Below, piece after piece: positions 1 to 64,000 of a stretch of 64,000 nt of DNA; position 1 is the stretch's first letter; each line of letters opens with the position of its first letter. The position numbers and the translations under genes are program-made. Source of the stretch: Herbidospora sakaeratensis (GTDB lineage Bacteria; Actinomycetota; Actinomycetes; Streptosporangiales; Streptosporangiaceae); the NCBI RefSeq assembly GCF_001570525.1, contig NZ_BBXC01000007.1, positions 547,364-611,363 of the forward strand. The letters run 5' to 3'. The notes beneath the pieces were generated by a model, which did no database searches, was not told the DNA's origin, and was given only the letters and a program-made list of their open reading frames with translations.

Positions 1-191
1 TGCAGGACCCGGTGACCTGGCCGGAGTACGTGGCCTCGCCGGACTTCTGGGACCGCACGCTGCAGAACTGGCAGTCGGAGTTCCTGGCGGTGCTCTCGAT
101 GGTCGCCCTGTCGATCTACCTGCGCCAGCGGGAGTCGCCCGAGTCCAAGCCCGTCGGCGCGCCCCACGGGGAGACCGGCACGGACGTCTGA
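1..191 (+). CDS. DUF6766 family membrane protein, C-terminal end (partial)
   Basis: Only the last 62 codons lie in the window, reading from base 3 to a TGA at 189-191. The visible part contains FWDRTLQNWQSEFLAV, then a hydrophobic stretch (LSMVALSIYL) followed by RQRESPESKPVGAPH. From memory this ending, a membrane segment and a short cytosolic ESKPVGAPH tail, is characteristic of DUF6766, small actinobacterial membrane proteins of unknown role. The 5' part is outside the window, so length, start and operon context cannot be judged. No function is assigned. Confidence 0.7.
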   Translation, partial: QDPVTWPEYVASPDFWDRTLQNWQSEFLAVLSMVALSIYLRQRESPESKPVGAPHGETGTDV

Positions 192-246
192 GTTGACGCT
201 GCCATCACCTGACCGCTATTCATTGCCTAGCCGTTAGGGGTGGTGC

Positions 247-764
247 ATGCAGGACGCGATACTGGCGATGCTCGCCAAGGAGCCGTCACACGGCTACGAC
301 CTCGGCCTGCGGCTGCGGCGCGCCCTGGGCCCGCTCGGCGGGTCGATGAACGCGGGCCAGGTCTACGTGACGCTGGCCCGGCTGGAGAAGGCCGGCCTGG
401 TCGTGCACGAACGGTCGGCCGGGTCGCCCGACCGGCCCGACCGCAAGGTGTACGCCCTCACCGACGCCGGCCACGAGCGGGTGACCGCGTGGCTGGCCGA
501 GGTGAACCGGCCCAAGCCCGACCTGGTGGAGTTCCACCTCAAACTGGCCGCCGCGAGCGCGTCGCGGCTGGCCGACCCGGTCGAGCTCGTCGACGTCCAG
601 CGCCGCGAGCTGCTCCGGCGGCTGGCCGAGGCGCAGCGGGCGGTGCTGGCCGAACCCGAGGGCTCCACCGGCGGCCTGCTGCTCGAAGGCGTCGCGCTGC
701 GCCTGGAGGCCGACCTGCGCTGGCTGGAGGCGTGCGAACGGGTCTGGTCGAGGAGGGCGGAGGC

Positions 765-768
<4 letters not shown>
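247..768 (+). CDS. PadR family transcriptional regulator
   Basis: A 173-residue DNA-binding regulator. The N-terminal winged helix-turn-helix runs over about residues 1-85 (DAILAMLAKEPSHGYDL, then GQVYVTLARLEKAGLV and the wing DRKVYALTDAGH). A C-terminal helical half (about 90-173) has the amphipathic look of the PadR dimerisation region. The ATG at 247 follows an AGGGGTGG Shine-Dalgarno-like stretch. The stop overlaps the GTG of the ABC transporter ATPase (GTGA), so regulator, ATPase and permease form one coupled unit. PadR proteins commonly repress a neighbouring efflux system in response to a drug or cell-envelope ligand. That this one controls the ABC genes is inferred from position only. 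Confidence 0.9.
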
Positions 769-1490
<722 letters not shown>

Positions 1491-1495
1491 CCGCC

Positions 1496-3286
1496 GTGGG
1501 ACGCCTTCTGCTCGTGGTCCGGCTCGTGCTGGGCGACCTGCGCCGCCATCCCGGCCCCGCCGCGCTGCTGGTGTTGTCGACGCTCGTCGCGACCGCCGTG
1601 CTCAGCCTCGGCATGTCGTTGCCCGGGGCCACCGAGCGGCTCTACCTCCAGACCCGGGCCGCCACCGCCGGGCCCGACGTGGTCGTGGTCGCCCCCGGCC
1701 GGAGCCGGGCGGCCGACGCCGCGCTGAGGTCGCTGGAGGACGTGCCGGGGGTGGCGGCGCGCAGCCGGACGTACCGGACCTTCTTCACCGAGATCACCAC
1801 CGGCGGCGGCGCGGTGCGCGCGGCGGTCCTCGGGGCCGACGCCGAACCCGGGCCGATCGACCGGCCGCTGGTGACGTCGGGGGCCTGGGTGCGCCCCGGC
1901 GGCGTGGTGGTCGAACGGGGCTTCGCCGGCGCGCTGCGCCTGCGCGTCGGCGACCGCGTCACCGTCGGCGGCCGGTCGTTCCCCGTGGTGGGCGTCGCGG
2001 TGACCGCCGCGCGCATGGTCTACCCGTGGGCCACGATGGGCGGCCCCGACGGCGGCCCCAGCGACCGGTCGGGCCTGGTCTGGCTGCACGAACGCGACAC
2101 CCGGGCGCTGGCCGGGGCGGACGTCCCGGCGGCCTCCCTCGTCTACCTGCGGTTGCGCGACCCAGGGGCCACCGCGGCCTTCCGGGCGGTCTACCACGAG
2201 AGCCACGACCCGGCGGTCCGGCTCAACGCCTTCACCTGGCCGTTCATCGCCCACCAGGGCGCGGTCTACCTCCGCGACGGCCAGCCGATCCTGATCGTCG
2301 GCGGCTGGTTGCTCAGCTTCATGGCCGTCGCCGGGCTGAGCACCCTGGCCGCCGGGCGCGCCGCCGGGCAGGCCCGCCGCGCCGGGCTGCTCAAGGTGGT
2401 CGGCGCGACGCCGGGCCTCATCGCCGTCGTCCTGCTGACCGAATACCTCGCGCTGGCGCTGCTGGCCGACGCGGCGGGCCTGGCCCTCACCCGGCTGGTC
2501 GCGCCGCTCGTCGTCAACCCCAGCGGCAGCCTGCTCACCGCCGACGCCGGGCCGAGCGGCCCGATCGCCGCGATGACGACCGTCGTCGCCGTCGGCGTGG
2601 CGATCCTGACCGCCCTCGCCCCGGCGGTGCGGGCGCTGCGCACCGACGCCGTCACCACGCTCGCGCCCGCCGTCGGCCGCCCCGACCACCTGGTCCTGCT
2701 CAGCAGGCTGGCCGGGCTGCTCCCGGTGCCGCTGCTGCTCGGGCTGCGCCTCGTCGCCCGCCGCCCCGGCCGCGCGCTGCTGCACGCCGGGAGCGCGGCG
2801 ACCACGGCCGTCGGCCTCACCGTCCTGCTGATGGTGGACGCCCAGCCCGACCAGGGCTGGGACTTCGGCGGCGTCACCGTCGCCGACCTCATGGACGACC
2901 GCTCCCGCCTCCTGCTGCTGGGCGTCACCGGGGCGATGGCCGCCCTCGCGGTGGTGAACACCCTCACGACGACCTGGACGACCGTGCGGGAGTCGCAGGC
3001 CACCATGGCCGTCGCCCGCACCCTCGGGGCCACCCCGGGGCAGGTCACCGCCGGGCTGGCCACCGCCCAGCTGCTGCCCGCCCTGCCCGGCGCGCTCGCC
3101 GGCATCCCCCTCGGCCTGTTCGCGCAGTGGTTCTTCGGCCACCAGAACACACCGCAACCCGTCACCCCGTGGGTGTGGCTGGTCCCGCCCGCGCTCCTGC
3201 TGGCCACCGCCGCCCTGGCGGCCGTGCCCGCACGGTTCGCGGTCCGCCGGCCGGTGGCCGAGACGCTCCGGGCGGAGGCCGCCTAG
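1496..3286 (+). CDS. FtsX-like ABC transporter permease
   Basis: A 596-residue integral membrane protein beginning 5 nt after the ATPase stop. GTG 1496 is chosen because it just precedes the first membrane helix (LLLVVRLVLGDLRRHPGPAALLVLSTLVATAVL). An extracytoplasmic MacB-like periplasmic core follows (about residues 45-255). Next comes a first FtsX block (about 265-400, with AGLSTLAAGRAAGQARRAG and KVVGATPGLIAVVLLTEYLAL) and a second block at the C-terminus (TVRESQATMAVARTLGATPG and hydrophobic helices to about 590). This two-FtsX-domain layout is that of actinobacterial MacB-type permeases of about 600-850 residues. It should pair with the ATPase to export or extrude a substrate. It ends 12 nt before the convergent SDR gene. 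Confidence 0.9.
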   Translation: MGRLLLVVRLVLGDLRRHPGPAALLVLSTLVATAVLSLGMSLPGATERLYLQTRAATAGPDVVVVAPGRSRAADAALRSLEDVPGVAARSRTYRTFFTEITTGGGAVRAAVLGADAEPGPIDRPLVTSGAWVRPGGVVVERGFAGALRLRVGDRVTVGGRSFPVVGVAVTAARMVYPWATMGGPDGGPSDRSGLVWLHERDTRALAGADVPAASLVYLRLRDPGATAAFRAVYHESHDPAVRLNAFTWPFIAHQGAVYLRDGQPILIVGGWLLSFMAVAGLSTLAAGRAAGQARRAGLLKVVGATPGLIAVVLLTEYLALALLADAAGLALTRLVAPLVVNPSGSLLTADAGPSGPIAAMTTVVAVGVAILTALAPAVRALRTDAVTTLAPAVGRPDHLVLLSRLAGLLPVPLLLGLRLVARRPGRALLHAGSAATTAVGLTVLLMVDAQPDQGWDFGGVTVADLMDDRSRLLLLGVTGAMAALAVVNTLTTTWTTVRESQATMAVARTLGATPGQVTAGLATAQLLPALPGALAGIPLGLFAQWFFGHQNTPQPVTPWVWLVPPALLLATAALAAVPARFAVRRPVAETLRAEAA

Positions 3287-3298
3287 CACCGCCGCGGC

Positions 3299-4186
3299 TC
3301 ACTCGCAGTAGTGCACCAGATCCTCGAGAAGACCGGGTCCGGTGGGCTCCCAGGAGAACCGGGCCCGGGTGAGCACGCCGGAGGCCGGGCTGTCCGCGGC
3401 GATGAGCGGAGCCAGCCAGGCGTACGAGACGGCCGCCTCCTCGGGCGTGAGCGACGCCACCGGGATCCCGAGCCGCTTCCCCACGGCCTCGGCGACGTCC
3501 CGCAACGGGACGCCCTCCTCGTGGACGGCGTGCAGCACCGACCCGGCCGGCGCCTCCTCCAGGGCGAGCACGAACAACCGGGCGGCGTCGGACCGGTGCA
3601 CGGCGGGCCACCGTGCCTCGCCGACGAACCCCGCGCGCCCCGCGGCCCGGGAGGCGGCGACGTAGAAGGCCATGAACCCGTTGTCTCCCGCGCCGTGGAC
3701 GGTGGGCGGCAGCCGCAGCACGGACGCGCGAGCCCCCTGCTGCTCCACCACCCAGCGCGCCGTTTCCGCCCGCCGATGGATCGGCGACTCCGACGCGGCG
3801 GGGAGGTCGCGCTCGGTGCCGATCCGGCCGGGAGCCAGCCCGAGCAGGCCGGACGCCAGCACGAACGGCCGCCCGGTGGTCCCCAGGGCCCCGACCATCG
3901 CCTCGACGGCCGCCCGATCGGCCCCGGCGGCTTCGGCGAATCCCCCGGAGAAGGCGACGTCGTGCTTGAACGCCAGGTGGACGACCCCGTCGGAGGCGGC
4001 CGCCGTTTCCCGGAGCAGGCCGAGATCGTCGAGGGTGCCGCGAACCACCTCCGCGCCCGCCTCGCCGAGCGTTTCTGCGGAGGCGTCGGAGCGGGCGAGC
4101 CCGACGACCGCATGCCCCCTGGCCAGCAGTTCCGGCACCACGGCCGATCCGATCCATCCCGACGCGCCCGTCACGAACACACGCAT
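3299..4186 (-). CDS. SDR family NAD(P)-dependent epimerase/oxidoreductase
   Basis: A 295-residue extended or atypical SDR. The Rossmann start MRVFVTGASGWIGSAVV gives the TGxxGxxG dinucleotide site. VVHLAFKHD marks the middle of the fold, and a C-terminal part (VLHAVHEEGVPLRDVAEAVG) resembles substrate-binding regions of NAD-dependent epimerases. The classical YxxxK is not obvious, which is common in this atypical subgroup. I choose ATG 4186 because AAAGGAGC sits 8 nt upstream; a further in-frame ATG at 4210 would place that ribosome site inside the gene. The gene is divergent from a tetR gene, with palindromic operators between them, so it is the probable target of that TetR. Confidence 0.88.
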   Translation of the reverse strand: MRVFVTGASGWIGSAVVPELLARGHAVVGLARSDASAETLGEAGAEVVRGTLDDLGLLRETAAASDGVVHLAFKHDVAFSGGFAEAAGADRAAVEAMVGALGTTGRPFVLASGLLGLAPGRIGTERDLPAASESPIHRRAETARWVVEQQGARASVLRLPPTVHGAGDNGFMAFYVAASRAAGRAGFVGEARWPAVHRSDAARLFVLALEEAPAGSVLHAVHEEGVPLRDVAEAVGKRLGIPVASLTPEEAAVSYAWLAPLIAADSPASGVLTRARFSWEPTGPGLLEDLVHYCE

Positions 4187-4201
4187 GATGTCTTGCTCCT
4201 T

Positions 4202-4271
4202 TGATGTCATGAACTGTCATCACAGTAGGCGATGTCAGTCTCTGACATCAAGACGACAGGAACTGACATCA
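4202..4271. promoter_or_regulatory. TetR-type operator cluster between divergent SDR and tetR genes
   Basis: The intergenic DNA holds a perfect inverted repeat GATGTCAGTCTCTGACATC at 4231-4249 (8-nt arms, 3-nt spacer). Related half-sites occur as TGATGTCA at 4202-4209, TGTCATCA at 4215-4222 (an imperfect second palindrome) and CTGACATCA at 4263-4271. The last abuts a possible -10 hexamer TAGACT at 4274-4279, only 7 nt before the tetR ATG, so the tetR message may be leaderless. Binding by the adjacent TetR is inferred. Confidence 0.75.
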
Positions 4272-4286
4272 CCTAGACTTCGCCGC

Positions 4287-4862
4287 ATGGCGAGATGGGA
4301 GCCGAACGCACGCGGCAGGCTCGAAGACGCGGCCCTGGACCTCTTCACCGAACGCGGCTACGACAAGACGACCATCGCCGAGATCGCCCAGCGCGCGGGC
4401 CTGACCGAACGCACGTTCTTCCGCCATTTCACCGACAAACGCGAGGTCCTCTTCGGCGGCTCGGCCCACCTGCACGACGTCCTCGTGGGCGCCGTCGCCG
4501 GGGCTCCGGCCGGCGCGCCGCCCCTGACGGTGGTGGCGAGCGCCCTGGAACAGGTGGGGACGCTGTTCGAGGAGCGCCGCTCCTTCGCGCGCCGGCGGCA
4601 GGCGGCCATCAAGGCCAACGCCGAGCTGCTCGAACGCGAACTGGTCAAACTGGCCGGGCTGGCCGAGGCCCTCGACGCGGCCCTGCGGGCCCGCGGAACC
4701 GCCGAAGGACCGGCGTCGGTCGCGGCCGAGACGGGCATCGCCCTGTTCCGGGCGGCCTTCACGTCGTGGATCGCCGCCGACGACGCGGCCGACCTCTCCG
4801 AATACATCCGCGCGGCCTTCGCCCGCCTCCACGCCCTCGCCCTCGCGTCCTCCCCGAAGTGA
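4287..4862 (+). CDS. TetR/AcrR family transcriptional regulator
   Basis: A 191-residue regulator with a canonical TetR N-terminal helix-turn-helix at about residues 9-56 (ALDLFTERGYDKTTIAEIAQRAGLTERTFFRHFTDKREVLF, read as separate helices). A helical ligand-binding or dimerisation half follows (about 65-190). The frame is open far upstream, but ATG 4287 gives the usual distance to the first helix and lies just after the operator cluster. It is divergent from the SDR gene, the layout of a self-regulating TetR repressor whose ligand may be the SDR substrate. The ligand is unknown. Confidence 0.92.
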   Translation: MARWEPNARGRLEDAALDLFTERGYDKTTIAEIAQRAGLTERTFFRHFTDKREVLFGGSAHLHDVLVGAVAGAPAGAPPLTVVASALEQVGTLFEERRSFARRRQAAIKANAELLERELVKLAGLAEALDAALRARGTAEGPASVAAETGIALFRAAFTSWIAADDAADLSEYIRAAFARLHALALASSPK

Positions 4863-4981
4863 ACGCGCGGCGGCGCGGGTTTGGGCGCCGCCGGGCGGAC
4901 CCTCCGGAATGGCGACGGTGATGGCCGTGCGGTCCGGCCGCCCCTAACGTCGTGGCCGGTGACCGGGCGGGAGGGACGCGG

Positions 4982-6316
4982 ATGCGGAGAACGGCGGAGC
5001 AACTGGCCGAGGACGGCGTCGTGGGCCTCATGGTCGTCTGGGCCGACAACAACGGCATCCCGCGCTCCCGGACGATCCCGGTCGAGCAGCTGCCGCAGGC
5101 GGCCGAGCGCGGCGTGGGCGTCAGCCCGCTGTTCGCGGTCTTCGACACGCACGACGGCATCACCTACGGCCCGCCGGGGCTGACCACCCCGTCGGGCGAC
5201 GTGCGCCTCGTGCCGATCGCCGACCGGATCGTGCCGCTGGCCGGGCAGCCCGGCTTCGCGTGGGCCCCCGGGCGGCAGATCACCGCCGAGGGCGAGCCGT
5301 GGCCGTACGACCAGCGCGGGGTGCTGGAACGCCAGGTCGAGGCCGCCGCAGGGGCCGGATACGAGTTCCGGGCGGGCTACGAGATGGAGTTCCGCCTCAG
5401 CCGCGAGGACGGCCCCCTCCCGGTGGCCGGTCCCTCCTACAGCCCGCGCCTGCTGCTGGAGGTCGACGAGTTCGCCGCCCGGCTGATGGGCGACCTGCGC
5501 GCCAACGGGGTCGAGATCGGCCAGCTGCACGCCGAATACGGCCCCGCGCAGTTCGAGCTCAACATCGCCCCGGCCGACCCGGTCACCGCCGCCGACCGGC
5601 AGCTGCTCACCCGCCAGACCATCCACGCCGCCGCCCGCGCCCACGGGCTGCGGGCCTGCTTCGCCCCGCTGACCGACGGCGCGCGCGTCGGCAACGGCTG
5701 GCACCTGCACACCTCCGTCGCCCGCGACGGCGTCAACCTGCTCTCGGGCGGCGACGGCGTCCACGGGCTGACCGCCGACGGGGCCGCCTACCTGGCGGGG
5801 CTGCTGCGCGACCTGCCGTCCATCGCCGCGATCACCGCCCCCAGCGTCGCCTCCCTGCTGCGCCTGCGGCCCGGCTTCTTCTCCAGCGCCTACGCCTTCT
5901 GGGGCGTGGAGAACCGGGAGGCCGCGCTGCGGTTCGTGCCCTCCACGCCGTTGCTGGGCGCGGCCCACGCCAACGTGGAGCTCAAGCCCTCCGACGCCTC
6001 CGCCAACCCCTACCTGTCGCTGGCCGTCGTCATCGCGGCGGGCCTGGCCGGCATCGCCGACGGGCTCGTGCCCCCGCCGCCCGTCCAGGAGGACCCGGGC
6101 CCGTGGACCGACGAGCGGCGCACGGCGGCGGGCATCCGGCGGTTGCCCGCGACGTTCGCGGACCAGCACGCGGCCCTGCTCGGCAGCGACCGCGTGCGCG
6201 CCGTCCTGGGGGAGGAGCTCTTCGGCGCCTTCACCGTGGTGCGCGCGGCCGACCAGGCGTGGGCCGAGGGGCGGCCCGACGACGAGGTCATCGCCGCGCA
6301 CCTGTGGCGGTACTGA
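4982..6316 (+). CDS. Glutamine synthetase family protein (gamma-glutamyl-amine ligase type)
   Basis: A 444-residue GlnA-fold ligase. An N-terminal beta-grasp part runs over about residues 1-105. The catalytic domain carries the metal-site strand YEMEFRLS, QLHAEYGPAQFELN (Glu/Gln binding), GNGWHLHTSV (the His-containing ATP/Glu motif), LLRLRPGFFSS and ENREAALRFVPS, then NVELKPSDASANPYL near the end. Length and motifs match GlnA homologues that glutamylate polyamines, ethanolamine or aromatic amines better than housekeeping GSI; the adenylylation-site tyrosine region is not evident. ATG 4982 has GGGAGG about 6 nt upstream; an in-frame GTG at 4952 is less likely. The gene stands alone and overlaps the 3' end of the convergent DUF998 gene by 29 nt. 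The substrate is not determinable. Confidence 0.9.
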   Translation: MRRTAEQLAEDGVVGLMVVWADNNGIPRSRTIPVEQLPQAAERGVGVSPLFAVFDTHDGITYGPPGLTTPSGDVRLVPIADRIVPLAGQPGFAWAPGRQITAEGEPWPYDQRGVLERQVEAAAGAGYEFRAGYEMEFRLSREDGPLPVAGPSYSPRLLLEVDEFAARLMGDLRANGVEIGQLHAEYGPAQFELNIAPADPVTAADRQLLTRQTIHAAARAHGLRACFAPLTDGARVGNGWHLHTSVARDGVNLLSGGDGVHGLTADGAAYLAGLLRDLPSIAAITAPSVASLLRLRPGFFSSAYAFWGVENREAALRFVPSTPLLGAAHANVELKPSDASANPYLSLAVVIAAGLAGIADGLVPPPPVQEDPGPWTDERRTAAGIRRLPATFADQHAALLGSDRVRAVLGEELFGAFTVVRAADQAWAEGRPDDEVIAAHLWRY

Positions 6317-6923
6317 CGTCCGCCAGGGTCCAGGAGACCCGCGAGACCCAGAGCAGGGCGGCGATCGCCCCGACGGCGAGGGTCAGCGACCCGGCCGGAC
6401 CGCCGCCCATCGCCCAGAGGTTCCCCACGAGGAGGGCCGTCCCGGCGACCCGGGAGGCGACCGCCCGGCCCCCCGCGCCGGCGCGGGAGAACCGGCGGCC
6501 CAGCACATAACAGGCCGCGATCAGCGAGAAGAAGGTGAGCGACCCGGCCGCCATGTGGCCGATCCCGGCGAGGCCGAGCTCGCCGGGCCCGGCCGGGGTC
6601 CCCGCGGGGAAGCCGTCGGCGGGGTCCATCACGAAGACCCCGGCGGCGATCATGCCGATTCCGGCGGCGGCGACCAGCCGGGGCGTCCAGACGCCGATCC
6701 CGGCGCGGCGCAGGCCGGCGGACCCGAGGAGCAGCAGGATGCCGCCGACCACGAAGTTCGTGATCTGGAGCCAGCCGAGCGAGCCGGTGCTCAGCAGGCT
6801 GAGCGGGTGGCGGGTCAGGTCGAAGCCCTCCCGCGTGGCGGCCTGGGCCAGCGCCACCGCCGACCAGAGCGGTCCGGCGACGGCGGCGCAGAGGAGCAGG
6901 GTGCGGGTGGTGGACGTGGTCAT
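6288..6923 (-). CDS. DUF998 domain-containing membrane protein
   Basis: A 211-residue polytopic membrane protein of unknown function. About six hydrophobic segments are visible, beginning TLLLCAAVAGPLWSAVALAQAAT. The conserved-looking FDLTRHPLSLLSTGSLGWLQITNFVVGG is a DUF998 hallmark, followed by GILLLLGSAGL, a PADGFPAGTPAGPGELG loop and GHMAAGSLTFFSLIAACYVLG. ATG 6923 is preceded by GGAGAG at good spacing. DUF998 genes in actinomycetes often sit near ECF sigma or DGPF genes, as here with the divergent gene at 7060. Whether they share a pathway is unknown. The 3' end overlaps the glutamine synthetase-like gene tail to tail. Confidence 0.88.
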   Translation of the reverse strand: MTTSTTRTLLLCAAVAGPLWSAVALAQAATREGFDLTRHPLSLLSTGSLGWLQITNFVVGGILLLLGSAGLRRAGIGVWTPRLVAAAGIGMIAAGVFVMDPADGFPAGTPAGPGELGLAGIGHMAAGSLTFFSLIAACYVLGRRFSRAGAGGRAVASRVAGTALLVGNLWAMGGGPAGSLTLAVGAIAALLWVSRVSWTLADVSTATGARR

Positions 6924-6983
6924 CGGGGACTCTCCGAGTTGAGGGGGCCGGTTCATCCGGGACGTCGACGATGCGATATGACG

Positions 6984-7001
6984 GGGAACGCCGCCGTTCC
7001 C
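6984..7001. promoter_or_regulatory. Inverted repeat between divergent DUF998 and DGPF genes
   Basis: GGGAACG at 6984-6990 and CGTTCCC at 6995-7001 form a perfect 7-nt inverted repeat with a 4-nt spacer. It is flanked by ATATGAC and TGTCACAT, which extend the dyad imperfectly. It lies in the 136-nt gap between the divergent starts at 6923 and 7060. It could be an operator; no regulator is assigned. Confidence 0.45.
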
Positions 7002-7059
7002 TGTCACATCGGCGAATCGACGTACCGGCACCGACACCGGACGACGAACGGAGACCGAG

Positions 7060-7383
7060 ATGCGTTACCTGATGCTGAGCCTGGCCGACGAGAACACCCC
7101 CGCCCCCGACGAGAGGCTGTTCGCCGAAATGGGCGCGTTCATCGAGGAGATGAGCGCCAAGGGCATCCTGCTGGCCACCGGCGGCCTGGAGCCCGGCGGG
7201 CTGCGGATGACCTCCTCGGGGGAGGAGTTCACCGTCACCGACGGGCCGTTCACCGAGGCCAAGGAGGTCGCGGTCGGCTTCGCCCTGGTCGAGGTGCGGT
7301 CGGAGGACGAGGTGCTGGAACTGGCCCGGCGCTTCCGCCGGATCGTCGGCGACGGGGTCAGTGAGATCCGCAGAGTCCAGTGA
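7060..7383 (+). CDS. YciI/DGPF domain protein, ECF42 partner
   Basis: A 107-residue single-domain protein with the signature TVTDGPFTEAKEVAVGFALVEV, giving the DGPF motif after a beta strand; it starts MRYLMLSLADENTPAPDE. The fold is a small ferredoxin-like alpha/beta dimer. DGPF/YCII genes are the conserved neighbours of group ECF42 sigma factors (established for that group in Streptomyces), and here the stop overlaps the sigma GTG (GTGA), so the two are co-translated. The biochemical role of DGPF proteins is unsettled. An AGAC-GAGATG-type ribosome site (GGAGACCGAG) precedes the ATG closely. Confidence 0.92.
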   Translation: MRYLMLSLADENTPAPDERLFAEMGAFIEEMSAKGILLATGGLEPGGLRMTSSGEEFTVTDGPFTEAKEVAVGFALVEVRSEDEVLELARRFRRIVGDGVSEIRRVQ

Positions 7384-9266
7384 TCGACGCCGTCTGGAGG
7401 CTGGAGTCCGCGAAGATCGTCGCCGCGCTGACCCGGCTGGTCGGCGACGTCGGCCTGGCCGAGGAGTTCTCCCAGGACGCCCTGGTCGCGGCGATGGAGC
7501 AGTGGCCCGCCGAGGGCATGCCCGGCAACCCCGGCGCCTGGCTGATGTCCGTGGCCAGGCGCCGGGCGATCGACCACATCCGGGCCGAGCGGCGGCACGA
7601 CCGCACCCACGAGCAACTGGCCCACGACCTGCGCCACGACGACGACGACCACGAGCACGACCGGGACGACACGCTGCGGCTGATGTTCCTGTCGTGCCAC
7701 CCGGTGCTGCCGCCTCCGGCGCGGGTCGCGCTCACGCTGAAACTGCTCGGCGGGCTGAGCACCGCGGAGATCGCCCGCGCCTTCCTCACCGGCGAGCAGG
7801 TGATCGCCCGGCGGATCGCCGACGCCAAGCGCACGCTCGCGGAGCACCGGGTGGGCTTCGACCTGCCCGGCCCCGACGAGGCGGCCGACCGGCTCGCCTC
7901 GGTGCTGGAGGTCGTCTACCTGATCTTCAACGAGGGGTACGCGGCCGCCTCCGGCGACGACCTGATGCGCCCCGGCCTCACCCTGGACGCGCTGCGCCTC
8001 GGCGGCATGCTGGCCGAGGCGGCCCCGCGGCCGGAGGTGTGGGGCCTGCTGGCCCTGATGGAGATCCAGGCCTCCCGGGCCGACGCCCGCACCGGCCCGT
8101 CGGGCGAGCCGATCCCGCTGCACGAGCAGAACCGGGGCCGCTGGGACCGGCTCCGCATCCGCCGGGGCTTCGCCGCCATGTTGCGGGCCAGGGAACTCGG
8201 CGGGCCGCCCGGTCCCTACCTGCTGCAGGCCGCCATCGCGGTCTGCCACGCCCAGGCGCCGACGGCCGAGGAGACCGACTGGGACCGGATCGTGTCCCTC
8301 TACGAGCTGCTCGTCCGGCTGACCCCGACCCCGGTCGTGCGGCTCAACCGGGCGGTGGCCGTCGGCATGGCGCGCGGCCCGCAGGCGGGTCTCGACCGGA
8401 CCGACGACCTGACCGCCGACCCGGCGCTGCGGAACTACCACCTGCTCCCGGCGGTCCGGGCCGACCTGCTGCTGCGCCTGGGCCGCGCCGAACCGGCCCG
8501 GCGCGAGTTCCTGCGGGCGGCGGCGCTGGCCGACAACGCCGCCGAACGGGCCTTCCTGGAACGCCGCGCCGCCGACCTCCCGGCCGAGGAGCCCACCGGA
8601 GCGACGCTCGGCCCGGCCGTGGCCGAATTCCTGGCCGGGCTCGCCGGCCCGACGGCGCGCTCCTACGGCCAGACGCTGAAGCGGCTGCGCACGGCCCTCG
8701 GCGAGCAGACCCCGGTGGCCGAGCCGGCCCCCGCCGAGGTGGCCCGGGTGGCGACGGCGGCCTGGCACGGCACGGCGGCCCGGACCTGGAACCGGCACGT
8801 GGCGGCGCTGCGCTCCTTCTTCACCTGGGCCGGCCGGCCCGAGCTGGTCGCCGAGCTCACCCGGCGGCCCGAGCCCCCGCCGGAGCCCCGGCCGGCCGCG
8901 CCGGCGTGGCGCGACACGGAGGCCGCCCTGCGGGAGCGGGCCCTGTGGTGGCTGCTGCGCGAGTCGGCCGCCCCGGTGACCCGGGTGCTGGCCCTCAACG
9001 TGGAGGACCTCGACCTGGCGGACCGCCGCTCCCGTACCGGGATCACCTGGCGCTCCCGGACGGCCGCGCTACTCCCCGACCTGATCGGCGACCGCACCCG
9101 GGGCCCGCTGTTCCTCTCGGGACGCCGCCCCGCGCCCGCCCGCGCCCCCGCCGAGAGTGACCGGTGCCCTCACACGGGCCGCCGCCGGCTCTCTTACGAG
9201 CGTGCCGAGCGCCTGTTCAAACTGGCCACCGGCCACACCCTGTCTGACCTGAAAAGTCAGGACTAA
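7380..9266 (+). CDS. ECF42 sigma factor fused to a degenerate tyrosine-recombinase domain
   Basis: A 628-residue protein. Residues 1-400 are a complete ECF42-type sigma factor: region 2 (GLAEEFSQDALVAAMEQWP, PGAWLMSVARRRAIDHIR), region 4 (LTLKLLGGLSTAEIARAFL), the DUF6596 block (LASVLEVVYLIFNEGYAA) and a TPR-like extension typical of the group. Residues about 410-628 are unlike any ECF42 tail I know. AVAEFLAGLAGPTARSYGQTL and HVAALRSFFTWAGR look like the core-binding domain of a tyrosine integrase, and VLALNVEDLDLADRRSR, RTRGPLFLSGR and TGRRRLSYERAERLF like its catalytic domain. The catalytic Arg after AA is replaced (AAPVTRVLAL), and the protein stops at TLSDLKSQD, exactly where the LRHS box should start, so His, second Arg and Tyr are absent. 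Recombinase activity is not expected. Confidence 0.87.
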   Translation: MIDAVWRLESAKIVAALTRLVGDVGLAEEFSQDALVAAMEQWPAEGMPGNPGAWLMSVARRRAIDHIRAERRHDRTHEQLAHDLRHDDDDHEHDRDDTLRLMFLSCHPVLPPPARVALTLKLLGGLSTAEIARAFLTGEQVIARRIADAKRTLAEHRVGFDLPGPDEAADRLASVLEVVYLIFNEGYAAASGDDLMRPGLTLDALRLGGMLAEAAPRPEVWGLLALMEIQASRADARTGPSGEPIPLHEQNRGRWDRLRIRRGFAAMLRARELGGPPGPYLLQAAIAVCHAQAPTAEETDWDRIVSLYELLVRLTPTPVVRLNRAVAVGMARGPQAGLDRTDDLTADPALRNYHLLPAVRADLLLRLGRAEPARREFLRAAALADNAAERAFLERRAADLPAEEPTGATLGPAVAEFLAGLAGPTARSYGQTLKRLRTALGEQTPVAEPAPAEVARVATAAWHGTAARTWNRHVAALRSFFTWAGRPELVAELTRRPEPPPEPRPAAPAWRDTEAALRERALWWLLRESAAPVTRVLALNVEDLDLADRRSRTGITWRSRTAALLPDLIGDRTRGPLFLSGRRPAPARAPAESDRCPHTGRRRLSYERAERLFKLATGHTLSDLKSQD

Positions 9267-9333
9267 CAGCCACCTGTACACCCGAAAATCCCCGATTTAC
9301 ACTCCGGGAGAATGATCGGGGAGGTGGCCCGCC

Positions 9334-9777
9334 ATGCTGGTCGGCGACGTCATGACGGCGTTCCCGGCGCACATCCGGCTCGGTTCGACCATCAGACGGG
9401 CGGCCGAAGTGGTGAGCGTCTCCGAGGTCGGGCAACTCATGGTCATCGACCATGACGGCAGGTTCGCCGGGTCGTTGTCCGAAGAGGATCTGGTGCGGGC
9501 CATGCTGCCCGGCTTCGACGACGTGACCGCCGGTGGCGGCACCCTCGCCGACGCGTTCCGGATCTTCCTGGAGAAGGGCCGCGCCCTCGCCGACCGGGTC
9601 ATCGACCCGCTCGTCGTGCGCGACACGGCCACCGTGAGCCCGGCCGACGAACTGGCCAGGGCCGCGATCGTGATGATCGAGCGCGGGATCCGGAGGCTTC
9701 CCGTCGTCGATGGGGGGAATCTCGTGGGCACGCTCTCCCGCGCCGACCTGTGCCGTGCGGTGATCTACCATTCCTGA
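9334..9777 (+). CDS. CBS-domain pair protein
   Basis: A 147-residue protein of two CBS motifs. The first is at about residues 1-65 (VGDVMTAFPAHIRLGSTIRRAAEVV, MVIDHDGRFAGSLSEEDLVRA). The second is at about 85-145 (VIDPLVVRDTATVSPADELARAAIVMIERGIRRLPVVDGGNLVGTLSRADL). Tandem CBS pairs (Bateman module) bind adenine nucleotides and regulate partner proteins. GGGGAGG lies 11 nt before the ATG. The next gene begins within or just after its 3' end, so the CBS protein is probably co-expressed with, and may regulate, the large FHA-dioxygenase-reductase fusion. The ligand is unknown. Confidence 0.9.
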   Translation: MLVGDVMTAFPAHIRLGSTIRRAAEVVSVSEVGQLMVIDHDGRFAGSLSEEDLVRAMLPGFDDVTAGGGTLADAFRIFLEKGRALADRVIDPLVVRDTATVSPADELARAAIVMIERGIRRLPVVDGGNLVGTLSRADLCRAVIYHS

Positions 9778-9826
9778 GCTGCGGCTGACCCTCACCGACC
9801 GGCACACCAAGGCGACCAGCCAGCGG

Positions 9827-12800
9827 GTGTGCACCCTGCCGGTCACCCTCGGCCGCGACGCCGGCGCGGCGGCCGTGGTGCTCGACGACGGCGCCGTCTC
9901 CCGGCGGCACGCCCGGCTCGAATGGGACGACGGCCAGCTGGCCCTCACCGACCTCGGCAGCTCCAACGGCACGTTCGTCAACGACACGAAGATCACCCGG
10001 CACGTGCTCCGCGCGGGCGACCGCGTCCGCATCGGCCGCTACGAGGTGACGTGGGCGTTCGTCGACCCTGACCGGACCACCACCCTCGACGCCGGCCAGC
10101 TGACCATGCTGCGCCCGGTCGGGCCGCCCCGCGTCGCCGCCCGCCGGGTGGTCGAGGGGGCCGAGGCGTTCAACCGGCGGGCCGGGCACGAGCTCGACGG
10201 GTTCCTGTCGTTCGCCCACGGATTCCTGCCCGCCGAGCCGCCGCTGCTCGCCTTCCCCGATTCCCATCGCGCCTGGGACGAGATGACCGCGCGGTTGCCC
10301 GAGTTGTTCCGGCGGTTGTCGCTGCGGCGGGCCTTCGACGCGATGCCGGTGCTCGACGCCCGGCCCGAGGCGCTGCCCGACCGCTACCTGCTGCGCGCCT
10401 CGACGATGCTCGGCGTGTTCGCGCACGCCTACCAGTACATGGCCGTCGACCCGCCGAAGGCGCTGCCCGACTCCCTGCTGCGGCCCTGGACGACGGTCTC
10501 GCGGCGGCTGGGCAAGAAGACGCCCGCCGTGTCGTACATCGACCTGTTCTTCTACAACTGGCGGCTGCGCGACCCGGCCGGGCCCAGGGTCCTCGACAAC
10601 ATGGACCTGCTCGTGCCGACCTGGGACAACGCGGCCGAACGTGTCTTCTACCTGGTCACCACCGAGTTCGCGATGGGGCTCACGCCGGTGCTCGGCGCGA
10701 TGGTCGAGGCGCAGGAGGCCGTCGTCGCCGACGACCCGGCCGCTCTGGAGCGTTCCCTCCTGGTCATCCTCGACCGGCTCCGGTACGTCACCCAGGTCGT
10801 CTATCCGCAGATCGACCCCAACCCGCGCGGCCGCAGCCCGCTCGACCAGGTGCTCTGGGCCAAGACGGTCGGCACGGCCGGCGTCCCGATCTTCGACGGC
10901 GCGCCCAGCCCGAGCGGCACCGCCCAGCCGCAGGTGCACGCGATCGACGCCTTCCTCGAACGCCGCGACTTCGGCTCGATGGTGGGGCAGCAGAGCACCT
11001 ACCTGGCCGGCTTCTTCCCCCGGCACTGGAAGGAGCTGGTCGCCGCGCTCCGCGAGGTGTCGGTCCGCCAGTACGTCGAGGACACCCGCGACAGCACCCT
11101 GCGCGGCGTCTACAACGCGATGCTCGACGCCTACGTGGGTGACCGGGGCTGGATGGGGCTGCACCGCATCAAGGCGTACGGCTTCCTGGAGGTCGCCTTC
11201 AAGGTCGGCCGCCAGGTGACCACCGGCGCCCGCTTCACCGGCCTGTTCAAGGACCGGACCTGGGACAAGGTCGACGGCGAACTGGCCGTCGTCCGGGAGG
11301 AGCGCCGCCCGCCGGTCGGCGCGCCGGTGGTGTTCGGCACCGCCCGCCGGGGCCGCGTGGTCACCGGCGACGCGGGCTCCTGGACGTGCTACCTCGACCT
11401 CGACGTCACCGGGCAGGGCGTGCACCACCTGCCGGGCGACCGGGTCGGCGTGCTGGCCGAGAACGACGACGACCTGGTGCGCCGCACCGTCGCGGCGCTC
11501 CAGGCGACCGGCGACGAACTGGTGCCGCTCACCCCCGAGTGGCGCACGGCGGTGGCCGGCCGGGCCGGGTTCGGCGAGGCCGACGTGCTGCCGCTGCGCA
11601 CCCTGCTGCGCTTCGCCCGCCTGCGGCCCATCGGCCGCGAGGTGGCCAAACGGCTGATCAGACTGACGGCCGTGGGAGCCTGGCAACGCGTCGTGGACGC
11701 CCGCATGGAAGACCAGTGGGAGCTCTGGGACGTCCTGAACCTGCTGTACGCGGGCGGCTACGACGTCACCCGGATGTGGAAGGCCGACCTGCGGGAGAAG
11801 GACGCCCTCTGCCGGGTGGTGCCGCCCGAGCCGTTCCGCCTCTACTCGATCGCCTCGGCCCCGCCGCCCGGCGAGGCGGCCACCACGTTGCGGCTGGTGG
11901 TCGCCGGTCTCGGCTACACCTCGGCCCGCACCCCGTGGTCCTACCCCCGGGAACGGCGCGGCACGGCCTCCCACTTCCTGCGCCGCGCCGCCCAGGAGGG
12001 CCGCCGCCAGTTGTCGTTGAAGATCGTGCCGACGCCGAGGTTCCGGCTGCCCGCCGACCCCTCCCGGCCGGTCGTGATGTTCGCGGCCGGTTCCGGCATC
12101 GCGCCGTTCCTCGGCTTCGCCGCCGCCCGCACCGGGCCGGGGGAGAACCGGCTCTACCTGGGGATCCGGTCGCCGGAGGAGTTCGTCCACCACCCCGATC
12201 TGGAGACCGCGGCGGCCGAGGGCCGCCTGCGGTTGTCGGTGGCGTTCAGCCGCGCCGACGCCGGCGTCACGTTCGACGGCGCCCGGCACGTCGTCGGGGC
12301 CGGCCGCCGCCGCCGGGTCGACGACGTGATCCGCGCCGAGGCCGACGACCTGTGGGCGCTGCTGGAGCGCGGCGCCCACGTCTACGTGTGCGGCAGCGCG
12401 CGCTTCGCCGTGGCCGTGCTCGACGCGCTGGCCGGGATCGTGCCCGGCGACGGCCGCGAGTTCCTGCGGCGGCTGACCGCCGACGGGCGGCTGAGCCAGG
12501 ACGTCTTCACCACCTACCTGGGCCACGCGCAGCAGGGCCCCCGCTTCGACGTGTCGGAGCTGGCCCGGCACACCACGCCCGAGGCGGGCTACTGGATGGC
12601 CATCGGCGGAGCCGTCTTCGACGTCGGTGAGTTCCTCCACCTGCACATCGGCGGGCCGCACATCGTCCGCAACCACGTCGGGCTCGACGCGACGGCGGCG
12701 TACCGGAAGATCCTGCACCACGCCCACGCCGAGATCGACGCGCAGCTCGCCATGTACCAGATCGGCCACCTGCGCCGGCTGGAGTTCGGCGCGAAGTGGG

Positions 12801-13492
12801 GGGTGGTGCTCACCGAGGAGGGGCTGCGGGCGCTGCCGCTGGAGGAGCTGTTCCGGACCTGGGTCCGGTTCGTCTACCTGCTGGTCGGCATGGAGAACGC
12901 GCTGACCGCCGACTACGCCTTCACCACCATGGCCGCCACGGCGGGCGAGAACCCCGGCGAGCTGACGCCGTTCAAGGCGCAGTTCGTCGTCGAGGCCCAC
13001 CGGCGGTTCCTGGTCAGCTACCTCGACGGCCTGCTCGGCGACGACCTGCGCACCCTGTGGCAGCTCACCGCCGGGTTCTGCGACCCCCATCTGGACCTGC
13101 GCTCCTACGACGCCGACCTGGCGGCGCTGGCGGCCCGCCCCGAGACCACGCTGGTCACGACCACGGTGTCGGCCGTGCGCGACCTCGACTTCCCGAGCGT
13201 GGCGACGCTCTGCCGCGCCTACGCCCACCACGACGTCCGGCTGCTGCGCGACCTGAAGGCCGCGATCCTCGACGGCCTGCGGGCCTTCGAGGTCCACGAG
13301 GCCGACGTCGTCGAGCGGGCGGGCGCGACGCTGCTGGGCGCGGTCGGCGAGGCCCTCGGCGCGGTCGCCGCCTACTACCGGCGGCTGGCCGACCTGACCC
13401 GCGCCCAGGGCGTCACCGCCGACGACGCCGCCGAACAGCCGATCCCGCCCGACCGGGGCATCCCCGGCCACGGCGGCCCGCTGCCCGTCTGA
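9827..13492 (+). CDS. FHA / indoleamine 2,3-dioxygenase-like / flavin reductase / cytochrome b5 fusion protein
   Basis: 1,221 residues from GTG 9827. Residues 1-77: FHA phosphothreonine-binding domain (SRRHARLEW, LGSSNGTFVND). About 110-475: indoleamine 2,3-dioxygenase fold. LLRPWTTVSRRLGKKTPAV followed by SYIDLFFYNWRLRDP aligns from memory with the human IDO segment ending NWKKKDP, and H446 in GLHRIKAYGF matches the proximal haem His. About 500-895: FAD/NAD(P)H reductase of the cytochrome P450 reductase type without an FMN domain (RLYSIAS 671-677, AAGSGIAPFLGF 753-764, VYVCGSARFA). About 905-990: cytochrome b5-like, with FLHLHIGG (H940) and DATAAYRKILHHAH. The last 230 residues are helical and unrecognised. 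The frame is open back to 9764 and PELRLTLTD upstream belongs to the first FHA strand, so translation may start at ATT 9770 or CTG 9779. It is probably cytosolic; the substrate is unproven. Confidence 0.85.
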   Translation: MCTLPVTLGRDAGAAAVVLDDGAVSRRHARLEWDDGQLALTDLGSSNGTFVNDTKITRHVLRAGDRVRIGRYEVTWAFVDPDRTTTLDAGQLTMLRPVGPPRVAARRVVEGAEAFNRRAGHELDGFLSFAHGFLPAEPPLLAFPDSHRAWDEMTARLPELFRRLSLRRAFDAMPVLDARPEALPDRYLLRASTMLGVFAHAYQYMAVDPPKALPDSLLRPWTTVSRRLGKKTPAVSYIDLFFYNWRLRDPAGPRVLDNMDLLVPTWDNAAERVFYLVTTEFAMGLTPVLGAMVEAQEAVVADDPAALERSLLVILDRLRYVTQVVYPQIDPNPRGRSPLDQVLWAKTVGTAGVPIFDGAPSPSGTAQPQVHAIDAFLERRDFGSMVGQQSTYLAGFFPRHWKELVAALREVSVRQYVEDTRDSTLRGVYNAMLDAYVGDRGWMGLHRIKAYGFLEVAFKVGRQVTTGARFTGLFKDRTWDKVDGELAVVREERRPPVGAPVVFGTARRGRVVTGDAGSWTCYLDLDVTGQGVHHLPGDRVGVLAENDDDLVRRTVAALQATGDELVPLTPEWRTAVAGRAGFGEADVLPLRTLLRFARLRPIGREVAKRLIRLTAVGAWQRVVDARMEDQWELWDVLNLLYAGGYDVTRMWKADLREKDALCRVVPPEPFRLYSIASAPPPGEAATTLRLVVAGLGYTSARTPWSYPRERRGTASHFLRRAAQEGRRQLSLKIVPTPRFRLPADPSRPVVMFAAGSGIAPFLGFAAARTGPGENRLYLGIRSPEEFVHHPDLETAAAEGRLRLSVAFSRADAGVTFDGARHVVGAGRRRRVDDVIRAEADDLWALLERGAHVYVCGSARFAVAVLDALAGIVPGDGREFLRRLTADGRLSQDVFTTYLGHAQQGPRFDVSELARHTTPEAGYWMAIGGAVFDVGEFLHLHIGGPHIVRNHVGLDATAAYRKILHHAHAEIDAQLAMYQIGHLRRLEFGAKWGVVLTEEGLRALPLEELFRTWVRFVYLLVGMENALTADYAFTTMAATAGENPGELTPFKAQFVVEAHRRFLVSYLDGLLGDDLRTLWQLTAGFCDPHLDLRSYDADLAALAARPETTLVTTTVSAVRDLDFPSVATLCRAYAHHDVRLLRDLKAAILDGLRAFEVHEADVVERAGATLLGAVGEALGAVAAYYRRLADLTRAQGVTADDAAEQPIPPDRGIPGHGGPLPV

Positions 13493-13496
13493 GACC

Positions 13497-14828
13497 TCAG
13501 CCGTTCAGCAACGACAGCGCCTTGCGCAGGGCCGGGTCGCGGCCGGTCGCCAGATCCAGGGCGGTCATCGGGGCCTGGTGGTCGGCCGGGACGCCGACCA
13601 GGTCGATGAGCTCCTTCCGGGGGCCGAGATGGCGCACCGACGGCAGCACGACCACGCTGCCGTCGTTCAGCAGCCACCCGCCGGCCGGACCCGAGATGGC
13701 GCCCGCCGTCCGGGTGCCGACGATCGGGCCGATCCCGAGGTCCTGGACGGCCGAGCTGAAGCCCTCGCAGGCCGACGCGCACCGCCGGTCGGTCAGCACG
13801 ACGAGCCGGGCGCCGAGCAGGGGCACGGTGTCGTCGGTCATGTTGGGCGTGCAGGAGCCGTCGTACGCGCAGAAGTAGCTGGTGACCTCACCATGGGCGA
13901 ACGCGCCGAGCAGCCGGACGACCTCCCTGGGGGAGCCGCCGCCGTTGCCGCGCAGGTCGAGCACGACCTTCTTCGGGCCGCCGCGCAGCGCCGCGATCAC
14001 CTGGTCGGCGGCGCCGTCGTAGAAGCCGGACAGCGTGACGTGACGGACCCCGGAGACGTCCCGGACCGTCGGCACGCGCTCCGGACGCGTCAGCGGGCCC
14101 TCGGTGAGCTTCACCGTGCGCACCCGGCCGGTCGTGGGCCGCTTGAGGGTCATCGTGAACGACGGCCGCTGCACCTGCTCGACGAGCAGCGGGTTCAGCG
14201 TGTCGCCGATCCACACGGGCACCCCGTCGATCGCCTGGACGATGTCGCCCGGCCGGACGCCGGCCTTGTCGGCGGGGCTGTCCTCGACGACGTCGGTGAT
14301 GAAGAACGGCGGCCGGGCCGCCGGGTCGAGGCCCGGCCCGCTGATCCCCGACGCGCCGACGATGCCGGTCCCGGCGGGGCCGTCCTCGCCCGGCGGCTCG
14401 GGCACCTGGTACCGGGCGTGGTTGTCGCGCAGCCCCGCGACCATCCCGTCGATGGCGGCGCGCAGCGCCACCGGGTCGCCCGCGCCGAGCGCCTTCGCCG
14501 CGGCGGCCCAGTCGGCGTCGCGGTCGCCGGTCAGCGCGGGCAGCCGCAGCCCCCCGACGTCGGCGCCGCGCTTGTGCAGGTTCCGCGTGTACGCGGCGAA
14601 CGCGTCCCGCAGCAGATCCGAGGTGCGCAGGCCGGGCCCGCTGTAGTAGTGGTCGAGCACGCAGAAGAACGCCTGCCCGAGCGTGTCGACCGAGGTCGGG
14701 GGAGGAGAGGCGGGCGGCGGCCCCGTCATGCGGGCGCACGCCGGCGGGGCGGCGGCCGCCGGAGCGGCGGGGGCGAGAGGCACGGTCAGGAGGGCGGCGA
14801 GGGCCGCCGCGGCCAGCAGCTTGGTCAT
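13497..14828 (-). CDS. Secreted S41 family peptidase with PDZ domain
   Basis: A 443-residue exported protein. The N-terminus is a signal peptide (MTKLLAAAALAALLTVPL then AAPAAAAPPA) and ATG 14828 is chosen for it. A helical part (about 45-150) precedes a PDZ domain at about 165-260 (FFITDVVEDSPADKAGVRPGDIVQAI, read in parts). The S41/TSPc catalytic core follows (KKVVLDLRGNGGGSPREVVRLLG, RCASACEGFSSAV, VGTRTAGAISGP). The Ser of CASACEG is the likely nucleophile. The Lys that CtpA-type enzymes carry in their TFGKG box is not present in TAGAISG, so the mechanism may differ or activity may be lost. It is convergent with the dioxygenase fusion, 4 nt apart. Confidence 0.9.
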   Translation of the reverse strand: MTKLLAAAALAALLTVPLAPAAPAAAAPPACARMTGPPPASPPPTSVDTLGQAFFCVLDHYYSGPGLRTSDLLRDAFAAYTRNLHKRGADVGGLRLPALTGDRDADWAAAAKALGAGDPVALRAAIDGMVAGLRDNHARYQVPEPPGEDGPAGTGIVGASGISGPGLDPAARPPFFITDVVEDSPADKAGVRPGDIVQAIDGVPVWIGDTLNPLLVEQVQRPSFTMTLKRPTTGRVRTVKLTEGPLTRPERVPTVRDVSGVRHVTLSGFYDGAADQVIAALRGGPKKVVLDLRGNGGGSPREVVRLLGAFAHGEVTSYFCAYDGSCTPNMTDDTVPLLGARLVVLTDRRCASACEGFSSAVQDLGIGPIVGTRTAGAISGPAGGWLLNDGSVVVLPSVRHLGPRKELIDLVGVPADHQAPMTALDLATGRDPALRKALSLLNG

Positions 14829-14915
14829 GTCGCCGAATGTCCCGGGCGGCGCGTTGCGCGGCGGTGACGGAAATCGTTGACGCCGCCGTAACCTCCGGCC
14901 CGGTAGGAACGGGGC

Positions 14916-15569
14916 ATGCGAGTTCTGGTGGTGGAGGACGAACACGACCTGGCCGACCTCGTCGGCGAGGGCCTGCGGCGCCACGCCATGGCCGTCGACG
15001 TCGTCTACGACGGCGCGGCGGCGGCCGAACGCCTCGCCGTGCACGACTACGACGTGGTCGTGCTCGACCGCGACCTCCCCGAGGTGCACGGCGACGACCT
15101 CTGCCGCGACCTGGCCGGACGCGGCAGCCGCACCCGCATCCTGATGCTGACCGCGGCGGCCTCGGTGCCCGAGCGGGTGGCCGGCCTCGGGCTGGGCGCC
15201 GACGACTACCTGCCCAAGCCCTTCGACTACGCCGAACTGGTGGCCCGGGTCCGGGCCCTCGGGCGGCGCAGCCGCGAACCGGTGCCGCCCGTGCTGACCC
15301 GCCACGGGATCGTGCTCGACACCCTGCGGGTGCAGGCCGCCAGGGACGGGCGGCACCTGCACCTGTCGCTGAAGGAGTTCGCCGTCCTGGAGGCGCTGCT
15401 GCGCGCCGACGGGGCGGTCGTCAGCGCCGAACGCCTGCTGGAGCTGGCCTGGGACGAGCACGCCGACCCGTTCACCACGGTCGTGCGGGTCGTGGTCAGC
15501 CGGTTGCGCGGCAAACTCGGCGACCCGCCGTGCATCCGGACCGTGCCCGGGGCGGGATACGCGCTGTGA
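14916..15569 (+). CDS. OmpR/PhoB-type response regulator
   Basis: A 217-residue DNA-binding regulator. The receiver domain is at residues 1-118, with acidic pocket ED at 7-8, phosphoacceptor D51 (VVVLDRDLP), Thr/Ser switch (MLTAAA) and Lys in YLPKPFDY. The winged-helix effector is at about 125-217 (LHLSLKEFAVLEALLRADG, VVRVVVSRLRGKLGD, IRTVPGAGYAL). The stop overlaps the GTG of the sensor kinase gene (GTGA), making a standard two-component pair. The 87-nt gap to the divergent S41 peptidase gene could hold a shared promoter. The stimulus and regulon are unknown. Confidence 0.95.
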   Translation: MRVLVVEDEHDLADLVGEGLRRHAMAVDVVYDGAAAAERLAVHDYDVVVLDRDLPEVHGDDLCRDLAGRGSRTRILMLTAAASVPERVAGLGLGADDYLPKPFDYAELVARVRALGRRSREPVPPVLTRHGIVLDTLRVQAARDGRHLHLSLKEFAVLEALLRADGAVVSAERLLELAWDEHADPFTTVVRVVVSRLRGKLGDPPCIRTVPGAGYAL

Positions 15570-16627
15570 GGACGATCCGGGTCCGGCTGGCGCTGACGTA
15601 CACGGGGCTGTTCCTGCTGACGGCCGCGGTGCTGCTGGTGAGCGTCAACCTGTCGCTGCACCAGCGGCTCCGGTTCGAGACCCGGCCCCTGGCGCCCCAG
15701 GCCCCCTTCCCGGGCGGGTCGCCCGTCCGGCCCGCGCCGGTGCGGCCGAGGCTGGTCGAGGAGGTCGTCACCTACCAGTGGGAGGTGGCCGGCGTCGCCA
15801 TCGTGGTGATGACCCTGGTGTCGCTCGCCGTCGGCTGGTTCTTCGCCGGGCGCATGCTGCGGCCGGTGCACCGCATCACCGCGACCGCCCGCCGCCTGTC
15901 GTTGTCGAACCTGCACGAACGCATCGCGCTGGCCGGTCCGCGCGACGAGCTCCGCGAGCTGGCCGACACCTTCGACGAGATGCTGGCCCGGCTGGAACGT
16001 TCGGTCGAGGGCCAGCGCCGCTTCATCGCCACCGCCTCCCACGAGCTGCGCACGCCGCTGGCCGTGCAGCGGGCCGCGATCGAGATCGGGCTGCCCGACG
16101 ACGTCGGCCCCGTCAAGGACAAGCTGCTGGCCGCCAACCGGCGCAGCGAGCGGCTCATCGACGCCCTGCTGGTGCTCGCCCAGGCCGAGCACGGGCTCGA
16201 AGCGCCGGAGGAGGTCGACCTGGCGGAGGTGGTCAGGCTCGCGGCGGCCGAGCTCGACCACGACGACGTGACCGTGACCGTGACGGCCGGGCCGTGCGTG
16301 GTGCTCGGCGACCGCACGCTGCTGCACCGCCTGGTCACCAACCTGGCGGGCAACGCCGTGCGCCACAACGTGCCCGGCGGGACCGCCGGGATCACCCTGG
16401 CCGGGGGCGTGCTGCGGGTGACCAACACCGGTCCCCACGTGCCGCCCGAGCGGTTCGGCGACCTGTTCGCCCCGTTCCGGCGCATCGGCACGACCCGGAC
16501 CCAGGGCGCCGGCCTGGGCCTGTCGATCGCCGACGCCATCGCCCGCGCCCACGGAGCCCGGATGGACGCGCGCCCCAACCTGGGCGGCGGCCTGGAGCTC
16601 GTCGTCAGGTTCCCGCCGGTCAGCTGA
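15566..16627 (+). CDS. Two-component sensor histidine kinase
   Basis: A 353-residue membrane kinase, partner of the preceding response regulator. There are two membrane helices (about 8-28 and 73-95) around a short, Pro-rich extracytoplasmic loop of about 45 residues. A HAMP domain follows (about 95-148), then HisKA with phosphoacceptor H159 (FIATASHELRTPLA) and an HATPase domain (N box NLAGNAVRHNVPGG, G box GAGLGLSIADAIA). The frame is open far upstream. GTG 15566 gives RTIRVRLALTYTGLFLLT, a normal TM1 start, and overlaps the regulator stop. The loop is too short for a large ligand-binding fold, suggesting membrane or envelope sensing. The 3' end overlaps the convergent methyltransferase by 8 nt. 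Confidence 0.94.
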   Translation: MRTIRVRLALTYTGLFLLTAAVLLVSVNLSLHQRLRFETRPLAPQAPFPGGSPVRPAPVRPRLVEEVVTYQWEVAGVAIVVMTLVSLAVGWFFAGRMLRPVHRITATARRLSLSNLHERIALAGPRDELRELADTFDEMLARLERSVEGQRRFIATASHELRTPLAVQRAAIEIGLPDDVGPVKDKLLAANRRSERLIDALLVLAQAEHGLEAPEEVDLAEVVRLAAAELDHDDVTVTVTAGPCVVLGDRTLLHRLVTNLAGNAVRHNVPGGTAGITLAGGVLRVTNTGPHVPPERFGDLFAPFRRIGTTRTQGAGLGLSIADAIARAHGARMDARPNLGGGLELVVRFPPVS

Positions 16628-17318
16628 CCCCGAACCGCGACATCACGCGGGACAACACGGCCGACTGGTCGCCGCCGCCGGTCCGGTCCCAGACCCCGCC
16701 GGCCAGCAGGTAGCGCTCCCCGGCCACGAACGCGGTGCCGGCCCGCGACATGGCCTCGATGCGCCGCCGGACGTGCGGCCGGCGGGAGAACGCGCCCATC
16801 CGCAGGGGCAGCACCATCCAGCTGGTCAGCGTGTAGCCGCACGCGCGGGCGTGCGCCAGCACCGAGCACGGGTCGGCGTACGACGAGATCATCATCAGCA
16901 CGGTGTCGAAGCCGGCCGACAGGATGCGCTTGCTGATGCCCGCGCCCGTGTGCCCGCCCGACAGATGAGGGAAGGCCGGGCGCTCCTCCGGATGGGGGAG
17001 ATACGGCGGATTGGCGACCACGCAGCGCCGTTTCTCGCCGGGGTGGATACCGGCGAAGAAATCGCCGTGGCGCACTTCGTAACGCCCGGTCAGGCCGGTC
17101 TGGTGGATCAGCTCGCGGGCGGACGCGGCGGACGTCTCGTCGAGTTCGAAACCGCGCATCCGGCCCTGGAAATCGATGCGCTGAATGGTGCTCACCATGG
17201 CCCGACCAGAGCCGGCGCCGAATTCGTGGACGTGTCTCATCGCAGGTCGGCACGTGAGGAGCTCCTCTACACAGAGCCCGTAGAATTCCGACTCCTCGTG
17301 ATCATAAAAAGCGAGCAT
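16620..17318 (-). CDS. SAM-dependent methyltransferase with NPPY motif
   Basis: A 232-residue class I methyltransferase. Motif I is VHEFGAGSGRAM (SAM binding), the acidic residue ending strand 2 is in GFELDE, and motif IV is VVANPPYLPHP. The NPPY tetrapeptide is typical of enzymes that methylate an exocyclic or side-chain amide nitrogen (N6-adenine or N5-glutamine methylases), so a nucleic acid or protein substrate is likelier than a small molecule. ATG 17318 has GGAG 5 nt upstream. No target-recognition domain is visible. The gene is divergent from ctaD across about 210 nt. Confidence 0.85.
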   Translation of the reverse strand: MLAFYDHEESEFYGLCVEELLTCRPAMRHVHEFGAGSGRAMVSTIQRIDFQGRMRGFELDETSAASARELIHQTGLTGRYEVRHGDFFAGIHPGEKRRCVVANPPYLPHPEERPAFPHLSGGHTGAGISKRILSAGFDTVLMMISSYADPCSVLAHARACGYTLTSWMVLPLRMGAFSRRPHVRRRIEAMSRAGTAFVAGERYLLAGGVWDRTGGGDQSAVLSRVMSRFGVS

Positions 17319-17391
17319 TCACGCTCCTCGATTACTCGAATCGGCGATTCATTTCGGCGTACCCGGACGCTCGGAGGCCATGTCGGAAACG

Positions 17392-17408
17392 GGGGAGAAT
17401 CTCTCCCC
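17392..17408. other. Small hairpin in the methyltransferase-ctaD intergenic region
   Basis: GGGGAGA at 17392-17398 and TCTCCCC at 17402-17408 form a perfect 7-bp stem with a 3-nt loop. It lies in the 212-nt, comparatively AT-rich gap between the divergent starts at 17318 and 17531. It is not followed by a T tract, so it may be a leader structure of ctaD rather than a terminator. I recognise nothing else in this gap with confidence. Confidence 0.3.
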
Positions 17409-17530
17409 AACGTTAAATCCGGGGGGTGGTAAAAAGGCGGACAAGTTATTCGTGCCGGGTCGCCGGGTATTTTCCCGTCGGCCGGATCGTCCACAGCGGT
17501 TTTCCCGCATGACAGGCAGGTGCGCCGCCC

Positions 17531-19189
17531 ATGGCCGTCCAGGAGCCGATCACCTCACCGCTCGCGCCCGTCAAACGGGGCAAGGGCGCCGTCATCGTGT
17601 CGTGGCTGACCACCACCGACCACAAGGTGATCGGGTACATGTACCTGATCTCCGCCTTCGGCTTCTTCCTGATCGCCGGGATCATGGCACTGGTCATCCG
17701 CGCCGAGCTGGCCCACCCGGGCCTGCAGATCGTCTCCAACGCGCAGTACAACGAGCTGTTCACCCTGCACGGCACGCTCATGCTGCTGCTGTTCGCCACC
17801 CCGCTGTTCGCCGGGTTCGCCAACGTCGTGATGCCGCTGCAACTCGGCGCGCCCGACGTGGCCTTCCCCCGGCTGAACGCGGTCAGCTTCTGGTTGTTCC
17901 TGTTCGGCGGCCTCGGGGTGACCGCCAGCCTCTTCAACGCCGAGGACGGCCCGTCGTTCGGCTGGACGGGCTACACGCCGCTGTCGACCGGGCCGTTCAG
18001 CCCGCAGATCGGCGGCGACCTGTGGATCATGGGCCTGGTGCTCTCGGGCCTGGGCACGATCCTGGGCGCGGTCAACTTCATCACCACGATCATCACCATG
18101 CGGGCGCCCGGCCTGACCATGTTCCGGATGCCGATCTTCACCTGGAACATCCTGCTGACCAGCGTGCTCGTGCTCATCGCCTTCCCGGTGCTGGCGGCGG
18201 CGCTGCTGGTGCTGGAGGCCGACCGCCGCCTGGGCGCGCACGTCTTCGACGCCGAGGTCGGCGGCGCGATGCTCTGGCAGCACCTGTTCTGGTTCTTCGG
18301 GCACCCCGAGGTCTACATCGTGGCGCTGCCGTTCTTCGGCATCGCCACCGAGATCATCCCGGTCTTCAGCCGCAAACCGCTCTTCGGGTACGTCGGCCTG
18401 GTCGGCGCGACCATCTCGATCACCGGCCTTTCGGTCACCGTCTGGGCGCACCACATGTTCGCCACCGGCCGGGTGCTGCTGCCGTTCTTCTCGTTCATGT
18501 CGTTCCTCATCGCGGTGCCGACCGGGGTGAAGTTCTTCAACTGGGTCGGCACGATGTGGCGCGGCCACCTGTCGTTCGAGCCGCCGATGTTGTTCGCGGT
18601 CGGCTTCCTGGTGACGTTCCTGTTCGGCGGCATCACCGGCGTCATCCTGGCCAGCCCGCCCCTCGACTTCCAGGCCCACGACTCCTACTTCGTGGTGGCC
18701 CACTTCCACTACGTGCTGTTCGGCACGGTGGTGTTCGCCATGTTCGGCGGCTTCTACTTCTGGTGGCCCAAGTGGACCGGCCGCATGCTCGACTTCCGGC
18801 TCGGCCGCTGGCACTTCTGGCCGCTGTTCATCGGCTTCCACACCACGTTCCTGGTGCAGCACTGGCTGGGCATCTCGGGCATGCCCCGCCGGTACGCCGA
18901 CTACAGCGCCGTCGACGGCTTCACCACCCTGAACGTGGTCTCGTCGGTGGGCGCCCTCATCCTGGGCATCTCGACGCTGCCGTTCCTGTTCAACGTCTGG
19001 TACACCGCCAAGTACGCCCCGAAGGTGGAGGTCGACGACCCCTGGGGCTTCGGCAACGGCCTCGAATGGGCCACCTCGTGCCCGCCGCCGCGGCACAACT
19101 TCCACCGCATCCCGCCCATCAGGTCGGAGCGGCCGGCGTTCGACCTCAAGTACCCCCACGTCACCCGGCGCGGGATCCCCAGTGGATGA
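17531..19189 (+). CDS. ctaD: aa3-type cytochrome c oxidase subunit I
   Basis: A 552-residue catalytic subunit of the haem-copper terminal oxidase, inner membrane, about 12 helices. Landmarks: [15 protein letters not shown], low-spin haem His in [13 protein letters not shown], the CuB/Tyr motif [15 protein letters not shown], the HH pair in [10 protein letters not shown], the K-channel segment [25 protein letters not shown] (read in parts) and haem ligands in [11 protein letters not shown]. Length fits actinobacterial CtaD. The other subunits are not adjacent, as is usual for a lone ctaD paralogue in actinomycetes. The next small gene starts inside the stop (GTG 19182), suggesting coupling. 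Confidence 0.97.
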
Positions 19190-19664
19190 CGAGCGGGTGC
19201 TGGCCGAGATGGCCAGCCGCCTGCGCGAGCAGGACCGGGCCTTCGCGGCCCGCATCGACCGGCTGAACGCCACCTGCGCCGCGATGGCCCGGGGGCGCTT
19301 CCAGTGGGAGGTCAGCCGGACCGAGGTGACCCTGGTCGTGCTGGCCACGCTGCTGACCGCCGTGCTGATGGGCGTGGTGGCGGTGCTCGTCCACCGGGAT
19401 CAGCCGAGCACGCAGAACTCGTTGCCGTCGGGGTCGGCCATGAGCACCCGGCCCTCGGCGGCGCCGAGCCGGGTCGCCCCGAGGGCGGTCAACTGGTCGA
19501 TCTCCACCTGGACGAGGTCGAAGTGCAGCCGGTTCTTCCCGGTCTTCGCCGCTACCGGCGGGCCGCCCCAGGTGATCTTCGGGCCGCCGTGCGGCGACCT
19601 GATGGCGGTCTCCTCGTTCTGGTCCCACACCAGGGGCCAGCCCAGGGCCGCGCTCCAGAAGTAG
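19182..19664 (+). CDS. Small single-helix membrane protein (DUF3040-like), long read-through tail
   Basis: GTG 19182 overlaps the ctaD stop. The first 75 residues look real: an acidic/basic amphipathic part ([24 protein letters not shown] in two pieces) and one membrane helix ([22 protein letters not shown]) followed by HRDQP. This resembles DUF3040-type small membrane proteins. The frame then continues without a stop to 19664, antisense to the 3' end of the VOC gene. That tail (about 85 residues) has no features and is probably accidental, so the original stop may have been lost. The protein may associate with the oxidase; this is inference. Confidence 0.5.
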
Positions 19665-20074
19665 CCGACGGCCTGCGAGCCGTCGCACGCCAGCGCCCCG
19701 ATGAACCCGCACTCGGCGAGGAACCGGTTGCCCGCCTCGATGACGCAGAACTCGTTGCCCTCGGGGTCGGCGAGCACGACGTGCTCCTCCTCGGGCAGCT
19801 GGCCGACGTCGAAGTGCCGGCCGCCCAGCGCGAGCGCCCGGGCCACGGTCTCCTGCTGCTCCTCGAACGAGCCGCTGGTGAGGTCGAAGTGCATCCGGTT
19901 CTGCCGGGTCTTCGGCTCGCGCGTCGGCAGGAAACGCAGGCGGAAGCCGGTGTCGTCGGCGGGCAGCAGGGTGGTGTCGCCGTCGGCCTTCCAGCCGAGG
20001 AACTCGCCCCAGAACCGGGCGAGCGCGGGCGGGTCCTGCGCGTCGACGCAGAGTGCGGCGAGCTGAGGGGTCAT
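19400..20074 (-). CDS. Tandem-domain VOC family protein
   Basis: A 224-residue protein made of two glyoxalase/bleomycin-resistance (VOC) units. The first spans about 1-112 (LAALCVDAQDPPALARFWGEFLGW, RMHFDLTSGSFEEQ, VLADPEGNEFCVIEAG) and the second about 120-224 ([11 protein letters not shown]-like region, [29 protein letters not shown]). Both end in the DPxGNEFC signature, and each has an HFDL strand with a possible metal His. Such proteins bind or modify small molecules or give resistance by sequestration; no substrate is indicated. It is convergent with the small gene downstream of ctaD, whose tail overlaps it. Confidence 0.9.
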   Translation of the reverse strand: MTPQLAALCVDAQDPPALARFWGEFLGWKADGDTTLLPADDTGFRLRFLPTREPKTRQNRMHFDLTSGSFEEQQETVARALALGGRHFDVGQLPEEEHVVLADPEGNEFCVIEAGNRFLAECGFIGALACDGSQAVGYFWSAALGWPLVWDQNEETAIRSPHGGPKITWGGPPVAAKTGKNRLHFDLVQVEIDQLTALGATRLGAAEGRVLMADPDGNEFCVLG

Positions 20075-20169
20075 GCGGCCACGCTAACCAGGTGGAATGT
20101 GGCGGTTCTACTTATTTTCTCCGTAACGCATCTGTAACGGTTGAACCGCCCGGTCTGGTGTGTTTCTGA

Positions 20170-20183
20170 TGTGAACGCTAACA
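20170..20183. promoter_or_regulatory. LacI-type operator, upstream copy
   Basis: TGTGAACGCTAACA matches the downstream palindrome TGTTAGCGCTAACA except at two positions in the left arm. It lies 103 nt before the GH127 ATG. It is probably an auxiliary operator for a LacI/GalR repressor encoded elsewhere. Centre-to-centre spacing between the two copies is 55 nt, near five helical turns. Confidence 0.6.
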
Positions 20184-20224
20184 ATCTCAAGAGAAAAGCC
20201 CCTGGCTGAGCGGTGTTCGAGCTG

Positions 20225-20238
20225 TGTTAGCGCTAACA
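20225..20238. promoter_or_regulatory. LacI-type operator, main copy
   Basis: TGTTAGCGCTAACA is a perfect 14-nt palindrome with central GCGC/CG character typical of LacI/GalR family operators (nnGCGCnn centre). It sits 35 nt upstream of the GH127 start codon. Repression relieved by an arabinose-containing oligosaccharide would fit the gene product. No lacI gene is in the window. Confidence 0.75.
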
Positions 20239-20272
20239 GTCGAGGGTCATGTGCGCAAGTGAAGGGAAGGCC

Positions 20273-23200
20273 ATGACGGCATCCGAGAAGTCAGGAATGA
20301 GCCGCCGCACCTTCGTGCGGACGTCGGCCTTGGGGGTGGCGTTAGCCGCGACGACCACCGGCGTCCAGACGGCGACGGCGCAGGCCGCGACCGCGAACGT
20401 CACCGAGTCGGTGGCCGGGATCCCCTATGTCGGCGCGGGGAGCAACACCCCGGTCAGGCCGTTCCGGCTGCACGAGATCAGCCTGAAGACCGGTCTGCTG
20501 CAGGAGAAGCGCGACCGGATGAAGGCGTTCCTGCAGGCGTTCGACGAACGCCGTTTCCTCTTCCTGTTCAACAACCAGGCGGGCCGGCCCAACCCCGCGG
20601 GCGTGACCGCGCCCGGCGGCTGGGAGGACGGCGGCCTGCTGAGCGGCCACTGGGCCGGCCACTACCTGAGCGCCCTGGCCCAGGCGTACGCCGACCAGGG
20701 CGAGACGGTCTACAAGACCAAGCTCGACTGGATGGTCACCGAACTCGGCGCCTGCCAGGACGCCATCACCGCCCGCATGACCGCCCCGGAGAACCCCGAG
20801 GAGCCCGAGGCGCTGCCCATCGGCCGGGTGGCCGGGAAGTTCGGCAACGCCCTGAAGCTCAACGGCGGCAGCAACGCCGAGCACGTCAGACTGCCGCAGG
20901 AGGCGGTCTCCCAGCTCACCAACTTCACGATCGCGACCTGGGTCAACCTCGCCGCCGCGCAGAACTGGAGCCGGGTCTTCGACTTCGGCCAGAGCACCGC
21001 CGTCAACATGTTCCTCACCGCCCGCGCGGGCGTGACGGGCAACCCGCCCCGGTTCGCCATCACCACCACGGGCAGCGGCGGCGAGCAGCAGATCAACGGC
21101 ACCGCCGCGATCCCCACCGGCCAGTGGGTGCACCTGGCCGTCACCCTCTCGGGCTCGGTCGGCACCCTGTACGTCAACGGCGCCGTCGCCGGCACCAACC
21201 CGAACATGACCCTCAACCCGACCAACCTCGGCGTGCCCGGCAACGTCTGGATCGGCCGCTCCGCCTACGGCGACGCCATGCTCAACGCGAGCATCGACGA
21301 GTTCCACATCTTCGACCGCGCCCTGAGCGCCGCCGAGATCACCTCGCTCCAGACCTCCGCCGCCGGTGCCACGGGCGGCGGCAACATCGCCTGGTACCGC
21401 TTCGACGAGACCGACGGCGCCTCGGCGCTCGACTCCTCGCCCAACAACCGTCCCGCCGGCATCGTCTCCATCCCCCAGTCGGGCGGCCAGCTCTGGAAGC
21501 CCGTCTACGCCGGCTACCTGGGCGCCATCCCGGAGGACGCCGTCATCCGCGTCGCCCCGCCCCGCTACGCCCAGTACGGCGGCAACGCCGCCACGAACGT
21601 GTGGGCGCCCTGGTACACCCAGCACAAGATCGTTCGCGGGCTGCTGGACGCGTACACGCTGGCCGGCAACACCCGGGCCCGCGAGATCGCGGTGAAGATG
21701 GCCGACTGGGCGCACAACGCCCTCACCACCGGCGACAAGAACCACCCGAGCTACGCCGGCCCGATCACCCGCGACAACCTCAACCTGATGTGGGACACCT
21801 ACATCGCCGGGGAGCTCGGCGGGGCCAACGAGGTGTTCGCCGAGATCCACGCCCTGACCGGCGACGCCAAGCACCTGGAGACGGCGAAGTTCTTCGACAA
21901 CCGCGAGTCGCTCTTCGGCGCGACCGTCGAGAACCGCGACATCCTCACGGTCACCAACCCGCTCGCCTACGGCCGCCGGCGCCCGGCCCGCCTGCACGTC
22001 AACCAGCACGTGCCCGGCTTCTCGGGCTACCTGCGCATCTTCGAGCAGGGCGGCGGCGACGACTACCTCAAGGCGGCGAAGAACTTCTTCGGCATGCTGG
22101 TCCCGCACCGCATGTTCTCCCACGGTGGCCTGGGCGGGAACTACCCGGGCTCCAACAACAACATCGAGATGTTCCAGAACCGGGACAACATCGCCAACGC
22201 GATCGCCCAGGGCGGCGCCGAGACGTGCTCGATCTACAACGTGGCCAAGCTGGCCCGGAACCTGTTCTTCCACACGCAGGACCCGGCCTACATGGACTAC
22301 TACGAGCGGGCCCTGTTCAACCAGCTCGCCGGTTCCCGGGCCGACTCGGCCAGCACGGCCAACCCGCAGGTCACCTACTTCCAGCCGCTGACCCCGGGCG
22401 CCACGAAGTCGTACGGCAACACCGGCACCTGCTGCGGCGGCACCGGCCTGGAGATCCACACCAAGTACCAGGAGGCGACCTACTTCAAGTCGGCCGACGG
22501 CTCGGCCCTGTGGGTCAACCAGTTCGTGCCCTCGACCGTGACGTGGACGGAGAAGAACTTCGCGCTCACCCAGGAGACGAACTTCCCGCGCCAGGCCGGC
22601 ACCAAGCTCACCGTCACCAGCGGCGGTCAGCTGGCTCTCAAGTTGCGGGTGCCCAAGTGGGCCGTCAAGGGCTACTCGGTGAAGATCAACGGCGTGCTCC
22701 AGCTGCTGCAGACCCCGGTCCCGGGCACCTACGTGACCCTGAACCGCACCTGGGCGACCGGCGACGTCATCGAGATCTCGATGCCGTTCGCCATCAGGAT
22801 CGAGCGCGCCATCGACCGCCCCGACACCCAGTCGATCATGTGGGGCCCGCTGCTCATGCCGATCCTCGGCAACCCCGGCGGCGGCGCCTACCGCGAGCTG
22901 ACCCTCTACCGCCACCTCAAGCGCGACGGCGACTACGCGCGGGCGGCCATCACCGCGAACGGCGTGAACGCGGCCGGCGACCCGCTGTTCACCACGGGCG
23001 GCCTCAACCTCCGTCCCTGGTACGTCGGCGACACCCAGGCCCACTCGGCCTACTTCCGCCGGGTCGAGCCGAAGATCGTGTTCGGCACGATCGACTCGGG
23101 CGTGCCGAACGTGAAGCGCAACGACGGCCTGCCCAACTACGACGTGCCGGTCACCGGGATCGTCTCGCCGGGCACCGACGGCCTGACCTTCCTGGACGTG

Positions 23201-23644
23201 CTCTGGGACAACGCCCCGTTCGCGACGCACGCCGCGTTCATGGCGAAGGTCACCTCGACGGCCGACGCGTTCGTGGCGGCCGGGCTGCTGACCGCCGCCC
23301 AGAAGACCGCGATCGTGGCCGCCGCCGACAGCGCGCGGGCCCAGCTCGCGCCCGGGGCGCAGCTCCCGGCCACGGTCACCCCCGAGGCCCGGTTCATCGG
23401 CGGCTCGGCCTACCTGGCCGTCCGCGTGGTGAACGACCACGACGCCCCCGTCGACGTCGAGATCGAGACCGCCCACGGCTCGAAGACCTTCACCGGCGTC
23501 GCCCCCGGCAAGTCGGCGTTCCAGCAGTTCCCGGTCCGCGCCGCGGCACTGCCCGCCGGCGAGGTCACGGTGTCGGTCACCGGAACCGTCGAGGGCGACG
23601 AGGTCACGACCGAGATCGTCAAGCAGTACGCCGCCACGTCCTGA
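20273..23644 (+). CDS. Secreted GH127 beta-L-arabinofuranosidase with inserted LamG domain
   Basis: A 1,123-residue exported glycosidase. ATG 20273 follows AAGGGAAGG and gives a Tat signal (MSRRTFVRTSALGVALAAT, cleavage near TAQA-AT). The GH127 (DUF1680) catalytic fold starts at about residue 60 (FRLHEISLKTG, GGWEDGGLLSGHWAGHYLSA). It is interrupted at about 182-402 by a LamG/concanavalin-like jelly roll (FTIATWVNLA, WVHLAVTLSG, VWIGRSAYGDAMLNASIDEF) and resumes at about 403 (GQLWKPVYAGYLG). The Zn-Cys catalytic residues are visible: E650 and C652 in GGAETCSIYN and the C720-C721 pair in GNTGTCCGGTGLE. A beta-sandwich tail ends the protein. It likely removes arabinofuranose from plant glycans. 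LacI-type operators lie upstream; the stop overlaps the P450 start. Confidence 0.9.
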   Translation: MTASEKSGMSRRTFVRTSALGVALAATTTGVQTATAQAATANVTESVAGIPYVGAGSNTPVRPFRLHEISLKTGLLQEKRDRMKAFLQAFDERRFLFLFNNQAGRPNPAGVTAPGGWEDGGLLSGHWAGHYLSALAQAYADQGETVYKTKLDWMVTELGACQDAITARMTAPENPEEPEALPIGRVAGKFGNALKLNGGSNAEHVRLPQEAVSQLTNFTIATWVNLAAAQNWSRVFDFGQSTAVNMFLTARAGVTGNPPRFAITTTGSGGEQQINGTAAIPTGQWVHLAVTLSGSVGTLYVNGAVAGTNPNMTLNPTNLGVPGNVWIGRSAYGDAMLNASIDEFHIFDRALSAAEITSLQTSAAGATGGGNIAWYRFDETDGASALDSSPNNRPAGIVSIPQSGGQLWKPVYAGYLGAIPEDAVIRVAPPRYAQYGGNAATNVWAPWYTQHKIVRGLLDAYTLAGNTRAREIAVKMADWAHNALTTGDKNHPSYAGPITRDNLNLMWDTYIAGELGGANEVFAEIHALTGDAKHLETAKFFDNRESLFGATVENRDILTVTNPLAYGRRRPARLHVNQHVPGFSGYLRIFEQGGGDDYLKAAKNFFGMLVPHRMFSHGGLGGNYPGSNNNIEMFQNRDNIANAIAQGGAETCSIYNVAKLARNLFFHTQDPAYMDYYERALFNQLAGSRADSASTANPQVTYFQPLTPGATKSYGNTGTCCGGTGLEIHTKYQEATYFKSADGSALWVNQFVPSTVTWTEKNFALTQETNFPRQAGTKLTVTSGGQLALKLRVPKWAVKGYSVKINGVLQLLQTPVPGTYVTLNRTWATGDVIEISMPFAIRIERAIDRPDTQSIMWGPLLMPILGNPGGGAYRELTLYRHLKRDGDYARAAITANGVNAAGDPLFTTGGLNLRPWYVGDTQAHSAYFRRVEPKIVFGTIDSGVPNVKRNDGLPNYDVPVTGIVSPGTDGLTFLDVLWDNAPFATHAAFMAKVTSTADAFVAAGLLTAAQKTAIVAAADSARAQLAPGAQLPATVTPEARFIGGSAYLAVRVVNDHDAPVDVEIETAHGSKTFTGVAPGKSAFQQFPVRAAALPAGEVTVSVTGTVEGDEVTTEIVKQYAATS

Positions 23645-24804
23645 TGATCACCGAGTTCGGGCTCTCGGAGCTCTGGGAGCCCGCCACCCGCCGCGACCCG
23701 CACGCGTTCTACACGCGCGTGCGGGCCGCGGGCCGGCCCGTGCCCCAGATCGACCCCGCCGGCGACCGTTTCTGGGTGGTGGCCCGGCACGCCGACGTCC
23801 TGGCGGGCCTGCAGCACCCGGAGATCGGCCACCAGCCGCCCGGGCACGCGCCCGGGCACGGCGAGGCCGGGCGGATCGCGGCCCGGCAGCTCATCTCCCT
23901 CGACCCGCCCGACCACACCCGGCTGCGCGGGCTGGTCAGCAGGGCGTTCACGGCCCGGACGGCGGCCCTCCTGGAGCCGTGGATCACCGAGGTGGCCGAC
24001 CGGCTGGTCGCCCGCGCGCGGGAGCTGGGCTCCTTCGACGGGGTGGCCGACCTGGCCGACCCGTTGCCGGTCAACGTCATCGCCCAGCTCGTCGGCGTGC
24101 CGGAGGAGGACCGGCCGATGTTCCGCGCCTGGTCGGCGACGATCGTCTCGGGCGCCGACTGGGACGGCACGGCCACCCTGGCGTTCGCCGCCTACGTCGA
24201 CGACCTGGCCGCCCGCCGCCGGGCCGACCCGGCCGACGACCTGCTCTCCGGGCTGGTCGCCCTGGAGGCCGAGGGCGACGCCCTCGACCGCGACGAGCTG
24301 GTCGCGATGATCCAGCTGCTGCTGATCGCCGGGCAGGAGACGACGGTCGACGTCGTCGTCAACGGCATCCGGCTGCTGCTCACCCACCCGGAGCAGTGGC
24401 GGGACCTCCGCGACGACCCCGCGCTGGCGGGCGCGGTGGTGGAGGAGACGCTGCGCTTCCGCGGCCCGGTCGAGATCGTGCCGCCCCGCTTCGCCTTCCG
24501 CGACCTCGACCTGGCCGGGGGCGTGATCCCGGCCAACGAGCGGGTGGCCCTGTCGCTCTGGGGCGCCAACCGCGACCCGGAGGTCTTCGCCGACCCTGAC
24601 GTGTTCGACGTCCACCGGACCGACGCGAGCCGGCACCTGGCGTTCGGGCACGGGATCCACTTCTGCCTCGGGGCGGCCCTGGGCCGCCTGGAGGCCCGGA
24701 TCATGCTCGACCGCGTCGCCCGCGAACTCGGCACGCTGCGCCTCGCGGCCGACGCCGGAGACGACTTCCGCCTCCACCACGGGGGCCTGCCGCTGACGCT
24801 CTAG
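23644..24804 (+). CDS. Cytochrome P450
   Basis: A 386-residue soluble bacterial P450. The I-helix is LLLIAGQETTVDVVV (Gln where most have His), the ExxR is in VVEETLRFRG, the PxxFxDPDVFDVHR region precedes the haem loop, and the haem-binding motif FGHGIHFCLGAALGRLEA places the Cys ligand at residue 341. ATG 23644 shares its A with the TGA of the GH127 gene, so the two are translationally coupled, an unexpected pairing. No ferredoxin or reductase gene is adjacent. The substrate is unknown; it needs a redox partner from elsewhere. The 3' end overlaps the convergent tetR by 4 nt. Confidence 0.95.
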   Translation: MITEFGLSELWEPATRRDPHAFYTRVRAAGRPVPQIDPAGDRFWVVARHADVLAGLQHPEIGHQPPGHAPGHGEAGRIAARQLISLDPPDHTRLRGLVSRAFTARTAALLEPWITEVADRLVARARELGSFDGVADLADPLPVNVIAQLVGVPEEDRPMFRAWSATIVSGADWDGTATLAFAAYVDDLAARRRADPADDLLSGLVALEAEGDALDRDELVAMIQLLLIAGQETTVDVVVNGIRLLLTHPEQWRDLRDDPALAGAVVEETLRFRGPVEIVPPRFAFRDLDLAGGVIPANERVALSLWGANRDPEVFADPDVFDVHRTDASRHLAFGHGIHFCLGAALGRLEARIMLDRVARELGTLRLAADAGDDFRLHHGGLPLTL

Positions 24805-25409
24805 TCTCCCGAGTCTCCCGGCCCGAGGGCGCGCAGGCAGAAGACCGAGACGAAGCGCTCGGCCTCCTCCAGGGTCCGGCCGCCCTCGGTCAGCGGGATG
24901 CGTTCTGACCCGAGGACCGCCAGCACCGCCCGCGCCGCCGCCTCGACGTCGGCGGTCTGGAACTCGCCCGAGTCGACGCCGGTCTGGATGATCTCGCGCA
25001 GGATCGCCTGCATCGGCGCGACGTGGGCGGCCAGCCGCTGGTAGGCGTCGGGCCCGAGGGTGGCCGACAGGTCGGCGGCCCCCGGATGGGGGTGGGCGAC
25101 CAGCCCGGTCAGCTGGAGCCGGACGAACGCCCGCAGCCGGACCGACGGCGAGGCGTCGGCGGGCAGGTCGCGGGCGTAGCTCTCGACGAAGTAGTGGGTC
25201 ACCCGCTCGGTGAAGGCCAGCAGCAGCGCGGTCTTGTCGGGGAAGTAGTTGTAGAGGACGGTCCGGGTGATGCCCGCCTCGGCCGCCAGCTCGGTCATCG
25301 AGATCGCGTCGATGCCCTGCCGGCGGGCCAGCCGCGCGATCGCCTCCAGGATCTTCTCCTGGGTCTGGGCGCGGTGCTCGCCGATCGTGGCGGCCGAGAT
25401 GCGCGGCAC
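24801..25409 (-). CDS. TetR family transcriptional regulator downstream of heme oxygenase
   Basis: A 202-residue regulator. The N-terminal TetR helix-turn-helix is at about 15-62 (ILEAIARLARRQGIDAISMTELAAEAGITRTVLYNYFPDKTALL in successive helices). The C-terminal ligand domain includes VRLRAFVRLQLTGLVAHPHPG. GTG 25409 lies one base after the heme oxygenase stop, so both are on one transcript. A role in haem- or iron-responsive control of this operon is plausible but inferred. No distinctive metal or haem ligand motif is seen. Confidence 0.92.
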   Translation of the reverse strand: MPRISAATIGEHRAQTQEKILEAIARLARRQGIDAISMTELAAEAGITRTVLYNYFPDKTALLLAFTERVTHYFVESYARDLPADASPSVRLRAFVRLQLTGLVAHPHPGAADLSATLGPDAYQRLAAHVAPMQAILREIIQTGVDSGEFQTADVEAAARAVLAVLGSERIPLTEGGRTLEEAERFVSVFCLRALGPGDSGD

Positions 25410-25410
25410 G

Positions 25411-26052
25411 TCAGGCCGCCACCGTGGCCACCCGGCCCAGGTCGCCGAGCACCTCGGTGTTCAGCTGGTAGGCCAGCCGGGTCTCCCGGATGACGCGCTG
25501 CCGCCCGGCCTCGTCGAGGCTCTCGCCGAGGGCGTCGAGGCGGCGCCGGTATTCGTCCTTGAACCGGGGGAGGCTGCCGATGTCGAAGTGGTAGAAGTCC
25601 ACCCCGCCCCCCTTGCCGAAGCCGTAGATCTTCTGCAGTTCCAGCCGGATGAACTGGCCGCCCGACAGGTCGCCGAGGTAACGAGTGTAGTGGTGGGCCA
25701 CATATCCGCCCGGCCAGTCGGAAACCTGGTTGATCCGGGCCACCAGCGTCTGGGTCGGCTTGCTGGGGGCGATGCGCGCGGCCCAGTCGTCGCCGTAGAT
25801 GGTGGTGAGGTCGCGCACGAGCGCCTGCTCGCGGTAGAGCTCGGGGAAGACGAACGCCCCGGCGACGGGGTCGCCGGCCAGCCGCTTCGACGCGCCGTCG
25901 AGGGCCACGTAGGCGAAGTAGTGCTGGGCGACCATCTCGCCGTAGGCCTCGGGACTAAGCCTGCCCGCCATCAGGTTCTTCAGGTAGCTGTCGTCCTCCG
26001 CGGACTCGTGGTCGGTCCAGGTCGCGGTCCGCAGGACCTCGGCAAAACCCAT
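25411..26052 (-). CDS. Biliverdin-producing heme oxygenase
   Basis: A 213-residue all-helical enzyme that cleaves haem to biliverdin, iron and CO. Proximal His is H15 in RTATWTDHESAE. The distal helix Gly-rich motif appears in HHYTRYLGDLSGGQFI, a strong HO signature. YVALDGASKRL and FPELYREQALVRDL match the family. The start at 26052 (MGFAEVLRT) has GAGGAG 7 nt upstream and is preferred over an in-frame codon at 26091. Length is typical (about 215-230). It is followed by tetR with a 1-nt gap and divergent from lon. Likely role: iron recovery from haem in the cytoplasm. Confidence 0.95.
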   Translation of the reverse strand: MGFAEVLRTATWTDHESAEDDSYLKNLMAGRLSPEAYGEMVAQHYFAYVALDGASKRLAGDPVAGAFVFPELYREQALVRDLTTIYGDDWAARIAPSKPTQTLVARINQVSDWPGGYVAHHYTRYLGDLSGGQFIRLELQKIYGFGKGGGVDFYHFDIGSLPRFKDEYRRRLDALGESLDEAGRQRVIRETRLAYQLNTEVLGDLGRVATVAA

Positions 26053-26209
26053 CGCAGGCTCCTCAGAGAGTCGTTCATGACGAAGTGTCACAAACCTTCG
26101 CCGCGATCGTCAACAGGTTGATGACACCGTGTCGTTAAACCTGATTACAGAATTACGATCGCTCTCAGCGAACTCACGCAAGCTTGGGAACACCATGGGA
26201 CTCGCCTTA

Positions 26210-26230
26210 GTTGAGCGCATATAACTCAAG
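26210..26230 (+). promoter_or_regulatory. HAIR-like (HspR) operator upstream of lon
   Basis: GTTGAGC-N7-ACTCAAG at 26210-26230 matches the HspR-associated inverted repeat CTTGAGT-N7-ACTCAAG with the right arm perfect and the left arm 5/7. It lies 15 nt before the lon ATG, overlapping the likely promoter/start region. HspR control of lon by HAIR elements is established in Streptomyces; here it is inferred from the site. Confidence 0.75.
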
Positions 26231-26244
26231 GCTGAGGAGCACGC

Positions 26245-28617
<2,373 letters not shown>

Positions 28618-28630
28618 CCTTCCCCCGGCG

Positions 28631-28667
28631 CGAAGGGGGCCTCCCGGGACAGGGGAGGCCCCCTTCG
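28631..28667 (+). terminator. Rho-independent-like terminator after lon
   Basis: CGAAGGGGGCCTCCC at 28631-28645 pairs perfectly with GGGAGGCCCCCTTCG at 28653-28667 (15 bp, 7-nt loop). No long T run follows, as is usual for high-GC actinomycete hairpin terminators. It starts 14 nt after the lon stop. Confidence 0.85.
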
Positions 28668-28732
28668 TCATGTCCTGATCTGCACGGTTCGTGTCGTTGC
28701 GGCCACCGGGGGGCGGATTCCAGGATGGAGGC

Positions 28733-29701
28733 ATGCGGGTCGTCTGCGTCATCACCGAAGGGTTCCAGCACCTCGATCTGGCCGGGCCGGCCGACGTGTT
28801 CGCCACCGCCGGGCTGGTCAGCCGGAGGGCGGCGTACACGCTGGAGGTGACCTCGGCCGTGGCCGGTCCGGTCCGGTCGTCGAACGGGCTGGCCACCCTG
28901 GTCGAGACCCCGATCGACGAGGTCACCGGGCCGATCGACACGCTGCTGGTGGCCGGCGGGCTGACCGTCGACGACCACCTGCGCGACCCCCGGCTGGTGG
29001 CGGGGGTGCGGCGGCTGGCGGCGAGGGCCAGGCGGACCGGGTCGGTCTGCACGGGGGCGTTCCTGCTCGCCGAGGCCGGGCTGCTCGACGGCGGGCGGGC
29101 CACCACCCACTGGTTGTCGGCCGACGACCTGGCCCGGCGTTATCCCGCCGTCGAGACCGACCCCGATGCGATCTACGTGCGCGAGGGCGACGTCTGGACC
29201 TCCGCCGGGGTGACCACCGGGATCGACCTGGCCCTGGCGATGGTCGCCGACGACCACGGCCACGACGTCGCCCGGCACGTCGCGCGGGGGCTGGTCGTCT
29301 ACCTCCACCGGCCCGGCGGGCAGTCGCAGTTCTCGGCGCCGATCCAGGCCGTACCGCGAAGTGAACCCCTGAAAGAGCTGCAGACCTGGATCGACGAGCA
29401 CCCGGAGGAGGACCTCAGCGTCCCGGCGCTGGCCCGCCGGATGAACCTGAGCGAGCGCCACTTCTCCCGCGTCTTCACCGACGAGACCGGCATGCCCCCC
29501 GGCCGGTACGTCGAGATCGCCCGCACCGGCGCCGCCCGGCGGCTGCTGGAGACCACCGACGAACCCCTCGACGTCGTCGCCCGGCGCACCGGGCTCGGCC
29601 TGCCCGGCAGCCTCTACCGGGTGTTCCGCCGGCACCTTCGGGTTTCCCCCGGCGACTACCGCCGCCGGTTCCGCGACCGGTCCCATGACAAGGAGCACTG
29701 A
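28733..29701 (+). CDS. GlxA family AraC-type regulator with DJ-1/PfpI domain
   Basis: A 322-residue regulator. The N-terminal DJ-1/PfpI-like domain (about 1-185) carries the nucleophile-elbow motif SVCTGAFLLAEAGLL. The C-terminal AraC DNA-binding region (about 220-315) has both helix-turn-helices (DLSVPALARRMNLSERHFSRVF and PLDVVARRTGLGLPGSLYRVFRRH). ATG 28733 is preceded by GGAGG-like sequence (ATGGAGGC). The next gene, a stand-alone DJ-1 protein, starts one base after its stop, so they form an operon. The ligand sensed by the N-terminal domain is unknown. Confidence 0.93.
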   Translation: MRVVCVITEGFQHLDLAGPADVFATAGLVSRRAAYTLEVTSAVAGPVRSSNGLATLVETPIDEVTGPIDTLLVAGGLTVDDHLRDPRLVAGVRRLAARARRTGSVCTGAFLLAEAGLLDGGRATTHWLSADDLARRYPAVETDPDAIYVREGDVWTSAGVTTGIDLALAMVADDHGHDVARHVARGLVVYLHRPGGQSQFSAPIQAVPRSEPLKELQTWIDEHPEEDLSVPALARRMNLSERHFSRVFTDETGMPPGRYVEIARTGAARRLLETTDEPLDVVARRTGLGLPGSLYRVFRRHLRVSPGDYRRRFRDRSHDKEH

Positions 29702-30331
29702 ATGCGCGTCGCCATCCCCCTCTATCCCGGCTTCACCGCCCTCGACGCGGTTGGCCCCTACACCGTGCTGGCCTTCGCGCCCGGCGTCGCCGTCACGTTC
29801 GTGGCGGCGGAGCCGGGCCCGGTCGCCGACGACCAGGACAGCCTGTCGATCACCGCCACCGCGGCCTTCGACGACCTGCCCGACCCCGACGTGGTCGTGG
29901 TCCCCGGCGGCCCCGGCACCCTCCCGGCGCTGAACGACCGGCGGCTGATCGACTGGATCACGACCGCCCACCGCACCACGACCTGGACCACCTCGGTGTG
30001 CAGCGGCGCGTTCCTGCTCGCCCACGCCGGCATCCTGGCGGGCCTGCCGGCCACCACCCACTGGGGTTTCCACGACGGGCTCGCCGGCTTCGGCGCGGTC
30101 CCGGTGGCCGAACGTGTGGTCACCGAGGGGAAGGTCGTCACCGCCGCCGGGGTCTCGGCGGGCCTCGACATGGCGCTGACCCTGCTCGCCCTGATGCGCG
30201 ACGAGGACACCGCCCGGGCCGTGCAGCTGGCCATCGAGTATGACCCGGCCCCACCCTTCACTTCGGGCTCGGCCGCGACCGCCACCCCTGAGCTGCGGGA
30301 ACGGGCGATGGGCCTCATCCGGGTGGGGTGA
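29702..30331 (+). CDS. DJ-1/PfpI family protein
   Basis: A 209-residue flavodoxin-like protein of the class I glutamine amidotransferase-like superfamily. It has the nucleophile elbow TSVCSGAFLLAHAGIL, the preceding strand DVVVVPGGPGTL and THWGFHDGLAGFG (the region that often supplies a His or acid). It lacks a helix-turn-helix, unlike the gene before it, from which it is probably derived by duplication of the same domain. Its ATG is directly adjacent to the regulator stop. Family members include isonitrile hydratases, chaperones and deglycases; which applies is not clear. Confidence 0.9.
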   Translation: MRVAIPLYPGFTALDAVGPYTVLAFAPGVAVTFVAAEPGPVADDQDSLSITATAAFDDLPDPDVVVVPGGPGTLPALNDRRLIDWITTAHRTTTWTTSVCSGAFLLAHAGILAGLPATTHWGFHDGLAGFGAVPVAERVVTEGKVVTAAGVSAGLDMALTLLALMRDEDTARAVQLAIEYDPAPPFTSGSAATATPELRERAMGLIRVG

Positions 30332-30335
30332 CCTG

Positions 30336-30347
30336 CGCTTTAAAGCG
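30336..30347. promoter_or_regulatory. Perfect palindrome in the leader of the Lys/Trp-rich protein gene
   Basis: CGCTTTAAAGCG is a perfect 12-nt palindrome 5 nt after the DJ-1 gene stop and 86 nt before the next start. It is followed by two near-repeats, TCGCTACTGGG and TCGCTATCGGG, and by TTTATTCATTTT. These AT-rich elements are unusual here and suggest a promoter/operator region; no factor can be named. Confidence 0.4.
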
Positions 30348-30433
30348 AGGTTCAAGTCAGTCGCTACTGGGTCGCTATCGGGACGGTTTATTCATTTTCC
30401 TGTCAAACTCCTCGTCCCGAGAGGAATCCGAAA

Positions 30434-31003
30434 GTGCGATTCATCAAGAAGCTCCTGGTGAGCGGTGGCGTCGCCGCCGCCCTCATCACCGGCGCCGTGG
30501 TTGCGCCGACGGCCGCCAGCGCCTCCCCCTTCGTCGGGGACTGGGGCCCCTACTACTCCGCCGACCACAAGGCCGAGGCCGAGGGCAAGTACGCCGTCGA
30601 CCACGGCAAGAAGAAGGTCTGGTATTGGGAGAAGTTCAAGAAGCCCATCAAGAAGTGCTGGTGGAAGCACGGCGAGAAGAAGTGCAAGATCGTCGGCTGG
30701 AAGTGGGACAAGAAGTGGTCCTGGAAGTGGGAGGAGTACACCAAGGTCTCGGTCAAGGGTGAACTCACGAACCACAAGTGGTGGGGCGACAAGAAGTACA
30801 AGTGCGCCTGGGCCGTCTTCAAGATCGAGGACCTCGACGGCCACACCTCCTACGAGAAGTTCCGCAACTGCGACAAGGGCGGTGACTGGTTCGGGTTCCA
30901 CGCCACCAACGTGAACACGATCGACGTCCAGGTCTCCCGCGGCAACCACTTCGGTCCCAAGGGCTTCTTCGGCCCCTGGTCGCCGGTTTACGAAGCCGTC
31001 TGA
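30434..31003 (+). CDS. Secreted Lys/Trp-rich protein of unknown function
   Basis: A 189-residue protein with a classical Sec signal (MRFIKKLLVSGGVAAALITG then AVVAPTAASA, cleavage before SPFVGD). The mature part of about 158 residues carries about 15 Trp and over 30 Lys, concentrated in alternating K/W segments (KKVWYWEKFKKPIKKCWWKH, GWKWDKKWSWKWEEY, NHKWWGDKKYKCAW). Four Cys (in KKCWWK, KKCKIV, YKCAW, RNCDK) could form two disulfides. The C-terminal third is more ordinary (IDVQVSRGNHFGPKGFFGPW). I do not recognise the family. Start GTG 30434 follows GAGAGGAA. A strong terminator lies 37 nt past the stop, so it is its own transcription unit. Cell-wall, polysaccharide or membrane binding is conceivable but unproven. 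Confidence 0.85.
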   Translation: MRFIKKLLVSGGVAAALITGAVVAPTAASASPFVGDWGPYYSADHKAEAEGKYAVDHGKKKVWYWEKFKKPIKKCWWKHGEKKCKIVGWKWDKKWSWKWEEYTKVSVKGELTNHKWWGDKKYKCAWAVFKIEDLDGHTSYEKFRNCDKGGDWFGFHATNVNTIDVQVSRGNHFGPKGFFGPWSPVYEAV

Positions 31004-31039
31004 TCGGCACCCTCGAACGGTAGGCTGAGCGGTCTACTG

Positions 31040-31071
31040 AACGGCCCGCGCCATTCCCGGCGCGGGCCGTT
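31040..31071 (+). terminator. Terminator after the Lys/Trp-rich protein gene
   Basis: AACGGCCCGCGCC at 31040-31052 pairs perfectly with GGCGCGGGCCGTT at 31059-31071 around a 6-nt loop and is followed by the pyrimidine tract TCCCTTTCC. It separates the secreted protein gene from the acyl-CoA synthetase. Confidence 0.85.
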
Positions 31072-31110
31072 TCCCTTTCCGCCCCGACGATCACCGAGTA
31101 ATGTTCGGTC

Positions 31111-32637
31111 ATGTACCCGGGTGCCATCGCCGCCGTGAGCCCTGACAAACCCGCTGTGATCATGGCCGGTTCCGGCCGGGTGGTCACCTACCGGGAACTC
31201 GACGAGGAGTCCAACCGCCTCGCCCACCTGCTGCGCGAGGCCGGGCTGCGGCCCGGCGACCACATCGCGTTCATGCTGGAGAACCATCCCCTCTTCCTCG
31301 CCATCGCCTGGGCGGCCCACCGGTCGGGCCTGTTCTACACGGCGGTCAGCTCGCGGCTGCAGGCGGGCGAGCTGACGTACATCGTGGAGAACTGCGGCGC
31401 GAAGGCGTTCATCTCCTCGGCCGCCTGCGCCGAGGCCGCCGCCGCGGTGACCGGGCCGCCGCTGCGGCTCATGCTCGACGGCACGGTCCCCGGTTTCCTC
31501 CCGTACGAGACCGCGGTCGCCCCCATGCCCGTCACCCCCGTGGCCGACGAGGTGCAGGGCATGGACATGCTCTACTCCTCGGGCACCACCGGGCGGCCGA
31601 AGGGCGTCAAGCCGAACTGGACCGGCCAGCCGCTGGAGACGCCCGGCCCGCTGATGAACCTGATCGGCTTCCTGTTCGCCGCCACGGCCGACAGCGTCTA
31701 CCTGTCGCCGGCGCCGCTCTACCACGCCGCCCCGCTGCGCTACTCGCTCACCTTCCAGCGGTTCGGCGCCACCGTCGTCGTCATGGACCGCTTCGACCCG
31801 GAACAGGCCCTGGCCGCCATCGAGACGTACGGCGTCACCCACTCCCAGTGGGTGCCGACCCACTTCATCAAGTTCCTGAAGCTCCCGGCCGAGACCCGGG
31901 CCAAGTACGACCTGTCCACGCTGGCGTACGCCATCCACGCCGCCGCCCCCTGCCCCATTCCGGTGAAGGAGTCGATGATGGAGTGGTGGGGCCCGATCGT
32001 CCACGAGTACTACGCGGGCACCGAGGGCAACGGCTTCATCTACGCCGGCCCCCACGACTGGCTCGCCCACAAGGGCACCGTCGGACGGCCGCTGCTCGGC
32101 GTGCCGCACATCCTCGACGCCCAGGGCGAGGAACTGGGCCCGGGGGAGACCGGCGTCGTCTACCTCTCCGACGGGCCGGCCTTCGTCTACCACGGCGACC
32201 CCGACAAGACCGCCGCCGCGCACGACCCGAAGGGCCGGGGCTGGTCGACGCTCGGGGACATCGGCCACCTCGACGAGGAGGGCTTCCTTTACCTGACCGA
32301 CCGGAGCTCGTACATGATCATCTCGGGCGGGGTGAACATCTACCCGCAGGAGGCGGAGAACCTGCTGGCGGTCCATCCGAAGGTCGCCGACGTGGCCGTC
32401 TTCGGGGTGCCCGACGAGGAGATGGGCGAACAGGTCAAGGCCGTCGTGGAGCCCGCCGACCCCGCGGCGGCCGGGCCGGAGCTGGAGGCGGAACTGATCG
32501 GGTACTGCCGCGAACGGCTGGCCCACTACAAGTGCCCGAGGTCGGTCGACTTCCGCACGGAGCTGCCCCGGCACCCCACCGGGAAGTTGTACAAACGGAT
32601 TTTGCGCGACGAATACTGGCCCGAGCAGCACAAATAA
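31111..32637 (+). CDS. Acyl-CoA synthetase (AMP-forming, FadD family)
   Basis: A 508-residue member of the ANL adenylating superfamily that activates a carboxylic acid to acyl-AMP and then a CoA thioester. P-loop YSSGTTGRPKGVKPNW, A5 motif YYAGTEGNGF, A7 GWSTLGDIGHLDEEGFLYLTDR (in part), hinge SSYMIISGGVNIYPQE and the C-terminal Lys in HPTGKLYKRIL are all present. The N-terminus is short (MYPGAIAAVSPDKPAVIM). The sequence resembles FadD4-like fatty acyl-CoA synthetases of actinobacteria. The gene is isolated between a terminator and an HtrA gene, so the substrate cannot be set from context. Confidence 0.93.
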   Translation: MYPGAIAAVSPDKPAVIMAGSGRVVTYRELDEESNRLAHLLREAGLRPGDHIAFMLENHPLFLAIAWAAHRSGLFYTAVSSRLQAGELTYIVENCGAKAFISSAACAEAAAAVTGPPLRLMLDGTVPGFLPYETAVAPMPVTPVADEVQGMDMLYSSGTTGRPKGVKPNWTGQPLETPGPLMNLIGFLFAATADSVYLSPAPLYHAAPLRYSLTFQRFGATVVVMDRFDPEQALAAIETYGVTHSQWVPTHFIKFLKLPAETRAKYDLSTLAYAIHAAAPCPIPVKESMMEWWGPIVHEYYAGTEGNGFIYAGPHDWLAHKGTVGRPLLGVPHILDAQGEELGPGETGVVYLSDGPAFVYHGDPDKTAAAHDPKGRGWSTLGDIGHLDEEGFLYLTDRSSYMIISGGVNIYPQEAENLLAVHPKVADVAVFGVPDEEMGEQVKAVVEPADPAAAGPELEAELIGYCRERLAHYKCPRSVDFRTELPRHPTGKLYKRILRDEYWPEQHK

Positions 32638-32756
32638 GGCCAGTGTTCGGTTTCGCCAGGTCAGCGGGGTGATCGCTTAAGCCGGCCTTATCGGCGGTTT
32701 GCCATCTTAGAACCACCGGCCCGAAGGAGCCGGGATTCGGTAAGGGGATGGCAGAG

Positions 32757-34163
32757 ATGAGCGCTGACGAGCGGGAGAACGAGACGGGGACCACCGAGGT
32801 CCTCGAAGGGCGCGGCTGGAGCCAGTTCGGCCGCCGGGCCCCGCAGTACGGCGACTACCGGGGCGAGCAGCCCACGCCGCAGTTCGCGCCGCCCCCGCCG
32901 CCGCACCAGCCGGGCCCCATCCAGGGACACGTCGGCGCGAACCCGGTCGGCGACACCGCCGTCTACGGTCTGCCGCCGCTCCCCCCGGAGCCGCCCCGGC
33001 AGCAGCGGTCCGACGGACGGGCCTGGAAGCGGGGCGTCTCGATCCTGGCGCTGGCGTGCGTGGCGGTCGGCGGTGGGGTCGCAGGGGCCCTCATCACCAA
33101 CGCGATGGACGACGACGGCGTGCCGGTGCTGGCCAGCCCGGTGGTGAACTCGCAGAGTAACGGCTCGGCGGCGATGCCCGCCAAGGGCACGATCGCGGCG
33201 GTCGCCAAGGCGGTGCAGCCCTCGGTGGTCATGATCACCGTGACCTCGCAGCAGGGCCAGGGAGAGGGCTCCGGCGTGATCCTCTCGGCCGACGGGCTGA
33301 TCCTCACCAACAACCACGTGGTCGCCGGCGCCGGGCAGAACGCCCAGATGGCCGTCAAGTTCAGCGACGGCCGCACCATCCCGGCGACGCTCGTGGGCAC
33401 CGACCCGACGACCGACATCGCGGTCATCCGCGCCACCGGCGTCTCGGGCCTCACGGCCGCCTCGCTCGGCGACAGCGACGCGCTCCAGGTGGGCGACTCG
33501 GTGCTGGCGATCGGCAGCCCGCTCGGCCTGGAGGGCTCGGTCACCTCGGGCATCGTCTCGGCCCTCGACCGCACCGTCACCTCCGGTGGCGGCGGCGGAG
33601 GCGGCGGCCCGCAGTTGCCCCCCGGCTGGGGCGGCGGCGGCTTCGGCCAGGAGCAGGAGCAGCAGGCCGAGCCGACCACGACGATCGGCGGCATGGTCCA
33701 GACCGACGCGGCGATCAACCCCGGCAACTCCGGCGGCGCCCTGGTCAACGCGGCCGGCCAGGTCATCGGCATCAACACCGCGATCGCCACCTCGGGCGGC
33801 GGCAACGGCAACATCGGCGTCGGCTTCGCCATCCCGATCAACACCGCCAGGAACGTCGCCGACCAGCTGATCAAGACCGGCAAGGCCGTGCACGCCTACC
33901 TCGGCGTGAGCGTCGGCGACGCCACCGGCGACATCGCCGGCGCCCTGGTGTCGACGGTCGAGCCGAACAGCCCCGCCGCCAAGGCGGGCCTGCAGCAGGG
34001 CGACATCATCACCAAGGTCGACGACACCCCGATCGACGCGGGCGAGACGGTGGTCGGCATCATCCGCGGCCACCAGCCCGGGACCAAGGTGACCGTGAAC
34101 TACACCCGGAACGGTCAGGCGAACACGGCGACGATCACTCTGGAGGAGAAGACGACGAGCTGA
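32757..34163 (+). CDS. HtrA/DegP-type membrane-anchored serine protease with PDZ domain
   Basis: A 468-residue protease. A long Pro/Gln-rich cytosolic N-terminus (about 85 residues: PTPQFAPPPPPHQPGP) is followed by one membrane anchor (VSILALACVAVGGGVAGALI). The trypsin-like domain has catalytic His in LTNNHVVAG, Asp in TDIAVIRA and Ser in NPGNSGGALV, with a Gly-rich insert (GGGGGGGGPQLPPGWGGGGF). A PDZ domain is at about 375-465 (AYLGVSVGD, NSPAAKAGLQQGDIITKVDD). I choose ATG 32757, 9 nt after AAGGGG; the earlier in-frame ATG at 32748 directly abuts that site. It acts outside the membrane in envelope protein quality control. A terminator follows. Confidence 0.94.
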   Translation: MSADERENETGTTEVLEGRGWSQFGRRAPQYGDYRGEQPTPQFAPPPPPHQPGPIQGHVGANPVGDTAVYGLPPLPPEPPRQQRSDGRAWKRGVSILALACVAVGGGVAGALITNAMDDDGVPVLASPVVNSQSNGSAAMPAKGTIAAVAKAVQPSVVMITVTSQQGQGEGSGVILSADGLILTNNHVVAGAGQNAQMAVKFSDGRTIPATLVGTDPTTDIAVIRATGVSGLTAASLGDSDALQVGDSVLAIGSPLGLEGSVTSGIVSALDRTVTSGGGGGGGGPQLPPGWGGGGFGQEQEQQAEPTTTIGGMVQTDAAINPGNSGGALVNAAGQVIGINTAIATSGGGNGNIGVGFAIPINTARNVADQLIKTGKAVHAYLGVSVGDATGDIAGALVSTVEPNSPAAKAGLQQGDIITKVDDTPIDAGETVVGIIRGHQPGTKVTVNYTRNGQANTATITLEEKTTS

Positions 34164-34194
34164 CGCGGAGATCTCTCAGGTATGGGGACAGGGG

Positions 34195-34228
34195 AAGACC
34201 GGCGGCGCCTCAGGGCGCCGCCGGTCTT
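34195..34228 (+). terminator. Terminator after htrA-like gene
   Basis: AAGACCGGCGGCGCC at 34195-34209 pairs perfectly with GGCGCCGCCGGTCTT at 34214-34228 (15 bp, TCAG loop) and runs into TTTCTCC. It lies between the protease gene and the convergent cyd operon; the remaining 100 nt to 34329 shows nothing I recognise. Confidence 0.88.
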
Positions 34229-34328
34229 TTTCTCCGTTACGGCTCCGCCTGGCCGGCCCCGCCCGCCGTCTCCGGCCCGCGCCCGTCCGGCGGCGCGCAC
34301 CGGCCGTTCCCGGCCCGCACCGTGACGG

Positions 34329-36008
34329 CTACCCGCGGATCATGGTCTCGGCCCGCCACAACTCGCGGTAGTAGCCGTCGGCCGCGACGAGTTCGGCGTG
34401 GGTGCCGCGCTGCACCACCAGGCCGTCCTCCAGCACGATCACCTCGTCGACCGCCTCCAGGCCGCGCAGCCGGTGGGTGACGAGCAGGGTGGTGCGGCCC
34501 CGGGTGGCGTCGAGCAGGTCGCCCATCAGGGCGTCGGCCGTGGTCTCGTCGAGGGCCTCGGCGGGTTCGTCGAGCAGCAGGACCGGCGGGTCGTAGAGGA
34601 GGGCGCGGGCCAGCGCCAGGCGCTGGATCTGGCCGCCCGACAGGGTGCGGCCGTCTTCGCCGAGCTGGACGTCCCAGCCGGCCCGGTCGGCGAACGTGCC
34701 CAGCCTGGCCTCGCGCACCGCCCGGTCGAGCTCGGCGTCGTCGGCGTCGGGGCCCGCCAGGCGCAGGTTGTCGCGGAAGGTGGTCTGGAAGACGTAGGGG
34801 TCCTGGGTGAGGCCCGTCATCATGGCCCGCGCGTCGTCGGGGGAGAACCGGCGCAGGTCGACGCCGTTGACGGTGACGCCGCCCGACACGATCTCGACGG
34901 TCCGCATCAGCGCCGACAACAACGTGCTCTTGCCCGCCCCGCTGGGGCCGACGACGGCGACGCGTTTCCCCGGAGTGAGCGTCAGGCTCACCCCGCCGAG
35001 CGCGGGCCGGTCGCCGTGCCGGACGACCAGGTCGTCGACCACGACCGTCAGCGGCCCGGTAGGCCGGGGCAGCGGGTCGGCCGGGGCGGCCACCGCCGGG
35101 GGCACGGCCTCGATCTCCCGCAGCCGCCGCACCGCGGCCAGCACCCCGGTCAGCCGTTCGCCGGCCACCGCCAGCGGGAGCACCGGCTCGAAGCAGACCA
35201 GCGACGTCAGGGCGAGCACGGCGGTCGCGATCGAACCGGCGTCGAGTGCCATGGCCACGGCCACCACGATCACCACCGTGAGGCCCTGGACCAGCACCCC
35301 GGCCGCCAGCGCGGTCGCGTTCACCCGGGCCTGGCCGCGTTCCAGGCGGGCGAGCCGGTCGTCGGCCGCCGCCGCCGCGTCGAGGGCCCGCCCGGTCGCG
35401 CCGTAGGCGGCCAGGTCGGCCGAGCCGTGCACGAGGTCGGCGGTGTGGGCGGCCAGGTCGGCCCGCGCGGGCGCCAGCCGGGTGGTCGACCGGCGGGCCA
35501 GCGCGGCGGTCGCGGCCGGGAGCAGCACCCCCGCGACGATCAGCCCCGCCGCCAGCACCACCGCCGCGAGCGGCAGCAGGAACGCCGCGATCACGACGGC
35601 CGTGACCCCGGTGACCAGGGCGGCGACGGCCGGGAGCAGGCAGCGGACCAGCAGGTCCTGGACGGCGTCGGTGTCGTCGACCATCCGGCTCAGCAGGTCG
35701 GCCCCCCGGTGGGAGAGCGGCCCGGCCGGGACGAGCGAGTCGTAGAGGCGTTCGCGGGTCGCCGCCTGCGCGCGCAGCGCGACGTCGTGGCCCGTCAGCC
35801 GCTCGGCGTAGCGGAACACCCCGCGGGAGGTCGCGAACGCCCGGACCGCGACGATCGCCACCGACAGCGCGGCCAGTTCGGGCTGCTGCGCGGCCCGGGT
35901 GATGAGCCAGGCGGCCGAGGCGATCAGCCCGAGCCCGGCCAGGTCGGCCGCCGACCCGGCCAGCGCGGCGATCAGCAGCCGGCGGTTCCAGATGATCGAA
36001 GAGGTCAT
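34329..36008 (-). CDS. cydC: Thiol reductant ABC exporter subunit CydC
   Basis: A 559-residue half-transporter with six membrane helices (about 10-290) and a nucleotide-binding domain (about 330-555: Walker A GPSGAGKSTLL, signature LSGGQIQRLALARAL, Walker B PVLLLDEPAEALDE, switch His VTHRLRG). SAADLAGLGLIASAAWLITRA and RYAERLTGHDVALR are CydC-like. With CydD it forms a heterodimer exporting cysteine or glutathione-type thiols needed for cytochrome bd assembly. ATG 36008 overlaps the cydD stop (ATGA). It is the last gene of the cydABDC operon. Confidence 0.94.
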   Translation of the reverse strand: MTSSIIWNRRLLIAALAGSAADLAGLGLIASAAWLITRAAQQPELAALSVAIVAVRAFATSRGVFRYAERLTGHDVALRAQAATRERLYDSLVPAGPLSHRGADLLSRMVDDTDAVQDLLVRCLLPAVAALVTGVTAVVIAAFLLPLAAVVLAAGLIVAGVLLPAATAALARRSTTRLAPARADLAAHTADLVHGSADLAAYGATGRALDAAAAADDRLARLERGQARVNATALAAGVLVQGLTVVIVVAVAMALDAGSIATAVLALTSLVCFEPVLPLAVAGERLTGVLAAVRRLREIEAVPPAVAAPADPLPRPTGPLTVVVDDLVVRHGDRPALGGVSLTLTPGKRVAVVGPSGAGKSTLLSALMRTVEIVSGGVTVNGVDLRRFSPDDARAMMTGLTQDPYVFQTTFRDNLRLAGPDADDAELDRAVREARLGTFADRAGWDVQLGEDGRTLSGGQIQRLALARALLYDPPVLLLDEPAEALDETTADALMGDLLDATRGRTTLLVTHRLRGLEAVDEVIVLEDGLVVQRGTHAELVAADGYYRELWRAETMIRG

Positions 36009-37606
36009 GCGATCACTCCGTCGTCGACGCGGATCACCCGGTCGGCCAGGGCGATCATGGCCGGGCGGTGGGCGACGATCACCGCCGTGCGGCCTTCGGA
36101 CAGGGTGCGGGTGGCCTCGACCACCGCCGCCTCGCTGCGGCCGTCGAGGCGGGCGGTGGGTTCGTCGAGGAGCAGCAGGCCCGCGCCGGGGCGGCAGAAC
36201 GCGCGGGCCAGGGCCAGGCGCTGGCGCTGGCCCGCCGACAGGTCGGCGCCCCGTTCGCCGATGACGGTGTCGTAGCCCTCGGGCAGGTCGGTGACGAAGG
36301 CGTCGGCCTGGGCGGCGACCGCCGCGGCGCGGATCTCCTCGGGGGAGGCCGTGCCGTCGAGGGAGATGTTGCCGGCCACCGAGGCGGCGAACAGGTGGGG
36401 GCGCTGGGGCACGAAGGCCAGCTGCCGGCGCCACTGATCGAGGTCGAGGGTGGCCAGGTCGACGCCGCCGACCAGGACCCGCCCCTCGGAGGGGGCGACG
36501 AAGCCGAGCAGCAGGTGGAGCAGGGTGCTCTTGCCCGCCCCGCTCTCGCCGACCAGGGCCACCCGTTCGCCGGGCGCGATGGTGAGCGACACGTCGAGCA
36601 GGGCGGGGTCGTCGCGGCCGGGGTAGCGCACGGTCACCCCTTCGAGGCGGATCTCCGGCACCCGCTCGGCGGCGACCGCCGGGCGCGGGGCGGCCGGCTG
36701 CGCCCCTTCGAGCAGCGCGAACGCCTGGTCGGCGGCGGTGACGCCCTCCATGGCGGCGTGGAAGCGGGTGCCCATCGCGCGCAGCGGCAGGTAGGCCTCG
36801 GGGGCGAGCAGCAGCACGAGGAGGGCCGTCGTCAGGTCGAGCGAGCCCGACAGCAGCCGCAGGCCGACCGGCACCGCGACCAGCGCCAGCGACAACGACG
36901 CGACCAGCTCCAGGACCAGCGACGACAGGAACGCCACCCGCAGGGTCTTCATCGTCGCCGAGCGGTGGGCGCCGGCCACCTCGCGGATCACGGTCGCCTG
37001 GTGACGGGCCCGGCCGAACGCCCGCAGGGTCGGCAGGCCCCGGACCACGTCGAGGAAGTGGCCGCCGAGCCGCGACAGGGCGGCCCACTGCCGCTCGGTC
37101 ACCGCCTTGGTCGTCATGCCGACCAGCGCGCCGAAGATCGGGATCAGCGGCACCGTGACCAGCACGATCAGCGCGGTCGTCAGATCGGCCACGAACAGCC
37201 GGACGATCACCGCCACCGGCACCACGGCCGCGACGGCGATCGACGGCAGGTAGCCCGTCAGGTAGGGGTCGAGCGCGTCGAGGCCCCGGCCGGTCAGCGT
37301 CACGAGTTCGCCCGAGCGGGTCTCGGCCGGGCTCATGCCCTGGAAGCGGCGCAGCAGCCGGTGGCGCAGCTCCGACTTCACCCCGCTAGCGGTCGCCCCG
37401 GCCGCGACGCCCTGGACCCAGCCCAGCGCGCCCCGGGCCGCGATCACCAGGGCCAGCCAGCCCAGCACCCCGACGGCGAACCGCCCCGACAGCACCCCGG
37501 CCAGCAGTTCGGCCTGGACCAGGACGAGCAGCCCGGCCGCCACCGCCGCGCCCAGGCACACCATGAGGTGGCGGCGCGGCAGCAGCCGCACGAGACCTTT
37601 GTGCAC
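36005..37606 (-). CDS. cydD: Thiol reductant ABC exporter subunit CydD
   Basis: A 533-residue half-transporter, partner of CydC. The membrane domain is at about 10-310 (CLGAAVAAGLLVLVQAELLAG, HRLLRRFQGMSPAETRSGEL, the coupling region TLRAFGRARHQ). The nucleotide-binding domain is at about 330-530 (Walker A GESGAGKSTLL, signature LSAGQRQRLALARAF, Walker B LLLLDEPTARLD, VIVAHRPA). GTG 37606 follows GAGGGGGG at good spacing, 10 nt after cydB. Gene order A-B-D-C is normal for actinobacteria. Confidence 0.94.
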   Translation of the reverse strand: MHKGLVRLLPRRHLMVCLGAAVAAGLLVLVQAELLAGVLSGRFAVGVLGWLALVIAARGALGWVQGVAAGATASGVKSELRHRLLRRFQGMSPAETRSGELVTLTGRGLDALDPYLTGYLPSIAVAAVVPVAVIVRLFVADLTTALIVLVTVPLIPIFGALVGMTTKAVTERQWAALSRLGGHFLDVVRGLPTLRAFGRARHQATVIREVAGAHRSATMKTLRVAFLSSLVLELVASLSLALVAVPVGLRLLSGSLDLTTALLVLLLAPEAYLPLRAMGTRFHAAMEGVTAADQAFALLEGAQPAAPRPAVAAERVPEIRLEGVTVRYPGRDDPALLDVSLTIAPGERVALVGESGAGKSTLLHLLLGFVAPSEGRVLVGGVDLATLDLDQWRRQLAFVPQRPHLFAASVAGNISLDGTASPEEIRAAAVAAQADAFVTDLPEGYDTVIGERGADLSAGQRQRLALARAFCRPGAGLLLLDEPTARLDGRSEAAVVEATRTLSEGRTAVIVAHRPAMIALADRVIRVDDGVIA

Positions 37607-37616
37607 CGAGCCCCCC

Positions 37617-38309
37617 TCAGAAGTAGGCGGGGACCGGGCCCTTCCCGAAGGCCCTCCACACCCAGATCTGCGCCCCGGCCAAGACCGGGACGAACGGCAA
37701 CACCATAAACGTCAACACCGTCAGGTTCGCGGACGGGGCCGCGTTGGCGACCACCGCGCCCGCCGTGCCGACCAGCGGCACCAGCGCCGGCACGGCCGCC
37801 AGCGCCCCGGTGACCAGCGGTGATCCCCCGCCGGTCAGCCGCCAGTCGAGGAACCGGCGGCCGTGCAGCACGAAGAGGGCGGCGATGAGGAGGCCGTACA
37901 GGAGCCCGAACGGGACGGAGAACCCGCCCAGGCCGGCCAGCAGCAGGCCCCAGGCCAGGCAGACGCCGAGGGAGGCCAGGGCGATCGCCCACTCCCAGAA
38001 CGCGCGGGTGAACAGGCGGCGGCGGAACCACAGGCCCGCGTCGCGCACCACCCACGAGACCAGCAGCAGCACCACCGCCTCGTAGTTGGCGCTCAGCACG
38101 TTCTCGCACGCGGGGAAGGCCCCGAACAACACGCCCGCGACGGCGATCAGCCACACCTCGTTGGCCAGCACGAACGGGCCGATGGCGCCGATGGCCCGGT
38201 CGCGGTCGGCGGTGACGGGCAGCAGCAGGCCGACGCCGAGGTCGAAGCCCTCCAGGACGAAGTAACCGATCAGCAGCAGCGCCAGGACGCCGAACCACAG
38301 GATGTCCAT
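37617..38309 (-). CDS. cydB: Cytochrome bd oxidase subunit II (compact form)
   Basis: A 230-residue membrane subunit. It opens with the CydB signature (DILWFGVLALLLIGYFVLEGFDLGVGLLLP) and contains IGPFVLANEVWLIAVAGVLFGAFP (read in parts), then LHGRRFLDWRL, and a C-terminal pair of helices ending WVWRAFGKG. Usual CydB is about 330-380 residues with eight or nine helices. Here the middle is shortened and I count about seven hydrophobic segments. Both ends look intact, so this is a compact variant rather than a frameshift. It pairs with the equally short CydA 9 nt upstream. Confidence 0.92.
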   Translation of the reverse strand: MDILWFGVLALLLIGYFVLEGFDLGVGLLLPVTADRDRAIGAIGPFVLANEVWLIAVAGVLFGAFPACENVLSANYEAVVLLLVSWVVRDAGLWFRRRLFTRAFWEWAIALASLGVCLAWGLLLAGLGGFSVPFGLLYGLLIAALFVLHGRRFLDWRLTGGGSPLVTGALAAVPALVPLVGTAGAVVANAAPSANLTVLTFMVLPFVPVLAGAQIWVWRAFGKGPVPAYF

Positions 38310-38318
38310 GATCAGCTC

Positions 38319-39485
38319 CTAGAAGGTCAGGGCCGGCGCGGGCGCGGGGTTCTCGCCGAGCGCGACCTCGTGGGCGCCGCGCCGGACGACGCGCACGATC
38401 AGCACGTAGTCGGCCACCGCCAGCAGCGTCAGCACGCCGACGAACCCGACGAACGACAGGGTGATCTGGCCGCCGGTCAGCCCGGGGGTGATCGCGTCGG
38501 CGACCTTGAGGCGCTCCCAGATCATCCACGGCTGGCGGCCCTCCTCCCGGGCGATCCACCCGAGGATCGCCGCGATGAAGGGAAGAGGGGTGACCAGCAC
38601 GATCAGCGGGTGGAGGAAGCGCCAGCGCGGCGCCCACTTGACCACGATCACCAGCGCGAGGGCGATGAGCTGGAGCAGGTGCCCGATGAGGATCATCATG
38701 CCGAGCCCGAAGGCGGCCAGCGGCCGGTCGGCGAACTTGTCGGGCTGGACACTGGTCACCGGCCCGAACTGGGCGAACCCGAAGCCGACGACCATCATCG
38801 TGCCGGCGAAGGAGGTCCAGATGCCCATGCGCAGCGACCGGGAGAACAGCTCCTGGTCGGGGGTCCTGCGGAACAGGTGGTAGGCGCTCGCGCTCATCAC
38901 CACGAAGCCGCCCACGGTCAGCCCGGCCGAGAGCACGTGGGGCAGCGCCATCGACAACGACGGGTTGGTCAGCAGCGCGCCGAAGTCGTCGAGCCGCAGC
39001 ACCTCGCCGTCGCGCACCGACCCGGCCGGGTGCTGGAGGAACGAGTTGGCCACCATGATCCAGAACGCCGACGCGTAGGCGGTGATCGTGACCAGCCAGA
39101 TCGTCGCGAGGTGGAGCCACGTGGGCAGCCGGTGCCAGCCGAAGATCCACAGGCCGAGGAACGTGGACTCCAGGAAGAACGCGATCAGCGTCTCCAGCGC
39201 CAGCGGCGCGCCGAAGACGTCGCCGGCGTAGTGGGTCAGGCCGCTCCAGCTCAGCCCGAACTGGAACTCCATCACGATGCCGGTGACGATGCCGAGCGCG
39301 TAGTTCGTCACGTAGATCTGCCCCCAGAAGCGCGTCGCGCGTTCGTCGAGGGTGCTGCCGGTGCGGGCGTATCGGGTGTGCATGATCGCCACAAGGGGGG
39401 CCAGGCCCAGCGTGAGCACGACGAACAGGAAATGCAGGCTCCCCGTCACCGCGAACTGCAACCGGGCCAGGTCGAGGACGTCCAT
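38319..39485 (-). CDS. cydA: Cytochrome bd oxidase subunit I (short, Q-loop poor)
   Basis: A 388-residue haem-bearing subunit. H18 (haem b595 ligand, TGSLHFLFVVL), E98 and E106 (LALETLIAFFLESTFLG), LPHVLSAGL (haem b558 His) and GWIAREEGRQPWMIW are seen. After VTSVQPDKFA the chain goes directly into the next helix (GLGMMILIGHLLQLIAL). The Q-loop of E. coli-type CydA, including its quinol-site Glu, is missing, so the protein is about 60-130 residues shorter than usual. ATG 39485 has GGAG 7 nt upstream; a longer in-frame start at 39548 would run through the operators. First gene of cydABDC. Confidence 0.93.
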   Translation of the reverse strand: MDVLDLARLQFAVTGSLHFLFVVLTLGLAPLVAIMHTRYARTGSTLDERATRFWGQIYVTNYALGIVTGIVMEFQFGLSWSGLTHYAGDVFGAPLALETLIAFFLESTFLGLWIFGWHRLPTWLHLATIWLVTITAYASAFWIMVANSFLQHPAGSVRDGEVLRLDDFGALLTNPSLSMALPHVLSAGLTVGGFVVMSASAYHLFRRTPDQELFSRSLRMGIWTSFAGTMMVVGFGFAQFGPVTSVQPDKFADRPLAAFGLGMMILIGHLLQLIALALVIVVKWAPRWRFLHPLIVLVTPLPFIAAILGWIAREEGRQPWMIWERLKVADAITPGLTGGQITLSFVGFVGVLTLLAVADYVLIVRVVRRGAHEVALGENPAPAPALTF

Positions 39486-39505
39486 GAAAGGCTCCTTATG
39501 TCTGG

Positions 39506-39542
39506 CTACATATAGAGAGCCTACATGTAGACTGCCTACATG
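39506..39542. promoter_or_regulatory. Three operators at 15-nt period between cydA and padR
   Basis: CTACATATAG (39506-39515), CTACATGTAG (39521-39530, a perfect palindrome) and CTACATGCCG (39536-39545, half-site CTACATG) start exactly 15 nt apart. They fill the 80-nt gap between the divergent cydA and padR genes. Such ATGT/ACAT-type dyads are typical of PadR targets, so autoregulation plus control of cydABDC is inferred. Confidence 0.75.
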
Positions 39543-39565
39543 CCGCACCCGGTTAAGGTGAACAC

Positions 39566-39889
39566 GTGAACCCCGACGCGCTCCGTGGGCATATGGACGC
39601 CCTCCTCCTGTCCGTGGTGGAGCACGAGCCCCTCCACGGCTACGCGATCATCGAAGCCCTGCGGGAGCGGTCCGGCGGCGCCCTTGACGTACCGACAGGT
39701 ACTGTTTACCCAGCGTTGCGGCGGTTGGAGCGGGCCGGCTTCCTGGCCAGCGAATGGGCGACCGTAGGCGGCCGCAAACGCCGCACCTACCGGCTGACCG
39801 ATTCGGGGCGCGCCGAACTCGCGGGCGAACGCACCGCCTGGTCGAGCTTCACCAGCGTCATCGGGCGGGTGCTGAACCCGCAGACGTGA
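39566..39889 (+). CDS. PadR family regulator, probable cyd operon repressor
   Basis: A 107-residue minimal PadR: winged helix-turn-helix only (HMDALLLSVVEHEPLHGYAIIEAL, PTGTVYPALRRLERAGFLASEW, wing RKRRTYRLTDSGRAEL). The start is GTG 39566. It is divergent from cydABDC across three CTACAT repeats. In model actinomycetes cyd is regulated by Rex; no Rex-type TTGTGAA-N6-TTCACAA site is seen here, so PadR is the best candidate regulator. Its 3' end overlaps the convergent permease-prefix gene by 32 nt. The signal is unknown. Confidence 0.92.
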   Translation: MNPDALRGHMDALLLSVVEHEPLHGYAIIEALRERSGGALDVPTGTVYPALRRLERAGFLASEWATVGGRKRRTYRLTDSGRAELAGERTAWSSFTSVIGRVLNPQT

Positions 39890-40532
39890 GGCAGCGGGCC
39901 GCGCTCGAGAGCTGCCAGGCCCAGAAGGCGACGCTGATCCACGTGGCCACCTGGCCGGGGAAGTAGCCGGGGAAGGCCGACAGCGCCGTGCCGGCCGTGA
40001 ACATCAGGGTTCCGCAGAGCGCCGCCATCAGCGGCGCCTGGATCCAGACCAGCAGGCCCAGCAGCCGGGCCGCCCCGCGCGACCGGCGGGTGCGGCGCAG
40101 GCGCAGCAGGACCGCCGCGCCCGTCAGGCCCGTCGCGATCTGGATGAGGTCGACCGACCGGGCCACCACCTCGAACCAGACGGGTTTCACCACGTCGAAG
40201 TCGGCCGGGAAGAGCTGCCACAACACGCCCCACATCAGCGCCACCGCCGGGGTGCTGAGGAACAGCAGGGTCGCCGTGCGGCGGCTCTGCGCCGCGGTGA
40301 GCTCCTCCTGGAACCCCGGCGCCACCTCGGCGACCGGGCCGAAGTCGGCCACCGCGCGGGCCTGCGCCTCGTCGGGCGGCAGGCCCTGTTCCGCATAGGC
40401 CTCGGCGGCGTCGTACAGGCCGTCGCGGGCCTCGGCCACGAGGTCGTTCCTGGCCCTGCGCGGCCCCCGGAGCGTCTTGGCCAGCCGGTCGGCGTAGTCG
40501 TCGACGGCAGCCGTCTGGAATGCGGTGTCCAT
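39858..40532 (-). CDS. Permease-prefix domain membrane protein
   Basis: A 224-residue protein. The N-terminal cytosolic three-helix permease prefix domain is at about 1-72 (DDYADRLAKTLRGPRRARNDLVAEARDGLYDAAEAY, LPPDEAQARAVADFGPVAEVAPGFQEEL in parts). Four membrane helices follow (ATLLFLSTPAVALMWGVLW, DLIQIATGLTGAAVLL, LLGLLVWIQAPLMAALCGTL, VATWISVAFWAWQLSSA). Such proteins commonly occur next to PadR genes in actinobacteria, as here, though convergent rather than co-directional. ATG 40532 gives the normal domain start. The function of the class is unknown. Confidence 0.88.
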   Translation of the reverse strand: MDTAFQTAAVDDYADRLAKTLRGPRRARNDLVAEARDGLYDAAEAYAEQGLPPDEAQARAVADFGPVAEVAPGFQEELTAAQSRRTATLLFLSTPAVALMWGVLWQLFPADFDVVKPVWFEVVARSVDLIQIATGLTGAAVLLRLRRTRRSRGAARLLGLLVWIQAPLMAALCGTLMFTAGTALSAFPGYFPGQVATWISVAFWAWQLSSAARCLTSAGSAPAR

Positions 40533-40572
40533 AGTCGTTCGCCAGGCTATGGGGGACCTCGCGGGCCTCACA

Positions 40573-41781
40573 TCAGGGCGAACCCTGATCCGTCCCCGAT
40601 GAGTGGGCCCAGGTGCCGCCCTGCGTCACCGCCGGGCGGGGATGGCGGTGCTGCTGCTGCGGGGTGGACGACCAGAGCACCGCCGCCACCGCCACCAGGG
40701 CGAGCAGCGCCACCCACGACAGGCGGCTGAAGAAGGTGCCCCGGAAGGGCGGCCAGCTGAACCGCAACTGCCGCCGGCCGCCGGGGCTGGCCGCGAACAC
40801 GCAGTCGCGCAGCCGCAGCCGGTCGGCGTTGACCACGCCGGGCAGGTGGCAGCGGGTCAGGTCGGCGCCCTCGATCGTCAGGTCGTCGGCGTCGAGGCCG
40901 GTGATCGACAGCACCCGGATCGGGCCGCCCCTGCGCCCGACCTTCGACCGGCCCCGGCTGGTCAGGCGGGTCAGGTCGAGGTCGGCGTCGCCCGCGCGCA
41001 CGGTCAGGCGGCCGAGCACCCGCGCCTCCGACAGGTCGACCGGACACCCCGTGACGTGGAGCTCGACCGGGCCGGTGGCCCTGGCCTGGGTGAGCGCCAG
41101 GTGGCGGCCCACCATGGCGGGGGCCAGGAACGCCTTCGCCCCGAACCTGACCGACTGGAACCCGGCCGCGCCCTCGAACGCGGTCTTCAGGAACGACACC
41201 GGCCGCGAGAACCGGGCCCCGCGGAAGGTCGCGTCGCCGTGGAACCTGGCCTGGTCGAAGGAGCTGAACCCGTGGAACTCGGCCCCCCGGAACGACGCCG
41301 AGCCGAAACACGCCTCGCCGAAGAGGGCGTCGCTGGCGACGGTGGACTCGTCCATCGAGAGGTGGCCGCGCACGCGGGAGCCGTACAGGGAGAATTCACG
41401 GCCGAAACGCACGCCCTGAAAAGAGACATTTCCCCTGAAATGGGTATTGAAGAACGACGCGAGCGCGTCGAAACGTGCTTCGTCGAACGACGCGTCGCCG
41501 GTGAAGGTGACGTCGCCGAACCGGGCGGGGGAGGAGAACACGGTCTGGTCGAACCGGGCCCGGCCGACGACGTTCTCCATCGCGGCGAGGATGCGGTCGA
41601 GCAGCCCGGCGGGGACGGTCGTGCCGCGCAGGTCGAGGGCTTGCCCCGGCGTCAGCGTGGCGAGGTGGGCTTCCAGTTCTTCGGCTTCCAGGTGGGTCAG
41701 ACAGCGGTTGTACGGCTGCCGCGTCACCCCTACGCAATCGGCGCTCGTGGCGCAGGTGCTCCAGGAAAGGAGTTGCCTCAT
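40573..41781 (-). CDS. Pentapeptide-repeat protein with C-terminal membrane anchor
   Basis: A 402-residue protein. Residues about 75-215 form a pentapeptide-repeat beta-helix with Phe/Leu every fifth residue (ARFDQTVFSSPARFGDVTF, DASFDEARFDALASF, DATFRGARFSRPVSF). A second, less regular repeat stretch runs over 230-335. A single membrane segment near the C-terminus (LSWVALLALVAVAAVLW) is followed by a short Gln/His-rich tail (PQQQHRHPRP), so the helix likely faces the cytosol with the tail outside, or the reverse. Two Cys near the N-terminus (CATSADC). The role is unknown. The gene is downstream of the Cys-peptide gene and its terminator, in the same direction. Confidence 0.88.
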   Translation of the reverse strand: MRQLLSWSTCATSADCVGVTRQPYNRCLTHLEAEELEAHLATLTPGQALDLRGTTVPAGLLDRILAAMENVVGRARFDQTVFSSPARFGDVTFTGDASFDEARFDALASFFNTHFRGNVSFQGVRFGREFSLYGSRVRGHLSMDESTVASDALFGEACFGSASFRGAEFHGFSSFDQARFHGDATFRGARFSRPVSFLKTAFEGAAGFQSVRFGAKAFLAPAMVGRHLALTQARATGPVELHVTGCPVDLSEARVLGRLTVRAGDADLDLTRLTSRGRSKVGRRGGPIRVLSITGLDADDLTIEGADLTRCHLPGVVNADRLRLRDCVFAASPGGRRQLRFSWPPFRGTFFSRLSWVALLALVAVAAVLWSSTPQQQHRHPRPAVTQGGTWAHSSGTDQGSP

Positions 41782-41868
41782 GTCAAAGGCTTACCCACGA
41801 TCGGCAATTCTTCCGGCCCTTTTCCGCGCCCCTGTCAAATGTGTCGCGGATGCTACCCCCGGAACGGA

Positions 41869-41902
41869 AAACGGCCCCGGAAGTGTTCTTCCGGGGCCGT
41901 TT
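41869..41902 (-). terminator. Terminator/attenuator hairpin after the Cys peptide
   Basis: AAACGGCCCCGGAAG (41869-41883) pairs perfectly with CTTCCGGGGCCGTTT (41888-41902), 15 bp with a TGTT loop. Read on the minus strand it starts 3 nt after the Cys-peptide stop and 87 nt before the pentapeptide-repeat gene. It can end the small transcript or act as an attenuator for the gene beyond. The 85 nt from 41783 to 41868 shows nothing else. Confidence 0.8.
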
Positions 41903-41905
41903 CGC

Positions 41906-41995
41906 TCATTCGGTGCTCAACTGGGTGATGCGGGGTGGGCGGAGGGTGCTGAGAATCTCGTCCGAGCAGTTGCACGAGCCGCAACCGGGGATCAT
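41906..41995 (-). CDS. 29-residue Cys-rich peptide
   Basis: A short minus-strand gene: ATG 41993-41995, stop TGA 41906-41908, with the ribosome site GCAGGAGA 6-7 nt upstream. The peptide begins MIPGCGSCNCSDEI, giving three Cys at positions 5, 8 and 10 (CxxCxC), and continues with a Ser/Thr/Pro/Arg-containing tail (LSTLRPPRITQ) ending STE. A perfect terminator follows 3 nt after the stop. It is divergent from thioredoxin, whose promoter looks disulfide-stress controlled. It may be a metal-binding or redox peptide, a RiPP-like precursor without visible modification enzymes, or a Cys-codon leader peptide for attenuation of the pentapeptide-repeat gene. I do not recognise the family. Confidence 0.65.
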   Translation of the reverse strand: MIPGCGSCNCSDEILSTLRPPRITQLSTE

Positions 41996-42073
41996 GGGAG
42001 TCTCCTGCCGTCGTCGGGACGTGGGACGTACCCAGGGGTGCGAACGGGCAACCTAACCGGCGTGATAGGCCTT

Positions 42074-42099
42074 GGAATGCGGCGCGGCCCAATCGGGTT
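42074..42099 (+). promoter_or_regulatory. SigR/SigH-type promoter of thioredoxin
   Basis: GGAAT at 42074-42078 and GTT at 42097-42099 are separated by exactly 18 nt, matching the disulfide-stress sigma factor consensus GGAAT-N18-GTT known for trx genes in actinobacteria. Transcription would start near 42105, about 20 nt before the thioredoxin GTG. Confidence 0.7.
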
Positions 42100-42125
42100 G
42101 CACCCCGAGAGGAAAGGAGTCGCGA

Positions 42126-42491
42126 GTGGCGACCATCGAGGTAACCGAGAGCAACTTCAACGAGATCGCCGACGACGGCATCGTCCTGCTCGACTTCTGG
42201 GCGGAGTGGTGCGGACCGTGCAAGTCGTTCGGCCCGATCTTCGAGAAGGCCTCGGCCAAGCACGAGGACATCAAGTTCGGCAAGATCGACACCGAGGCCC
42301 AGCCCGCCCTGGCCCAGGGGTTCGACATCACCGCGATCCCGACCATCATGGCCATCCGTGACGGCATCGTGGTCTTCGCCCAGCCCGGCGCCCTCCCCGC
42401 CCCCGCGCTCGACGACCTGATCACCCAGGTCCGCGCCCTCGACATGGACGCGATCCGGGCCGAGATCAGCGCGGAGATCAACAAGAACTAG
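42126..42491 (+). CDS. trxA: Thioredoxin
   Basis: A 121-residue thioredoxin with the redox motif FWAEWCGPCKSFGP (C29, C32), the cis-Pro strand AIPTIMAIRDG and the preceding KIDTEAQPALAQGF. A C-terminal extension of about 15 residues (ALDMDAIRAEISAEINKN) goes beyond the classical fold. GTG 42126 is chosen because AAAGGAG lies 7 nt upstream. It reduces protein disulfides in the cytosol using thioredoxin reductase (not in the window). Upstream is a SigR-type promoter. A bidirectional terminator separates it from the convergent DAHP synthase gene. Confidence 0.96.
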   Translation: MATIEVTESNFNEIADDGIVLLDFWAEWCGPCKSFGPIFEKASAKHEDIKFGKIDTEAQPALAQGFDITAIPTIMAIRDGIVVFAQPGALPAPALDDLITQVRALDMDAIRAEISAEINKN

Positions 42492-42505
42492 TCCGGCCAG
42501 ACGAA

Positions 42506-42530
42506 AAAGGCCCCCGAACCGGGGGCCTTT
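42506..42530. terminator. Bidirectional terminator between trxA and DAHP synthase
   Basis: AAAGGCCCCC at 42506-42515 pairs with GGGGGCCTTT at 42521-42530; one more G-C pair closes a 3-nt loop. A tract (AAAAA) on the left and TTT on the right let it serve both convergent genes. Confidence 0.88.
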
Positions 42531-42543
42531 CGCGTGTCTGGGC

Positions 42544-43878
42544 TCAGTCGCCCCGGTAGAGCTCCGCGACCCGGAACGCCAGGTCGAGCGACTGCGACCG
42601 GTTCAGCCGGGGGTCGCAGGCCGTCTCGTAGCGCAGCGCCAGGTCCTCTTCGAGGATCTGGTGGCCGCCGCCGACGCACTCGGTCACGTCGTCGCCGGTG
42701 AACTCGATGTGGATGCCGCCCGGGTGGGTGCCCAGCGCGCGGTGGACCTCGAAGAAGCCGGTCACCTCGTCGAGGACGTCGTCGAGGCGGCGGGTCTTGA
42801 AGCCGCCGCTCGCCTCGAACGTGTTGCCGTGCATCGGGTCGCAGATCCACGTCACCACGGCGCCGCTTGCGGTCACCTTCTCGACCAGCGGCGGCAGGGC
42901 GTCGCGGACCTTCCCGGCGCCCATGCGGCTGATGAAGGTCAGCCGGCCCGGCTCGTTGGCCGGGTTGAGCTTCTCGACCAGCGTCAGCGCCTCGTCGGCG
43001 GTCGTGGTCGGGCCCAGCTTGACCCCGATCGGGTTGCGGATCTTGCTGAAGAACTCGACGTGGGCGTGGTCGAGCTGGCGGGTGCGCTCGCCGATCCAGA
43101 CCATGTGGGCCGACACGTCGTACGGAAGACCCGTGCGGCTGTCGATGCGGGTCATCGCGTGGTCGTAGTCGAGGATCAGGGCCTCGTGGGACGAGTAGAA
43201 CTCGACCGTGTGGAACTCCGCGGGCTCGGCGCCGCAGGCGCTCATGAACGCCAGCGCCTGGTCGATCTCCCGGGCCAGCCGCTCGTAGCGCTGACCGGCC
43301 GGGGAACCGGCCACGAAGTCCTGGTTCCAGGCGTGGACCTGCCGCAGGTCGGCGTAGCCGCCCTTGGTGAAGGCCCGCGCCAGGTTCAGCGTGACGGCCG
43401 AGGAGTGGTAGGCCCGCAGGAGGCGGCCCGGGTCGGGCACCCGCGAGGACTCGGTGAACTCGAAGCCGTTGACCATGTCGCCCCGGTAGGCGGGCAGCTC
43501 GACGCCGTCGCGGGTCTCGGTGTTCTTCGACCGCGGCTTGGCGAACTGCCCGGCGAGCCGGCCGATCTTGACGACGGGCACCCGCCCGGCGTAGGTCAGC
43601 ACGATCGCCATCTGGAGCAGCGTCTTGATCTTGTTGCGGACGTTGTCGGCGGTGGCGCCGGCGAACGTCTCGGCGCAGTCACCACCCTGCAGGACGAACG
43701 CCTCGCCGCGCGCGACCGCCGCCAGCTCGTCTTTCAGCCGGTCGCACTCCCCGGCGAAGACCAGCGGCGGCAACCCGCGCAACTCGGTGACCACATCGTC
43801 GAGCGCGCCGCGGTCGGGCCACTCGGGCTGCTGGGCGGCGGGCAGGTCACGCCAGGTGTCGAGGTTGAGTGCGCTCAC
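42544..43878 (-). CDS. Class II 3-deoxy-7-phosphoheptulonate synthase
   Basis: A 444-residue first enzyme of the shikimate pathway, joining PEP and erythrose 4-phosphate. Class II (plant/mycobacterial type) features: RDLPAAQQPEWPD, LPPLVFAGECDRLKDEL, AFVLQGGDCAETFAG with the metal Cys, GRLAGQFAKPRS, ETRDGVELPAYRGDMVN, SSHEALILDYDHAMTR, HMVWIGERTRQLDHAH, GVKLGPTTTADE, ISRMGAGKVRDALPPL and WICDPMHGNT. I take GTG 43878 as start by homology length; an ATG at 43929 directly after the upstream gene stop is possible and would add 17 residues. It follows a flavin monooxygenase gene on the same strand. Confidence 0.95.
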   Translation of the reverse strand: MSALNLDTWRDLPAAQQPEWPDRGALDDVVTELRGLPPLVFAGECDRLKDELAAVARGEAFVLQGGDCAETFAGATADNVRNKIKTLLQMAIVLTYAGRVPVVKIGRLAGQFAKPRSKNTETRDGVELPAYRGDMVNGFEFTESSRVPDPGRLLRAYHSSAVTLNLARAFTKGGYADLRQVHAWNQDFVAGSPAGQRYERLAREIDQALAFMSACGAEPAEFHTVEFYSSHEALILDYDHAMTRIDSRTGLPYDVSAHMVWIGERTRQLDHAHVEFFSKIRNPIGVKLGPTTTADEALTLVEKLNPANEPGRLTFISRMGAGKVRDALPPLVEKVTASGAVVTWICDPMHGNTFEASGGFKTRRLDDVLDEVTGFFEVHRALGTHPGGIHIEFTGDDVTECVGGGHQILEEDLALRYETACDPRLNRSQSLDLAFRVAELYRGD

Positions 43879-43929
43879 GACATACGAGGTTATCGTTCCT
43901 CGTCCCGAGGACCGGCCTGCCATGTCCAT

Positions 43930-45147
43930 TCAGTGAGATGAGCGGACGTGTTCGGGAAGGAATCCCAGCCCGATGACGCGGCCGAGGAGGCGGCGTACGG
44001 GCGGGGGGATCTGCCGCACGGCGGCGGCGATGGAGCCCGCATCCGCGTCGCCCGCGAGGACGCGGGCGATGATCCGGTTCTGGATCTGCACCTGGACGGC
44101 CTGCGTCGCGGCCGTCGGATACCACCGCCGGCGCCGCAGTTTCGCCAGGAGAGAAGCCGGCACGGGGTCGAGCACCGGCCGCCGGTTCGCCTGCGCCCGG
44201 GCCAGCGGCCCGGCGAGCAGGTTCCCGGCCGCGATGGCGTCCTGGATCGCCAGGTTGATCCCGACCCCGCCGACCGGCGACATGGCGTGGGCGGCGTCGC
44301 CGATGACCAGCAGGCCCGGCAGGTGCCACTGCCGCAGCCGGTCGACCACCACGGTCAGCAACTGGACGTCGCCGAAGGCGAGTTCACTGGTGTCGAGGTA
44401 GGGGAGCAGATCGGTGATGGTCGACCGGAAGTGCTCGATGCCGCCCGCCTTGAGGTCGTCGAACCCGCCCTTGGGGATCAGATAGGCCATCTGCCAGTAG
44501 TCGCCCCGGTTGAGCGACACCAGCGCCGTGCCCCGCCCCGGCCGCAGGAACACGTCGTCGGGGTGCCCGTCGTGGCGCGGCAGCCGGAACCACAACACGT
44601 CCATCGGCGCGCCGATGTCGACCGGCTCGAACCCGACGGCGCGGCGCAGGTCGCTGGACCGCCCGTCGGCCGCCACCGTCAGCGCGGCCCGGATCTCCGT
44701 CTGGACGCCGCCCGCCTCGACCTTCACCCCGCGGACCGCCCCGCCCTCGCGGATCACGCCGACGGCCCGGTGCTCCATGAGCAGCCGGAAGTTCGGGTAG
44801 CGGCCGGCCGCGGCGGTGATCAGCGTGAGGAAGTCCCACTGCGGCACCATCGCCAGCCGCCGGTGCCGGCCGGGCAGCCGCCGGAAGTCGGCGACCGGCA
44901 GGAACTCCTCGCCCGTGTAGAGGGCGAAGTAGTCGAACGAGCGGTGCGGGATGGCCTCGAACTCGGCCAGCAGCCCCAGTTCGTCGAGGACCTGGATCGT
45001 CGACGGGTGGATCGTGTCGCCCCTGAAGTCGCGGAAGAAGTCGGCGTGCTTCTCCAGCAGCACGACCTCGATTCCGGCCCGCGCCAGCAGCAGCCCCAGC
45101 ATCGCCCCGGCGGGCCCGCCGCCCGCGATCACCACGGTGGTTTCCAT
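43930..45147 (-). CDS. FAD-dependent monooxygenase (PHBH fold)
   Basis: A 405-residue flavoprotein hydroxylase. The N-terminal FAD site is TVVIAGGGPAGAMLGLLLARAG (GxGxxG), the middle motif is VAADGRSSDLRRAVG (DG fingerprint) and the C-terminal one is VIGDAAHAMSPVGGVGINLAIQDA (GD motif). These three define the p-hydroxybenzoate hydroxylase family of single-component aromatic hydroxylases. The substrate is unknown. Placement directly upstream of a class II DAHP synthase could reflect aromatic metabolism. It is divergent from sigK. Confidence 0.92.
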   Translation of the reverse strand: METTVVIAGGGPAGAMLGLLLARAGIEVVLLEKHADFFRDFRGDTIHPSTIQVLDELGLLAEFEAIPHRSFDYFALYTGEEFLPVADFRRLPGRHRRLAMVPQWDFLTLITAAAGRYPNFRLLMEHRAVGVIREGGAVRGVKVEAGGVQTEIRAALTVAADGRSSDLRRAVGFEPVDIGAPMDVLWFRLPRHDGHPDDVFLRPGRGTALVSLNRGDYWQMAYLIPKGGFDDLKAGGIEHFRSTITDLLPYLDTSELAFGDVQLLTVVVDRLRQWHLPGLLVIGDAAHAMSPVGGVGINLAIQDAIAAGNLLAGPLARAQANRRPVLDPVPASLLAKLRRRRWYPTAATQAVQVQIQNRIIARVLAGDADAGSIAAAVRQIPPPVRRLLGRVIGLGFLPEHVRSSH

Positions 45148-45190
45148 ATTTCCCTTCTACCCGGGCAATCCACGGGGCGGGCCGCGGCGA

Positions 45191-45781
45191 ATGGGGTTCG
45201 TGAACGATGTCGTGCCCCTATCCGTCACGGGCCGCAGCCCCGAACTCGACGAGTTGCTGACGTCGGTCGCCCGCGGCGACGAGACGGCTTTCGAGCGCCT
45301 GTACGACAGGCTGATCGCCTCGGTGTTCGGGCTGATCCGGCGCGTCGTGCGCGACCGGGCGCAGGCCGAGGAGGTCGCCCAGGAGGTCATGGTGGAGGTG
45401 TGGCGCACCGCCGCCCGCTTCGACCCTGCCCGGGGGAGCGCCATGTCATGGGTGATGACCGTGGCCCACCGGCGCGCCGTCGACCGGGTACGGTCGGCGC
45501 AGGCGTCCTCCGACCGCGAGGACCGGGTGGCCCGGATGGGCGGCGAGGTGGCGTACGACCACGTGGCCGAGACCGTGACCACCCGCCTGGAGGGCGAACG
45601 CGTGCGCCGCTGCCTCGACGGCCTGACCGAACTCCAGCGGCAGGCCGTGACGATGGCCTATTACGGCGGCTACAGCTATCCCGAGGTGGCCGGCTTGCTG
45701 AAGGTCCCCTTGGGGACGGTCAAGACGCGCATGCGCGACGGCCTGGTACGACTGCGCGACTGCATGGGGGTGGAGCGGTGA
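45191..45781 (+). CDS. sigK: ECF sigma factor SigK
   Basis: A 196-residue ECF sigma factor. Region 2 is at about 25-95 (TAFERLYDRLIASVFGLIRRVVRD, AEEVAQEVMVEVWRTAARFDPARGSAMSWVMTVAHRRAVDRV in parts). Region 4 is at about 135-190 (GLTELQRQAVTMAYYGGYSYPEVAGLL, PLGTVKTRMRDGLVRLRDCM). The wording AHRRAVDRVR and AYYGG is close to mycobacterial SigK. The frame is open upstream; ATG 45191 or GTG 45200 are both possible, neither with a strong ribosome site. The stop overlaps rskA (GTGA). Activity should be held by the membrane anti-sigma factor RskA. Confidence 0.92.
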   Translation: MGFVNDVVPLSVTGRSPELDELLTSVARGDETAFERLYDRLIASVFGLIRRVVRDRAQAEEVAQEVMVEVWRTAARFDPARGSAMSWVMTVAHRRAVDRVRSAQASSDREDRVARMGGEVAYDHVAETVTTRLEGERVRRCLDGLTELQRQAVTMAYYGGYSYPEVAGLLKVPLGTVKTRMRDGLVRLRDCMGVER

Positions 45782-46494
45782 ACGAGGAGATCCACACCCT
45801 GTCCGGGGCCTACGCCCTGAACGCGCTGCCGCTGCGCGAACTGGGCGAGTTCGAGGGCCACCTGTCGCGGTGCGAGACCTGCTCGATCGAGGTCCGCGGC
45901 CTGCGCGAGACGGCCGCCCGCCTGGGCGCCGCCGTGGCCGAGGCCCCGCCCCGCGCCCTGAAGTCGCGGGTCATGGCCCAGATCGCCGAGGTCCGCCAGG
46001 AACCGCCCCAGATCGAGGAGGAGCCCGCCGCCGAGGTCGTCGTGCCGCTGCGGCGCGGAAAGGGCCGGTGGGCCCTGGCCCTGGCCGCCGTGTCGGCCGC
46101 CGCGGCGGTGTCGATCGGCGTGGTGGCCGTCAACGAGATCCGCTCGCGCGACGCCTCGATCGAGCAGACCCAGAGCCTGCTCGCGGCGCCCGACGCCGTG
46201 GTCAGGAAGGTCGAGATGGTCGGCGGAGGGTCGGCGACGGTGGTGGCCTCGGAGAGCCGCAGGAAGGTGATGTTCACCTCGGAACTCCCCGCTCTCGATC
46301 CTTCCAGGACCTACCAGTTGTGGACGATCGGCGGCGAACGCATCCGCTCGGCGGGGCTGGTCGACGGCGGCGGGATCCGGACGGCGACGGTCGAGCTGCC
46401 GGCGGGCACGGACCACTTCGGGGTGACGGTGGAGCCGGCAGGGGGTTCGCAACAGCCGACGACGGAACCGGTCATGCTCGCGAAGGTGGTCTGA
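45778..46494 (+). CDS. rskA: Anti-sigma-K factor RskA
   Basis: A 238-residue membrane anti-sigma factor. The N-terminal zinc-type anti-sigma domain has H6 (EIHTLSGAYALNAL), H29 and C33/C36 (EGHLSRCETCSIEV). One membrane helix follows at about 100-121 (WALALAAVSAAAAVSIGVVAV). The extracytoplasmic RskA domain is at about 130-238 (KVMFTSELPALDPSRTYQLWTIGG, AGLVDGGG, FGVTVEPAGGSQQPT). It binds SigK until proteolysis at the membrane. GTG 45778 overlaps the sigK stop. Confidence 0.94.
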   Translation: MNEEIHTLSGAYALNALPLRELGEFEGHLSRCETCSIEVRGLRETAARLGAAVAEAPPRALKSRVMAQIAEVRQEPPQIEEEPAAEVVVPLRRGKGRWALALAAVSAAAAVSIGVVAVNEIRSRDASIEQTQSLLAAPDAVVRKVEMVGGGSATVVASESRRKVMFTSELPALDPSRTYQLWTIGGERIRSAGLVDGGGIRTATVELPAGTDHFGVTVEPAGGSQQPTTEPVMLAKVV

Positions 46495-46503
46495 GGCCGC
46501 CCC

Positions 46504-49500
46504 TCAGTCGAAGGACAGCCGCTCCCGGACCCGCTGGATGGAGTGCCAGGCCAGATGCGGGTCGGTGGCCAGCAGCAGCCGGGTCTCGGCCACGGTGTCG
46601 ATCGGCCCGGAGTCGGCGCGCAGGTTCTCCAGCGCCGACTCCGGGCTCTCGACGAAGATCTGGACGACCGTCGCCAGGATGGACAGGTAGGCGCGCGACT
46701 GAACGACCACGGCCTCCTCCTGCCCCGGGGGGTCTTCGGCGAGGCGGTCGAGGTCGCGGGAGGTGAGCGGGGCGTCCAGGCAGGCGGCCAGCCAGCCGGT
46801 GACCAGGCCGCTCCCGTCTCCCAGAGCGGCCGCCACCCGTAGTTGTGCGGCGATCACCGTCGCGCGGTCCTGCCGGATCAGCCGCTCGGCCAGCACACCG
46901 AGCTTGCCGCTTCCGTCGGCGGCGAGCACGGTCAGGTCGAGCACGCAGCGGAGGAAGTCACGCGGCACGCCGCCGGTCAGCGCGTGACACAGCCAGACGA
47001 ACGGCAGCGACAGCGGCACGCTCCGCCTGGCCAGCAGCGCGTGCGACTCCGCGCTGCGCAGCGCCGGAATCCTGATGATCCGGTCGAAGGAACTGTCGAA
47101 GGTGTTCCGGACGCCGAGGCTGCGCCGTTCGTACCCGGCGATGGCGTCTTCCGACAGGGCGACCAGGAAGAAGCACCCGTGCACCCCGAAGATCACCTTC
47201 AGGTCGTTGAGGAACCGCTCGGTCTCCTCGGCGGTGCCGATCTTGTCGAGCTCGTCGATGCCGATGATGACCTTGCCCTGGCGGTCCTGCCGGTCCAGGG
47301 CGATCTGGCCGAGCAACTCCCGCAGGTCGGCGACCAGCTGCGGATAGCCGCGCACGTGCTCGGTCCGCTGGACCGCCGACTGGCGGACCGCCTTCGACCC
47401 GACCGGCAGGCCGACCTCTCCCGAGCTCGTCTGGGTGACGGCCTCCAGATAGCGCAGCGACCGCAGGTGCGCCCGTGCCGCGACTTCGGAGGCGCTCGAC
47501 CCGAGCGCCCTCGGCGACCGGCGGGACCCGCGCCACGCGAACGTCACCCCGAGGCAGATCAGCAGCGCGCCCGCCGCTCCCGCCACCGTCAGCGGATCGC
47601 GGGCCACCCCCGCCACGACGGTCCCGAGCCAGTCACGGAACACCGCCGTCGCCAGCAGCGCCGCCCCCACGAGGATCGCCGCCCACGGGAACGCCAGGGC
47701 AAGCCGGGCCCGCAGCCCCGGCCGGGGCGCCCGCTCCCGCGTCTCCCCGGTGACCTGCTCGCAGACGCGCAGGAACAGGTGGGTGATGAACTCCTTCGGG
47801 TCGTACGCGGTCGGCGCGTCGACCAGCACGCACAGGTGGGCCCCGGTCTCCGGCCGGTCGGGGGAGCACATCCGGCGCAGGGTGGTGCTCTTGCCCGCGC
47901 CACGCGCACCGCTCAGGCCGACGCTCGCGCTGCCGTGCTGCCCGATGACCTCCTCCAGGAAGGAGCTGCCCGCCGTGCCGACGAACTCGTCGATCCTGCT
48001 CCACCGGCCCAGCCGCCCCGCGTCGATCTCGGGCAGGGTGGTGGCCATGACGTCCCGGCCGTCGCCGAGTTCGCCTATGACCAGCGGCAGCAGGCCCTCC
48101 CGCAACAGGGCCCTGACCCAGTCCTGGTGCGCCTGCTGGGCCGCGACCCGGAACCGGGCCAGACCCGACGGCAGCCGCAGCCATGCGGCCGGGTCGGGGT
48201 CGGCCAGGACCGCGCGCACGTGCTGCGCCGGGGCACTCGCCCACCACAGCAGGACGGCGACCAGCGTGACCACGGCTCCGGCCCACAACCACCTGCGGGC
48301 GTCCGTCATGATCGCGGCCGAATCGGTGAGCACCGACATCCAGGTGCCGGCCAGCCCGGCGAACAGCGTGAGCGGCAGGGGTCGCACGACTATCCGGGCC
48401 ACCGCCTGCCCGCCGTCTCGCACGCGCTCGGACAGGTTCCTGGTGTCGGGGCCGAATGGCTTTGATCGCGTCGCGGAGCGCCGGTCGCCGCGAAAGGCCG
48501 TCCAGAGGAAGGCGATCACGGCCACGGCCGCATATCCGGTCGCCGCGAGCCCCAGCGTCGTCCCCAAGACGGAGATCGGCAGCCAGATCATGCCCGCAGC
48601 CCAGACGGTGACGGCGCCCGCGCCCCAGGCGAACCGCCGATAGAGATGGGCCGGATGCGTCCACTTCGCCAGGCGGGCCGCCTCGACCAGGGCCTCCCGT
48701 GCTTTCAGGAAGCGCTGGTGATGGAACTGCGCGGCGGATTCGATCCTCTCCGCGTTCGTGTCCAGCAACCGGTGGATGAGCTCCTCGGCCGACTCGCCAT
48801 TCCCGGGGCGCACTTCGGGCAGGGCTAGGGCTTCCTCGCGGACCTTGGCCCGGACGACGTGATCGATCGTGGTCGGCCTGCCGGGCGGTGCCGCGACCTC
48901 ACGGGTGATCTGCCGGCTCGCCAGGTGGTTCTGCAGTTCCGGGACGCGGAACCGGTAGGCGGGACCAACCCGGCGGAGCAGACCCTGCCGGTGGGCGAGT
49001 TCAAGGAAGACCATCAGCCGCAGGGGAACCTCGCGCCGGGCGGCGAGTATCCCGACCGCCAGGAGATAGCTGAAGGCGGGCCTCGCCACGACGATGGCGA
49101 TTCCGGCGAAAAAGGACAACGCCGTCATCGCAGGCCAGTCGGGGGCGACAGGGGGTGACGCTGACGCTCGGAACACGAAATCGATACCGATCCCGCCGGA
49201 GATGACGCTTGCCAGCAGCACCGTGCCGGCGAACAGGCTTCTGCGCACTCCGGCCCGCGGACTGTGCACGTTTCCGCCGGGATGGTCAAGCGACCGTCGG
49301 TTGAGCGGCGGGACATGCCATCGGTGGGTGGTCGCGACTCGGTAGCCGCCAAGCGCGGTGAGCGGAAAGATCATCCACGCGTCGCCCCAGGTGCCCCACC
49401 ACATGCCCATCAGCAGCGGAGGGACGACAGCGAAGATCATACCGGCCGTCCGGTAGACCTGCGGGGGCACCGCTTCGGGGATCCTCCACCACACGAGGTC

Positions 49501-50676
49501 CTGATGGTCGGTGGACATGTGATGTGCGAGGAATTCCAGCCATCGCCTGGCCGCCGGGCCGTAGCGGCGCTCCAGGGGGGCCAGGGATTCGGCGTAGAGA
49601 TAATTGTCGAGGAGATGCCGCTCAATGTCTCCCGCATCACGAAAGCGGGTGGAATCGAGGAGTTCGCCGGGATCTCGGCCGCCCGTTCCGTAGAAGTCGC
49701 GGAAGAGCCCGAGCATGACCGGTTTGCGCAGAGCTCGGGAAAGCGGGCTTACCTTGCCGGAAGCGAGCAATCGGATGATTCCCGACCATTCTCCGCCGTA
49801 CGGAGTGGACTGCGGGCGGATCTCCGTCAGAAAGGCCGCCACATCCTGTGGCGGGGTTGTCCACGCCTTGACCACCATGCCGAAGCCGAATCGTTCGGCG
49901 TCCACCAACCGGCGGACATGCCGGTCGTTCGGTGACCGGCAGATGATGATCAGGGCGTCGCTACGCGTCAACGCCTGCTCAAGGGCGTTGACGACCAGAC
50001 GTTGCCTGGACGGCGGGAGTTCGTGGAGGCCGTCCAACACGGGCAGAATCTGTCGGTTGCCCACCAGTACCTTCGCCATCTCGGGCCCGTACTCCTCGTC
50101 GGCGAGCCACGGATGGTCGGTGAGGACGCGACCGGCCAGCCAATCATGAAACGGCTCGTCGTCGGGATCCCAGGTGTGCAGCCCGGTATGGAAAGGCACC
50201 TGACCCTGGCCCGTTGCCCTGCGCATGTCCAGCAGGTGAAGCGACAGCAGGACGGCGAGGCTCGTCTTCCCTGAACCGGGAGGACCAGTGATCATCATCC
50301 GGCCGCCGGCCACCGACAAGAACCTCTCGGCCATGGTGTGGGAGGAAAGGGGCACCACTTGTCCGGCGAACACCTGCCCGTCCACCCATCTGACGGGCAG
50401 TTCGAGCGGGCCGATCAGGCCTGCGGCGACAGCGGCCTCCCGCCCCTGCCGATGGACCGCTGCGGCGAGTTCGGCCTCCGCTTGACCTGGCGATGCGGGC
50501 GACCGGACCGGGCGATATGTCATTACGAGAAGGAGCGCGGTGACGCAGATCGCCAGGAAGGCGTAGAGCCACTCGAAGTAGCCGAGGTCTCCCATCCCGA
50601 AAATCTGACTGACGGCGAACGTAGAGCTCACCACTGCCGCCATCAGTGCGGCCGCGAGGGTGCGTCTTCTGCGCAC
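46504..50676 (-). CDS. Dual P-loop NTPase membrane protein (NACHT-like plus KAP-like)
   Basis: A 1,390-residue protein. Two membrane helices open it (about 7-27, 33-52). Domain 1 (about 120-400) is a NACHT-type STAND NTPase: Walker A GPPGSGKTS (131-139), Walker B ILPVLDGLHELP (210-221), IIICRSPNDR sensor. A large middle (410-820) holds about eight membrane segments. Domain 2 (about 890-1230) has Walker A GARGAGKST (923-931) and Walker B VIIGIDELDKIG (1136-1147), with two membrane helices (997-1013, 1030-1048) inserted between them, the hallmark of KAP NTPases. The C-terminal 150 residues are helical. GTG 50676 follows GGGGAGAG. It stands alone. NACHT and KAP ATPases are recurrent in phage-defence and signalling complexes; no effector nuclease is visible. 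Confidence 0.85.
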   Translation of the reverse strand: MRRRRTLAAALMAAVVSSTFAVSQIFGMGDLGYFEWLYAFLAICVTALLLVMTYRPVRSPASPGQAEAELAAAVHRQGREAAVAAGLIGPLELPVRWVDGQVFAGQVVPLSSHTMAERFLSVAGGRMMITGPPGSGKTSLAVLLSLHLLDMRRATGQGQVPFHTGLHTWDPDDEPFHDWLAGRVLTDHPWLADEEYGPEMAKVLVGNRQILPVLDGLHELPPSRQRLVVNALEQALTRSDALIIICRSPNDRHVRRLVDAERFGFGMVVKAWTTPPQDVAAFLTEIRPQSTPYGGEWSGIIRLLASGKVSPLSRALRKPVMLGLFRDFYGTGGRDPGELLDSTRFRDAGDIERHLLDNYLYAESLAPLERRYGPAARRWLEFLAHHMSTDHQDLVWWRIPEAVPPQVYRTAGMIFAVVPPLLMGMWWGTWGDAWMIFPLTALGGYRVATTHRWHVPPLNRRSLDHPGGNVHSPRAGVRRSLFAGTVLLASVISGGIGIDFVFRASASPPVAPDWPAMTALSFFAGIAIVVARPAFSYLLAVGILAARREVPLRLMVFLELAHRQGLLRRVGPAYRFRVPELQNHLASRQITREVAAPPGRPTTIDHVVRAKVREEALALPEVRPGNGESAEELIHRLLDTNAERIESAAQFHHQRFLKAREALVEAARLAKWTHPAHLYRRFAWGAGAVTVWAAGMIWLPISVLGTTLGLAATGYAAVAVIAFLWTAFRGDRRSATRSKPFGPDTRNLSERVRDGGQAVARIVVRPLPLTLFAGLAGTWMSVLTDSAAIMTDARRWLWAGAVVTLVAVLLWWASAPAQHVRAVLADPDPAAWLRLPSGLARFRVAAQQAHQDWVRALLREGLLPLVIGELGDGRDVMATTLPEIDAGRLGRWSRIDEFVGTAGSSFLEEVIGQHGSASVGLSGARGAGKSTTLRRMCSPDRPETGAHLCVLVDAPTAYDPKEFITHLFLRVCEQVTGETRERAPRPGLRARLALAFPWAAILVGAALLATAVFRDWLGTVVAGVARDPLTVAGAAGALLICLGVTFAWRGSRRSPRALGSSASEVAARAHLRSLRYLEAVTQTSSGEVGLPVGSKAVRQSAVQRTEHVRGYPQLVADLRELLGQIALDRQDRQGKVIIGIDELDKIGTAEETERFLNDLKVIFGVHGCFFLVALSEDAIAGYERRSLGVRNTFDSSFDRIIRIPALRSAESHALLARRSVPLSLPFVWLCHALTGGVPRDFLRCVLDLTVLAADGSGKLGVLAERLIRQDRATVIAAQLRVAAALGDGSGLVTGWLAACLDAPLTSRDLDRLAEDPPGQEEAVVVQSRAYLSILATVVQIFVESPESALENLRADSGPIDTVAETRLLLATDPHLAWHSIQRVRERLSFD

Positions 50677-50865
50677 GGCTCTCTCCCCGCGCTCCCCGAT
50701 CCGCGTGGCCGGCCATCGCCGGCATGAAGAGCGCCGAAGGGATTCTGCCGGATCGGATCATTCCGTTTCACGCCAAATGAGAAATGTCCGATCCGCTCTC
50801 AATGAGCGATTTCATGGTAAATAGCAACCGACAGGGCAGATTTCATGAATCGCCCTGTCGGTCGA

Positions 50866-51846
50866 CTATCGCGTCAGCACGCCCAGCGCCCTGACCAGGC
50901 CGTCGGTCGCGCCGTTGCGGAGACGGGCGTAGTCGGCCTCCGGGTACTGACGGGGGCCGTCCTCGACCAGCAGGATCAGGTAGAGGTACGCCTGGTACAT
51001 CGCGAAACGCACCCGCGACGTCGGGGTGAAGCCGGCCCGGCCGCCGCCCTCCTGGTAGCCCGCCAGCATCGGGTCGTCGCCGGTCAGGTCGCCGAAGATG
51101 GTCGGGGTCACGAAGTCGGCCAGGGGGTCGCCCCAGAAGGCCCGTTCGTGGTCGATCAGGGCCTCGACCGTGCCGTCGGGGGTCAGGAAGACGTTCCCCG
51201 GCCAGATGTCGAAGTGGACCAGGGAGGGGGTCTGCACGTCGTCGAGGGCCGCCGCGTTGCGGTGGAAGGCGCCGACCAGGTCGAGGATGGTCGCCGGTAG
51301 GCGGGTCTCCCATTTCACCGCGTCGTCGAGGATGGCGCCGACCATCTTCAGGAACGCCTCGCGCCACGTCTGGCCGGTCAGGCCCGCGTAGGGGTAGCCG
51401 TAGGCGCCGGTGCCGGGGATGCGGTGGAGGGTGGCCAGGTGGACGCCCATCTCGCGGCGCAGGGCGGCGTCGCGCGCCGGGTCGGGCGCCGCGCGGTTCC
51501 ACGGGGTGCCCGTCAGCGCCGAGAGGATCAGCCAGTCGCCGCCGATCTCGGGGTCGTCGAAGCCCGCGTGCAGCAGGGTGGCCATCGGCAGGCCGGTGCC
51601 CTGGGCCAGGTGGTAGACCATGGCCTCGGTGCGCAGCAGGTCGCGCTCGTAGGTCAGGAGCGGCAGGTCGGGCGGGGGGCCGACCTTCAGGACGACCTGC
51701 GACTCGTCGTCGAGGCCGAGGCGCCAGACGGCGTTGGCGAAGCCGTCGGGCAGCTCCTCGGCCGTCACGACGCCCGCTCCCAGGGCGCCGATGACGAGCG
51801 CGTCGAGTTCGGCGGTCGTCAGTGACCGCTTCGTTTTGCTGTCCAT
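50866..51846 (-). CDS. APH-fold phosphotransferase (fructosamine/aminoglycoside kinase-like)
   Basis: A 326-residue small-molecule kinase. VVLKVGPPPD holds the ATP-binding Lys, LVHFDIWPGNVFL the catalytic Asp (HxDxxxxN) and ALIDHERAFWGDPLADF the metal-binding acidic loop. The sequence fits the choline/aminoglycoside kinase fold and is closest in style to fructosamine kinase-related proteins. It lies 6 nt after the aldose 1-epimerase gene, so a sugar or sugar-derived substrate is likely. The 189 nt upstream of the NACHT/KAP gene start, on the other side, shows no recognised feature. Confidence 0.88.
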   Translation of the reverse strand: MDSKTKRSLTTAELDALVIGALGAGVVTAEELPDGFANAVWRLGLDDESQVVLKVGPPPDLPLLTYERDLLRTEAMVYHLAQGTGLPMATLLHAGFDDPEIGGDWLILSALTGTPWNRAAPDPARDAALRREMGVHLATLHRIPGTGAYGYPYAGLTGQTWREAFLKMVGAILDDAVKWETRLPATILDLVGAFHRNAAALDDVQTPSLVHFDIWPGNVFLTPDGTVEALIDHERAFWGDPLADFVTPTIFGDLTGDDPMLAGYQEGGGRAGFTPTSRVRFAMYQAYLYLILLVEDGPRQYPEADYARLRNGATDGLVRALGVLTR

Positions 51847-51852
51847 GGGTCG

Positions 51853-52731
51853 TCAGGCCGCCGAGATCGTCCAGCTCGCCTCGTGCGTGTCGCCGGGCTT
51901 GAGGACGATCAGGTCGGTGCCGCTGTTGTAGGCGTCGGGCGGGCAGGTCATCGGCTCGACCGCGACGCCCTTGTAGCCCAGGCCCACGCCGTTGCAGACC
52001 TGGACCCACGGCAGGGACTCGTGGTCCCACGTGACGGCCACGCCGCCGCCGGGGCCGCTCACGACGACGCGGCCCTCGGTCAGGGCGGTGTAGGCGTGGT
52101 CGATCGCCACCCCGCCCAGGACGTGGGGCGCGCGGAAGTCGTACTCCGTGCCGTCGACCGCGACCAGCTCCGTGGGGGCGAGCAGCTCGTCGGTCAGGAA
52201 GATCTTCCCGGCGGGGAGGGACAACGTGTATTCGCTCACGTCGGGGCCGGCCAGCAGCCACGGGTGGGGGCCACAGCCGTAGGGGGCGGCGGCCTCGCCG
52301 ATGTTCTCGGCCTTCAGCGTGGTCGTCAGGCCCGACTCGTCGAGGACGTAGGTCGTGGTCAGGGCGAGCCGGTAGGGGTAGCCCTGGTGGGGCTCCAGCG
52401 TGTATTTCATGACCGCCGACGAGCGGTGGTCCTCGATCGCCGTGAACTCCACGCACGACCAGTGGGCGTCGGAGACGAAGCCGTGCAGCGCGTGGCCCCG
52501 GTCGGGCTCGTTCACCGGCAGCTCGAAGCACTCGTCGGCGAAGACGTAGCGGGCGCCGACGACCCGGTTGGGCCAGGGGGCGAGCAGGGTGCCGTTGTAG
52601 AACTCGATGGGCCCGTCGACGGGGCGGCTCGGGATCAGGTCACGTCCTCCGTGCGAGAGGGCTGACACGGCGCCGCCGAGTTCGGTCAGCTCCGCGCGGT
52701 AGCCGCCGCCGAGGAGGGTGTACTGGGGCAC
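51853..52731 (-). CDS. Aldose 1-epimerase
   Basis: A 292-residue mutarotase. GNDW-type start region is replaced by LTELGGAVSALSHGGRDLIP, then APWPNRVVGARYVF (the NR motif), HALHGFVSDAHW (catalytic-region His), PHPWLLAG and EPMTCPPDAYNSGTDLIVL (with the general-base region) follow. GTG 52731 has AAAGGAC at good spacing; an in-frame codon at 52830 would translate through the operator. It is transcribed from a promoter with a CebR/LacI-type operator and followed by the kinase gene, suggesting uptake and processing of a beta-glucoside-derived sugar. Confidence 0.93.
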   Translation of the reverse strand: MPQYTLLGGGYRAELTELGGAVSALSHGGRDLIPSRPVDGPIEFYNGTLLAPWPNRVVGARYVFADECFELPVNEPDRGHALHGFVSDAHWSCVEFTAIEDHRSSAVMKYTLEPHQGYPYRLALTTTYVLDESGLTTTLKAENIGEAAAPYGCGPHPWLLAGPDVSEYTLSLPAGKIFLTDELLAPTELVAVDGTEYDFRAPHVLGGVAIDHAYTALTEGRVVVSGPGGGVAVTWDHESLPWVQVCNGVGLGYKGVAVEPMTCPPDAYNSGTDLIVLKPGDTHEASWTISAA

Positions 52732-52814
52732 GGGGGGTGTCCTTTCTCCGAGAGACAAGGTCAAGGGTATGCGCCACGTGATCGGCCCAGCTCGGCAGCC
52801 TCCTGGCCACCCGA

Positions 52815-52860
52815 GTGGGAGCGCTCCCACAACCTAGTGTGAATTGGGCTGAAGAGTCAA
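52815..52860 (-). promoter_or_regulatory. Promoter with CebR/LacI-type operator for the epimerase-kinase operon
   Basis: On the minus strand TTGACT (52855-52860) and TAGGTT (52831-52836) are spaced 18 nt, a good vegetative promoter. Immediately downstream lies GTGGGAGCGCTCCCAC (52815-52830), a perfect 16-nt palindrome containing TGGGAGCGCTCCCA, the published core of the CebR cellobiose-repressor box of Streptomyces. It would block the start site. No cebR gene is in the window. Confidence 0.85.
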
Positions 52861-52875
52861 CGAAAAAGAAGCAGG

Positions 52876-54174
52876 TCACCGTAGCTCGCCGGTCTCGATG
52901 AGATCCCGGTACCAAAGGGCGCTGTCTTTCGGAATTCGCTTCTGCGTTTCGAAGTCGACGTGCACGACGCCGAATCGCTGGCTGTATCCCTCGGCCCATT
53001 CGAAATTGTCGAGCAGCGACCACACGTGATATCCCTCGACGTTCGCGCCGGCCTTCATCGCGCGGTGCATCGCGCCGATGTGGCCGCGCAGGTAGCCGAT
53101 CCGGTCGGCGTCGTGCACGCCGCCGTCGGGGGAGACGGCGTCGTCGGTCGCCAGGCCGTTCTCGGTGATGACGATCGGCACGCCGGGGTGGTCGCGGGTG
53201 ACGCGCAGCAGGACGTCGTGCAGGCCGTCGGGGTAGTCCTCCAGCCAGTCGGCCACCCTGACCGGGTGGCGGACGACGCGCCGCTGTTCGGCGTCCATGA
53301 AGAGCGGGGTGTAGTACTGCACGCCGAGCACGTCCACCTTCTCGCTGATGATCTCCATGTCGCCGTCCATGATCATGTCATGGCGGGTCATGGCCTCCTC
53401 CGGGTAGGTCCCCCGGAACACCGGCTCCAGGTAGAGGCGGTTCTCGCGGGCGTCCTGGCGGCGCGCGGCCTCCTTCGCCTCGGGCGAGTCGTCGGCCGGG
53501 TAGGTCGGGTGGAGGTTCAGCGCCGGGCCGATGCGGCGGCCGGGGTGGCGGTCGTGCAGGATCCGGCTGGCCAGGCCGTGGCCCAGCAGCAGGTGGTGGC
53601 AGGCGACCAGGGCGCGGTCGTCGTCGCGGACGCCGGGCGCGTGGATGCCGGTGCGGTAGCCGCAGTCGACGACGGTCTTCGGCTCGTTGATCGTGAGCCA
53701 GTCGCGGACGTGCAGGGCGTCGTACATGATCTCGGCGTATTCGGCGAAGCGGTAGGCCGTGTCGCGGTTCTCCCAGCCGCCCTCGTCCTGGAGGGCCTGG
53801 GGCAGGTCCCAGTGGAACAGCGTGACCATCGGCCGGATGCCGGCCCCGACCAGGGCGTCGACCAGGCGCTTGTAGTAGTCGAGGCCCTTGAGGTTGGGGC
53901 GGCCGGAGCCGGTCGGCTGGACGCGCGGCCAGGCGATCGAGAAGCGGTAGCTCTCCAGGCCGAGCTCGCGCATGAGCTCGACGTCCTGCTCGAAGCGGTG
54001 GTACTGGTCGGCGCCCGGATCCCCGGTGTCGCCGTCCCTGACGTTCCCCGGGGTGGCGGCGAAGGTGTCCCAGACCGACACCCCCCTGCCGTCCTCCTTG
54101 GTGGCCCCCTCCACCTGGAAGGCGGAGGTGGCCGCCCCCCAGACGAAGTCGCGCGGGAAGCGTACGGGCGTCAT
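52876..54174 (-). CDS. GH1 family beta-glucosidase
   Basis: A 432-residue TIM-barrel glycosidase. FVWGAATSAFQVEGA opens the fold, acid/base Glu is in WLTINEPKTVV, nucleophile Glu in IVITENGLATDD, and YRFSIAWPRVQPTG, FHWDLPQALQ and WSLLDNFEWAEGYSQRFGVVHVD are classic GH1 segments. ATG 54174 has GAGGAGAACC just upstream, giving a cytosolic enzyme. An in-frame ATG at 54261 would add an RR-containing hydrophobic leader (RRGVFVLMSLSAAGACAAD). It hydrolyses beta-glucosides such as cellobiose. It lies between the E2 gene and the epimerase operator and may share the operon upstream. Confidence 0.95.
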   Translation of the reverse strand: MTPVRFPRDFVWGAATSAFQVEGATKEDGRGVSVWDTFAATPGNVRDGDTGDPGADQYHRFEQDVELMRELGLESYRFSIAWPRVQPTGSGRPNLKGLDYYKRLVDALVGAGIRPMVTLFHWDLPQALQDEGGWENRDTAYRFAEYAEIMYDALHVRDWLTINEPKTVVDCGYRTGIHAPGVRDDDRALVACHHLLLGHGLASRILHDRHPGRRIGPALNLHPTYPADDSPEAKEAARRQDARENRLYLEPVFRGTYPEEAMTRHDMIMDGDMEIISEKVDVLGVQYYTPLFMDAEQRRVVRHPVRVADWLEDYPDGLHDVLLRVTRDHPGVPIVITENGLATDDAVSPDGGVHDADRIGYLRGHIGAMHRAMKAGANVEGYHVWSLLDNFEWAEGYSQRFGVVHVDFETQKRIPKDSALWYRDLIETGELR

Positions 54175-54248
54175 GGTTCTCCTCGGTCGGTCTGCGGCGC
54201 AGGCGCCGGCGGCGCTGAGTGACATCAGCACAAATACACCACGACGCG

Positions 54249-55334
54249 TTATTCCAACCATCTGCGCGGTTCCTCCAGCAACCGCTTGACCGCTCCGAGG
54301 AAGAGCGCGGCGTCCCGGCCGTTCACGACGCGGTGGTCGAAGGCGAGCCCGATCCGGACCGTCTGCCGGACGATGAAACCTTCATCGCCCCGCTGCACCT
54401 CCTGCTGGGTGGACGCCAGCGACAACGCCGCCACGTGGCCGGGATAGACGATCGGGATGGCGAACTCCACGCCCGCCTCGCCGTGCAGGGTGACCGCGAT
54501 GTTGGCGCCCTCCAGGTCGCGTTCGCGGAAGCTGCCGCGCAGCGCGGTCATCCGGTAGTCCATGAGCTCGCGGGCCACCGCGTCGAGCGGACGCACGTCC
54601 GCGTCGCGGACGACCGGCACGAACAGGCCCTTGCCGACGTCGATGGTGACCCCGACGTGCGACCCCTCCGCGAGCCTGATCCGGCCGTCGCCGAGCCAGC
54701 TGGCGAACAGGTGCGGGAACTCGGCCCGCTGGTCGGCCACCGCCTTGACCAGCAGTTCCGACAGCCCGATCAGGGTCCGGGCGTGCTTGGACAGGTCCCG
54801 GGTGAGCTTGGCGGTGTCGGTGACGTCGGCCTTGACCGCCGTGAACGCCGCCGGGATGGTCTGGTGCGACAACACCACCACGTCGGCCGCCTGACGCTGC
54901 GCCCTCGGCAGCGTGATCACCTCGCGCGGGTCGGCCAGCGCCGCCACGTCCTCGGCCCGGATCACCTTCCGGCCGAGCGCCCGCACCCGGTCGAGCGAGA
55001 TGCCGTGGTGCTCGATCAGCGCCTGGGCCGGGCGGGTGATGACGACGTCGATCTCCCCGGACGTCAGCGGCGGCACCTCCGGGATCACCGGTTCGGCCAC
55101 CTCGACCGCCGCCCCGATCGCGCCGATCAATTCGCCCGGCGCGCAGTCGCCGGAATGCACCCGGATGACCAAAGTCCCGTCGGCCGGACTTTCCAGTTCC
55201 TCCGCCGTCTTCGACGTTTCGATCACCACGAGCGGGTCGCCCTGTTTCACCTCCTGGCCGTCGGCCGCGAGCCATTCCACGAGGATGTAGCTGTCGTCGT
55301 TGTTGTTCAGCTTCGGAATGCGGAATTCGGTCAT
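54249..55334 (-). CDS. 2-oxoacid dehydrogenase E2-like acyltransferase
   Basis: A 361-residue protein. The lipoyl domain is at 1-75 with lipoyl Lys K42 (VVIETSKTAEELESP). A peripheral subunit-binding domain is at about 100-140 (TRPAQALIEHHGISLDRVRALG). The catalytic domain is at about 145-361 (SHVGVTIDVGKGLFVPVVRDAD, GLAFDHRVVNGRDAALFL). The catalytic His is H334, but the usual Asp of HRxxDG is Asn (HRVVNG, N338). It starts in an ATGA overlap with E1-beta. No E3 gene is present. In this NRPS operon it may move an acyl group from lipoamide to a carrier-protein thiol rather than to CoA. Confidence 0.93.
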   Translation of the reverse strand: MTEFRIPKLNNNDDSYILVEWLAADGQEVKQGDPLVVIETSKTAEELESPADGTLVIRVHSGDCAPGELIGAIGAAVEVAEPVIPEVPPLTSGEIDVVITRPAQALIEHHGISLDRVRALGRKVIRAEDVAALADPREVITLPRAQRQAADVVVLSHQTIPAAFTAVKADVTDTAKLTRDLSKHARTLIGLSELLVKAVADQRAEFPHLFASWLGDGRIRLAEGSHVGVTIDVGKGLFVPVVRDADVRPLDAVARELMDYRMTALRGSFRERDLEGANIAVTLHGEAGVEFAIPIVYPGHVAALSLASTQQEVQRGDEGFIVRQTVRIGLAFDHRVVNGRDAALFLGAVKRLLEEPRRWLE

Positions 55335-56302
55335 TTGTTTATGGCTCTTCGGATGTCGGCGGGCTGGACGGTGCAGCGGGCCTCGAGGTGCGCGGCCGTC
55401 GGGATGATCGAGTCGGGGGCCGAGATGTGCGTGATCGGCGCGGTCAGCCGGCCCCACAGCCGCTCGTGCAGCACCCGGGCCACCTCGGCGCCCCAGGTGC
55501 CCCCGGCGGTGCCGTCCTCGGCGACGTGCACCCGCCTGGCCGCCGCGAGCACGTCGGCGACCGGGGTCACGTCGAGCGGGTGGAGGCGGGCGGGGACGAG
55601 CAACGTACAGGCGATCTCGTCTTCCAGCAGCAGGTCGCGCAGGGCGGCGACGGCGCGGTCGGTGAGGCCGCCCGGGGCCAGCAGCACGTGCTCGGTGTCC
55701 TCCTCGGCCCGGATCACCGCCCAGCCGTCGCGCAGCTCGAAGGTGTGCAGGCCGTCGCCGCCGCTGAGCATCGGCTTGGTGTAGAGGACCTTGTCCTCGA
55801 AGAACACGGCCGGCGTGCCGCTCGCGAAGATCTCGCCGAACAGCCGCTCGGCGTCGTGGAAGGGGCTCATCTCGTAGACCGACAGGCCCGGGACGCCGAT
55901 GAAGTGCTTCTGCAGGCTCTGGCTGTGCGTCGGCCCGTAGCCCCGGCGGCCGCCCGTGGGCAGGCGCACGATCAGCGGTACGTCCACCCGGCGGCCGTAC
56001 ATGGTGGTCGACTTGGCCGCGAAGTTCACCAGCTGGTCGAAGGCCAGCGTGGCGAAGTCGCCGAACATGATCTCCACGATGGCCCGGTCGCCCGCGAGGG
56101 CCAGCCCGGCGCCGACGCCGACGATGCCCCCCTCGGACAGGGGGGTGGACATCACGCGCGGGCCGAAGCGGTCCGACAGCCCTTTGGTGATCTTGAACGC
56201 GCCGCCGTACGGATCGGAGACGTCCTCGCCCAGCAGGTGCACCGACGGGTCGCTCTCCATCAGCGCGTGCAGCGACCGGTTCAGGTGTTCGGCGACTCTC
56301 AT
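55331..56302 (-). CDS. 2-oxoacid dehydrogenase-like E1 beta subunit
   Basis: A 323-residue transketolase-fold beta subunit. VHLLGEDVSDPYGGAFKITKGL, VMSTPLSEGGIVGVGAGLAL (Glu for the TPP aminopyrimidine), EIMFGDFATLAFDQLVNFAAK, VRLPTGGRRGYGPTHSQSL and the C-terminal transketolase domain (VLLAPGGLTDRAV, ISAPDSIIP) fit the pyruvate/branched-chain/acetoin E1-beta family. It pairs with E1-alpha and forms TPP-bound active sites at the interface. ATGA overlaps occur at both ends. Substrate could be pyruvate, a branched 2-oxoacid or a ketose phosphate. Confidence 0.94.
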   Translation of the reverse strand: MRVAEHLNRSLHALMESDPSVHLLGEDVSDPYGGAFKITKGLSDRFGPRVMSTPLSEGGIVGVGAGLALAGDRAIVEIMFGDFATLAFDQLVNFAAKSTTMYGRRVDVPLIVRLPTGGRRGYGPTHSQSLQKHFIGVPGLSVYEMSPFHDAERLFGEIFASGTPAVFFEDKVLYTKPMLSGGDGLHTFELRDGWAVIRAEEDTEHVLLAPGGLTDRAVAALRDLLLEDEIACTLLVPARLHPLDVTPVADVLAAARRVHVAEDGTAGGTWGAEVARVLHERLWGRLTAPITHISAPDSIIPTAAHLEARCTVQPADIRRAINK

Positions 56303-57210
56303 GACCACTCCGACAGGGGCCGGGCCAGCACGTTCTCCACGGCGGCGTCGATGAACGCGCGCTCGATCTCCTCCAGCGCCGCGACTTGCGCGGGGAAGTC
56401 GCGCGTGTAGTGGGCGTACCAGTCGCCCGCGGCGGCCTCGGCCAGCTCGGCGGCGGTCCGGGTGTCGTCGCCCTTGCTGTGCGGGCCGGCCCGGTGGACC
56501 GACGCCTCGAACACCGCCGGGCGCTTCTCCCGCCGCACGTAGTCGGCCAGCGGGGCCAGCGCGCCGCGCACCACGTTGACGTCGACCGACTCGACCCGCT
56601 CGTGCCGCACGCCGAACCCGGCGCAGCGGCCCGCGATCGACCCGGCCATCTGGGCCCCGGTCGGGGTCGACTGGGCGATCCGGTTGTGCTCGACCACGAC
56701 CAGCAGCGGGGCGCCCCACAACTGGGCCATGTTGAGGGCCTCGTACACCGACCCCTCGCCCCAGGTGCCGTCGCCGACGTACGCGCACACGATCCCGTCG
56801 CCGGTCCGCTTGTGCCGCAGCGCGACCCCGACCGCGACCGGGAGCGACTCGCCCTGGACGCCGGTCGACAGGAACCGCTCGTGGTAGATGTGCTGGCTGC
56901 CGCCCACCCCGTTGCAGAGCGCGCCCTCGCGGCCGGTGATCTCGGCCAGCAGGGCGTGCGGCTCGTCGTAGCGGGCCAGGAAGTGGCCGTGCCCCCGGTG
57001 GTTGCTGAACACGTGGTCCTCGGGCCGCAGCAGGGCGCTGACCGCGACCGGCACGTGCTCCTGGCCGAGGCAGGTGTGCGTGGTGCCGTTGAGGCGGCCC
57101 TGCTCGAACAGGCGCAGCAGGGCCTTCTCGAAGTGGCGGATGCGCAACATCCGCGACAGATCGGCTTCCGAGACGGGCGTCAGCGTGCGTTCCCGCACCG
57201 CTCCGATCAT
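56299..57210 (-). CDS. 2-oxoacid dehydrogenase-like E1 alpha subunit
   Basis: A 303-residue TPP-binding subunit. The TPP motif is GDGTWGEGSVYEALNMAQLW ending in VVEHNRIAQS (GDG to N, with EHN for the usual ENN). NHRGHGHFLAR, GVGGSQHIY and GVQGESLPVAVGVAL fit E1-alpha of the PDH/BCDH/acetoin type. ATG 57210 overlaps the glycosyltransferase stop (ATGA). It decarboxylates a 2-oxoacid, or accepts a ketol donor, and passes the acyl group to the E2 lipoyl arm. Confidence 0.94.
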   Translation of the reverse strand: MIGAVRERTLTPVSEADLSRMLRIRHFEKALLRLFEQGRLNGTTHTCLGQEHVPVAVSALLRPEDHVFSNHRGHGHFLARYDEPHALLAEITGREGALCNGVGGSQHIYHERFLSTGVQGESLPVAVGVALRHKRTGDGIVCAYVGDGTWGEGSVYEALNMAQLWGAPLLVVVEHNRIAQSTPTGAQMAGSIAGRCAGFGVRHERVESVDVNVVRGALAPLADYVRREKRPAVFEASVHRAGPHSKGDDTRTAAELAEAAAGDWYAHYTRDFPAQVAALEEIERAFIDAAVENVLARPLSEWS

Positions 57211-58427
57211 GACTGGGACTCCTTCGCGCGGGCCGCCGCCAGCGCGGCCAGCGCGGCGAGGCGGCGGTTGGGGCGCAGGGCGGTGAGGTGGGCTTCCAGG
57301 GCGCCGGCGTCGAGCGAGCCGATGAAGTCGAGCGCGGCCTTGCGCGACCGGCGGGCCAGGTGGCGGTGCAGCGCCTCGTCGCCCGTGACGGGGTCGAGGG
57401 CGTTCAGCCAGGGGCCGAGGTCCTGCTCCGGCACGACCGGGACCGGCCGGGCCTGGCCGACCGACTCGTAGCGTTCGATGCTGCGCACCGGGACCGAGTA
57501 GGGCACGCCGAGCTTGGCCTCCGACAAGCCGCCGACGGCGCTGGCGATCACCGGGATCCCCCGGGCCATGGCCTCGACACAGGCGTACCCGAAGGTCTCG
57601 TCCCAGAGCGAGGGCATGAGCAGGACCTTGGCCCGCGACAGGACGTCGTCGATGTCGTCGGACGGCTGCCCGATCTCGATGTTGGGCCGCCGCTTCAGCT
57701 CGTCGAGGTCGTCGGCGGTGGTGCCCCAGGTCGGCACGGCCAGGAACCGCAGGCCGGGCCGCGCGTCGGCCAGGCCGAGCAGCACGCTCAGGCCCTTGTA
57801 GCCGCACGGGTTGATCATCGTGACCAGGTCCCCGGCGGCCAGCTCTGGCGGATCTCCGTAAATATGCGGATAAATCAGCGTGGACGAGATGTCGCCCCAC
57901 TTCTGCAGGTACGCCCCCGCGGCCTGGCTCACCGCCACGACCGACGCCGCCAGCTTCACCATCCGGGTCCCGGCCGCGCTCGGGTAGAACGCCCCGGGCC
58001 CGAACGGCAGCTGCTGCAGCGTGTGCGCCAGATAGACCACCCGCTCCGGGGCCGCCCTGAGCGCGGCCCCGAGAACGATCAGACCCGGGTCGTCCGACGG
58101 GACCAGCGTCCAGTCGGGGGAGACCTCGGCGGCCACCTCGCCGATCCGCTTCGCGAGCAGCGACGCTCGGGTCACCACGTGGGCCCGCACCCCGTTGTAC
58201 TCGTAGACCAGCGCGTCGGGCGTGGCCGACGTCACCTCCGCGCCGAGACCCTTGAGATAGCTCACGTGGTCGTCGGTGGACGTCGCCCGCAACGCCCCGC
58301 TCATCGGCGCCACGACGTGGCACTCGTGCCCGCGCGCCGCGAGCTGTTCCATCATGATCCGGTTGGACTTGTTCGCCCCGCCGTGGCTGGGCAGGTGGAA
58401 CATGTTCTGGGCGAGCAGGACTCTCAT
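57207..58427 (-). CDS. Glycosyltransferase family 4 protein
   Basis: A 406-residue GT-B enzyme. The N-terminal acceptor domain is MRVLLAQNMFHLPSHGGANKSN, with the GGAxK-type loop. The nucleotide-sugar domain has VTMINPCGYKGLSVLLGLAD and the GT4 EX7E motif region PSLWDETFGYACVEAMARGIPVIAS. A helical tail is rich in Ala. It lies inside the NRPS-E1-E2 operon, with ATGA overlaps on both sides, so it probably glycosylates the peptide product or a carrier-bound intermediate. The donor sugar is unknown. Confidence 0.93.
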   Translation of the reverse strand: MRVLLAQNMFHLPSHGGANKSNRIMMEQLAARGHECHVVAPMSGALRATSTDDHVSYLKGLGAEVTSATPDALVYEYNGVRAHVVTRASLLAKRIGEVAAEVSPDWTLVPSDDPGLIVLGAALRAAPERVVYLAHTLQQLPFGPGAFYPSAAGTRMVKLAASVVAVSQAAGAYLQKWGDISSTLIYPHIYGDPPELAAGDLVTMINPCGYKGLSVLLGLADARPGLRFLAVPTWGTTADDLDELKRRPNIEIGQPSDDIDDVLSRAKVLLMPSLWDETFGYACVEAMARGIPVIASAVGGLSEAKLGVPYSVPVRSIERYESVGQARPVPVVPEQDLGPWLNALDPVTGDEALHRHLARRSRKAALDFIGSLDAGALEAHLTALRPNRRLAALAALAAARAKESQS

Positions 58428-58747
58428 GCGTTGTCGGAGAGCAGTTCGTTGATCTCGTCGTCCGACATGCCGTCGAGCTGCTTCAGCAGGGCGGCCAGCT
58501 CGTCGTCGTCCACGGCCGCGATCCGTCCCTGGTCGATCGCCTTGGACGCCTCCGCGACGGTGAACCCGGACGCGAACAGCACGTCGATGGGTAACTCGAC
58601 GCCGAACTGCTCCTCGACCCGGGCCAGGAACTGGACCATCGTCAGCGACTGGCCGCCGAGTTCGAAGAAGTCGTCGTCGACCGACGGCGGGGCCTGGCCG
58701 AGCAGCTCGGTCCAGATCTCGGCGACGGCGGATTCGGTGGGGGTCAT
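58424..58747 (-). CDS. Free-standing peptidyl/acyl carrier protein
   Basis: A 107-residue carrier protein. The phosphopantetheine site is S34 in DDFFELGGQSLTMVQFLARV, and VDVLF-type helix III (IDVLFASGFTVAEASKAI) follows. The GGxS form is that of NRPS-type carriers. A C-terminal acidic extension of about 25 residues (AAVDDDELAALLKQLDGMSDDEINELL in parts) is unusual and may be a docking helix. ATGA overlaps link it to the NRPS and GT genes. It could carry the acyl group delivered by E1/E2. Confidence 0.95.
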   Translation of the reverse strand: MTPTESAVAEIWTELLGQAPPSVDDDFFELGGQSLTMVQFLARVEEQFGVELPIDVLFASGFTVAEASKAIDQGRIAAVDDDELAALLKQLDGMSDDEINELLSDNA

Positions 58748-61700
58748 GCGGAGGTTCCCTTCAGTTCTGCGAGACCGACCAGATCGTCGGGTTCGGCGTC
58801 AGGGGTGTCCCGGTCGAAGTTCCGGAGCGCCCGGTGCCTCAGTGCGATCACGATCGTGACGGCCATGGCGAGGCCGCAGATCAGATAGAGCAGGCCGATG
58901 CCGCGCCCCTCGCCGACGCCGATCACGGCGCCGACCGTCGAGGCGAGCGCGCCGTCCTCGCGCAGCAGCGGGACGAACACCAGCCCGGCCAGCCAGGCCT
59001 GCACGGCCAGGCCGATCGGCTGCGTCGACATGGCGAGCATCTGGTTGATGGCGATCACACGGGCGTGGTAACGCTGCGGCACCTTCGAGTGGATGATCGT
59101 GATCCAGATGCCGTCGCTGATCGTCATGAACAGCGCCATGCCGGCCGCCCCCACCGCGACCAGCGGCAACCACGGCCGCAGGCCCATCGAGAAGGCGAAC
59201 AGCGCCACGACGGCCACGGCCGAGAGCATGCCGAACATCCGGCGGCGGCGCGGGCCGCCCCAGATCGAGATCACGAACCCGCCCGCCACCGCTCCGGCGG
59301 CGGCGACCAGGGCCACGGTCCCGGTGTCGCCCAGGTCGCCCATCGAGAGCACCAGCGGCGAGATCATCGTGAACGCGGTGAACAGGAAGAAGTTGACGGC
59401 GAACATGGTGATCGCCATCGCCCGCAGGCCCGGCCGCCGCCACAGGTAGCGGAAGCCGTTGCGGATCTCCGCGCCGACCGTCTCCCGCCGCGTCCAGGCC
59501 ATGGCCTTGGGGAACGGCGTGATCAGGGTGACGGCGACGGCGAACAGGTAGCAGACGACGTTGGCGATCAGGATGCCGTCCAGGCCGATCGCGGCCAGCA
59601 CCCCGACCGCGAACAGCGGGACCATCAGGCGGCCGATCGCGTTGCCCAGCTGGAGCACGCCGCCGGCGTGGCCGAGATAGTGCTTGGGGGCCAGTTGCGG
59701 CACGGCCGACGCCCAGGCCAGGCGTTGCACCGTCAGCGCCACGCTCAGCAGGACGAGGATTCCGTACAGGGCGGGCATCGGGAGCGTGTCGGTGAGCAGC
59801 AGCCCCAGCATGAGCGCCTGCAGGCCGAGGCAGGCGCCGTCGCCGATGAGCATCGCCCTGCGGCGGTCGCTCCGGTCGACCAGCGCGCCGACCAGCGGCG
59901 AGAGCACCAGGCCGGGCACCAGGGCGATGATGGCGAACAGGCTGAACTGCAGCAGCGAGCCGGTCTTCAGGTAGGCCCAGATCGGCACCGCGAACTCGGT
60001 CATGGCCGTGCCGACCATCGACACCGTCTGGCCGGTGGCCACCCGCAGGAACCGGCCGAGCGTCGCCTCGGCGGGCGGCTTCTCGCGGGAGACCGCCTCC
60101 TTGCGCCACGTTGCGGCGGCGTGCGGGCCGTCGAGGTCGGTGTGCACGGTGGTGATGATCTTCGCCAGCTCCTCGGCCCGGTAGCGGAGGAAGTAGTGGC
60201 CCGCCTCGTCGATCACCACGAGCGCGGTCGTCCTGGCGGTGACGTGCCAGTCGCGGTAGCGCTCCTCGTAGAAGTCGGTGATCGGGTCGCGGCTGCCGAC
60301 GATCGAGATGACCGGGGCGGTCAGCGGGGTCGCGCCCTCGTCGATCAGCCGGGTGAAGTAGGCCTCGCCCGCCTTGGCGTCCGAGCGCATGGTGGTGACG
60401 ATGCGCTCGACCTCCTCGGCGCCCAGGCCGTCGAGGTCGGCGCCGATGGCGCGCAGCCAGTTGGCCTCGGAGTTGTTGTTCCGCAGCCGCCGGTTGTTGA
60501 AGTAGTGCTTGTTCAGCAGGCCGCTCAGGCCCTTGGTCGGGACGGCGAACGGGAAGCTGCCGGCGATGTAGACGGCGTCGATCTCCCGGCCGGCCGCCTC
60601 GACGCGGCGGGCGATCTCGGTCGTGAGGGCGCTGCCGACGCAGTGGCCGTACAGCACCAGCGGGCCCTTGACCTTGGCCAAAATCTCGTCGCAGATCTGC
60701 GCGGCGGCCTCGTCGAAGGGCAGGATCTCCTCCTCGACGCCCAGCTCGTGGCCGGGCAGGGCGACCGCCTGGAGCGCGACGCCCTTGGGCAGCGCGTCGG
60801 CGAGCGCCTGGTAGACGACCGCGCTGCCGCCGCCGTAGGGCACGCAGACCAACGTCATCGTGGGTGCGGCGATCGGCTTGGTGAGCCGGACCAGCAGGCC
60901 CTGCTCCTCCTCGGCCGGTCCGTCGACCAGCGCGGCCAGGGCCGCGACGGTCCGGTTGGCCAGCGCGTCGACGACGCTGACCGGCCGGTCGGGCATCGTC
61001 TGGCGGAGCTTGGCGATCATGCGGATGAGCAGCAGCGAGTGGCCGCCCAGGGCCACGAAGTCGTCGTCGGCGCCGATGGTCTCGACGTTGAGGACCTCTT
61101 TCCAGACGCCCGCGATGAGGAGCTCGGTCTCGGTGCCGGGCTCGCGTCCCGCCGAGGCCGTGACCCGCGGGACGGGCAGGGCCTTGCGGTCGACCTTGCC
61201 GTTGGCGTTCAGCGGCATGCGGTCGAGCTCGGTGAAGACCACCGGGACCATGTACTCGGGCAGCCGGAGCGCGCAGTGCTCCTCCAGGCCCCGCACCGGT
61301 CCGGCGACCGGCACGTAGTAGGCCACCAGTCGTTCCTCGTGCACCGCCGCCACCGCGTCGCGCACGCCCGGATGGTCGAGCAGCGCGGCCCTGACCTCGT
61401 CCAGTTCGATGCGGTAGCCGCGGATCTTCACCTGGTCGTCGAACCGGCCGAGGAACGCCACGTTGCCGTCGGGCAGCCAGAGGACCCGGTCGCCCGTCTT
61501 GTAGACGCGTTCACCCTCGAACTCCACGAACCGTTCGGCGGTCAGGTCCGGTCGGTTCATGTAGCCGCGGGTGACGCCGACGCCGCCGACGTACAGTTCG
61601 CCGGGGACGCCCGCGGGGAGCAGGCGGCGGTGCGGGTCGAGAACGAACATGCGCATGTTGGGCAGTGGCGCCCCGATGGGGACGACCTCGTGGTGCTGCC

Positions 61701-64000
61701 GGTGGGTGACCGGATAGACGCACGTGCCGACGGTGGCCTCGGTGGGGCCGTACTCGTTGATCAGCCGTCCGGGGCCGAGGATCTCGAGCCAGCGGTCGGC
61801 GAGCGAACCGGGGAGGGCTTCCCCGGCCACGACGATCACTCCGGCCAGCGCGGCGGCGCGGGCGTCGTCGAGCTGATGGCCCAGCACCTCCAGATGGCCG
61901 GGGGTGAGCTTGATGAAGCTGAAGTCCCGGCCGCTGAGCAGCTCGCCGAGCTCGCCCATGTCGAAGTCCTGGTCGAGCACGGTCACCGCCTGGCCGACCA
62001 CGAGCGGCGCCCACAGGTTGGGCACGACCAGGTCGAAGGCGACCGACCCGAGCAGCGGCGCGCCGCCCTCGCCCCGGGAGGCGAGCTCCTCGACGGCCCA
62101 CCACACGTGGTTGACCAGCCCCCGGTGGGTGACCTGGACGCCCTTCGGCTTCCCGGTCGAGCCCGAGGTGAAGATCAGGTAGGCCAGCCGGTCGAGGTCG
62201 GGCTCGACGTCGACCGGCGTGGTGTCGCCGTCGATCGCGGCGACCTCGACGACCGTGGGGCCGTCGAACCGGGACAGGTACTTGCGCTCGGTCAGCACCA
62301 GCGAGGTGGCCGCCGTCTCCAGCATGTCGGCGATGCGCTGCGGCGGGAACGCCGGGTCCATCGGCACGTACGCCGCCCCGGCCAGCCACACGCCCAGCAG
62401 CGACGCGATCAGGTCGGGGGAGCGGTCGAGCAGCACCCCGACGGTGCTCTCGGGGGTGACCCCCTCGGCCAGCAGCCGCCGGGCGATCTGGTTGGCGCGG
62501 GCGTGCAGGTCGGCGTGGGAGACGTCCCGGCCGGCGAACCGGACCGCGGTCGCGGTCGAGTTCCGGTGCTGCGCGAGCAACAAAGGGAGCGCTCTCTCTG
62601 GGTACGGACGCCCTGAGTCGTTCCACGTCCCGAAGATCGTGTCCCGCTCCTCGGGCGTCACCAGGTCGAGCTCGGCCAGCGTGGCCGACGGGTTCGCCGC
62701 GATCTGGGCGGCGAGGTGGTGGTAGTGGCCGACCATGCGGTCGACGACCTCGTCGTCGAGCAGGTCGCGCCGGTAGGTGAAGTCGAGCCCCGTGACGTCG
62801 CCGTCGAGGTGGACGAGCAGCGACAACTCGTAGCCCTGGTGGTCGACCTCGTGGTCCCAGATCGAGGCGGTCAGGCCGGGCCAGTCGCCGCGCTGGTCGC
62901 GGAAGCCGCGTAAGGAGAAGCTCACCGGCAGCGTCAGGCCGACCGCGTCGGCCAGCACCGACAGCGGCAGCTGGTTGCTCAGCGCGCCGCCGACGGCCGC
63001 CCGGATCCGCGCGGCGACCTCGGGGAACGCGGGGTCGCCCGACAGGTCGCCGTGGATCGGCACCGCGTTCACGAAGCACCCGACGACGCCTTCGAGCTCG
63101 CGCCGCCGGCGCCCGCCGTTGGTGGTCGCCAGGGTGACCCCCTCGGCGCCGGTGTAGCGGGCCAGCAACATCGAGAACACCGCCAGCAGGGCGGTGAACG
63201 GCGTGGTGCCCGGCCCGCCGGCGGCCTGCAGCGCGGCGAGGGTGCCCGGGGCGAGCAGGCTCCAGTTCGTGCTGGTACGCCGCCCGTCGGCGACCGGCCG
63301 TTCCCGCCGCACCGGCAGCTCGACCGCCGGGGCGCCGTCGAGGGCCGTCCGCCAGTAGGCGGTGCGCCGGGCGACCGCCTCGGGGGTCAGCTCGGCCCGC
63401 GACCAGGCGGCGTAGTCGGCGTACTGGACCGGCAGCGGAGGCAGCGCGGACAGGGCGGCGGAGGCGCTCCCGGCCGCCTCCCCGGCGAGCGTCTCCGTGC
63501 CGAGCGTCTCCGTGCCGAGCGTCCGCGCGCCGAGGAACTCGCCGTAGAGCGTCGCCAGTTCGTCGGCGAGCAGGCCCATCGACCAGCCGTCGGCGGCGAT
63601 GTGGTGGCACACGACCAGCAGGGCGTGCGACTGCTCGGCCAGCCGGATGAGGGTGGCCGCGACGACCGGCCCGTTCCGCAGGTCGAACCGCCGGGTCACC
63701 GCTTCCGCGGTGATCTCCTGGGCGAGGTCGGGGGCGCCGTGGAACTCCAGCGGCATGGGGAACGGGTCGAGCACCGTCTGGAGCGGCTCGTCGCCGCCCG
63801 GGGCCGGGACGTTCGCGGTCGAGGAGCCCGCCGTCTGGGCGGCCTGCTCGCCGGGAGTCGCGTAAACGGTACGCAGGCTCTCGTGTCGGGCGATCAGGGC
63901 GTCGAGGGCGGCGGTCAGCGCCGGGACGTCGAGCGGGCCGTCGAGCCGCAGCCCCAGAGTGGCGTTGGGGGCCGGGGCCACGCCGTCGAGTTGGGCGCCG
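58744..64000 (-). CDS. NRPS module C-A-PCP-TE fused to an MFS transporter (5' partial)
   Basis: Open at the window edge; residue 1 here is the codon at 63979-63981. Condensation domain about 1-435 (HHIAADG, 126-132). Adenylation about 450-935 (LIFTSGSTGKPKGV, NEYGPTEATVG, YKTGDR, NGKVDRKALP). PCP at about 950-1020 with S982 (LGGHSL). TE at about 1040-1285 whose nucleophile motif is YGHCVGS: Cys 1114 replaces Ser, with D1232 (GSRDPITDF) and H1262 (EAGHYFLRY) completing a triad. Residues 1305-1720 are a 12-helix MFS exporter (VATGQTVSMVGTAMTEFAVP, ALVDRSDRRRAMLIGD). My hand-read specificity residues (D,L,P,K,V,A,E,V,G,K) resemble Asn codes. It makes, releases and probably exports a short peptide. 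Confidence 0.93.
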   Translation of the reverse strand, partial: GAQLDGVAPAPNATLGLRLDGPLDVPALTAALDALIARHESLRTVYATPGEQAAQTAGSSTANVPAPGGDEPLQTVLDPFPMPLEFHGAPDLAQEITAEAVTRRFDLRNGPVVAATLIRLAEQSHALLVVCHHIAADGWSMGLLADELATLYGEFLGARTLGTETLGTETLAGEAAGSASAALSALPPLPVQYADYAAWSRAELTPEAVARRTAYWRTALDGAPAVELPVRRERPVADGRRTSTNWSLLAPGTLAALQAAGGPGTTPFTALLAVFSMLLARYTGAEGVTLATTNGGRRRRELEGVVGCFVNAVPIHGDLSGDPAFPEVAARIRAAVGGALSNQLPLSVLADAVGLTLPVSFSLRGFRDQRGDWPGLTASIWDHEVDHQGYELSLLVHLDGDVTGLDFTYRRDLLDDEVVDRMVGHYHHLAAQIAANPSATLAELDLVTPEERDTIFGTWNDSGRPYPERALPLLLAQHRNSTATAVRFAGRDVSHADLHARANQIARRLLAEGVTPESTVGVLLDRSPDLIASLLGVWLAGAAYVPMDPAFPPQRIADMLETAATSLVLTERKYLSRFDGPTVVEVAAIDGDTTPVDVEPDLDRLAYLIFTSGSTGKPKGVQVTHRGLVNHVWWAVEELASRGEGGAPLLGSVAFDLVVPNLWAPLVVGQAVTVLDQDFDMGELGELLSGRDFSFIKLTPGHLEVLGHQLDDARAAALAGVIVVAGEALPGSLADRWLEILGPGRLINEYGPTEATVGTCVYPVTHRQHHEVVPIGAPLPNMRMFVLDPHRRLLPAGVPGELYVGGVGVTRGYMNRPDLTAERFVEFEGERVYKTGDRVLWLPDGNVAFLGRFDDQVKIRGYRIELDEVRAALLDHPGVRDAVAAVHEERLVAYYVPVAGPVRGLEEHCALRLPEYMVPVVFTELDRMPLNANGKVDRKALPVPRVTASAGREPGTETELLIAGVWKEVLNVETIGADDDFVALGGHSLLLIRMIAKLRQTMPDRPVSVVDALANRTVAALAALVDGPAEEEQGLLVRLTKPIAAPTMTLVCVPYGGGSAVVYQALADALPKGVALQAVALPGHELGVEEEILPFDEAAAQICDEILAKVKGPLVLYGHCVGSALTTEIARRVEAAGREIDAVYIAGSFPFAVPTKGLSGLLNKHYFNNRRLRNNNSEANWLRAIGADLDGLGAEEVERIVTTMRSDAKAGEAYFTRLIDEGATPLTAPVISIVGSRDPITDFYEERYRDWHVTARTTALVVIDEAGHYFLRYRAEELAKIITTVHTDLDGPHAAATWRKEAVSREKPPAEATLGRFLRVATGQTVSMVGTAMTEFAVPIWAYLKTGSLLQFSLFAIIALVPGLVLSPLVGALVDRSDRRRAMLIGDGACLGLQALMLGLLLTDTLPMPALYGILVLLSVALTVQRLAWASAVPQLAPKHYLGHAGGVLQLGNAIGRLMVPLFAVGVLAAIGLDGILIANVVCYLFAVAVTLITPFPKAMAWTRRETVGAEIRNGFRYLWRRPGLRAMAITMFAVNFFLFTAFTMISPLVLSMGDLGDTGTVALVAAAGAVAGGFVISIWGGPRRRRMFGMLSAVAVVALFAFSMGLRPWLPLVAVGAAGMALFMTISDGIWITIIHSKVPQRYHARVIAINQMLAMSTQPIGLAVQAWLAGLVFVPLLREDGALASTVGAVIGVGEGRGIGLLYLICGLAMAVTIVIALRHRALRNFDRDTPDAEPDDLVGLAELKGTSA
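63487..63531. repeat. 15-bp tandem repeat inside the NRPS condensation domain
   Basis: GAGCGTCTCCGTGCC occurs twice head to tail (63487-63501, 63502-63516), followed by a diverged third copy GAGCGTCCGCGCGCC (63517-63531). On the coding strand it encodes the in-frame peptide repeat LGTET-LGTET preceded by ARTLG-like sequence, in a loop after HHIAADG. Probably slippage-prone and tolerated in a surface loop. Confidence 0.8.

Follow-up and report, generated by a model that had tools for sequence, protein, structure and literature searches.

Enzymes that carry a haem oxygenase domain and its reductase in one chain are known from the BM3-type P450s and nitric oxide synthase, whose reductase is of the cytochrome P450 reductase (CPR) type, and flavohaemoglobin likewise joins a haem domain to an FAD/NAD(P)H module. 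CPR itself has an FMN domain. For human IDO1, one report describes reduction and activity in vitro with CPR, with or without cytochrome b5 (b5), and the reduction system that sustains the enzyme in vivo as still unclear (PMC13142367). Such partners do not always suffice among the haem-dependent aromatic oxygenases, as neither b5 nor CPR led to any product with the superfamily member PrnB (PMC11791213).

Here we describe a single chain, encoded in a window of 64,000 nucleotides from Herbidospora sakaeratensis (by the window we mean this whole stretch of DNA), that brings such parts together. With IDO1, IDO2 and the haem-dependent aromatic oxygenases (IDO, TDO, PrnB, MarE) it shares a fold over 358 residues, the proximal His and Pfam family PF01231; unlike IDO1 and IDO2 it has Gly or Ala for the carboxylate Arg and an altered GTGG loop, and it adds a reductase of its own, a b5 domain, an FHA domain and a C-terminal bundle. 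Its redox parts are of the same kinds as the CPR and b5 of the human IDO1 reduction chain (PMC13142367), but the human CPR and b5 are separate proteins whereas here they lie in one chain. Compared with the BM3-type P450s and nitric oxide synthase, the haem domain is a His-ligated IDO fold, and b5 would occupy the electron-relay position of an FMN domain; compared with flavohaemoglobin, the protein has an IDO-fold haem domain and an extra b5, FHA domain and bundle. A weak NCBIfam match to flavohaemoglobin covers the reductase part only and falls below the cut-off, and no globin family is among the Pfam matches of the window chain. With diflavin reductases (CPR/CysJ) the protein has in common the FAD/NADPH module, the connecting region and the RxYS motif, whereas an FMN domain was not found.

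The fusion shows that evolution joined an IDO fold, b5 and a P450-reductase-type module, and a natural protein of this kind makes the question of IDO1 reduction addressable in a single molecule. We consider it probable, with considerable room for doubt, that the window protein is a self-sufficient, signal-gated oxygenase of the IDO/TDO superfamily whose substrate is probably not tryptophan.

Domain layout of the fused protein

The open frame runs over positions 9764-13489 of the forward strand (1,242 codons) with its stop codon at 13490-13492, and residues are numbered here from S1 at 9764; counted from the probable ATT start discussed below, the coding sequence (9770..13492, +) yields 1,240 aa. 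Pfam places on this chain an FHA domain (residues 27-91, 1.8e-19), IDO (PF01231; 151-346, 6.9e-28), FAD_binding_1 (541-589, 1.3e-4, at 22.1 bits below the curated cut-off of 32.3), NAD_binding_1 (772-885, 5.4e-7) and Cyt-b5 (931-1003, 3e-12), and its relatives among PDB sequences are CysJ (2.2e-23), a BM3-type reductase (8.6e-23), IDO2 (6.2e-15) and IDO1 (6e-11). The earlier note's claim that FHA, IDO, FAD/NADPH reductase and b5 parts lie in one chain is therefore borne out by Pfam, NCBIfam and PDB matches within a single open frame; what its list omitted is the C-terminal helical bundle (about residues 1026-1214).

For comparison we aligned 39 proteins, comprising the window chain, 36 loci among the matches listed in a collection scan (see below) and the loci L072 and L073. 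Pfam finds IDO and b5 in all 39, NAD_binding_1 in 36, FAD_binding_1 in 32, FHA in 28 and a cNMP-binding domain in one. The FHA domain of the window (9842..10036, +) has GR, S46, H49 and N68, and R31, S46 and N68 are found in 28 aligned rows, the window chain included; GR, S and N are what we take to be the phosphothreonine-site residues of the family, whose partner is phosphothreonine. The phosphopeptide module proposed to stand in front of the chain thus has its site residues intact.

A chance frame or an assembly fusion was ruled out by full-length homologues in 18 further genomes of the host family and in three phyla.

Alignments point to an altered substrate pocket in the IDO-fold domain

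Given an alignment (A3) of 21 IDO-type domains, AlphaFold2 models the IDO part (residues 110-513; 10091..11302, +) with a mean pLDDT of 83.5. Among solved structures, VIA superposes this model best on IDO2 (9uz5) with Z 35.6 (rmsd 2.7, 358 residues, 24% identity) and on IDO1 with Z about 33-34, Foldseek gives it an E of 2e-11, and the profile of the IDO part finds IDO2 (3e-32) and IDO1 (9e-30) among PDB sequences. The earlier note had made its reading depend on an IDO/TDO fold for residues 110-475, and the model resembles IDO1 and IDO2 at Z about 33-36. H467 (11162..11164, +), which occupies the same alignment position as the canonical IDO His and is invariant in 39/39 aligned proteins, is the predicted proximal haem ligand.

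Around this haem, the alignments suggest that the pocket of fused-type proteins differs from that of tryptophan dioxygenases. Column 370 of the joint alignment, which we take to be the sequence place of IDO1 Arg231, holds Gly or Ala in 21/21 fused-type domains and Arg in 7/7 canonical bacterial IDOs (L040-L045 and L074; an eighth canonical row, L075, was left out). Across columns 358-376, Arg appears in 0/39 rows, and a profile alignment, which shifts this stretch by a few columns, is again without Arg. The exact sequence GTGG, presumably the JK-loop motif of tryptophan/indoleamine dioxygenases, is likewise found in 0/39 rows, which keep an invariant Thr486 (39/39) and read TTGA (27), TLGG (4), TIGG (2) or similar; the canonical IDO ORFs in this comparison were chosen partly for holding GTGG. 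In IDO1, Arg231 touches the substrate carboxylate (PMC12921851). The substrate may nonetheless be anionic, given the invariant Thr486 and a lysine, K367, that lies near the lost Arg in 37/39 rows. H221 (38/39 rows) may lie near the distal side of the haem.

In a tree built from 31 IDO domains, 23 fused-type rows and eight canonical bacterial IDOs fall on opposite sides of a split supported at 100/100; the branches on either side of it are long, and a long-branch warning also applies inside the tree. L109 and L110, two loci that lack the reductase, are among the 23 fused-type rows. On a different contig the host genome carries a single tryptophan 2,3-dioxygenase match, and a search of the genome for a second IDO found none. 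The identity as an indoleamine or tryptophan dioxygenase, which the earlier note had proposed, is not supported, given the Gly/Ala in the Arg column (21/21), the exact GTGG in 0/39, the separate branch and the genome's own TDO.

Reductase module, cytochrome b5 domain and C-terminal bundle

By NCBIfam and PDB matches, residues from about 528 to 915 group with CysJ, P450 reductase and BM3-type reductases, every NCBIfam row falling below its cut-off and the PDB matches extending over 541-915 (1ddg, 2.2e-23; BM3 reductase, 8.6e-23). We annotate them as an FAD/NADPH reductase module of the CPR/CysJ type (residues 528-915; 11345..12508, +), which carries RxYS, presumably the flavin motif of such reductases, in 37/39 rows, the remaining two being without the module. 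The CysJ models of NCBIfam match the window chain only from residue 528 on, and no FMN (flavodoxin) family is among the Pfam matches of the window chain and the 39 aligned proteins. Residue R830, which follows S829 of the NADPH motif, is replaced by something other than Arg in 4/37 rows, which makes NADPH, rather than NADH, likely but not certain.

The b5 domain (residues 931-1003; 12554..12772, +; Pfam 3e-12) is recognised by Pfam in 39/39 proteins, and its two predicted haem ligands H961 (12644..12646, +) and H985 (12716..12718, +) are both invariant (39/39), pointing to a haem domain of the bis-His type. The histidines singled out earlier, the proximal haem ligand and a b5 ligand, are thus invariant in all 39 proteins; they were named H446 and H940, which fits a count from a GTG at 9827, and with S1 at 9764 they become H467 and H961.

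Beyond b5, AlphaFold2 models the C-terminal region (residues 995-1242; 12746..13489, +) with a pLDDT of 86.4 as a helical bundle (helices 1026-1214) preceded by a two-strand lead-in. This region has no Pfam match and no PDB sequence match lower than E 0.48, and its model has no Foldseek match at E<=0.001, the best VIA Z of 7.0 being within chance for helical bundles. The bundle can be aligned next to b5 in the 21 rows of alignment A2, most weakly in L109 (23%) and L110 (26%). A b5-bundle query of 101 genomes returned matches in five, of which four are fused genes and the fifth (G730) is weak, covers 64 residues and contains a stop. Our guess is that the bundle docks a partner or b5.

Distribution of the fused architecture

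Querying the host family with the IDO domain gave matches in 25 of 341 genomes and 11 of 68 genera. Nineteen of the family genomes, the host's own included, have a close copy of the fused gene, among them 6/7 genomes of its own genus, and the copies in the 18 further genomes are full-length and 77-97% identical; the remaining six matching genomes carry short, canonical-type IDOs. Of 396 genomes sampled evenly across the phylum, four match, comprising the host's own, two of the fused type (G500 and G522) and one with a short IDO (G057). The fused type is patchily distributed. A genome of another genus in the family (G033) retains no more than a fragment with 82% identity to residues 487-778 (L076:8716-9975, -), which is apparently a decayed copy.

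When a five-row alignment was used to query the collection's named genome contigs, at least 36 loci were recovered. Those among the matches listed fall in Herbidospora, Microbispora, Microtetraspora, Streptosporangium, Catellatospora, Dactylosporangium, Paractinoplanes, Pseudonocardia, Actinomycetospora, Streptomyces and others, and include four Chloroflexota loci and two Pseudomonadota MAGs, with Actinomycetota among the rest. The survey of homologues for conserved domain order that had been proposed for this protein finds the order IDO, reductase, b5, bundle in 34/36 loci among the matches listed, the exceptions being L109 and L110, which are without the reductase. L072 and L073 have the same order, L122 and L123 match over the same span, and L071 (genome G005) likewise is without the reductase.

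Six peptide patterns had no match in viral_contigs, which is weak evidence against a viral origin. Among plasmids, 92 records match and 0 cover 80% of the query, and the 15 of these 92 matches that were listed all lie within residues 384-956, chiefly in the reductase.

Neighbouring genes and regulatory partners

Directly upstream of the fused gene, and overlapping the start of its chain by 8 nt, lies a gene for a CBS-pair protein of 147 aa (9334..9777, +; Pfam CBS in two stretches, 7.1e-21), a member of a family of the adenine-nucleotide type. The earlier note had remarked on a CBS protein beside the gene, and a CBS-pair homologue indeed stands directly upstream in 32/36 loci among the matches listed, as well as in L072, L073, L122 and L123; a search near L101, L107, L109, L110 and L071 found none. 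The CBS gene is part of a conserved unit with the fused gene. A CBS protein has been proposed as the modulator of a redox system in plants, where CBSX is paired with thioredoxin (PMC7921703), a target other than the fused protein proposed here.

Further regulatory parts occur elsewhere. A RidA-family gene, a receiver-like-CBS gene and the IDO-reductase-b5 gene follow one another in L098, L099, L100, L111, L072 and L123, where the receiver-like part forms the N-terminal portion of the CBS protein. Of the receiver matches, that of L099 alone exceeds the curated cut-off (31.3 vs 30.2 bits), those of L098 and L111 fall short of it, and L072 has none listed at 1e-6. Chloroflexota share this row of genes with two genomes from the phylum to which the window belongs. 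The fused chain of a Pseudomonadota MAG (isolate Deltapro3; L102:1746-6143, +) bears two cNMP-binding stretches at its C-terminal end, a cyclase-FHA gene lies upstream of the fused gene in L097, and in L093 a Ser/Thr kinase gene follows directly, about 12 nt downstream, which makes control by such a kinase plausible. These FHA, CBS, receiver-like and cNMP parts suggest gating by phosphorylation or nucleotides.

Other neighbours are metabolic. An acyl-CoA ligase gene lies about 3 nt downstream in L073 and is also found in L122, of the same genus. Polyketide synthase genes occur within 7 kb of the reductase-less L110 and L071, which argues for catalysis, with HpaB and FAD monooxygenase genes also within 7 kb of L110, and an RPE65-type gene is near L109. 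The IDO-b5-bundle proteins of L110 and L071 are possible new tailoring oxygenases.

Upstream in the window, a 628-aa ORF (7380-9266, +) encodes an ECF sigma factor (Sigma70_r2, r4_2, DUF6596) that ends in a tyrosine-recombinase-like stretch (Phage_int_SAM_1, 4e-7). Three of the 36 loci listed (L077, L078 and L095) match it over almost its entire length, and together with three other window neighbours it has relatives in one to four of these loci. With the exception of the CBS gene the neighbours are lineage-specific, and none was used for naming a substrate.

A proposed reaction scheme and its alternatives

From the fold, ligands, domain order and co-location computed above, we infer an electron path, an O2 chemistry and a mode of control. 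NADPH would reduce the FAD module, which would pass electrons one by one to the bis-His b5 haem; b5 would then bring the IDO-fold haem from its ferric to its ferrous state and might reduce the oxy form as well. The ferrous haem would bind O2 and oxygenate a small substrate without the carboxylate-Arg anchor of the tryptophan type. The CBS-pair neighbour would set when the enzyme runs, and in many members FHA, a receiver-like part or cNMP-binding domains would also set the timing. Taken together, a pocket unlike the canonical one, cousins in biosynthetic surroundings and a dedicated electron supply point to an oxygenase for some other small substrate. Against this scheme, b5 may serve an outside partner.

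A reading nearer to the canonical enzymes would make the protein a tryptophan or indoleamine 2,3-dioxygenase whose NADPH-FAD-b5 chain keeps the haem ferrous, with N-formylkynurenine or an indole cleavage product as its product. The IDO Pfam match and fold are in keeping with this, b5 and CPR are reductants of IDO1 in vitro (PMC13142367), and T486 is invariant (39/39); moreover, K367 (37/39) could replace the lost Arg, and the RidA neighbours of six loci could process enamine products. We nevertheless hold it unlikely, since column 370 is Gly or Ala in 21/21 fused-type domains against Arg in 7/7 canonical ones, with no Arg over 358-376 in 39 rows, since Arg231 makes the carboxylate contact in IDO1 (PMC12921851), and since the genome already has a TDO.

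We weighed two further possibilities. An analogue of flavohaemoglobin, with an IDO-fold haem in place of the globin and a reductase that returns the haem to its ferrous state so that it can dioxygenate NO or remove O2, would follow the same logic of haem domain and FAD/NADPH module in one chain; its regulatory parts would suit a stress enzyme, and H221 (38/39) is placed by the alignment perhaps near the distal side. The polyketide synthase surroundings of the cousins and the acyl-CoA ligase by L073 and L122, seen in a partial neighbour scan, suggest metabolite chemistry instead, and NO or O2 handling appears rather improbable to us. Less probable still is a redox or gas sensor whose haems and flavin report the state of NADPH, O2 or a ligand to CBS, FHA and kinase partners without any oxygenation: a full reductase and a b5 with invariant ligands would be costly for a sensor, and the reductase-less versions sit in biosynthetic surroundings, even though FHA domains (28/39), the CBS neighbour, receiver-like and cNMP modules and the altered canonical substrate residues would all accord with sensing.

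Should the fused protein be catalytic, as we favour, the haem-dependent aromatic oxygenase superfamily would gain a self-sufficient member useful as a biocatalyst, and bacteria would have an oxygenase tied to phospho- and nucleotide signalling. Among titles and abstract openings, a coverage that leaves out most subscription journals, we found no paper on an IDO-reductase-b5 or FHA-IDO protein, and within this literature the fused protein is a variant IDO-fold haem oxygenase not described before. The wider proposal, that multi-phylum self-sufficient IDO-fold oxygenases with non-tryptophan substrates, gating by CBS, FHA, receiver or cyclic-nucleotide parts, and reductase-less offshoots in polyketide clusters make up a previously undescribed class, strikes us as evenly balanced.

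The gene probably starts at ATT within the CBS gene

The frame earlier assigned to 9764-13492 stands but its start does not, as the codon at 9764 comes directly behind an in-frame TGA (9761-9763) and is no start codon. Between this TGA and the GTG at 9827 the frame is without ATG, GTG or TTG, the protein sequence is conserved 5' of this GTG, and the stretch upstream of 9827 would be required for the first FHA strand, judging by FHA topology. Judging from the aligned sequences, the fused gene probably begins at a rare ATT (AUU; 9770..9772, +) inside the end of the CBS gene. At the aligned start position of the 28 FHA-bearing proteins, ATT is present in 24 and ATG in three (L093, L094 and L106), while L097 differs. 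An extended Shine-Dalgarno-like GGTGATC (9759..9765, +), read from the sequence and presumably complementary to the 3' end of 16S, lies ahead of the ATT in the window and at suitable spacing before 23/24 ATT starts, L108 having GGTGATT. In the CBS frame that overlaps here, the ATT spans a CAT codon, and CAT makes up 83 of the 1,004 His codons across the 28 FHA-member genes; that so rare a codon is kept constant suggests selection for ATT, with the reservation that the rows are related to one another.

The overlap of the CBS stop with the FHA frame also prompted us to consider a CBS-FHA frameshift fusion. This is made less likely by the ATG that L093, L094 and L106 carry precisely at the ATT position and by the variation of the base preceding the CBS stop. 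The conserved AUU start offers a separate test case for initiation at a non-canonical codon.
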